From the NCBI GenBank assembly GCA_001875345.1, contig MIZA01000005.1, forward strand, positions 1 to 36,578: a DNA stretch of 36,578 bases, given 5' to 3'. This stretch comes from Marine Group III euryarchaeote CG-Epi1 (GTDB lineage Archaea > Thermoplasmatota > Poseidoniia > MGIII > CG-Epi1). A program made the translations under genes and the position numbers. Under the pieces are notes generated by a model. The model saw only the letters and a list, made by a program, of their open reading frames with translations, was not told the origin of the DNA and did not search any database. This document shows, piece after piece, positions 1 to 36,578 of the stretch. Within the stretch, counting starts at the first letter, position 1. Each line of letters starts with the position of its first letter.

Positions 1-2
1 CC

Positions 3-3000
3 ATATTGCTTTTAGACGATGATAACAGCGGAAATAATGGTGGTTCGAGGACTGAAACTGACTCATACTATGCCAATGCCCTTGACAATCTTACTAATCC
101 TATTGCATATGATATTGTAAGAGTCAATAGTAGTGCTGATGCTCCTGGAATAGATGTTTTATCAGAGTATCAAATGATTATTTGGGTATGTGGAACTGAC
201 TACCAAAGTGGAGACACTGATGTAACTTTTACTGATAACGACAAATCAAATGTCGCAGAATATCTAGAGGATGGAGGAGCTATGTGGGTTATAGGAATGG
301 ATATTTTGTATGATTTTGATACATCAGACGGTGATCGTAGCGCTGGTGACTTTGAACACGATTATCTTGGCGTTAGTTATGCCGATAATGACAGGGCAAC
401 ACCAGCTGTAGTATTTGGTGAAGACGATGATCCTATTTCTGATGGTATAGAATACGATGCTGATGCGATAAGCTCAGATTTTGCAGATGATATTAATCCT
501 AGAAGTGGATTTGAAAAAGTCTTAAGTTCAAATGGAGACTATAATATTTCAACCATAAGAACTGAAGATGAATTCAAATTGGTATTCATGACTATCGATT
601 TTAGTTCTATTACGAGTAGTGATGATAGGGACGAATTTATGGAAAACGTTGTTGAATACCTTGTTGAACAACTAGAAAATGATGTAAGTTTAAGCAGATT
701 TAATACGCCTAAAGATGAAGAGACTGTTGAACCTAACGTTGAAAACATTGTAAATGTTACAGTAAGAAACAGAGGTACTGAAGACCAGGATAGTATTCAA
801 GTTTCATTAGAAATTACATGTTTAAATAGTTCATACACATTTACTGATTCTGAAACTATTTCGCTAGATTCAGGCACTGGTGCCTTTGTTGAGTTTGAAT
901 GGGACACTCCAGATGATGAAGATTATGTTTATCAGATAAAGAGTAAGGCCACAATTTCAAATGATGAAAAAGAAGAAAATAATGAGAAGATTATCAAAGT
1001 CAATACATATGTTACATATGATTTAGAAGTAAAAGACGCACGTGTTACTCCGATGATAGCTGAGAAAGATGAAGAAAGAGAAATGAGCGTAATTGTCACA
1101 AATAGTGGAGATGTTACTATGAATTCTGAAGTTAGCGGTAAAATTTACGATGGGGCCGGAAACGTTGTTGAAAATTTAGGAAACAAAGATGTCGAAGATT
1201 TAGCTCCAGGTGAAAGCTTAACGCTCACATGGGAATGGGAAACTGATGATTACGGAACTTTTTGGTTTGAAGCTAAAGTCATAGATGATAATGATGAAGT
1301 TCCAGAAAATGATATCATTGATTCGATGATGAGAAGTGTCGATGTTGAGTTTAGTGATGACATGGAAAGCGGAGTAAATGGATGGACTAATTACAAATCA
1401 TTAAGCAACCCATGGCATTTAATCGATACTGACGAGGATAGTAACAGAGAAGCTTCTAGTCCAACTCACGCAATGTGGGTTGGAGATGAATCTAAGGGAG
1501 ATGGAGAATATGACAATAATTGGGATTTCTCAGTTTATACAAGTGAAGAAATCTCACTTGGTCAGACTAATCCACAGATGTCCGTTGATATTTGGTATAG
1601 CACTGAATTTAGTTGGGACGGAGGTAATGTTCAAATTACAACTGACGACGGGGAGACTTGGGAAGTAATCAACCCTGATGGTGGATATCCTGATGATGCC
1701 GTAGTTGGATTGGATAATGAACCAGGATACACTGGAACTTCTGGCGAAGGAGACACTGCTGATTGGGAAACTGCATCCTTTAGTCTTGCAAACTATACTA
1801 ATCAAGATGTGAGGTTCAAGTTCAGATTTGGAACAGATTCAAGTGTAGAAGCCTACGAAGGATGGTATATTGATAATATTGAGGTTAACAGTGGAACTGA
1901 AACTCACTTTGAAGATGATTTTGAAGATGGCGACGGGGACTGGATGGCCGACATTGTTGAAAGTGAGTGGAATTACTACAACAACAAATCATATTCTGGG
2001 GATTATTCGTGGTATCTAGGAAACCCAAGTACTGAAACTTACAGTGCATCTCTAAATGATTCACTTGAATCTCCTACGTTTGACATCGGAGACGGTGCTG
2101 AAAAATATGTGTCTGCTATGGTATGGTTTGCAATTGACGGTCCAAATGATTTTGTCAACTTAGAAATAAATCAATCCGGCGAGTGGGAACTTTTAGAAAC
2201 TTTCCCCGGCGATGATGGAGATTACTCTAGCGAATACGATGGAGCTGACGAGAATGGGTGGCTCTATTTTGAAAGTGATGTAAGTGAGTATGAGGACGAT
2301 GTTTCATTCAGACTTAGATTTGAATCTAATACCTTCACTCAACTTGAAGGATTATATGTTGATAATTTTGCAGTTTATAGTCTTCCACCAATACCTAACG
2401 ATGTTGGAACTAAAGAATTAGATTCGCCTAGCACAGCTAAACCAGGAAGAGCTGTAACTTTTACTTCTGAAATCTACAATTTTGGAACAAATGATCAAGA
2501 TGATTTTGATATAAGAGGCACAGTAACTAGAGACGATGGTACTGAAGTTTACAACGAAACTCAAACTATTGATACACTTGAGTCAAAAGATAATTCTACA
2601 TTGGAATGGACCTGGGAAGGTGGGCCTGAAGGTACCTATACAATAAGAGTAGAAACATTGTTAACTGGAGATGAAAGAGCTGGTAATAATCCAAAAGAAG
2701 AAAATATAGATATAGCTGAAAGTGGCTATAATGTTGCTTTAGCAGTACAAGAGCAAGCAAAAGATGTACTATCTGGTGAATCTGTAGCGTTCAATTTTAC
2801 TGCCACAAATACCGGAGAAAATAGTGGATATTACGACATAAGCTTAGATTCTGAACAAGAAGATGATTGGAAAATTATTTCTCATGTAAGTTCTATTTAT
2901 CTAAGTTCAGGCTCAAGTCAAAACTTTACCGTAGTTGTAATTGCTCCAACATTGGAGCCTACTGGAAATGAACATTCCTTTACTGTAACTGTGACAAGTA

Positions 3001-6000
3001 GAGATGATCCTGAAACTGAAGACAGTAGTGACATCTCCGCAACCCCATTCTATCATTCACAAGAAGGTGGAGATAAAGTTCTGTTAGTCGATGCAAATTT
3101 CGGTAAAAATAATGGATATAACAACTACTATAATGTAGATAAAATAGATAGCCGCTTAAAGTTCGCTTTACAGGAATACTTTACTGATGGAGAAAGTCGA
3201 GGCTACGATGTTTACACTATGCCTTATGATAGTGAATTGGGATCATTTGGTGAATTAGGGCCATACCCTGCTTTAGATTTAATGAGTAACTATGATGTAG
3301 TTATATGGACTCAAGGTGATCATAATCAAAGAAATATTACTAATTGGCAAGAATGTATCAGTGAATATTTAGATCAAGGTGGAAGCCTTTGGATTATGGG
3401 ACAACAATTTTTAACAGCATTAAATGGAAGTGACGGACCGAGAGAATCTGGTGATTTTGAATATGATTATTTAAAAATTGATTACATTAGAAACAATGTT
3501 GGAACGCCTGATCCACTAATCGGAGTAGACGGAGATGAAATCTTTGGTGATGCTGAATATAACATGGGAGATACAAGCATATATTTCTCTGACTATGCTG
3601 ATTGGATAAGGCCTAACGATGAAGCTATTGGTGCATTTTATACTGATAGAAGTAATTGGTGGCATATTGTAGATACTGTTAGCGATCCAAATCGAAAAGC
3701 AAATAGCCCTACTCATTCAATGTGGATAGGGGATGAATCTAAAGGCGATGGAGAGTACGGTAATGGATGGGATTACTCTGTTTATACTTCAGATGAATTC
3801 ACACTTGGAAACAGCCCCCAGCTATCATTCCAACACTACTATGATACTGAAAGTGAAAGCTATGCTTATGATGGAGGAAACGTACAAATTACAACTGATG
3901 GAGGAGAAACATGGGAAGTTATACAACCTAATGGAGGATATCCGGCTCAGTCAGTTAGCGGTTTAGATGGAGAACCTGGTTACTACGGACAATCCGGAGG
4001 GTGGGTACAAGCTACATTTGATTTAACAAATTTCTCAGGTGAAGATGTAAAATTAAAATGGAGATTTGGAGCTGATGGAGTTATTGACACCTACGAAGGT
4101 TGGTATTTTGATGATGTTGAATTAACTTCTAACGGAGGAACCACAAGTCATTTATCTGACGATATGGAAGATGGAATGGAAAACTGGGATGACGCTGCAC
4201 AGGTTTTCAACATGTCTTTACATTATGATGGAGATTACAGACTAATTGTTTCTCCTTTTACATTTGGTAAGGTTAATACTTCGAACGATCGTGAGGACAT
4301 GGTAGGAAGGGCTCTTGACTGGTTACGAGCCTCTGCAGCTGCAGATGATGTTGGAGTTAAAGTACTCAAATTAGAAACCGACGCAAAAGAAAATTCAACC
4401 ATTTCGTTTTCAAGCATAATAAAGAATTATGGCTCAGATACTCAGGCAGCTATTGATGTTAAAGCAACTATTCTAGACTCTCAAGAGAACGAAGTCTGGA
4501 CTAATAATCAACAGATAACAGGACCATTAGAATCTGGTGAAGAAGAAACATTAGAATGGGAATGGGAAAGTAATAATCCTGGTGAATACATAATTATTGT
4601 AGAAACTACAAAAGAAGACGAAAATCATAGGAATGATGATAAAGAAATTGATTTAGATGTTGAAATGGTTCATCTGCCTGAGATATCTACTTTTAATCAA
4701 GATAAAGAAGGCGAACCTGGTGCAAAATTAGAATTTAATATTGTTATCAAAAACTCAGCTTCCGGAACCGATACATTCTATCTTGATATGGTTGGATCTG
4801 CTGAAGATTGGGGATCTATGACAAATCAAATGGAAATGAAAAGTAATGAAAGTAAAGACATTGAACTGCAGATAACCATACCAGATGATGCTGAATATGA
4901 CTTATATGATCTAACTATTATTCTAACTGCCGGAGACGTTACTGAAACCTTAGACTTAACTATAGATGTGACAGATAATCCTACAAATTATGAAGTGGAA
5001 ATATCTGTAAGTCCAACAAACACTGAATCTGTAGCTGGACAAGATGTAGAATTTAGTGTAACAATATACAACAACGGGGATGAAACCGATACATTTGATC
5101 TTGAAGTTTTAGGAGATGAAAGTGAATGGGTCCAATTTGAAGAAAACGGAATTACTATTGGAGCAGATGGTGAAGCTACTGTTAATGGAATAATCTCAAT
5201 TCCTGACGACCAAGATGATGGAAATGTGTATATTGAAGTTGAAGCCACTTCAAGAGGTGACGAAACTGCAAAAGATGATAAAACAATCAGAGTTTCTGTA
5301 GAAGAATTAGAAACTGGTGTAACTCTACGAAGAGAAGGATCTGGCTTAAGAACAGTAGCTCCCGGCGAATCTGATACCATCATGTTTAATATTTTGAGTG
5401 ACGGAAACGGAAAACAATCTATAGAAGTAGTTGCTGAAAGCCAAGCTGGAAACTGGGTTGTATTAGAACCTGCAACATTTGATTTAGATGTTGATGAAGC
5501 TAAAGCTGTAAGTGCAACCGTAAATGTTCCATTAGGAACATCTGATGCAACATATCGCTTAGAAATATTAATTTTTGATGACAATGGCAATGAATTAGCA
5601 AAATCTATATCAAATATAGTTGTTCAAACTCCAATTGAAGAAATTCAAGATGTTTCTCTTTGCTTCGCTGATTTGAGCAACCTATGTTTAGATTCAGCAA
5701 ATTTTGAAATCACAATTGAAGCTTCTAAAATACAAACTGCATCTGCTGGATTTATCATTGAGAACAAGGGAACTGTTGATGTAGACGTTGCACTTGAATT
5801 GATTATGCCAGATGGATCTAAAGATACTGATCTTTACTTTGATGAAAATAGTAAAGAATGGAGACTAGCTATTTCTCCATCCGACACTAAATTATATCCA
5901 TTAAAAGTTCAAGCTGGTGAAACGCTAGATTGGGGAGCTTTAGCTGTAATTGCGAGAGAAGTTCTACCTGGAACATACACATACACACTGAATATTTTAT

Positions 6001-6191
6001 CTGCAAGTGAATCTTCAAGTGGAGGATATGTCTTTGAAATATTAGATCAGGTAACCTTAACAGTTACAGTTGAAGGCGACATCATATCTGAAGAAACTGC
6101 GTCTGAAGGAGAAGACTCTTTACTTCCTGGACCTTCATTCTTATCTGTTGTAGGTCTCTTAGCACTAATTGTCCTCAGAAGAAAAAATTAA
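3..6191 (+). CDS. Giant secreted/surface protein, 5'-truncated by window edge; two ThuA/GATase-like domains, CARDB/NEW3-like beta domains, InhA/MAM-like jellyroll domains, C-terminal PSF sorting signal
   Basis: Long ORF open to the left edge (ATA-TTG-CTT... in frame, no credible start). Repeated 'VQITTDDGETWEV...GYTG...EGWYIDNIEV' modules. C-terminus LLPGPSF-LSVVGLLALIVLL-RRKN-like tripartite tail (motif, TM helix, basic residues). Confidence 0.85.
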   Translation: MLLLDDDNSGNNGGSRTETDSYYANALDNLTNPIAYDIVRVNSSADAPGIDVLSEYQMIIWVCGTDYQSGDTDVTFTDNDKSNVAEYLEDGGAMWVIGMDILYDFDTSDGDRSAGDFEHDYLGVSYADNDRATPAVVFGEDDDPISDGIEYDADAISSDFADDINPRSGFEKVLSSNGDYNISTIRTEDEFKLVFMTIDFSSITSSDDRDEFMENVVEYLVEQLENDVSLSRFNTPKDEETVEPNVENIVNVTVRNRGTEDQDSIQVSLEITCLNSSYTFTDSETISLDSGTGAFVEFEWDTPDDEDYVYQIKSKATISNDEKEENNEKIIKVNTYVTYDLEVKDARVTPMIAEKDEEREMSVIVTNSGDVTMNSEVSGKIYDGAGNVVENLGNKDVEDLAPGESLTLTWEWETDDYGTFWFEAKVIDDNDEVPENDIIDSMMRSVDVEFSDDMESGVNGWTNYKSLSNPWHLIDTDEDSNREASSPTHAMWVGDESKGDGEYDNNWDFSVYTSEEISLGQTNPQMSVDIWYSTEFSWDGGNVQITTDDGETWEVINPDGGYPDDAVVGLDNEPGYTGTSGEGDTADWETASFSLANYTNQDVRFKFRFGTDSSVEAYEGWYIDNIEVNSGTETHFEDDFEDGDGDWMADIVESEWNYYNNKSYSGDYSWYLGNPSTETYSASLNDSLESPTFDIGDGAEKYVSAMVWFAIDGPNDFVNLEINQSGEWELLETFPGDDGDYSSEYDGADENGWLYFESDVSEYEDDVSFRLRFESNTFTQLEGLYVDNFAVYSLPPIPNDVGTKELDSPSTAKPGRAVTFTSEIYNFGTNDQDDFDIRGTVTRDDGTEVYNETQTIDTLESKDNSTLEWTWEGGPEGTYTIRVETLLTGDERAGNNPKEENIDIAESGYNVALAVQEQAKDVLSGESVAFNFTATNTGENSGYYDISLDSEQEDDWKIISHVSSIYLSSGSSQNFTVVVIAPTLEPTGNEHSFTVTVTSRDDPETEDSSDISATPFYHSQEGGDKVLLVDANFGKNNGYNNYYNVDKIDSRLKFALQEYFTDGESRGYDVYTMPYDSELGSFGELGPYPALDLMSNYDVVIWTQGDHNQRNITNWQECISEYLDQGGSLWIMGQQFLTALNGSDGPRESGDFEYDYLKIDYIRNNVGTPDPLIGVDGDEIFGDAEYNMGDTSIYFSDYADWIRPNDEAIGAFYTDRSNWWHIVDTVSDPNRKANSPTHSMWIGDESKGDGEYGNGWDYSVYTSDEFTLGNSPQLSFQHYYDTESESYAYDGGNVQITTDGGETWEVIQPNGGYPAQSVSGLDGEPGYYGQSGGWVQATFDLTNFSGEDVKLKWRFGADGVIDTYEGWYFDDVELTSNGGTTSHLSDDMEDGMENWDDAAQVFNMSLHYDGDYRLIVSPFTFGKVNTSNDREDMVGRALDWLRASAAADDVGVKVLKLETDAKENSTISFSSIIKNYGSDTQAAIDVKATILDSQENEVWTNNQQITGPLESGEEETLEWEWESNNPGEYIIIVETTKEDENHRNDDKEIDLDVEMVHLPEISTFNQDKEGEPGAKLEFNIVIKNSASGTDTFYLDMVGSAEDWGSMTNQMEMKSNESKDIELQITIPDDAEYDLYDLTIILTAGDVTETLDLTIDVTDNPTNYEVEISVSPTNTESVAGQDVEFSVTIYNNGDETDTFDLEVLGDESEWVQFEENGITIGADGEATVNGIISIPDDQDDGNVYIEVEATSRGDETAKDDKTIRVSVEELETGVTLRREGSGLRTVAPGESDTIMFNILSDGNGKQSIEVVAESQAGNWVVLEPATFDLDVDEAKAVSATVNVPLGTSDATYRLEILIFDDNGNELAKSISNIVVQTPIEEIQDVSLCFADLSNLCLDSANFEITIEASKIQTASAGFIIENKGTVDVDVALELIMPDGSKDTDLYFDENSKEWRLAISPSDTKLYPLKVQAGETLDWGALAVIAREVLPGTYTYTLNILSASESSSGGYVFEILDQVTLTVTVEGDIISEETASEGEDSLLPGPSFLSVVGLLALIVLRRKN
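1411..1945 (+). repeat. InhA/MAM-like module copy A, diverged DNA-level repeat of 3657..4190
   Basis: PWHLIDT...THAMWVGDESKGDGEY...VQITTDDGETWEVINPDGGYP...EGWYIDNIEV...DDFEDGDGDW matches copy B. Confidence 0.8.
3657..4190 (+). repeat. InhA/MAM-like module copy B, inserted inside the second ThuA/GATase-like domain
   Basis: WWHIVDT...THSMWIGDESKGDGEY...VQITTDGGETWEVIQPNGGYP...EGWYFDDVEL...DDMEDGMENW. Confidence 0.8.
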
Positions 6192-6979
6192 TCAAAATAT
6201 TTGTTTAAAATTAGCACTGGTAAAAGCAAGAAGTAGACTAAGTACAAAAGTAATGCTAAAGGCCACATTGTAAGCCAAAATACTTGTTCTAAATATCTAA
6301 GAACTATTGTTATTATTAGTACAATTAATCCAAAAAGTATAGGAAATTTAAATTGTTTTCTAGCTTTAGCATAAGGTATGGTTGATGCAGTTAGTAATGA
6401 AACCAAACCAATAGATAAGGGAATTAGTATATTATTATAATCATTAATTTGTGAATACTTAATTGAAATTACTACTATAAACATAGTTAATCCAGGGGAA
6501 GGTAACCCAGAAAAATATTCATTACTACCTTGGTCTCCTATAGTGAAATTAGCTAATCTGATTATACTTAAAATTGCAATTAATAAGGCTGAAGAAATTG
6601 CAACTATATTATCTATGTTATATCTGAAATTTACGTCAAAGTTATCATCAAAAATATCTATTGCTGGGCCCTTGTCTAAATCATAGTACAATGAATAAAC
6701 CAAAATAGAAGGAGCAATTCCAAAACATATTGAATCTGAAATTGAGTCAAGATATTTTCCATAATGATGTTTGGTACCAAATTTTCTAGCCAATGCGCCA
6801 TCCATTCCATCAATGATTGCACAAAAAGGCAATATTAACATGGCTACAATGTAACTTTTCTCATTACCATCAATCATGTATGTTATTGCTAAAAAACCCA
6901 AAGAAGCACTTAGTAAAGTTGCCATATCTGCGTAAGATATCAAAGTTAATGGCCTAAAAATCTGTTTTAAATTAATCAT
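6188..6979 (-). CDS. pssA: CDP-alcohol phosphatidyltransferase, probable archaetidylserine synthase (PssA-like)
   Basis: Motif DGMDGALARKFGTKHHYGKYLDSISDSICFG matches the CDP-OH-P transferase signature DGx2ARx8Gx3Dx3D; multiple TM helices; directly adjacent to the decarboxylase fusion. Confidence 0.85.
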   Translation of the reverse strand: MINLKQIFRPLTLISYADMATLLSASLGFLAITYMIDGNEKSYIVAMLILPFCAIIDGMDGALARKFGTKHHYGKYLDSISDSICFGIAPSILVYSLYYDLDKGPAIDIFDDNFDVNFRYNIDNIVAISSALLIAILSIIRLANFTIGDQGSNEYFSGLPSPGLTMFIVVISIKYSQINDYNNILIPLSIGLVSLLTASTIPYAKARKQFKFPILFGLIVLIITIVLRYLEQVFWLTMWPLALLLYLVYFLLLPVLILNKYFD

Positions 6980-6982
6980 AAT

Positions 6983-8638
6983 TCACTCATCACTTTGGGT
7001 AGCCTGTAATTTTGACAAAATACGCTTGGGAGCCTCAAATAACTTTTCAGTAACTGATAATGAAGACATTGGTGTATATTCTGCCAACTGTTGTCCGGCC
7101 AATACTCTGTCTCCCTTTTTCACTAAAATTTCTATACCTGCAGATTCAAATGATAAATCAACGCGAGAACCGAAATGGATTAATCCTATTCTTTCACCCT
7201 TTGTAACTTCTATACCTGGTTTAACGTAACTAACAATTCGCCTAACTAAAACTCCTGCAATCTGAATTACTTTCATTACACCAATTGAGGTTTCTATCTT
7301 AGTCATCAGACGCTCGTTCTTATCTGAATCCTTGTAAAAAGCTGGAAGGTAACCTCCAGATTTATGTTTAATAGACAAAACTTTCCCATCAAAAGGAGAC
7401 CTGTTTACATGAACATTATGGACATTCATAAATATGGATAAGCGGACCATTCCACTCTTTATTTCTGCCCTTTGTACAAGACCATCAGCGGGACTAACAA
7501 TTCCAGATTCAATTTTTCTTTCAGGATCTCGGTAAAAATACAACAAAAAGCAAGAAACTAATAACAAGATTATTGATAAAGTATACATGCTTTCAAGAGG
7601 AAGATTTGAATCAAAACCTTGCTCTTCAACTGATTTTGAAAAGAAACCAAATGGAAATAATACCAGGCCAGTAACTAAGAGATATGCTACTTGAGAAGGC
7701 ATACCTTTAGCAAAAGGAAGTCCTCGTAAGCCATCCGGAGCCTTTCTAAGAGGTAAATCAATTACACCTAATATGGAATCCTGCATTTCTGGCAAAAAAT
7801 GAAATACTGCTATTGCCAGAAAAACCAAAGCAATTAAACTTCCAATCTTACCCAAAACTCCGTGGGCATAAAAGAATGTTTCATCTCCCCAGATGTGCTC
7901 ATATGTTAACCAAATAACAACTGCATTTCTTATTAAATTTAATAGATAAATTGCAGGAACTGTAGCAAGAAATGCATAAAATCTTCTATCTGCAGGGGCC
8001 TTAGTACAAACAACTCCGCCCACAAATATTATCATACTTTGTAAAGCCGTACATGCTAATACAATAGTAACTGATACTGAATCAGGATTACGCCATTCAT
8101 CACCTTCAATGGCGATTTGAACTTCTTCATGATTGGAAGCTGGCCTGTAATATTTTGATCCATCACCATAATCTAAATTGCCTAAAGATGTTGGAATATC
8201 AAATGAATTTAATATCCATATTGATTGTTCAGCAACTATTTGGATTAACCAACCTGAGAGGATAGGGACTCGCTCAACGAAAAAATAAATTCCGCCAGCA
8301 ACAACTGTCATCGCAGCTAGCCATCTGAGTGGTTCATAGTTAGCATTCCAACGTATACTTAGATATTCATGTATTGCCAAGTAACCGAAAAACGGCATCG
8401 CTAATGCACAGAAAAAACCGTTTGCTGGATCATTAATTAAAATGTAATGCTCTACTTGTATCCACCAAAAAAAACCTAGAAGTAACCAACCTATTATATT
8501 CAAATTGTGACCTATTTTTACAGGAAACTTCTTACCAAAAATAATATGGGCCTTGCTTGAAAAAAAATATCCTAATGATAAAATAATTAAGGAACTGATG
8601 ACAAGAACTTCTGCAAGTATAGATAAATCACTAGCCAT
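6983..8638 (-). CDS. Archaeosortase/exosortase-like membrane protease fused to phosphatidylserine (archaetidylserine) decarboxylase
   Basis: N-terminal polytopic region with candidate catalytic Cys197 (LACTALQSM), Arg238 (NLIRNAVV) and His260 (FYAHGVLGKIGS), as in exosortase/archaeosortase families. C-terminal FYRDPERKI, SPADGLV, MNVHNVHVNRSP and HFGSRVDL are typical of PSD, with GS the pyruvoyl autocleavage site. Residue numbers follow the track ORF, which begins with GTG at 8641; ATG follows at 8638. Confidence 0.85.
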   Translation of the reverse strand: MASDLSILAEVLVISSLIILSLGYFFSSKAHIIFGKKFPVKIGHNLNIIGWLLLGFFWWIQVEHYILINDPANGFFCALAMPFFGYLAIHEYLSIRWNANYEPLRWLAAMTVVAGGIYFFVERVPILSGWLIQIVAEQSIWILNSFDIPTSLGNLDYGDGSKYYRPASNHEEVQIAIEGDEWRNPDSVSVTIVLACTALQSMIIFVGGVVCTKAPADRRFYAFLATVPAIYLLNLIRNAVVIWLTYEHIWGDETFFYAHGVLGKIGSLIALVFLAIAVFHFLPEMQDSILGVIDLPLRKAPDGLRGLPFAKGMPSQVAYLLVTGLVLFPFGFFSKSVEEQGFDSNLPLESMYTLSIILLLVSCFLLYFYRDPERKIESGIVSPADGLVQRAEIKSGMVRLSIFMNVHNVHVNRSPFDGKVLSIKHKSGGYLPAFYKDSDKNERLMTKIETSIGVMKVIQIAGVLVRRIVSYVKPGIEVTKGERIGLIHFGSRVDLSFESAGIEILVKKGDRVLAGQQLAEYTPMSSLSVTEKLFEAPKRILSKLQATQSDE

Positions 8639-8669
8639 CACTTAACACTAGAGCCGTTCTAAAAAAAAC

Positions 8670-9404
8670 CTAAGGTCTTTTTTCTAACCAATTCTGCGCC
8701 TCTGAATAAGATTCTAAACCACCAATATCATACCAACTTCCCTTAAATGATACTGACAAAACTGGATTACGTTTAACATTCCAAGTTAAAAAATTACCCA
8801 TTGCATCTCTATCTCCTCCGCCTTCTATGTACGTAAAAAAATTATTTATCCCTGATTCTGAAAGTAGCCAATAAGCAGTTGCTGCCAACGTAGATGGAGG
8901 AGAAGAAGGTTTTTCAACAAAATCAATGATTCTGTTCCCCTCTAGGTTAGCTATACCATATAATTTTGCTAATTCTATATTTTCAACATCAAATAAACCG
9001 ATAACATCCGAATTCGATTTTTCGTATAGGTCGATCATTTTTATTAAATCAAAATCTGATAAATTATCGCCTCCAGCTATGAAAACTGGACCTGTCAGTT
9101 TTTTCTTTTTGAATAAAAGATTTAAAGCACCTAAAGCGCCTAATTTTTCGTTTTCATTAGTGCTTTCTTCAATAAATAATTCAATTTTCTTATCTTTAGA
9201 ATTAGACGATAAATACTCTTGAAATTGAGGTGCAAAAAAACTATTTACTGAAACAATAATTCTTTCAAAATCAAGATTATCTAGAGAATCAAAAACATAA
9301 TCAAGCATTGGTTTCCCCGCAAGATTAAGAAGTTGCTTAGGTTTATTCTTGGTTAATGGCCACATTCTCTTAGCAAAACCACCTGCGAGAATTATAGCGT
9401 CCAT
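8670..9404 (-). CDS. Sugar-phosphate nucleotidyltransferase (NTP_transferase family)
   Basis: N-terminal MDAIILAGGFAKRMWPLTKNKPKQLLNLAGKPMLDY signature; internal VEKPSSPP and GSWYDIGGLESY. Confidence 0.85.
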   Translation of the reverse strand: MDAIILAGGFAKRMWPLTKNKPKQLLNLAGKPMLDYVFDSLDNLDFERIIVSVNSFFAPQFQEYLSSNSKDKKIELFIEESTNENEKLGALGALNLLFKKKKLTGPVFIAGGDNLSDFDLIKMIDLYEKSNSDVIGLFDVENIELAKLYGIANLEGNRIIDFVEKPSSPPSTLAATAYWLLSESGINNFFTYIEGGGDRDAMGNFLTWNVKRNPVLSVSFKGSWYDIGGLESYSEAQNWLEKRP

Positions 9405-10294
9405 TAAAGGTTTATTTTACCGCCAGACATTAATTGCTGTAAGGCATCATCTGCTGCAGATTCTAATTTTTTAGGATTATACAACTCATCCTTTATGTTC
9501 TTTCTATGGTCTTTAACTACTTTCCATCTGGCTTGTCTTTCTTCATTAGCCGTTTTTCTGTGTAATTTTAATGCTTCTAGCATTTCCATAGCCTTAGAAT
9601 GTTGGTTGTCAGCTTTCTTACGAACATTTACAAATTCTTTATGCTTTTTATCTGCTTCTGTAGATAAATGGGAAGCTTCTTTCATAAGGTTACTAACCTT
9701 TTTGTATATTTTTTTGTTGAGCTTGGCCAGAACTATAACTTCATTATGCTCATCATTAGCCTTAGAAAATTCTGAATCTATTTCAGCATCTAATTCAGAT
9801 ACTTCTAAATTTAAATGCTCTTGAGTTGCAAGTTCACTCTCTTGCTCTCCCAAACTTCTCCTCAATATTCCTAACTTTTCCATTACTTCTCTCTCTTTAG
9901 AAATTGGCATTTCCGTAGTTTCTCTTCTTCTTTCTAAATTAAGAATTTCTGAATGTAATGCCTGAACTGTATCGGTAAGAGACTTTCCACCTTTTTTGTT
10001 TCCTCGCTTCTGTTGCTTTATTGAAATTAGTTGTTTAGCTTTTTCCTGTGCTGTATTTCTTACCTTCTGGTGTTTAGCTTTAGCGGAAGTATTTGATTTC
10101 ATTTCTTCCCTATGCTTCATAATTTCTTCCATAATCTTTCCTCTTTGATCATGTAAAGCATTTCGCTCATCCCGGAGGGAGCGGGCTTCGTCATTGAAAT
10201 TATTTCTTTTCACTACACAACTTTGAAAACGTTCTTCAGCCAATTTAATTTCTGATTTTGGCTTTTTTTGTTGTCTAGATTTCTTTTGACTCAT
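9404..10294 (-). CDS. Archaeal coiled-coil protein (COG1340-like)
   Basis: Highly charged K/E-rich heptad-like sequence throughout. Start MSQKKSRQQKK at 10294 preferred over the upstream start in the track. Confidence 0.65.
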   Translation of the reverse strand: MSQKKSRQQKKPKSEIKLAEERFQSCVVKRNNFNDEARSLRDERNALHDQRGKIMEEIMKHREEMKSNTSAKAKHQKVRNTAQEKAKQLISIKQQKRGNKKGGKSLTDTVQALHSEILNLERRRETTEMPISKEREVMEKLGILRRSLGEQESELATQEHLNLEVSELDAEIDSEFSKANDEHNEVIVLAKLNKKIYKKVSNLMKEASHLSTEADKKHKEFVNVRKKADNQHSKAMEMLEALKLHRKTANEERQARWKVVKDHRKNIKDELYNPKKLESAADDALQQLMSGGKINL

Positions 10295-10356
10295 AACTAA
10301 ATACGCCTCTAGGAATTTGTAAACCTCGAGCATATGATATAAAGCTGACTATTCAG

Positions 10357-11319
10357 CTAATATGCAAATGGATTGAGTATCGAGTATATTGATTTATCTA
10401 CAGGTCCTACATCTAATTGCATAGGCTCTCCTGTGAATTTTTCAACTACTTCCATATATCTTGCCGATGCTTCAACTCGAATTTCATCTGTAAGCTTAGG
10501 CGGCTTACCATCTCCAGTGAAACCTTGCTCAGAAAGCCAGGTTCTGACGTATTCTTTGTCAAGCTTACGTGGTTCTTCACCTTTTTCAAATCTATCTTCA
10601 TAATCATCTTTCATCCAATATCTACTTGAATCTGGAGTGTTGACTTCATCCATCAGCATTATTTTACCGTTAGATATTCCGAACTCATATTTTGTATCTA
10701 CAAATATCATTCCATGATCCGCTGCTCTAGAAACTCCCCTTTCGTATAATCTCATCGAAATACGCGCTAACTCCTTGTAAAGGCCAGGATCAACTGCTCC
10801 TCTTTTGTATAATTCTGATGGTGCAACAGATTCATCATGTTCACCCTGTGCTGCCTTTGTTGACGGTGTGATTATAGGTTCTGGAAAGGCTTCATTCTTA
10901 CGCATGCCATCCGGCAACTCATTTCCACAAAAATTTCTATCTCCCTTTTGGTAAGCCGTCCATGCTGATGTTGAGGTTACGCCAGTTAGGTAGCCCCTAA
11001 CTACCATCTCAACTTGAATTGGTTCACATCTTTTAACTTTCCAAACATTAGGATGTGGACGCTTAATTATGTGGTTTGCTACAATGTCTGCAGTTTCACC
11101 AAACCACCAATCTGCTAATTCTGTAAGAGCTTGACCTTTGAATGGTACAGTACCTAAAACTCTGTCAAATGCAGAAATTCGATCTGTAGTAACCATAGTT
11201 ATCGTCTCTTCGTTGATATAATTATCTCGAACTTTACCTTTGTATAATTCCCCTTGGTCGTCAAAGTTTGTTCCTTCTAGCGCATATTCTAATTGTTGTT
11301 TTATCAGGTCTCGGTCCAT
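10357..11319 (-). CDS. purC: Phosphoribosylaminoimidazole-succinocarboxamide synthase
   Basis: YKGKVRDNY, TTDRISAFDRVL, VVRGYLTGVTSTSAW, IITPSTKA and related SAICAR synthetase motifs. Confidence 0.95.
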   Translation of the reverse strand: MDRDLIKQQLEYALEGTNFDDQGELYKGKVRDNYINEETITMVTTDRISAFDRVLGTVPFKGQALTELADWWFGETADIVANHIIKRPHPNVWKVKRCEPIQVEMVVRGYLTGVTSTSAWTAYQKGDRNFCGNELPDGMRKNEAFPEPIITPSTKAAQGEHDESVAPSELYKRGAVDPGLYKELARISMRLYERGVSRAADHGMIFVDTKYEFGISNGKIMLMDEVNTPDSSRYWMKDDYEDRFEKGEEPRKLDKEYVRTWLSEQGFTGDGKPPKLTDEIRVEASARYMEVVEKFTGEPMQLDVGPVDKSIYSILNPFAY

Positions 11320-11378
11320 AAGCTATTTGCTCATTGGACAAGGGACTAAAAGAGCCTCTCCCATGTCATTTTACTTCC

Positions 11379-12008
11379 ATGCTTAGTAAAACTCTGAAAA
11401 CTGCTGCTGGAAAGCTGTTTGATCCGCTAGCCAAAGGACTTGGTAAATTTGGCGTCAAACCGAATCATATTACAATTTCTGGAGTTGCTTTGACTATGTA
11501 TGCTGCATTGCTATTATACGATCAAAATATTTATTATGCATTTTTGGTAGGGATGATTGCATCTCTTTTCGATGGTGCCGATGGATTAGTTGCAAGAGCG
11601 ACAAAAACCAGCTCAGTAAGAGGTGGATACTTAGATGCAACTTTAGATAGATATGCTGATTGTATCGCATTTAGTGCCTTAATTCTTTGCGATTGGGTAA
11701 ATCCTTTGCCCATTGAAAGCCTTGAATTTATTTCTGGACAAATGTGGGCAATGGCTGCAATGATTGGTGCATTTCAAACATCATATTGTCGTGCAGCTGC
11801 CGAAAGACTAGGTGTTTCACAAGAAGGTATTGGATTAATTGAGAGACCCGAAAGGTGGTTTATTTTAGGAATGGGATTGTTGATTGGCGAATTGATGGGG
11901 GATGTGGAGACTATCGTTACCATCGTAGTTGCTTTACTGGCAATTTTAGGAAATCTAACGGCTATACAAAGAATGAATCATTTTTGGGTTGAGGCTAAAA
12001 ATGAATAA
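11379..12008 (+). CDS. CDP-alcohol phosphatidyltransferase, probable archaetidylinositol-phosphate synthase-like
   Basis: DGADGLVARATKTSSVRGGYLDATLDRYAD matches the CDP-OH-P signature. ATG at 11379 preferred over the TTG at 11334 used in the track. Confidence 0.8.
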   Translation: MLSKTLKTAAGKLFDPLAKGLGKFGVKPNHITISGVALTMYAALLLYDQNIYYAFLVGMIASLFDGADGLVARATKTSSVRGGYLDATLDRYADCIAFSALILCDWVNPLPIESLEFISGQMWAMAAMIGAFQTSYCRAAAERLGVSQEGIGLIERPERWFILGMGLLIGELMGDVETIVTIVVALLAILGNLTAIQRMNHFWVEAKNE

Positions 12009-12483
12009 GGAAGTATTCAAAGAAATTTATCTGTCTTTCTTCTTTTTAGGAAGAGCACCTATTGCTCCCGGGACGTTCGGAACTTTGGGCGGTGTAGTAC
12101 TAGCATTCTTAGTAACTAATTATCTTGAAAGCAATGCAGGATATGCTTTACTAATATTAATTCCTATAATGTACTACTTTGGGTTAATATTAGCTCCTTG
12201 GGCTGAAAAAAAGTACGGAGGCGATCCTGGGATATATGTTCTAGATGAAGTTATTGGATATCTTATCATAATTGCTTCATTGAGTCTAATTCAGTTTTCA
12301 ATGGAAAATAATATTTGGATTTTATCCTTTATCTTATTCCGTATTTTTGATGTAGTAAAATTATGGCCTGCCGGAAATTTAGAAAAACTCCATGGAGGTC
12401 ACGGAATTTTATTGGACGACATTGCTGCAGGATTTCAAACCTTGTTTGCCATACTTCTTTTGGACTATTTTAATCTTATCTGA
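12001..12483 (+). CDS. pgpA: Phosphatidylglycerophosphatase A-like protein
   Basis: GRAPIAPGTFGTLGG and YVLDEVIGYLI motifs of the PgpA family; start overlaps the stop of the upstream gene (ATGAATAA). Confidence 0.85.
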   Translation: MNKEVFKEIYLSFFFLGRAPIAPGTFGTLGGVVLAFLVTNYLESNAGYALLILIPIMYYFGLILAPWAEKKYGGDPGIYVLDEVIGYLIIIASLSLIQFSMENNIWILSFILFRIFDVVKLWPAGNLEKLHGGHGILLDDIAAGFQTLFAILLLDYFNLI

Positions 12484-12553
12484 TTCCTATATTAACTCTA
12501 AAATTATGCCGATTAATTTTTATTCTGGCCTTAATCTGTAACATTAGACTTTT

Positions 12554-12799
12554 ATGACTACTGAAATCGAAATACAGGTTGGACTAAAATCAGGAATGGC
12601 TGATCCAGAAGGCGTTAACGTGAAAAAAGCCCTAGATTTATTAGGCTTTGATAGCGTTAAAAAAGTGGACTCTGTTAAATGTTACAGAATTATTATTGAT
12701 AAGAACGAAGCTGAAGCAATTAAGGAATCAGAGGAAATTTGTAAAAAATTATTAGCAAATCCAGTAGTTCATGAATATTCTATTTCGGTGGCAAAATAA
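12554..12799 (+). CDS. purS: Phosphoribosylformylglycinamidine synthase subunit PurS
   Basis: Small ~80 aa protein with GMADPEGVNVKKALDLLGF, immediately upstream of purL. Confidence 0.9.
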   Translation: MTTEIEIQVGLKSGMADPEGVNVKKALDLLGFDSVKKVDSVKCYRIIIDKNEAEAIKESEEICKKLLANPVVHEYSISVAK

Positions 12800-15094
12800 A
12801 TGCTTGAACCTGTTAAAAATTTGGAAAATGTTTTTTATGTTGATTTAGAGAATTCTGATTTGGATGAAGTTGTAAAATCTTTAGGGCTTGGTTTACTAAA
12901 TGATGAAATGGAAAATGTAAAAAAATACTTTTCTAAAGAAGGAAGAAAACCTACTGATGTTGAACTACAGGCTATCGATCAAGCATGGTCTGAACATTGT
13001 TGCTATAAATCTTCTAAACCTGTTTTAGAAGAAACTGTTTTTGGGTTGAAATCATCAAAAAAAGTTATCGCACGAGAAGATGCGGGCATTATGGAATTTG
13101 ATGATGAGCATTATTATGCTGTCGGATTAGAATCCCATAACCATCCTTCTGCATTAGATCCTTACGGAGGATCAGCAACTGGAATTGGAGGAATACTAAG
13201 GGATGTCGTGTGCATGGGTGCACAACCTATTGCGCTTGTAGATCCTATCTTTTTTGGAAATTTAGACTTGCCTCGCGATGAGCTTCCTGATGGGATTAAA
13301 CATCCACAATATCTAATGGGCGGCGTCGTAGCAGGAATTCGAGACTACGGAAACAGAGTTGGAATTCCAACAGTTGCTGGACAAGTTGCTTTCCATCCAA
13401 GATACACTGGAAATCCTTTAGTAAATGTAGGGTGCATAGGTATAGTAAAAAAAGATTTGATGATTCATAGTCATGCTGGAGATATAGGAGATATTTACAT
13501 ATTAGCCGGTGGAAAAACAGGAAGAGACGGAATACATGGCGTTACTTTTGCTTCTAGAGATTTAGATGCCGGATCTGAAGACGATATTGGAGCTGTTCAA
13601 TTAGGTGATCCCATTACAAAAGAACCTTTGATGCATTTATGCTTAGAATTGAATGAATTAGGGCTATTAACTGGAATGAAAGATTTAGGAGGTGGCGGAC
13701 TCTCCTGTGTTGTAGGTGAACTTGCTTTAGATGCTGGTTTCGGTGCAAAAGTTGACTTAGAAAAAGTTCATTTAAAATTAAAAAATATGGCACCCTGGGA
13801 AATTTGGGTTTCTGAATCTCAGGAAAGAATGATGTTTACTGTTAAGCCTGAAGATGTACAAACAGTTCTAGATCGGTGTAATGCATGGGACGTCGAAGCT
13901 GTTGCAATTGGAGAAGTAATCAAAGAAAAACGAAATATTGTAAGATTTCACAATACTGAAATTTTGAATTTAGACTTAGAGTTTACAACCGGAGGGCCGG
14001 TATACAATCGGCCATATACTTTACCTGAAATTAACAATTTAGAAGCGGTAGAATTACCTGAAATTCCTTTAAATTTATCTAAAACAATAGAGGAAATTAT
14101 CAGTAATCCTGAGGTTGCTTCGAAAGACTGGGTAATTAGGCAATATGATCATGAGGTGAGGGGCGCTACAGCAATTAAACCAATTCAGGGTAAAATCGGT
14201 AAAGAAGTTCATGGAGATTCATCGGTATTAAAACCTGTAGAGGATTCTTGGAAAGGACTTGCTTTGACCACAGACATTAACCCTCACTTGATGGAAGCTA
14301 ATCCATACCATGGCACTATGAGTGCTGTCGAAGAAATTTGTCGTAATTTGGCTTCTGTAGGGGCTAGGATTGATTCATTAGCTGATTGTTTATGTTTTGG
14401 AAATCCTCAAAGGCCTGAGATAATGGGACAATTTAAGTCAAGCTGCGATGCACTTAGAGATGCCGCAACTTCTGTTGACGTTCCTTATGTTTCAGGTAAT
14501 GTTAGCTTATACAACGAGACTGCTGAAGGCGCAATACCTCCTACACCAGTGCTAATGGGAATCGGACTTGTTGATGATATCAGGAAATGTGTTACTAGTG
14601 ATTTGAAGAATGAAGGTGACATATGGTTAGTAGGAGACAATAAACAACAGCTGGGTGCTAGTTTGTATTATAGAACATTAGGCATTAATTGCCCTAATGT
14701 ACCTACCACTGACTTTGATTCATTTATTCCCAGAATGGAACAACTAATTGATGCTATCGAATGTGGAGAAGTTGTCGCATGCCACGACATTTCTACCGGA
14801 GGTATGGCACTTGCAATAATTGAAATGTGCATGAGTGGAGTTGGAGCTGAAATAAATTTATCTGGAGATATGAGAGCTGATTTAGAATTATTCAATGAAT
14901 CAAATGGAAGATGGATCGTTCAGGTTAAACCAGGCCTCGAAGGTGAATTTTCTAAAAGATTTGATTTTGCTAAAAAAATTGGAACTGTAAATAAAAATGT
15001 GAGCTTTGTATTAAATGAAAAGGAAAGTATCGTCTTTTCAATTAAAGAATTGAGAAAAAAATGGACAGAACCTCTATGGAATAGGATGGCTTAA
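12800..15094 (+). CDS. purL: Phosphoribosylformylglycinamidine synthase subunit PurL
   Basis: SEHCCYKSSKP, LESHNHPSALDPYGGSATGIGGILRDV, KDLGGGGLSCVVGE, CHDISTGGMALAI motifs. Confidence 0.96.
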   Translation: MLEPVKNLENVFYVDLENSDLDEVVKSLGLGLLNDEMENVKKYFSKEGRKPTDVELQAIDQAWSEHCCYKSSKPVLEETVFGLKSSKKVIAREDAGIMEFDDEHYYAVGLESHNHPSALDPYGGSATGIGGILRDVVCMGAQPIALVDPIFFGNLDLPRDELPDGIKHPQYLMGGVVAGIRDYGNRVGIPTVAGQVAFHPRYTGNPLVNVGCIGIVKKDLMIHSHAGDIGDIYILAGGKTGRDGIHGVTFASRDLDAGSEDDIGAVQLGDPITKEPLMHLCLELNELGLLTGMKDLGGGGLSCVVGELALDAGFGAKVDLEKVHLKLKNMAPWEIWVSESQERMMFTVKPEDVQTVLDRCNAWDVEAVAIGEVIKEKRNIVRFHNTEILNLDLEFTTGGPVYNRPYTLPEINNLEAVELPEIPLNLSKTIEEIISNPEVASKDWVIRQYDHEVRGATAIKPIQGKIGKEVHGDSSVLKPVEDSWKGLALTTDINPHLMEANPYHGTMSAVEEICRNLASVGARIDSLADCLCFGNPQRPEIMGQFKSSCDALRDAATSVDVPYVSGNVSLYNETAEGAIPPTPVLMGIGLVDDIRKCVTSDLKNEGDIWLVGDNKQQLGASLYYRTLGINCPNVPTTDFDSFIPRMEQLIDAIECGEVVACHDISTGGMALAIIEMCMSGVGAEINLSGDMRADLELFNESNGRWIVQVKPGLEGEFSKRFDFAKKIGTVNKNVSFVLNEKESIVFSIKELRKKWTEPLWNRMA

Positions 15095-15125
15095 GCTTTT
15101 AATCCTGCCTTTAAATATTTAAATT

Positions 15126-16592
15126 ATGTCGACAGATGCAACTAGTAGTTATGTAGCCGATACTGGGTCCATTGAGGCCATTTTAATTTTGCTGGTATTT
15201 TTGATTGCTTTCGCTTTAATTTTAGGGGAAATTGTAGATCGTGTTTTAGCAGCTTGGGGAGGTGCCGTTGGAATGCTCCTGGTTGGAACTTACTACAATT
15301 CTCTGACTTGGTGTACAGGAGGCGGTCACGGTGAAGCCGGTGCTGTATGTGAAAATAATCTGTTTGAAGCTATAGACTTCAACGTCATAGGATTGCTATT
15401 GGGAATGATGATCTTTGCTGGAATGCTAGAAATAAGTGGTTTCTTTGAATTTGTGGCAATAAAAGCTACAAAATTATCTGGTGGAGATCCTTGGAAGTTG
15501 GTATTCTATCTAGGAACTTTTACCACAGTAATTTCCGTCTTTATTGATAATGTTACAGCTTTAATTCTAATAGCACCTGTAACGCTAAAAATTTGCTCTA
15601 AGATTGAAATTAGTCCTATCCCACCACTAATTGCCCTAGCAATCTTTTCAAACACAGGAGGTGTAGCAACATTAGTAGGAGATCCTCCTAACGTTTTAAT
15701 CGCGTCATATGCAAGCGCTCGAGGCTTAGGATTCGGTTTTATGAGTTTTATCTACCACTTAACTCCTTTGGCTATAATCGCTTGGGGTGCTACTCTCTGG
15801 TTTATGCATCGCCACTTCAAAAACTGGAGAGAAGTTAAACCTCAGAACGTGGAAGAAGTAACTAGTGAAGATGAATGGGAAGCTGTAAAAAATGATACTT
15901 TGATGTACAGAACTTTAGGAGCTTTGGCAGTAACTGTTGTAATGTTTGCTGCAGTGGAACTTTTGCATTTGGATTTAGAAATTTCCGCAGTATCTCTCGG
16001 TGGTGCTGGTATTGCTATGTCAATTAGTATGCTAGGCGTTCCCGAGGAAAAACGTATGGACATCCATGAAGTTGTGCATAAAGTCGAATGGGGTGCACTT
16101 TTATTCTTCGCAGGATTATTTGTTATGGTTGGAGGACTGGAAGCTATGGGATATCTAGAGGCTATAGCTAATATGATATTTGATAATTTTGGACCTGATG
16201 GAGCAATACATAACAGTCCCGTGGTATTGGTTATTGTTCTCATTTGGGTTTCCGCTATTGCATCTGCCATAGTTGATAATATTCCTTTTTGTGCAGCAAT
16301 GTTACCTGTAATACTAGAAATAGGAGAATTAAGTAAAGATCCAATTACTGGTGTAGCTGAAGTAGATATTATCCCTCTGTATTGGGCTTTAGCTATTGGC
16401 TGTGGCTTTGGAGGAAATGCTACCCCTATTGGTTCTAGTGCAAACGTTATGACCATTGCAATTAGCGAAAGAGGCGGGCACAAAATTTCAACCAAAGAAT
16501 GGCTTGCTGTAGGAGTTCCTGTTATGATTATAACTTGCACTATAGGCTCAATAGTTGTTGCTCTATTCTACGACCATTTCCTGACTGCTTAG
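15126..16592 (+). CDS. ArsB/NhaD family transporter (probable Na+/H+ antiporter)
   Basis: Polytopic protein with FIDNVTALILIAPVTL, NTGGVATLVGDPPNVLIAS, VDNIPFCAAMLPVI, GGNATPIGSSANV. Confidence 0.85.
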   Translation: MSTDATSSYVADTGSIEAILILLVFLIAFALILGEIVDRVLAAWGGAVGMLLVGTYYNSLTWCTGGGHGEAGAVCENNLFEAIDFNVIGLLLGMMIFAGMLEISGFFEFVAIKATKLSGGDPWKLVFYLGTFTTVISVFIDNVTALILIAPVTLKICSKIEISPIPPLIALAIFSNTGGVATLVGDPPNVLIASYASARGLGFGFMSFIYHLTPLAIIAWGATLWFMHRHFKNWREVKPQNVEEVTSEDEWEAVKNDTLMYRTLGALAVTVVMFAAVELLHLDLEISAVSLGGAGIAMSISMLGVPEEKRMDIHEVVHKVEWGALLFFAGLFVMVGGLEAMGYLEAIANMIFDNFGPDGAIHNSPVVLVIVLIWVSAIASAIVDNIPFCAAMLPVILEIGELSKDPITGVAEVDIIPLYWALAIGCGFGGNATPIGSSANVMTIAISERGGHKISTKEWLAVGVPVMIITCTIGSIVVALFYDHFLTA

Positions 16593-17501
16593 CTAACTAG
16601 TATCGCAATCTGAACAAACGCCCTTAGAATCTAGCTTGCCAGTGCATTCTAAGCATGTCTGTTTCTCTAAGAATGTTTCTAACCAGGCAGATTGTAACTC
16701 TGGTTCATCTGCCTGTTTCAACATTGATAGCTCGTATTCACCTTTACTACTTTTATCATATAATTTAGTAAGATAGTTTATATCAAAACTAATTGATTGT
16801 TTTTCAACAATTCCTCTCTTAGGAAACAATGGTGAAAGAAAAACCCCTGCTATAAATGAAGCCATGTGTGTTCCATGGCCAATACCGTCTTGTGTATTCA
16901 TTCCAACATATAGTGTTTCCATCGCCACAAAGACTATTGTTGCAAGAATCACAGGGACTCTTTGGAGAAAAATTGGACCTAGTAACATTGGTATCTCATC
17001 TCGAGGATACAATAAGGCAAAACCACCCATTATCCCAAAAACAGCGCCTGAGGCACCTATATTCAATGTGTTAAGGCCTTCTGCATTGAAAACTGATACC
17101 GATCCTGTGATCAAAGAACCTAATATTCCTGAGATAAAGTAAATCAGGAAAAAAGACCTAGAACCTATTCTCTCTTCAAATGGAACTCCTAACAAAATTA
17201 GAACTAGCATATTCATCAAAATATGCATCGAACCTCCGTGCATGAACATAGCAGTTATAATTGAAACTAATCTAAATTGCGGCTCGGCAATATACTGCGA
17301 TTTAAAGCCAAGATCAATAAGGGCTTCAATTCCTACCTTTGGAGATAGCAGATACATTATCCACCAACTTGCGAATATTGAAAAATTAATGAAGACCAAT
17401 GACTGGGAAACCATGAATTGGTTTCGTAAACAATAGTATGAAACTAATAATCCTATTGTAATCAGAATCAATGTTCCCATTGATAATATTGGCTCTGCCA
17501 T
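16593..17501 (-). CDS. Rhomboid-family intramembrane serine protease with C-terminal zinc-ribbon-like tail
   Basis: MFMHGGSMHILMNMLVL, GASGAVFG (Ser), GHGTHMASFIAG (His); C-terminal CLECTGKLDSKGVCSDC. Confidence 0.9.
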   Translation of the reverse strand: MAEPILSMGTLILITIGLLVSYYCLRNQFMVSQSLVFINFSIFASWWIMYLLSPKVGIEALIDLGFKSQYIAEPQFRLVSIITAMFMHGGSMHILMNMLVLILLGVPFEERIGSRSFFLIYFISGILGSLITGSVSVFNAEGLNTLNIGASGAVFGIMGGFALLYPRDEIPMLLGPIFLQRVPVILATIVFVAMETLYVGMNTQDGIGHGTHMASFIAGVFLSPLFPKRGIVEKQSISFDINYLTKLYDKSSKGEYELSMLKQADEPELQSAWLETFLEKQTCLECTGKLDSKGVCSDCDTS

Positions 17502-17561
17502 ATTTCCGATTTAAAACTGGGCCTCATTAAAGCTGACGCTAATATTTAAAGCGGAAAATAG

Positions 17562-17580
17562 GGGGAAGTTAAACTTCCCC
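17562..17580 (-). terminator. Inverted repeat GGGGAAGTT-A-AACTTCCCC downstream of the giant surface-protein gene, putative 3' end signal
   Basis: Perfect 9-bp arms with 1-nt spacer. On the minus strand it lies about 20 nt after the stop and is followed by CTATTTTCC. Confidence 0.5.
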
Positions 17581-17598
17581 TTTTCCTCATTGACTTAC

Positions 17599-20500
17599 TT
17601 ATTCTTCTTCTCTTCTTAGAGAAGCACCAGCTGCTGCAATTAGTGCTGCTACTGACATACCAACTATTCCAAGTGCGAAAGATGGAGTAGATGACTTGTC
17701 TTTAACAACTGCAATCTGTCCAAATGCATCATTGTCGTCTTTTTGGTTCAAGTATTCGTCTTGTTTCTTGTAACCATTGTCAACATCTTGTTGCTCTGGA
17801 TCTGGATTAATCATTGCGTATAACTCAACATTTGAGAAATCCTGAGTTGTTTCACCTGGTATGAATGCTTCTTCCCAAACTGCTGTTATTGGGTACCATG
17901 TCTGATAGATTCCTTGTGACTCAAGAACTGGTTTTGGTGCCATTACTGGTTCTGTAGTTGAAGCTACTCTAGTCATACGTTTTACACCGTCTGGTGTGTT
18001 GTATGCATCTCCAGTTGAATCAATTACGTAGACCACCATTAAGACATCGGAAGCGTAGTTTCCTTCGTTCCATGCCTTCACAGTTATTGCTAATGAATCG
18101 CCTTCAAGAACTCCTGCTCTGTCGTATGACATATCACCTAGAACAAATTGTGATGGCTTAATGAACAAGGTTGCCGAAGTTGGCTCTCTCATTTCTTCAT
18201 CACTACCTGTGTCAGTAGGATCCATTTTCACATCGAACTTGCGGTTTCCTGCAGGTTCACCTTTCTCAGAGTCAAAGTCTGGAGCTAAGAATCTTACAGT
18301 AATTAATGCTTCATCATCTGGAGCCATTTCTACTCCATATGTGTAAGTTCCATTACCGTCTGATGTTGAAGTTACATCATTATCTTCTACTCCATTAACT
18401 AACACTTGTACAGTTATTGTGAATGCAGCTCCCATGTAGTCCTTACCTTGTGCGACCAAAGAAGGAGTGAATTGGAACTCATTATCTTCTGTACCTATGT
18501 TCTTAGCGAAATAATCCATTTCTACTGCTAAACTTGGGAATATCTCATAAGTTAGCTTATTTGGATTATCTTTAGCAAAGAAGAAACCTGTATCTTGCGT
18601 TCTCACAACTTGTACGTTTCCAATCTCAGCTGTACCTTCTACACCACGTGCTCTGAAGACAAATGCATAGGAATTATCTTCTTCTGGATCATATGCTAAA
18701 CTGTTGTAACCCAATTTATTAGAATCTAAGTAGATGTAATATGGGTTCCAGCCGCTATCTCCAGTTAAAGAATCTCCGACTACTGAATGGTCTGAACCAT
18801 CCATTATCGTGAATCCATTAGCTCCCCAAAGAGCTAGTGTTCCTGCATCATCTATGTCTGAGCCTTTCTTTTGTGCATATACAGATATTGCACTGTCATC
18901 GGAAAGATCATACTTAGCCCAGAAGAACAAGTATGATTCTGCAGACCAGACATTGATGTAGTTTGTTCTTGCTTGCTCATCTGCACTATTGTCAGATGTT
19001 ACTGTTATTGTACCTTCCATCATTGGATGGTATTTACAGTAGTAAGTGAACACTCCTATTTCATTGAAGGTTAATTCAAAGGAACTACCTGGTGCGATAT
19101 CGAATGAATCGAACTCTGATGCTTTATCAGTTACAGTGTGGGTCATGGTATCTGAATTAGTCCATTTCACAGTTGTTCCAATTTGGACTGTAGGTGATTC
19201 AGGGACAAATCCTGTTCCTTGACCTGCAATGTCTATGTCTAACGTTCCTGTTGCAACGCCTGTTTCATCCCAAGCGACTCCAAGAGCACCAGCACCAACA
19301 TCTGATGGAACATCTGAAGCTGCGCCCCAGTTAGATCCGCCTGCTAGCATTGGTGAACCCATGTCAGCTCCAAGACCTACTAACAGCATATGATTTGCAT
19401 CATTGTTTGCTGAGAATAAATCGGCTAACATGTCTCCGTTAGAATCTGCAACCATTACACCTGCTGTGTACATACCTGCATTAGACATACCTGGGAAATC
19501 GAAACTAATTGTTGGAGTAGATTCTCCAGCAAATGTATTTCCGTTTTCATCATAATATGCCATGTCTAAGTTACCTAGTGAGCTGGATGAAGACCATAGC
19601 TCGTTACCGCTCATATCGTTAACATATGCGTATGCATAAGCTTCAGACATTGCGCCACCGGCACCTAGGTCTCCTTTACCTTGGTTCATAAACGAGGTAG
19701 TTATTGTACTGGATTCACCGACTTCTAATGTGTAAGGTACAGATGAACTAGTTTGTTTCAAATCGAAACCAAGTCCGTAGATACCAACATTATCGATACT
19801 CCAAGTACTTCCCCAGTTAGGGAAAGCTCCACCGTATCTGAATCTTAGTCTTACATTGTCGAAACCTTCGCCAGTGTAATCATTCAAACTACATTGTGTT
19901 TCTACCATACTATTACCTGCTGAAGAAGATGCAACGAAAGCTTGCTGACCTCTTAGTGGGTTACCATAGTACGCATAGTTGTAAACAGATCCGCCATATC
20001 CTTGACCTGATGTGACAGGTAAGGCTGACCAAGTGCTTCCACCATTAGTACTAATTTCTACTCTACCACCATCGTAGTAATAGTTGAAGTTTCCAATGCT
20101 TGCGTAGAACGAGAATACATGATCAAACACTAATTTTGCTGAAGTAGCTTGTGAAAGATCAATTACTGGTGACATTAGACTTACATCATCTCCATTGTAT
20201 GAAGAACCATATGCATCAGGTCCAACCCACCATACTGGTGAATCTGGGGAACTTGATGTTGAATCTGTTCTCCATTGATGTCCGTCTTCAGGACCTCCGT
20301 CTTTAGCTGACGTCCAATCATCTTCGTAATACCTTCTATTCAATTCATCATTCTTGTTAGAGGTTGCATCTGCATCTGCTGTTGTTCCGGCTATGGTAAA
20401 CATAGTCTCACGTGTTGCAGCTGCAGTGTTATCTCCTGCGAAATCATCTCCTGCTGAAGGATCTGATCCAATCCAAGAAGTGAACTCTATTTTGTATTCA

Positions 20501-23500
20501 CCTGGAACTTGGAAGTGGTAATCTTTTGAATATTCGAATTTTTCACCACTAACAAATGGTCCTGCAGCTCCAGAAATTGCTACAATTTCTTCAAAGGCTA
20601 CAGACTCCATACCAGTTCCTGTAAATGCTAATGAATCAATGTACCAGTGCTCTCCATCACCTGGATACTGATATCTGTACATTCCAACTTGGAACTTGAG
20701 TTTGACTTCTGTTTCGCCAACGTAGTCAGCCATGTCGAATACTGTTTCAATGTACTTGTCTTCATTATCTGAAGCTGTTCCACTTACTCCTGAACAGTCA
20801 CCACAGTGAACGAATCCAGCTTGGTTGTACAATGGATTTGCATAGTATGCATAGTTGTACATTGTTCCTGGATATCCACCTTCAGGTGTGAATAATTCCC
20901 AATTATCTCCATCATCTGTAGAAATCAAGACTTGTCCACCATTGTATGCAGTACTCATGCCTGAATAATAATCGAAATTGTATCTATGTTTCAAGGTTAA
21001 TTTCAAATCACTTTCAGCGTCTGCAAAGTTCAAGGTAGGTGTAGTAGTTTCTGTACTTCCACCACTGTAGTACATCTCGAATTCTCCATCCTCTGGACCT
21101 AATGCGGTTGTATCGTCATCAGCGACAATTGTGAAACCTGCTGGACTTCCCCAGGAAGAACATGTTCCGTATGTAGTGTTACATACTTTATCAGTCATAC
21201 TCCAACCAGCTGCTGCAGCTTCTGAAACAGAGGTATACTCTATGTCATCACTAGTGTCGTAGGTTGCAAGACCCATAGGACCTAATTGCAATCTTACTTT
21301 AGCCGCTCCAGCTGTTTGGTTATTGATTCCTGCATTAATGACTGTAGTAGATAGTGCAACAGTATCATCAATTCCAATTGGATCTGGAAGCTCTAGAGCA
21401 CTTACTCCTACGTTATCGTTGTAGACAAGACCTGTGACTGCAAAGTCATCAACTCTCAAGAATGAGTTATAGAAACCATAGTTCTTATTCAAATTACCCC
21501 ATCCTGCAACCCACCTGAACTTAATATCGTCTTGACCAGTATATGCGTCAAGATTGAATTTTACATCAATATATTTATTTGAATCTGGTGAACTAGTGAA
21601 ACCTGTACTAGATCCATAATATGTGTATCCTGGTTGACCGCGCAATGGGTTTCCGTAGTATGCGTAATTATAGATGTTATTTGGATAACCGCCAATAGGT
21701 GTTATCATAGACCAAGTACTTCCACCATCGTCTGATATTTGTGCTTGATATCCATCATATGTATAATATGCGTAGTATGATATTTTCATCTGAGCTTCAG
21801 CTTCAACTGGAAGACCTAAATCTAAAGCCGGTGTGGAAATGTATGTATCAGAAGGTGTTGGATTCGAATTTCTGTAACCACTGTCCATCGAATTTGCACC
21901 ACTTGATGCAGTTATTGAACGAACTGCCCAATCACTAGTTCCGTATTGAACTTTTCCAGAAGTCCAGCCTTGATCTGCACCTTCAAAGTCATCTGAAAAG
22001 ATAACATATTTTACTTCTCTAAAGACAACTACACGTTGATTTGTTTTGTCTTCATCGTTATCATTTCCTGGAACATTAATAGATATTCCTACTGTATCGC
22101 CAACCTGCAATCCTTCTGCGCTAGGCTTGAATTTATTTGTTGCAAAGAAACTTACTGATTCTGATGCTTTGAAATCAAGAGAATCTATAGTTTGAGTTTC
22201 TGTTGCAAAAGTTTCATCTGCTTCTAGAGCTGTGAAAGACACATCATCTACTCTGAAGAATGCATTGTAGTATGACATTGAATATGTATTATATCCGACA
22301 ACGAAACGAAGACGTACATCATCATATCCTGTGTATTCATCTAAAGTTGCAGTAGTCTCTTTCCAGTTTTCTGTATTAGAATAAGAGGAATATCGACCAT
22401 CTGTATCATAGTAAGTCCATGCATCTCTTGAAGTTACCAATGGGTTACCCCATGTTGTGTAGGTAGTTCCATAATATTTCTTACCTGATAATTTATCATT
22501 ACTGATGTATTCCCAGTTATTTCCACCATCTGTTGAAACTTCTAAGTAAGCTCCTTCGTATCTGAAGTAGAAATTATACGAGATTTTGAAAGACATCTCT
22601 AATCCTACTGCGTCACTAAGATCCATTGCTGGAGAGCTCAATGCTGCAAGATATGTTGGTGCTGGACCAATTGTAGTAGTAGCTGTACCTGAAGTACTTC
22701 CAGATTCAAAGTAATATACTGCATCTTGATAATTCAAGAAATTATAGTAACTGTATGCATAATTACTAGACACGTAAATGTCTTCCGAATCAGTTATTGC
22801 AAGAGAACCTTTGTAAGTTCCTTGTGTGAACGAAGAAATAACTGTTGTTATACTACTCAAAGAGTTGGTAGGCATTTTCTTGATACCTCCATACCATGAT
22901 GAGTAATAGTATCCCATTATGTATGCGTAGTTATCATGAACTTCCATACTGATTGGATACCTGGCTCCAGTGTAAACTTGAGTGTAACAAGAGGAACTTG
23001 CACAGTAACTACCGTCTGTAGCTCTGTCGTACGCTCTCATTCGGCCATTATATTCTCTGTATGAAATGTAAACATCTCCTGTATTTTCATCTGCATCAAT
23101 ATCTTGTGAATAGTAGTATGATGATACTCCACTACCATAACTAATTGATTTTCCGTTAGTTGCTAAGTTAGATGTAGAGAAACCTACAATCTTACGGTAT
23201 GTACTACTTGATGATGTCTGAAGAAGGAATAATTCGTCTGCATCTTCATAAATAGTTAATGCTGTACCATATCTTCCTGCAGTTGAACAAGAACCTACCA
23301 TTTCACCGTCGTCTCTATCCCATTTACATATGCGTGTTGTTGAGGAATAAGTACTGGATGCTCTTGCCAATGTATAATAATAATCTTCATCAGAAGTTAC
23401 ATCAAGAACATTTCGTAAGTTTGTTAGGTCAGGTCCAAGTATAGTTGTTACTGAATTATCTGTAGTATCAATTTTCTTAACTGAGTTAGATCCATCATCT

Positions 23501-24723
23501 GCTACGATTATATCTGTTCCATCGTAGTGAATTCTTTGATTATCGCTGAACAATCCGCTGAAAGTTGTTGATTTACGTCCTGAAGACCATGAACCATCGT
23601 CAGTTCCTTCTTCACCATAGTTGTAATTTCCAACACCATCATTCAGTGCTTGAGTCCACTTACTTGAAGCTCCATCAATACCGGAGTGAGTCCACCCTTC
23701 AGCATCGGATCTGTCGTTGAAATCATATTCAGTCGTTGATTCTTTAACTGAAAAAATGCTAGCTGAAACATCCACGTCGGTTTCTGGTACTGGCGTACAA
23801 GATCCTGCTGTGTCACAGTTAACACCGTTATTCATTACAGTTGCACCTAAGATATTGTTTTCAGCCAATGACATTGGTTCAGGAATTGTTGTTGCTGACA
23901 ACTTCAAGTCATTCCTCTTTGGAGGTGGTGGTAAAAACTCTACTACAGTTTGATCTGCAATAGTGGTAGAAGGCGTAGATCTGTATTTGTATTGAATACC
24001 ATATTGAGTGCCGCCATTTAGTCCTTGAATACCTGCAGTCAGATATTCGTTATCATAAGGAGAACCACCGGTTGCATCCTTATACTGTAAAGTAATAGCA
24101 TTTGAACCTTCACTCAAAATAATTTGCCAAGTGAGCGTATTGGTTGCCCAGGCACTTCCACTATTACAGTATGAACTGCCATCTCTAGCGCTCCAGTATA
24201 CTTGGTCTTGCATTTGTATAATTAATTGTCTAGATCCTTCATCTCCTACTGTTTCATAATAAACTCCAGAGTTAGGATTTCTAGATGTACAAAAACCTCC
24301 GTCAAACCATCCTGCAATAACTGAGTCTGGCTGAAGTTGTGTTGAAGGAATTGAGTAAGGTGTCCATCTGTTAGCAACAACGCCTCCAAATGAAATATAT
24401 CCATTATCTCCTCCATTGTAGAACTTGTCATACGAGGTTTCATAAAATTCAAAATCGAACCCGATGTTAAATGGACCTTGTGATCCATCTGTTGTACTGC
24501 CAAGTAGCTTTGTTCCACTACTTACAATATCTGTCCAAGCATAAGCTGGACCATCAGATTCTGCTGAATCTTTAAAAGTATAACCGTAGCTATCGCTTCC
24601 GGTTCTTGCCGATGCCTCTGGTGCAAACAGTACGAACGTACTGGTGACCATAGTCACGACGACTACAACAGCCATTAGGGTTGCAGCCCAATCTCTCTTT
24701 TCTATTTTATAGGTTTCTTGCAT
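17599..24723 (-). CDS. Giant secreted surface protein (2374 aa): signal peptide, repeated InhA/MAM-like domains, nested beta-propeller-like segment, cupredoxin domain, PSF C-terminal sorting signal
   Basis: N-terminal hydrophobic stretch LMAVVVVVTMVTSTFVLFAPEASA; repeated '(YNYAYYGNPLRGQ)' modules; GFVPESPTVQIGTTVKWTN..THTV..YYCKYHPMMEGTITV; C-terminus STPSFALGIVGMSVAALIAAAGASLRREEE. Confidence 0.93.
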   Translation of the reverse strand: MQETYKIEKRDWAATLMAVVVVVTMVTSTFVLFAPEASARTGSDSYGYTFKDSAESDGPAYAWTDIVSSGTKLLGSTTDGSQGPFNIGFDFEFYETSYDKFYNGGDNGYISFGGVVANRWTPYSIPSTQLQPDSVIAGWFDGGFCTSRNPNSGVYYETVGDEGSRQLIIQMQDQVYWSARDGSSYCNSGSAWATNTLTWQIILSEGSNAITLQYKDATGGSPYDNEYLTAGIQGLNGGTQYGIQYKYRSTPSTTIADQTVVEFLPPPPKRNDLKLSATTIPEPMSLAENNILGATVMNNGVNCDTAGSCTPVPETDVDVSASIFSVKESTTEYDFNDRSDAEGWTHSGIDGASSKWTQALNDGVGNYNYGEEGTDDGSWSSGRKSTTFSGLFSDNQRIHYDGTDIIVADDGSNSVKKIDTTDNSVTTILGPDLTNLRNVLDVTSDEDYYYTLARASSTYSSTTRICKWDRDDGEMVGSCSTAGRYGTALTIYEDADELFLLQTSSSSTYRKIVGFSTSNLATNGKSISYGSGVSSYYYSQDIDADENTGDVYISYREYNGRMRAYDRATDGSYCASSSCYTQVYTGARYPISMEVHDNYAYIMGYYYSSWYGGIKKMPTNSLSSITTVISSFTQGTYKGSLAITDSEDIYVSSNYAYSYYNFLNYQDAVYYFESGSTSGTATTTIGPAPTYLAALSSPAMDLSDAVGLEMSFKISYNFYFRYEGAYLEVSTDGGNNWEYISNDKLSGKKYYGTTYTTWGNPLVTSRDAWTYYDTDGRYSSYSNTENWKETTATLDEYTGYDDVRLRFVVGYNTYSMSYYNAFFRVDDVSFTALEADETFATETQTIDSLDFKASESVSFFATNKFKPSAEGLQVGDTVGISINVPGNDNDEDKTNQRVVVFREVKYVIFSDDFEGADQGWTSGKVQYGTSDWAVRSITASSGANSMDSGYRNSNPTPSDTYISTPALDLGLPVEAEAQMKISYYAYYTYDGYQAQISDDGGSTWSMITPIGGYPNNIYNYAYYGNPLRGQPGYTYYGSSTGFTSSPDSNKYIDVKFNLDAYTGQDDIKFRWVAGWGNLNKNYGFYNSFLRVDDFAVTGLVYNDNVGVSALELPDPIGIDDTVALSTTVINAGINNQTAGAAKVRLQLGPMGLATYDTSDDIEYTSVSEAAAAGWSMTDKVCNTTYGTCSSWGSPAGFTIVADDDTTALGPEDGEFEMYYSGGSTETTTPTLNFADAESDLKLTLKHRYNFDYYSGMSTAYNGGQVLISTDDGDNWELFTPEGGYPGTMYNYAYYANPLYNQAGFVHCGDCSGVSGTASDNEDKYIETVFDMADYVGETEVKLKFQVGMYRYQYPGDGEHWYIDSLAFTGTGMESVAFEEIVAISGAAGPFVSGEKFEYSKDYHFQVPGEYKIEFTSWIGSDPSAGDDFAGDNTAAATRETMFTIAGTTADADATSNKNDELNRRYYEDDWTSAKDGGPEDGHQWRTDSTSSSPDSPVWWVGPDAYGSSYNGDDVSLMSPVIDLSQATSAKLVFDHVFSFYASIGNFNYYYDGGRVEISTNGGSTWSALPVTSGQGYGGSVYNYAYYGNPLRGQQAFVASSSAGNSMVETQCSLNDYTGEGFDNVRLRFRYGGAFPNWGSTWSIDNVGIYGLGFDLKQTSSSVPYTLEVGESSTITTSFMNQGKGDLGAGGAMSEAYAYAYVNDMSGNELWSSSSSLGNLDMAYYDENGNTFAGESTPTISFDFPGMSNAGMYTAGVMVADSNGDMLADLFSANNDANHMLLVGLGADMGSPMLAGGSNWGAASDVPSDVGAGALGVAWDETGVATGTLDIDIAGQGTGFVPESPTVQIGTTVKWTNSDTMTHTVTDKASEFDSFDIAPGSSFELTFNEIGVFTYYCKYHPMMEGTITVTSDNSADEQARTNYINVWSAESYLFFWAKYDLSDDSAISVYAQKKGSDIDDAGTLALWGANGFTIMDGSDHSVVGDSLTGDSGWNPYYIYLDSNKLGYNSLAYDPEEDNSYAFVFRARGVEGTAEIGNVQVVRTQDTGFFFAKDNPNKLTYEIFPSLAVEMDYFAKNIGTEDNEFQFTPSLVAQGKDYMGAAFTITVQVLVNGVEDNDVTSTSDGNGTYTYGVEMAPDDEALITVRFLAPDFDSEKGEPAGNRKFDVKMDPTDTGSDEEMREPTSATLFIKPSQFVLGDMSYDRAGVLEGDSLAITVKAWNEGNYASDVLMVVYVIDSTGDAYNTPDGVKRMTRVASTTEPVMAPKPVLESQGIYQTWYPITAVWEEAFIPGETTQDFSNVELYAMINPDPEQQDVDNGYKKQDEYLNQKDDNDAFGQIAVVKDKSSTPSFALGIVGMSVAALIAAAGASLRREEE

Positions 24724-24743
24724 ATGTACACACCTTGGTTGAG

Positions 24744-24777
24744 TCCTTAAATCAACAGGTTTTAGCCCGTTGAAGGA
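24744..24777 (-). promoter_or_regulatory. Predicted 5'UTR stem-loop of the giant surface-protein mRNA
   Basis: Minus-strand RNA UCCUU-CAACGGG-CUAAAA-CCUGUUG-AUUU-AAGGA. 12 bp (one G.U) with a 4-nt bulge. Lies about 25 nt downstream of a TATA-like TTTATAATATAT. Confidence 0.55.
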
Positions 24778-24793
24778 TTACATACATGACGCC

Positions 24794-24805
24794 AATATAT
24801 TATAA
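24794..24805 (-). promoter_or_regulatory. TATA-like element for the giant surface-protein gene
   Basis: Plus strand ...aatatattataaagg...; reads CCTTTATAATATATT on the minus strand, about 75 bp upstream of the ATG. Confidence 0.5.
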
Positions 24806-24873
24806 AGGTTGGCATTTATTTTTTTAAAAGAAAAAATGAGAAGCTATTTTAAGGGTAAAATTCTATTCAATTT

Positions 24874-25410
24874 ATGCTTATCGGTGTATTAGCTCTTCAA
24901 GGTGCAGTTTCGGAACATTGCGCAGCTTTGGATTCACTAAATATTAGTAATAAGGAAGTAAGAAATACTGAAGACATAAGAGACATTGATGGCTTAATTA
25001 TGCCTGGTGGTGAATCTACTACGCTGCGCAAGTTACTTGTTAATGCTAATCTTTGGGATTTCATAATGAAGAGTGATGTACCAATCATGGGAACTTGTGC
25101 TGGAGCCATACTATTAGGTAAAAGCGATGATATTACATTTGAAAAAATGGATTATGTTATTGATCGAAATTTTTACGGAAGACAGATAGATTCATTTGAA
25201 GAAAAATTGGAAATTGAAGATTATCCAAATTTTAGAGGCGTTTTCATCAGAGCTCCAGCAATAACGAAAGTAGGAAATTCGAAACCTATTGCATTTTGCA
25301 AAGGTGAAATAGTAGCATGTACAGATAGAAAAAATATGGCATTAACATTTCATCCTGAACTGACTAATGACACCTATTTTCACGAATTGTGGCTAAGAGG
25401 ACTGCAATGA
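24874..25410 (+). CDS. pdxT: Pyridoxal 5'-phosphate synthase glutaminase subunit PdxT
   Basis: IGVLALQGAVSEHCAAL, LIMPGGESTTLRKLL, MGTCAGAILLG, VFIRAPAI, ALTFHPELT motifs. Confidence 0.95.
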   Translation: MLIGVLALQGAVSEHCAALDSLNISNKEVRNTEDIRDIDGLIMPGGESTTLRKLLVNANLWDFIMKSDVPIMGTCAGAILLGKSDDITFEKMDYVIDRNFYGRQIDSFEEKLEIEDYPNFRGVFIRAPAITKVGNSKPIAFCKGEIVACTDRKNMALTFHPELTNDTYFHELWLRGLQ

Positions 25411-25745
25411 AAGACCCGAAAGGTAGAAAAGTAGTTGGTTTTGATAAGCACGTATTTGTTTGTGAAAATAAACGAGATAGTGGACATCCAAGAGAGTGCT
25501 GTTACAGAAAAAGTAAAGATGACATAAAAACATTATTCAAAAAGGAATTAGAGTATTATGCAAAAGAAAACATTAGAATAAATTCTGCTGGGTGTTTAGA
25601 CTTTTGTGAGCAGGGACCAACTATCGTAATTTACCCTGAAGGCGTTTGGTATTCTGTTATGAATCCAGAGAAAGACATTCCTGAAATAGTAAAGGAACAT
25701 TTAATCGATGGAAATGTTGTTAAAAGATGTTTAATTGAACTGTAA
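25407..25745 (+). CDS. Thioredoxin-like [2Fe-2S] ferredoxin family protein
   Basis: HVFVCENKRDSGHPRECC ... NSAGCLDFCEQGPTIVIYPEGVWY pattern. ATG at 25407 overlaps the pdxT stop (ATGA); the track uses an upstream GTG. Confidence 0.85.
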   Translation: MKDPKGRKVVGFDKHVFVCENKRDSGHPRECCYRKSKDDIKTLFKKELEYYAKENIRINSAGCLDFCEQGPTIVIYPEGVWYSVMNPEKDIPEIVKEHLIDGNVVKRCLIEL

Positions 25746-25832
25746 TGGTGCGGGGGGAGGGATTCGAACCCACGTACCACTAAGGATCGGATTTTGAGCC
25801 CGACGCAATTGGCCAGACTATGCGACCCCCGC
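25746..25832 (-). tRNA. tRNA-Leu (CAA), 3' CCA encoded
   Basis: Acceptor GCGGGGG/CCCCCGC; anticodon arm TCGGG-CTCAAAA-TCCGA; T-loop TTCGAAT; class II variable region; T-stem GTGGG/CCCTC contains one T.T mismatch. Confidence 0.85.
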
Positions 25833-25884
25833 ACATATTTTCCACCAACGTAGCTCTATTTTAGGTACGCGGTATTCAAACTAA

Positions 25885-26496
25885 ATGAATATGCTTGCTG
25901 AGTGGGATAAAGCAGTGACAGATTTAAGTAAAAATGATGACATTATTGCAAAAATTATTACTGATTATCCTAAAGAAAGAATGGAAATGAAAAATGACAC
26001 CTTGCACACACTAGTGAGGTCGGTTGTAGGGCAACAAATTTCAGTAAGGGCTGCAGATGCAATTTGGAACAGACTCGATGAAGCATGCAATAATTCAATA
26101 ACAGAGAATAACCTCCTAGAATTGAGCATTGAGGACATGCGAAAAACCGGGCTTTCCAACACTAAATCGAATTATATAATAAATATTGTAAATGCTAACT
26201 TATCTGAATTAGATTGGGAAGATATGAGCGATGAGGAAGTAAGTAATGAATTGTGTAAAATTAAAGGAATTGGCCCTTGGACTGCAGATATGTTTCTCAT
26301 TTTTAGATTGGGGCGAACTAATGTTTTACCACTCGGAGACATTGGATTAGTTAATGCAATTAACCTACATTATAATAACAAAGAAAAACTTAGCAAAGAA
26401 GAATTAATGAAATTCAAGGAAAAGTGGAGCCCATGGTGCTCTATAGCAACTTGGTATATGTGGAGAAGTTTAGATCCTGTACCTGTTGAATACTGA
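25885..26496 (+). CDS. HhH-GPD DNA glycosylase, AlkA-like (3-methyladenine DNA glycosylase)
   Basis: LVRSVVGQQISVRAADAIWNRL; helix-hairpin-helix ELCKIKGIGPWTADMFLIFRLGRTNVLPLGDIGL. Confidence 0.9.
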   Translation: MNMLAEWDKAVTDLSKNDDIIAKIITDYPKERMEMKNDTLHTLVRSVVGQQISVRAADAIWNRLDEACNNSITENNLLELSIEDMRKTGLSNTKSNYIINIVNANLSELDWEDMSDEEVSNELCKIKGIGPWTADMFLIFRLGRTNVLPLGDIGLVNAINLHYNNKEKLSKEELMKFKEKWSPWCSIATWYMWRSLDPVPVEY

Positions 26497-26498
26497 AT

Positions 26499-27359
26499 TT
26501 ATTTGAATCTTTGCTGAGATTGCCATACTGCACCTACTAAATGACGAATTAGCCTTGCAGCAAGCGCAGAAGTATTGCCGTTGTCATGAGGCGGACAAAC
26601 TTCAACACAGTCAAAACCTACTATTCTATCTGCAAAGAAGTTGACTGTCTGTATTACTTCATAAGGTGTCATACCCAAAGGTTCAGGAGTTCCCACTCCC
26701 GGTGCAAATGCTGGATCTACGGCATCCATATCTAAACTCAAATAAATCGGCCCTTCTAAATCTTCAATAACGTCTGATAAATATTCCCTAAGTTCAGTCC
26801 AACCAGATTCCAAAAAGTTCAATCCAACTGACCTAGCCTCTGAAATTTCAGATTGAGACACCGAGCGAATACCCACTGGACGTACTTTTTCTATACCAAC
26901 TATTTCGCTAACTCTCCTAGTTACAGTGGCATGAGAGAGAGGATTGCCCTCGTATTCTTTTCTAAAGTCTAAATGAGCATCTAAAATTACAACCGATAAA
27001 GTAGGATATTTTGCATGTAACGCTTTGACTGCAGGAGGAGTCAACGAATGCTCGCCCCCTAAACCTATAGGGAATTTATTTGCGTTAACAATTTTAGAGA
27101 CTAACTCTTCAACTGCAGTTTCATTTTTTTCTTGATCTGAGGAAACATCAATATTTCCCCAATCATTCATAGAAACATCTGTAATATCTACTCCTAACTC
27201 TAGTAAATAAGTTTCAAAATTATAACTATGTTTGCGTATCTCATCAGGGGCTAAAGAAGCTCCCTTTCTGAAACAAGCAGTTCCATCATAAGGGTAGCCA
27301 TAATATACAAATTTCGAATTGTCAAATGATGACTCTGCGTCTGCAAAGAATTCTGTCAC
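26499..27359 (-). CDS. speB: Agmatinase / ureohydrolase family
   Basis: GGEHSLTPPAV, ILDAHLDFR, SLDMDAVDPAFAPGVGTPEPLG metal-binding motifs. Confidence 0.92.
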   Translation of the reverse strand: MTEFFADAESSFDNSKFVYYGYPYDGTACFRKGASLAPDEIRKHSYNFETYLLELGVDITDVSMNDWGNIDVSSDQEKNETAVEELVSKIVNANKFPIGLGGEHSLTPPAVKALHAKYPTLSVVILDAHLDFRKEYEGNPLSHATVTRRVSEIVGIEKVRPVGIRSVSQSEISEARSVGLNFLESGWTELREYLSDVIEDLEGPIYLSLDMDAVDPAFAPGVGTPEPLGMTPYEVIQTVNFFADRIVGFDCVEVCPPHDNGNTSALAARLIRHLVGAVWQSQQRFK

Positions 27360-27360
27360 G

Positions 27361-27756
27361 TTAGTCTGTTACCAGAACTCTACCCATAGCAGATAGATAT
27401 ACTATTTCATTTCCAGGTTCCATATTTCCATGGAATTTTTCTGGAATGACTGATAAGGGCACATTGAATGTATTGTAATCTTCTAAATCCATCATCTGAA
27501 TTTCAGAACCTAAATTGGCTAAAACTTGAGCTTTACGGCGATCTACTTGAGGTACGTGAACCTTGTGTTTTACAGGATGTACCAACGACCTTTTCTGACC
27601 GTCGAAAAGACCAATAGCAACCATACGAGCTTTTGCTTCACCGTGTTTTCCTGGTTTAGATGTAACGTATTCAACTAATTTACATGGTTCATCGTCTATG
27701 ACAATGTATCTGCCTACTTTCAAAGTCCTAATTTCTTGAATTGATGTTTGACTCAT
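27361..27756 (-). CDS. Translation initiation factor aIF5A
   Basis: TSKPGKHGEAKARMVAIGLFDG with the hypusination-site lysine; length 131 aa. Confidence 0.95.
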   Translation of the reverse strand: MSQTSIQEIRTLKVGRYIVIDDEPCKLVEYVTSKPGKHGEAKARMVAIGLFDGQKRSLVHPVKHKVHVPQVDRRKAQVLANLGSEIQMMDLEDYNTFNVPLSVIPEKFHGNMEPGNEIVYLSAMGRVLVTD

Positions 27757-27760
27757 TTAT

Positions 27761-27934
27761 TCACCACTCTAAATCGCGCCACATGTCATCTGAGAGATAC
27801 CCATAAAGAGTATTGCGTCCCGAAATGTTACGCCTTAAACGATTGAAAATATCGATTGATACTTCTAATGCTTGATCATTATTCTCTTCGTGTAAAGCCT
27901 CTAATCGTTGAATCAATTGCTCTATACTAATCAT
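27761..27934 (-). CDS. Small 57-aa protein of unknown function between aIF5A and TBP (not in supplied ORF track)
   Basis: ATG...TGA translating to MISIEQLIQRLEALHEENNDQALEVSIDIFNRLRRNISGRNTLYGYLSDDMWRDLEW; 4-bp gap to the aIF5A start, same strand as both neighbours. Confidence 0.65.
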   Translation of the reverse strand: MISIEQLIQRLEALHEENNDQALEVSIDIFNRLRRNISGRNTLYGYLSDDMWRDLEW

Positions 27935-27938
27935 GGAC

Positions 27939-28490
27939 TTATGTCCTCATTAAACCTGCTGTTGATAGCTCTTCTTTGATGTTTCGAACTGCGTCTTTGA
28001 TGTTATTGACTTCTCTAGCTCCGACACACACCATCTTACCGCTACCGAACAATAAAAGAACAACTTTTGGGTCGTCCATACGGTAAACTAGACCAGGGAA
28101 TGCTTCAGGTTCGTATTCTACATTTTCAAAACCTAATGACATTGCAATCTGAATCAAATTAAGTGTAGATTCCAAATTAGTTGTTGCTACAATATTCTGA
28201 ATGACAATATCTGGTTCATCCTTAACAGGCATATCTAAAACTCTTAATTCATCAACAACCTTGTTTATTGCAACATGAACATCTGGAATTGATCTTGCAC
28301 CTGTACAAACAACTTTACCGCTTCTGAATATCAATACTGCAGTTTTAGGTTCGGCTAGTTTGTAAATCAAACCTGGAAATCTATCCTGATCGTACTCTGC
28401 TCCTTCTAACTGAAAAGCTATATCTTGAAGCATCAATTCTTTACCAATTGATGCACTGGCTACCACGTTTACTACTATAATTTCTGCCAT
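27939..28490 (-). CDS. tbp: TATA-box-binding protein
   Basis: Two direct repeats (FPGLIYKLAEPKTAVLIFRSGKVVCTGARS / FPGLVYRMDDPKVVLLLFGSGKMVCVGARE). Start MAEIIVV at 28490 with AGGAGG SD just upstream; the track start at 28568 is too far upstream. Confidence 0.96.
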   Translation of the reverse strand: MAEIIVVNVVASASIGKELMLQDIAFQLEGAEYDQDRFPGLIYKLAEPKTAVLIFRSGKVVCTGARSIPDVHVAINKVVDELRVLDMPVKDEPDIVIQNIVATTNLESTLNLIQIAMSLGFENVEYEPEAFPGLVYRMDDPKVVLLLFGSGKMVCVGAREVNNIKDAVRNIKEELSTAGLMRT

Positions 28491-28512
28491 AGTTCCTCCT
28501 CGGAGAACTGTG

Positions 28513-28543
28513 TATATAAAGGGCCTATTTAAAGGTTTAAATA
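28513..28543 (-). promoter_or_regulatory. tbp promoter region: three TATA-like boxes, two forming a perfect inverted repeat
   Basis: TATATAAA (28513-28520), TATTTAAA (28526-28533), GG, TTTAAATA (28536-28543). Confidence 0.6.
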
Positions 28544-28639
28544 CCCTTTTTAAAAAAAAGAAAGACAAATATTAATCGTGAATACGACGAAAAACATACG
28601 TATCAACCTTTTTTACAAGCCATCTAATTAAATAACATA

Positions 28640-29596
28640 ATGGGAAAATATGCCGCATCAATGGAAGATGTGATTGCTGCATCAAAAAGAATTAAAGGTC
28701 ACGGACATCGAACTCCTATACTTACCAATAAAACTATTAATCAATTAACTGGTAAAAAAATATTCTTTAAATGCGAAAACTTCCAAAAAATAGGTGCATT
28801 CAAGTTTCGAGGCGGATGGAATGCCATCTCCTCTCTAAGTGATGAGGAAGCTAAAAAAGGAGTTTGTACCCACAGTAGTGGAAACCATGCCCAAGCCGTA
28901 GCATATGCTGCGATGAAACGTAATATTCCAGCATACATCGTTATGCCCGAAAATGCTCCAAAAGTTAAAATTCAAGCCGTAGAAGGATACAATGCTAAAA
29001 TAACTCTATGTAAACCTACTCTGAAAGCAAGAAGAGAAACATTAGAAAAGATTGCTGAAAAGACGGGCGCATATGTTGTTCACCCGTTCAATGAACCAAA
29101 AGTAATCGCAGGACAAGGTACAGCTGCGTTAGAATTAATAGAAGATGTCGGAGATTTGGATGCCATTTGTGCTCCAATCGGAGGCGGTGGACTAATGTCG
29201 GGAACGTGTATTGCTGCCAAAGACATGCTACCTAATGTTAGATTATTTGGTGCCGAACCAAAAGGTGCAGATGACGCATATAGATCTTTGAAGGAAGGTA
29301 AACTTTTGCCTCAGGAAAATCCGAATACCATTTGCGATGGGCTTTTGACAAGTATGGGAGAAAATACTTGGAATATTTTGAAAGACCATTTAGAAGACAT
29401 AATTACTGTTGATGATGAAGAAGTCGTTACCGCTATGAGATTAGTTTGGGAAAGAATGAAAATCATTATCGAACCTAGCTGCGCAACTCCACTTGCAGCT
29501 GTTTTAACTCCTGAATTTAAAAGATTAGAAAATATAGAAACTATTGGAATTATTTTAACAGGTGGAAACGTAGATTTATCAAAATTACCCTTCTAA
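28640..29596 (+). CDS. PLP-dependent threonine/serine dehydratase (fold type II; may be serine racemase-like)
   Basis: FFKCENFQKIGAFKFRGGWNA (PLP lysine), SSGNHAQAVAYAA, PIGGGGLMSG. Confidence 0.92.
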   Translation: MGKYAASMEDVIAASKRIKGHGHRTPILTNKTINQLTGKKIFFKCENFQKIGAFKFRGGWNAISSLSDEEAKKGVCTHSSGNHAQAVAYAAMKRNIPAYIVMPENAPKVKIQAVEGYNAKITLCKPTLKARRETLEKIAEKTGAYVVHPFNEPKVIAGQGTAALELIEDVGDLDAICAPIGGGGLMSGTCIAAKDMLPNVRLFGAEPKGADDAYRSLKEGKLLPQENPNTICDGLLTSMGENTWNILKDHLEDIITVDDEEVVTAMRLVWERMKIIIEPSCATPLAAVLTPEFKRLENIETIGIILTGGNVDLSKLPF

Positions 29597-29602
29597 AATA
29601 CG

Positions 29603-29679
29603 TGGCGGGCCTGCAGGGATTCGAACCCTGGATCTTCTGGTTAGAAGCCAGACGCCCTTCCAGGCTAGGCTACAGGCCC
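29603..29679 (-). tRNA. tRNA-Arg (UCU), 3' CCA encoded
   Basis: Acceptor GGGCCTG/CAGGCCC, anticodon arm TCTGG-CTTCTAA-CCAGA, T-loop TTCGAAT, then G-CCA. Confidence 0.93.
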
Positions 29680-29682
29680 TAA

Positions 29683-30933
29683 TTACGTTTGAGAAGAGGT
29701 TGCATTTATTGTTTTGTCAGGAATTGGGATATTTAGATGATCAATTATTCTTTCAGCGGAAAATAAAGCTCCCTGAACTGAAGGATGAGTCGTATAATCG
29801 CCGGCGAGTAGAATTCCTTTCTCAGAGATAGGCTCTCTGATTCTCCCTATGTGCTCAGTATCTATCAAAGGCAATGCATTATCTACTTTAGTAACTGTTA
29901 CGAACTCCCATTCTCTAACTTGCTTACCAAACCAAGTCTCGAACTCCGATAGGATTTCGTCCTGATTATCTTTTAATGAATCTGAATCTTTTCCAATAAC
30001 TGTTGCAATTACTAACTGAGGATGATAGGGGTGTGAGTGGGCATGGAGAATTTTATTCCCGTTCAAACCATATTTCTCATTAATCAGTAATCTATGCTTA
30101 GATAATGGATTTTTAGAGGACTTAAACACAATTGTTGCGGTTTTCTTTACCTTTTTCACCGGTTTACGATTTAAAAGTTGGAAGCTAACGTTTTGCGGAG
30201 TAGCTAAAATTACTTTATCAAAGTTATCTGTTTGCTCGTTACAAGTAATAGTTGTTGATGACACGGTGTCAACTTTAGAATTTAGACGTACTTGCGTACT
30301 AATTAATTTGTTGGCTAATTGGTTAGGAACTGCTTGAATGCCACCCTTTAGCATAATCATTGAGCCCAAACTCATTGCTGCCCAAGTAAAGGAAGCAAAA
30401 CTCATACGTTCTTCCAAATCTGGATCTAGAGTAATTCCTGCAAATAAAGGACGAAGAATATTCTGAACAATATCATCTGAGAATCCCCTTTCTTTAAATC
30501 CATCCATAATATTTTTAGATTTAAAATCGAGAGGTAACTCGATATCTTTCCTGTTTGAGGCTAACCTCCATCTCAAAAGTCTGAGGCCATCACGTAAACC
30601 TGTCGCTCTCAACGTTGGAAAAAGCTTGAGAGGCATGCTTATTGCATCTGCAAGTAATTTTCTCTTCCCAGTGTCAGGATCAATACTTTCTGTGCATTTT
30701 TCCATTTCTTTATATTCGAGTTTACTGAAATCAATCCATCGATGTAATGCGGGATAAGCTGTATGTAATACATGAAAACCAATATCGATTATGTATGGGC
30801 CGAAACGTATAGAAGACATTCTACCTCCGATATCGCTCTCTGATTCAAAAATAACTACTTCATGTCCCGCTTTTTCTGCAGCTAAAGAAATAGCTAAGCC
30901 TGAAATTCCTGCTCCAACTACCCCTATTTTCAT
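29683..30933 (-). CDS. FAD-dependent amine oxidase/protoporphyrinogen oxidase-like oxidoreductase
   Basis: MKIGVVGAGISGLAISLAAEKAGHEVVIFESESDIGGRMSS Rossmann motif; C-terminal GILLAGDYTTHPSVQGALFSAERI. Confidence 0.85.
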   Translation of the reverse strand: MKIGVVGAGISGLAISLAAEKAGHEVVIFESESDIGGRMSSIRFGPYIIDIGFHVLHTAYPALHRWIDFSKLEYKEMEKCTESIDPDTGKRKLLADAISMPLKLFPTLRATGLRDGLRLLRWRLASNRKDIELPLDFKSKNIMDGFKERGFSDDIVQNILRPLFAGITLDPDLEERMSFASFTWAAMSLGSMIMLKGGIQAVPNQLANKLISTQVRLNSKVDTVSSTTITCNEQTDNFDKVILATPQNVSFQLLNRKPVKKVKKTATIVFKSSKNPLSKHRLLINEKYGLNGNKILHAHSHPYHPQLVIATVIGKDSDSLKDNQDEILSEFETWFGKQVREWEFVTVTKVDNALPLIDTEHIGRIREPISEKGILLAGDYTTHPSVQGALFSAERIIDHLNIPIPDKTINATSSQT

Positions 30934-30942
30934 TTAAAAAAA

Positions 30943-32946
30943 TTAATGGACTTCGCTACCGTCTTCTATGTCTTTATCTGGTTCTAGTAAGCTAACTACT
31001 CCTTCTCCTTCTGCAGCGAGTAACATACCATTTGATTGCTCACCTCTAAATTTTGCAGGTGCTAAATTAACTAAAACAGCAATTTTTTTTCCTAATAAAT
31101 CTTTGTGTTCGTAAATACCTCTTAGCCCAGTTACAATCCTCTTGACTGGTCCTCCAAAATTAACGTCGAGAAGCCACAGCTTATCTGCATTAGGATGTTC
31201 TTGAACCTTCTCAACGGTTCCAATTCGTATGTCTAATTTCTTAAAATCATCAAAAGTGACTTCAGGTTTGACATTAGCTAGCTCGTTTGTTTCTTCTGGT
31301 GGCATTTCTTTCTCCAATATTTCTTCCATATTTAATTTTGTAAACAAGGGAAGGGGTTGTTTTAATTCAAAACTGTCTTGAAAGTCAAGTGCTGAATTCC
31401 AACCTAAATCTTCAATTTTAGAGTCTTTACCCAAGAAATCCCACGCTTTCTGGGATGATTCTGGCAAAAACGGTGACATTAAAACAGATAAACTACTAGA
31501 AAAATTTAAGAATTGAACTAGAGTCGTTTCACAAGCTTCTCTATCTGCCTTAACTTGTTTCCATGGGGCTGCATCGTTTAACGCTATATTTCCTGCTTGG
31601 GACAATTCCATTATGGCCTGCAATGCTTTCTTAAATTTACAAGCTTCTAAAGCTTCAGATACTTTATCAAAAGCTATTTTTGTCTTTTCGTTTAATTCAT
31701 TATTGACAGGATTTTTTGACGATAGTCCCTCTGGGAAATTTTTATTCGCAAATGACATTACTCTGTACATTAAATTACCATAATTGCCTATCAATTCAGT
31801 ATTTATGCGAGTTACATAATCTTCCCATGTGAAATTAGCATCTTTTTGTTCAGGCATAATGGATGCTAAGTAAAATCGTAATAATTCAGGATCATATCTA
31901 TCAAGGTAATCAGGAATCCAAATTGCGTGCCTTCTTGATTTAGAAAACTGGGAAGAATCTAATAATAAATATTCGTTAGCTGGAACATCGTATGGTAACT
32001 TATAACCACAGCCTGAAAGCATAGCTGGCCAAATTATTGTATGGAAAGGAATATTATCTTTAGCCATGAAATAGTAATGCTCTGAATCTTCATTTTCCCA
32101 CCATTTTTTCCACTCGTCTGGCTTCCCTTGGTTTTTTGCCCAATGTACTGAAGCTGAATAATAACCCATTACGGCTTCGAACCAAACGTACATCCTCTTA
32201 TTTTCATAACCTTCCCTTGGTATTTCGATTCCCCAATCTAGGTCTCTTGTAACTGCCCTATCAATTAATCCCTCTTTGAGCCAATTTCTGGTAAAATTAA
32301 TAACTGAAGGACGCCAATGCTCTTTTCCTTCTGATAACCATTCTAACAATACATCTCTAAATTCAGATAATTTGAAAAATAAATGCTCAGTCTCTCTGAA
32401 CTCAATCTTAGCATCTGGATTTAATTTAGAACGTGGATTAATTAGTTCTTTAGAATCTAAAGTTTTACCGCAATCATCACACTGATCACCTCTTGCTGAG
32501 TCATAGTTACAATGAGGGCAAGTTCCTTCCACATATCTGTCTGGTAAAAATTGATTTGCAATAGGATCGTAAGGCTCCTCTGAGATTCTGGGCTCGATGT
32601 AACCGTTATCATCTAACTTTTTTAGAATAGATAAAGCAACTTCAGCATGCTCTTCGGTATGAGTGTGGCTGAAAAGATCAAAAGAAATTCCCATTCGCTC
32701 AATTGAATCGCTGTTAAGCTTGTGATATTCCATCGCTACTTGTTCTGGAGTTTTACCTTCTTGTTGAGCTGTAACTGTGATTGGTGTACCATGCATATCG
32801 CTTCCACTAACCATCAAGACTTTGTTACCTTTTAGACGATGGTATCTTGCAAATATGTCTGGTGGCAAATAACAACCAGCCATATGCCCCAAATGCAAAG
32901 GGCCGTTGGCATACGGCCATGCCACACATACTAAGACGTGCTTCAC
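30943..32946 (-). CDS. metG: Methionyl-tRNA synthetase with C-terminal EMAP/Trbp tRNA-binding domain
   Basis: AWPYANGPLHLGHMAGCYLPPDIFARYHRL, zinc-knuckle CPHCNYDSARGDQCDDCG, SSQFSKSRRHAIW; C-terminal FDDFKKLDIRIGTVEKVQEHPNADKLWLL. Confidence 0.96.
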   Translation of the reverse strand: MKHVLVCVAWPYANGPLHLGHMAGCYLPPDIFARYHRLKGNKVLMVSGSDMHGTPITVTAQQEGKTPEQVAMEYHKLNSDSIERMGISFDLFSHTHTEEHAEVALSILKKLDDNGYIEPRISEEPYDPIANQFLPDRYVEGTCPHCNYDSARGDQCDDCGKTLDSKELINPRSKLNPDAKIEFRETEHLFFKLSEFRDVLLEWLSEGKEHWRPSVINFTRNWLKEGLIDRAVTRDLDWGIEIPREGYENKRMYVWFEAVMGYYSASVHWAKNQGKPDEWKKWWENEDSEHYYFMAKDNIPFHTIIWPAMLSGCGYKLPYDVPANEYLLLDSSQFSKSRRHAIWIPDYLDRYDPELLRFYLASIMPEQKDANFTWEDYVTRINTELIGNYGNLMYRVMSFANKNFPEGLSSKNPVNNELNEKTKIAFDKVSEALEACKFKKALQAIMELSQAGNIALNDAAPWKQVKADREACETTLVQFLNFSSSLSVLMSPFLPESSQKAWDFLGKDSKIEDLGWNSALDFQDSFELKQPLPLFTKLNMEEILEKEMPPEETNELANVKPEVTFDDFKKLDIRIGTVEKVQEHPNADKLWLLDVNFGGPVKRIVTGLRGIYEHKDLLGKKIAVLVNLAPAKFRGEQSNGMLLAAEGEGVVSLLEPDKDIEDGSEVH

Positions 32947-32977
32947 AATTATATGAATTTCATGCTGTTATAATAGA

Positions 32978-33748
32978 TTATGCAAAAATAACTACTAACG
33001 TGATAAATCCATTCCAGATCGCGTGAGCTATCATACTTGGATAAATACTTCCAGTTTTAACTCTTAACCAACCATATAGACATCCGCCACCAAATGCTAA
33101 AGCCATAGCAATTGGTTCATGGGCTATAGAGAAAACAAATGAAGATATTACTATTGATTTAATGGGACTGTAACGCTTCAATAGCATCGTTAAGATAAAT
33201 CCTCTAAACAAAAATTCCTCAGCAAATGGAGTAAATACAGAAACCGTAAGGGCCAGAATTACAAGGGAAAATCCAGAAGATTCTTTGAATAAATTGATTA
33301 CTTCCTGCTGTTCTGCATCTGGAAATACTAGAAGTGTAAATGCTGCATGAAGTGGCAATATAACAAAGACATCAAGTAAAAGGACCCAGCCTATTAATTT
33401 CCAGGTATCTACATTATTTTCAAAAGATAATAATCCCTTAATTTCTTCCTTAGGAAGTATATTTTGGAGGACAACTAGAACTAAGACGCCGGCTGAAATT
33501 GTGAATAGAGGAAGAAATACTTCTTCGCTGTTAACAACTGTTGCTGTAAGCATTAGGAGTAAAAAAAGGCCAATGAACATAGAGATAATCGAGGACCAAA
33601 CATAAAGTGTTGATTTCTTTTCGATGTCTGTTTCACTAACTTCTACCTTAGAACCTGATTTGGATTCGCGCCAACATTCACTACTACAGTATATTTGATA
33701 TTCTATGTCAGATAGAATTGGCTTTGAACAATGTTTACAGTATTCCAT
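32978..33748 (-). CDS. CPBP (CAAX/ABI) family intramembrane metalloprotease with N-terminal zinc-finger-like motif
   Basis: FAEEFLFRGFIL, SIAHEP, IAHAIWNG; N-terminal CKHCSKPILSDIEYQIYCSSEC. Confidence 0.88.
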   Translation of the reverse strand: MEYCKHCSKPILSDIEYQIYCSSECWRESKSGSKVEVSETDIEKKSTLYVWSSIISMFIGLFLLLMLTATVVNSEEVFLPLFTISAGVLVLVVLQNILPKEEIKGLLSFENNVDTWKLIGWVLLLDVFVILPLHAAFTLLVFPDAEQQEVINLFKESSGFSLVILALTVSVFTPFAEEFLFRGFILTMLLKRYSPIKSIVISSFVFSIAHEPIAMALAFGGGCLYGWLRVKTGSIYPSMIAHAIWNGFITLVVIFA

Positions 33749-33754
33749 ACTATT

Positions 33755-34309
33755 CTATTGCAATAAAAAATCTATTAATTTTCTCATTGCTTTACCTCGA
33801 TGACTAATACTGTTTTTCTCTTCAGATGCTAATTCTGCAAATGTTTTGTCAAATCCGTCTGGAATAAAGATAGGATCATACCCAAAACCCCCATCTCCTC
33901 TTAACTCGTTAATCAGAGTTCCGCTGCACTCCCCTACAAACTTTTGCTTTTCACCTGATTCTGTGAGTAAGCCTAATACACATCTGAAAGTGCATGCTCT
34001 ATCATCAACACCTTCCATTTGTCTAAGAACTCCTGTGAGACCGATTGTATCATAAATATATCGAGTATAAGTTCCTGGAAATCCATCAAAGTTATCAATG
34101 AAAACGCCAGAATCGTCAATAACAAACGGAGGTTCTATTTTTTCCCCGAGCCAAGAAAGTCCGAAATCTACAACCTCTTCCAAACTTGATGCTTGAATCT
34201 CAGGATAGTCAATATTATTTTGAACAGGAAGATATTTTGAATCTCCAAAAATTTCTTTAAACTCTCTTATTTTTCCGTTGTTTGAAGTAATAATCTGAAG
34301 CTCAGGCAT
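33755..34309 (-). CDS. XTP/dITP diphosphatase (RdgB/HAM1 family)
   Basis: ITSNNGKIREFKEIFG, FVIDDSGVFIDNFDGFPGTYTRY, GGFGYDPIFIPDG, SHRGKAM. Confidence 0.94.
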   Translation of the reverse strand: MPELQIITSNNGKIREFKEIFGDSKYLPVQNNIDYPEIQASSLEEVVDFGLSWLGEKIEPPFVIDDSGVFIDNFDGFPGTYTRYIYDTIGLTGVLRQMEGVDDRACTFRCVLGLLTESGEKQKFVGECSGTLINELRGDGGFGYDPIFIPDGFDKTFAELASEEKNSISHRGKAMRKLIDFLLQ

Positions 34310-34365
34310 TTTATCGTTGAAACTGATTAGCCACTTGCTATAATTAATTATTCAACGTAATTACC

Positions 34366-34372
34366 TTATATG
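34366..34372 (+). promoter_or_regulatory. TATA-like box for tRNA-Ser
   Basis: TTATATG centred about 26 bp upstream of the mature tRNA 5' end. Confidence 0.5.
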
Positions 34373-34394
34373 CCTTCTTAGTCGGAACGTACTA

Positions 34395-34482
34395 GCGGGG
34401 GTCGCATAGTCTGGCCATTGCGTTGGATTGCTAATCCAATGGGATTTATCCCACGGGGGTTCAAATCCCCCTCCCCGCGCCA
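34395..34482 (+). tRNA. tRNA-Ser (GCU), 3' CCA encoded
   Basis: Acceptor GCGGGGG/TCCCCGC, anticodon arm TTGGA-TTGCTAA-TCCAA, variable arm TGGGA-TTTA-TCCCA, T-arm GGGGG-TTCAAAT-CCCCC, G-CCA. Confidence 0.95.
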
Positions 34483-34531
34483 TCCTATCGTCTTAAGAAA
34501 AGTTAATATGTGAGTCTAGAATACAACATTC

Positions 34532-34840
34532 GTGGAAGAAAAAGAATTGAAGGTTTTGAAATTAGACGAAATAACCGAATTAATATGGAATATTTTTATT
34601 GCATTGTTTATAATAATTCTAATAATCTCATTTATTAGCGGATATGGTATATGGACTACAGGTGCAATCACAGTCATATTTTTGCTTCCTGTTGTTTGTA
34701 TTATTTCGGGAATCTTAATTACGATATTGAGGAAATTAAATTATGTTGAAACTGATGGGGAATGGAGTACATTAGATTTAATGAAGTCAGTTTTTTCTGT
34801 CTACTGGAAGGATGCGGATGGTAGGTTCTGGTGGGGATGA
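34532..34840 (+). CDS. Small membrane protein of unknown function (two predicted TM helices)
   Basis: GTG-started 102-aa ORF with LIWNIFIALFIIILIISFISGYG and GAITVIFLLPVVCIISGILI hydrophobic stretches. Confidence 0.55.
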   Translation: MEEKELKVLKLDEITELIWNIFIALFIIILIISFISGYGIWTTGAITVIFLLPVVCIISGILITILRKLNYVETDGEWSTLDLMKSVFSVYWKDADGRFWWG

Positions 34841-34878
34841 GATTACTTCCTGCTTGCATTCACATACTCCTCACGCCG

Positions 34879-35382
34879 TTATAATTTCATAAATTCTAGT
34901 TCTAAAACTTCTTTACCAACTAAAGTCTTTGATTTGTGATAAGAGTCTTCCCTAAAGTCAAATGGATGAGTTAGATAATTCAAATTTTTATCATAAGTCT
35001 TGTGCAAGAAATTTTCCCAAAGATAACCATGCGTTCCTCCTGCTGAAAGGAAGTCTCCTCCTGAAACTCGTTTAATCTGCGTGATTACTTTAGTAATATC
35101 TGTTGAAAATGAAAGCGTACCTGTCTCCATGACTACGAAAGAATCATCACCGAATTGTGCCCAGGCCTCCATGTCATTAATGTCCATTCTAGTACATCTA
35201 TCACAACCATTAAGGTCTATTGTTACATCTCCGTGACCACAATTAGGAAACCAATCAGAAATGAACTGAAAATATGTACCTCGACATGGATCTCCTATCA
35301 CCATTAATTTTTTTCCTTTATCCTTTGCTATCTGAACTGCATCATCATAAAATCTTTTAGTCATGAAGTGTCTTTTAATCAC
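34879..35382 (-). CDS. Hypothetical protein with GDPCRGTYF and CGHGDVTIDLNGCDRCTRMD motifs
   Basis: Clean 167-aa ORF with no overlapping alternative. Alpha/beta-looking sequence, possibly methyltransferase-like (weak). Confidence 0.7.
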   Translation of the reverse strand: MIKRHFMTKRFYDDAVQIAKDKGKKLMVIGDPCRGTYFQFISDWFPNCGHGDVTIDLNGCDRCTRMDINDMEAWAQFGDDSFVVMETGTLSFSTDITKVITQIKRVSGGDFLSAGGTHGYLWENFLHKTYDKNLNYLTHPFDFREDSYHKSKTLVGKEVLELEFMKL

Positions 35383-35425
35383 TAATCAACTGACTAGAGG
35401 ACTGCAAATAAATGTGACCCGTGTA

Positions 35426-35438
35426 AAGTATATATATT
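35426..35438 (+). promoter_or_regulatory. TATA box for the secreted thioredoxin-like gene; spacing fits a leaderless or near-leaderless transcript
   Basis: gtgtAAAGTATATATATTcc ends about 20 bp upstream of ATG 35458. Confidence 0.55.
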
Positions 35439-35457
35439 CCCAATTGAATCTATAAAT

Positions 35458-36578
35458 ATGTTAGAGTCGGTTAAACTAGCTGTAGTGATGGCCATCGCAC
35501 TTACTTTTTGCTCGCCTTGCTCGTCTGGTTTTATTGAAGAAACAATTGATTATGAAACAACTAATTCTGAAAGAACATATCCAAACGATTGGACACACAG
35601 ACCATTTGGAGAACTTTTCACAAGTTTAAGTTGTGTTTATTGTATGAGTTATGCTGACCCTGCGATGGAAGAGGTAATTCACGATGGCGAAATGGATGAA
35701 TCTAATCCTTTCAACGTTGTAGTCTTTCACCAAACAAATGGAGGTGCTGGTGATGATCCATTCCACACACAAGATTCAAGATCAAGAATGAGGGATCATT
35801 ATGGCCAAACAGGTACGCCAAATGCACAATTTGACGGTAACTATCGCTATGTTGGTGGTGGTGGAGAATCTAATTATCAAGATTATACAACTGCATTATC
35901 CGAATCTGGACAGAGAGAAGGTGAAGGAAATGATGAACCTTTCAAAATAGTGGACTTAGACATTTACAGCGAATTTATTGGGTCTGAATCAGAGGGAGAA
36001 GCTGGACAGTTCAAATTAAGTGTTGATGTAACCTACTTCGGACAGACCGGAGGAGATGATGGAGTACCTACTGAACCTGATGATATTCTTGGCGAAAGTC
36101 CTGACTTGAATGGTGAATTGATTGTTTTTATGGTTGAAGATGGAGTGCCTGCGTACTCTTCACAACTTGATGAAATCTGGAATAATAGAATGGTTTTCAG
36201 AGAATACGGAATTGAAAGTGAAGTATTTACATTATCACAAGATGAATCTACTACCTTTAGTGCAGTATGGAAAGTTCCAACAACTCAACTCGATGGAGAT
36301 GGTGTTGATGGAGATATCAAGATACCTATTAATCCAGGAAGAATTATTCCAATTGCAGTCGTGTTTGACACCGATGATACTGATTCCGGAAATGATCAAG
36401 ATTCCAATGGGGACGATACTTATCCTACTCCAAGGTCAATACAATCTGCTACACCTCAATCAACTAAGTATGATAATCCTGAGAGGGATATTCCTGAAAT
36501 AACCAAAAAGACAGAAATATACTTAGATGAAGGTGCTGAAATTCAAGCAAATTTCGATGCTGACGAAGGAATTGGGGC
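35458..36578 (+). CDS. Secreted thioredoxin-like protein, Omp28-like, 3'-truncated by window edge (not in supplied ORF track)
   Basis: Open frame from ATG 35458 to the window end (373 codons, no stop): MLESVKLAVVMAIALTFCSPCSSGFIEETIDYE...GELFTSLSCVYCMSYADPAMEEV...NVVVFHQTNGGAGDDPFHTQDSRSRMRDHYGQTGTPNAQFDG. Signal-peptide-like start, CxxC, and cis-Pro-like GTPN. Confidence 0.85.
   Translation, partial: MLESVKLAVVMAIALTFCSPCSSGFIEETIDYETTNSERTYPNDWTHRPFGELFTSLSCVYCMSYADPAMEEVIHDGEMDESNPFNVVVFHQTNGGAGDDPFHTQDSRSRMRDHYGQTGTPNAQFDGNYRYVGGGGESNYQDYTTALSESGQREGEGNDEPFKIVDLDIYSEFIGSESEGEAGQFKLSVDVTYFGQTGGDDGVPTEPDDILGESPDLNGELIVFMVEDGVPAYSSQLDEIWNNRMVFREYGIESEVFTLSQDESTTFSAVWKVPTTQLDGDGVDGDIKIPINPGRIIPIAVVFDTDDTDSGNDQDSNGDDTYPTPRSIQSATPQSTKYDNPERDIPEITKKTEIYLDEGAEIQANFDADEGIG

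Follow-up and report, generated by a model that had tools for sequence, protein, structure and literature searches.

To our knowledge, the joint working of archaeosortase and lipid enzymes has so far been tested only in salt-loving archaea. The archaeosortase A family (TIGR04125) was reportedly described by Haft et al. in 2012. In Haloferax volcanii, cleavage by the archaeosortase ArtA is blocked when either PssA or PssD is missing, the S-layer glycoprotein is no longer labelled with lipid without PssA, and ArtA, PssA and PssD are all located at midcell (Abdul-Halim et al. 2020, PMC7157517). The authors of that study proposed that archaetidylethanolamine (AE) resolves the ArtA thioester (PMC7157517). 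Methanosarcina has artA-pssA-pssD gene clusters (PMC7157517).

The window, that is, the whole 36,578-nucleotide stretch of contig MIZA01000005.1 from the Marine Group III (MGIII) euryarchaeote CG-Epi1, carries what its sequence suggests is this known system in a new form, with archaeosortase and lipid decarboxylase in one polypeptide. In the open-access archaeosortase literature covered, which yielded only the Haloferax work and reviews, we found no description of an ArtA-PSD fusion, and prior notice is possible. The initial annotation had read the gene as a single uninterrupted ORF, and translation bears this out on the minus strand, from an ATG at 8638 to a stop at 6983-6985 (551 amino acids plus stop). 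Its parts are as follows.

6983-8638, minus strand: fused ORF, archaeosortase A plus transmembrane (TM) hairpin plus archaetidylserine decarboxylase (PSD), from profiles and an AlphaFold2 model
7760-8512, minus strand: archaeosortase A domain, residues 43-293
8051-8053, minus strand: Cys196, archaeosortase site
7928-7930, minus strand: Arg237, archaeosortase site
7862-7864, minus strand: His259, archaeosortase site
7535-7696, minus strand: two-helix membrane hairpin between the halves, residues 315-368
7082-7549, minus strand: PSD domain, residues 364-519
7484-7486, minus strand: Asp385, PSD site
7409-7411, minus strand: His410, PSD site
7166-7171, minus strand: Gly490-Ser491, predicted self-cleavage site, a PSD family motif

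The N-terminal half had been called archaeosortase-like, and it does match the exosortase superfamily: residues 43-293 pass the curated cut-off of archaeosortase A (TIGR04125, 140.7 versus 75 bits), a family to which the MGIII protein adds a C-terminal PSD domain, and the exosortase/archaeosortase signature TIGR04178 is found at residues 190-284 (64.8 versus 23 bits). The C-terminal half, annotated as archaetidylserine decarboxylase-like, exceeds the gathering cut-off of PF02666 (135.3 versus 22 bits, E=2.8e-39, residues 364-519) and the cut-off of NF003685 (195.3 versus 183 bits), and the FYRDPER, SPADG, NVHVNRSP and FGSR motifs are all found in the fusion. Archaeal and bacterial PF02666 PSDs share its Asp-His-Ser residues, its Gly-Ser self-cleavage motif and a TM hairpin before FRDP, whereas the N-terminal archaeosortase is the MGIII addition. 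The half scores under the cut-off of NF038088, the Haloferax-type sorting archaetidylserine decarboxylase (174.3 versus 240 bits), and is therefore not classed as a member, although it appears to work like the NF038088 enzymes.

The C-terminal half was also held to have TM helices of its own, which correspond to the hairpin ahead of the PSD domain (helices at about 315-333 and 350-368 by hydropathy, 315-332 and 348-368 in the AlphaFold2 model). Prediction of the full-chain structure, which the initial annotation had proposed, gave a confident model from a 68-row alignment (mean pLDDT 87.9, pTM 0.83). A Foldseek search of the PDB matched the C-terminal half to the PSD-like decarboxylase PsiD (8x4q, E=1.9e-3) and found no solved counterpart for the archaeosortase half; no solved structure close to the fusion by sequence was found.

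The candidate catalytic residues of the archaeosortase had been numbered Cys197, Arg238 and His260, each one too high because they were counted from an upstream GTG; from the ATG they are Cys196, Arg237 and His259. The residues themselves are borne out by the archaeosortase alignment, where they occupy 47/47, 47/47 and 46/47 rows, respectively, and provide the Cys, the Arg and the third basic residue that archaeosortase A requires. Asp385 and His410 are each present in 37/37 rows of the PSD alignment and Ser491 in 38/38, and all aligned MGIII fusions retain both the archaeosortase Cys/Arg/His and the PSD Asp/His/Gly-Ser. The PSD family matures by self-cleavage at Gly-Ser, which yields a pyruvoyl cofactor; the masses computed for predicted cleavage at Gly490-Ser491 are 54.9 kDa for an ArtA-PSD beta chain and 6.7 kDa for an alpha chain. 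The third archaeosortase residue, His in the MGIII clade, differs from that of Haloferax ArtA, since the residues reported for H. volcanii are Cys173, Arg214 and Arg253 (PMC9263693).

Setting CG-Bathy1 aside, all 18 intact MGIII loci covered, each from its own assembly, carry the fusion; one of these loci (L096) has masked bases, and a further MGIII fusion locus ends in frame at a contig end. Two of the fused loci belong to the single-cell genomes AG-343-J07 and AG-343-N02. Two separate ORFs with a stop between them, the arrangement that the initial annotation had asked relatives to reveal, were not seen at these loci, and among MGIII only CG-Bathy1 has a stand-alone archaeosortase. In a PF02666 search, the fused PSD was the only full-length PSD found in fusion-bearing MGIII genomes; elsewhere in the class, no PSD frame long enough for such a fusion was found.

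The fusion lies in an operon and faces a convergent gene for a large surface protein; these neighbours and a second surface protein of the window are the following.

6188-6979, minus strand: PssA-like archaetidylserine synthase, the next operon gene, 3 bp after the fusion stop
8670-9404, minus strand: sugar-1-phosphate nucleotidyltransferase, a conserved upstream neighbour (PF00483, 7.3e-36; synteny)
9404-10333, minus strand: coiled-coil DUF7121 protein, a conserved upstream neighbour (PF23435, 1.7e-7; synteny)
6-6191, plus strand: large surface protein, candidate substrate with tail SLLPGPSFLSVVGLLALIVLRRKN, convergent with the operon, its N-terminus cut by the contig end
17599-24723, minus strand: 2374-aa surface protein, second candidate substrate from tail analysis, ending STPSF-TM-LRREEE

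The PssA-like protein passes the cut-off of PF01066, CDP-alcohol phosphatidyltransferase (52.3 versus 22 bits, 1.1e-13), and the residues of the CDP-alcohol transferase motif D-G-x2-D-G-x2-A-R...G...D...D are invariant or nearly so. It falls below the archaetidylserine synthase cut-offs (92.7 versus 240 bits for NF038087, 76.3 versus 200 bits for NF038086). Gene order around the fusion, the convergent surface protein included, is conserved among relatives. In CG-Bathy1, which lacks PSD and PssA, the nucleotidyltransferase and DUF7121 genes still adjoin artA, and this pair is possibly linked to surface glycosylation. Further genes of the window resemble archaetidylinositol phosphate synthase and PgpA, and a GGGP synthase was found in the genome, which makes archaeol-type lipids plausible. 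MGIII and Haloferax have all three enzyme families in common, as well as substrates of the PGF-CTERM type, but the genes are unlinked in Haloferax, whereas in MGIII a single polypeptide comprises ArtA and PssD and the adjoining operon gene encodes PssA. In Methanosarcina, Thermoplasmatota and Archaeoglobaceae, the same genes stand side by side as they do in the MGIII operon.

The convergent surface protein has a full copy of 2200 amino acids with a signal peptide on a second contig (G000:C2). In a profile search, no CTERM model scored over its cut-off on the tails of the two window surface proteins, and tails were therefore analysed genome-wide, over all contigs. About 20 proteins of the genome that are predicted to be secreted bear PGF-CTERM-like tripartite tails. 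A hydrophobic segment followed by basic residues ends 17 of the 36 predicted secreted proteins of at least 500 amino acids, versus 1/76 non-secreted proteins (Fisher p=2e-9), and P[GSA][FPSLI] precedes the hydrophobic segment in 13/21 tails versus 3.8% in the bodies of the same proteins (p=6e-14); both p-values overstate the case, because the motif and thresholds were picked after viewing the tails and are uncalibrated. Two tails match PGF_CTERM (TIGR04126) at 1.6e-5 and 4.2e-5, just below the cut-off, which tails in many relatives of genus g1 pass. In the 2374-aa protein, the stretch HTVTDKASEFDSF...YYCKYHPMMEGTI resembles a copper protein, and the tail is of the PSF type with an acidic end, a tail type shared with two more proteins in the genome.

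Hydropathy and charge suggest that the ends of the helices carrying the archaeosortase Cys, Arg and His lie outside, that loops 211-222 and 284-314 lie inside, and that the hairpin (315-333/350-368) brings the PSD domain back inside. Helix 125-145 is best taken as interfacial, because it is not predicted to span the membrane in two of the three other-fusion sequences. The two active sites are thus predicted to be on opposite faces of the membrane, and direct hand-over of AE would therefore need lipid flipping.

The connection that the initial annotation drew with the ArtA/PssA/PssD pathway of Haloferax has gained support from the adjoining PssA, the PGF-CTERM-like tails, the tandem genes of relatives and the recurrence of the fusion described below. 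Considering these findings, we propose that the fusion is probably a bifunctional enzyme that belongs to the same archaeosortase pathway of lipid anchoring as in Haloferax. PssA would make archaetidylserine. The C-terminal PSD would cut itself at Gly490-Ser491, forming its pyruvoyl cofactor and leaving a beta chain of about 55 kDa, which retains the archaeosortase, and the small alpha chain. On the cytoplasmic face, the PSD domain would convert archaetidylserine to AE, while on the outer face the archaeosortase Cys/Arg/His would cleave secreted proteins at their PGF-CTERM-like tails, forming a thioester. AE from the same molecule would be the likely amine that resolves this thioester and becomes the lipid anchor, in line with the earlier suggestion that such a lipid may be the nucleophile or anchor of ArtA cleavage. 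The fusion would fix a 1:1 ratio and the co-localisation of two steps that are mutually dependent in Haloferax. It fits the Haloferax thioester/AE model and favours a physical ArtA-PssD association; it does not prove that AE is the nucleophile or that lipid is handed over directly.

The distribution of the genes bears on this proposal. Elsewhere in Thermoplasmatota, and in Archaeoglobaceae, artA and pssD stand in tandem as separate genes, often with pssA as a third member, and the tandem ORFs of relatives, unlike the MGIII fusion, are often parted by no more than a stop codon or overlap slightly. In many of 397 Halobacteriota genomes, artA and pssD share a frame that is broken by a stop, and an uninterrupted fusion was not seen in these genomes among the matches listed. 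Frames that span both domains with an internal stop (G092, G241 and others) were rejected as tandem genes. True fusions are present in two other Thermoplasmatota lineages, one represented by G069 (L069:1553-2842) and the other by G084 with G076/L145. On an ArtA tree of 61 rows, the fused state must have changed at least three times on well-supported branches (MGIII, G069 and G084/L145), and the ArtA-PSD fusion has arisen at least three times independently in the phylum. The PSD tree is poorly resolved and too weak to place the source of the MGIII PSD. The independent G069 fusion is 429 amino acids long and has no PSD hairpin, so that the decarboxylase sits directly on the archaeosortase.

Archaeosortases with intact Cys/Arg/His, together with PGF-CTERM-like tails, are also present in Poseidoniia family f3 (e.g. 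G026, G049, G055) and in CG-Bathy1 (L022, L108). Neither PSD nor PssA was detected in CG-Bathy1 or in most of family f3, and genome incompleteness is an unlikely cause because the pattern spans many species. AE thus cannot be required by every ArtA, and in these lineages ArtA probably works with a different lipid or with no lipid at all. Genomes of Poseidoniia family f2 (e.g. G023, which is complete) have a PSD of about 285 amino acids, and a close PssA was not found in about half of them, a single-contig genome included.

This distribution lends some weight to a reading that we consider unlikely overall, namely that tandem genes were joined as a matter of convenience: the PSD would make ordinary membrane AE, of which the archaeosortase makes no direct use, and co-expression would be the only gain. 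One-frame tandem artA-pssD genes, as little as a stop codon apart, are common in Halobacteriota and Thermoplasmatota, so that a lost stop codon could join them; some relatives have ArtA but no PSD; and the fused PSD, as the only full-length one in the genome, must cover any general need for AE. Such a fusion, however, was joined several times and kept across MGIII, and in Haloferax ArtA cleavage itself needs PssA and PssD (PMC7157517).

The bifunctional enzyme could go further and act as a single trans-membrane machine, in which AE made inside is passed through the protein's own membrane part to the thioester outside, with synthesis, flipping and attachment coupled; we regard this as a doubtful extension. 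It is very improbable that one half is non-catalytic, for example that the PSD half merely binds lipid and regulates the archaeosortase, as the catalytic residues of both halves are kept in every aligned MGIII fusion and PssA is kept in a genome where no other full-length PSD was found. No more credible is that a free PSD is produced from an internal start in addition to the full-length fusion. The linker of sampled genus g1 sequences does contain Met313, but no Shine-Dalgarno-like stretch precedes it and it is missing in genus g2; in the G069 fusion, neither ATG nor GTG occurs between the halves, which makes a separate PSD from those starts impossible there.

The end of contig C2 (G000:C2:48142-50091, L002) repeats window positions 5566-7435 almost identically, which represents strain variation in the MAG; the variant departs from the window at the PssA N-terminus and the PSD C-terminus (86% amino acid identity). 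We rejected it as a second PSD gene, as it overlaps the same locus. Although this strain-variant copy might raise the suspicion that two genes were wrongly joined in assembly or annotation, we rejected such an artefact as having a negligible chance, given the same in-frame join across the independent MGIII assemblies, two single-cell genomes among them, the conserved protein sequence of the linker and a PSD frame that stays open even in the C2 variant.

The question at stake is whether PssA and PssD act on the archaeosortase directly or only supply its lipid, and whether AE is the lipid concerned. That the sorting peptidase has repeatedly become fused to the last lipid enzyme is genetic evidence, obtained independently, for joint action, and it takes the pathway beyond haloarchaea and methanogens into uncultured marine archaea. 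Having both steps on one polypeptide makes the protein amenable to expression and to testing through two point mutants. Furthermore, the relatives that keep ArtA without PSD and PssA serve as a comparison provided by nature and hint that a second anchor chemistry exists.
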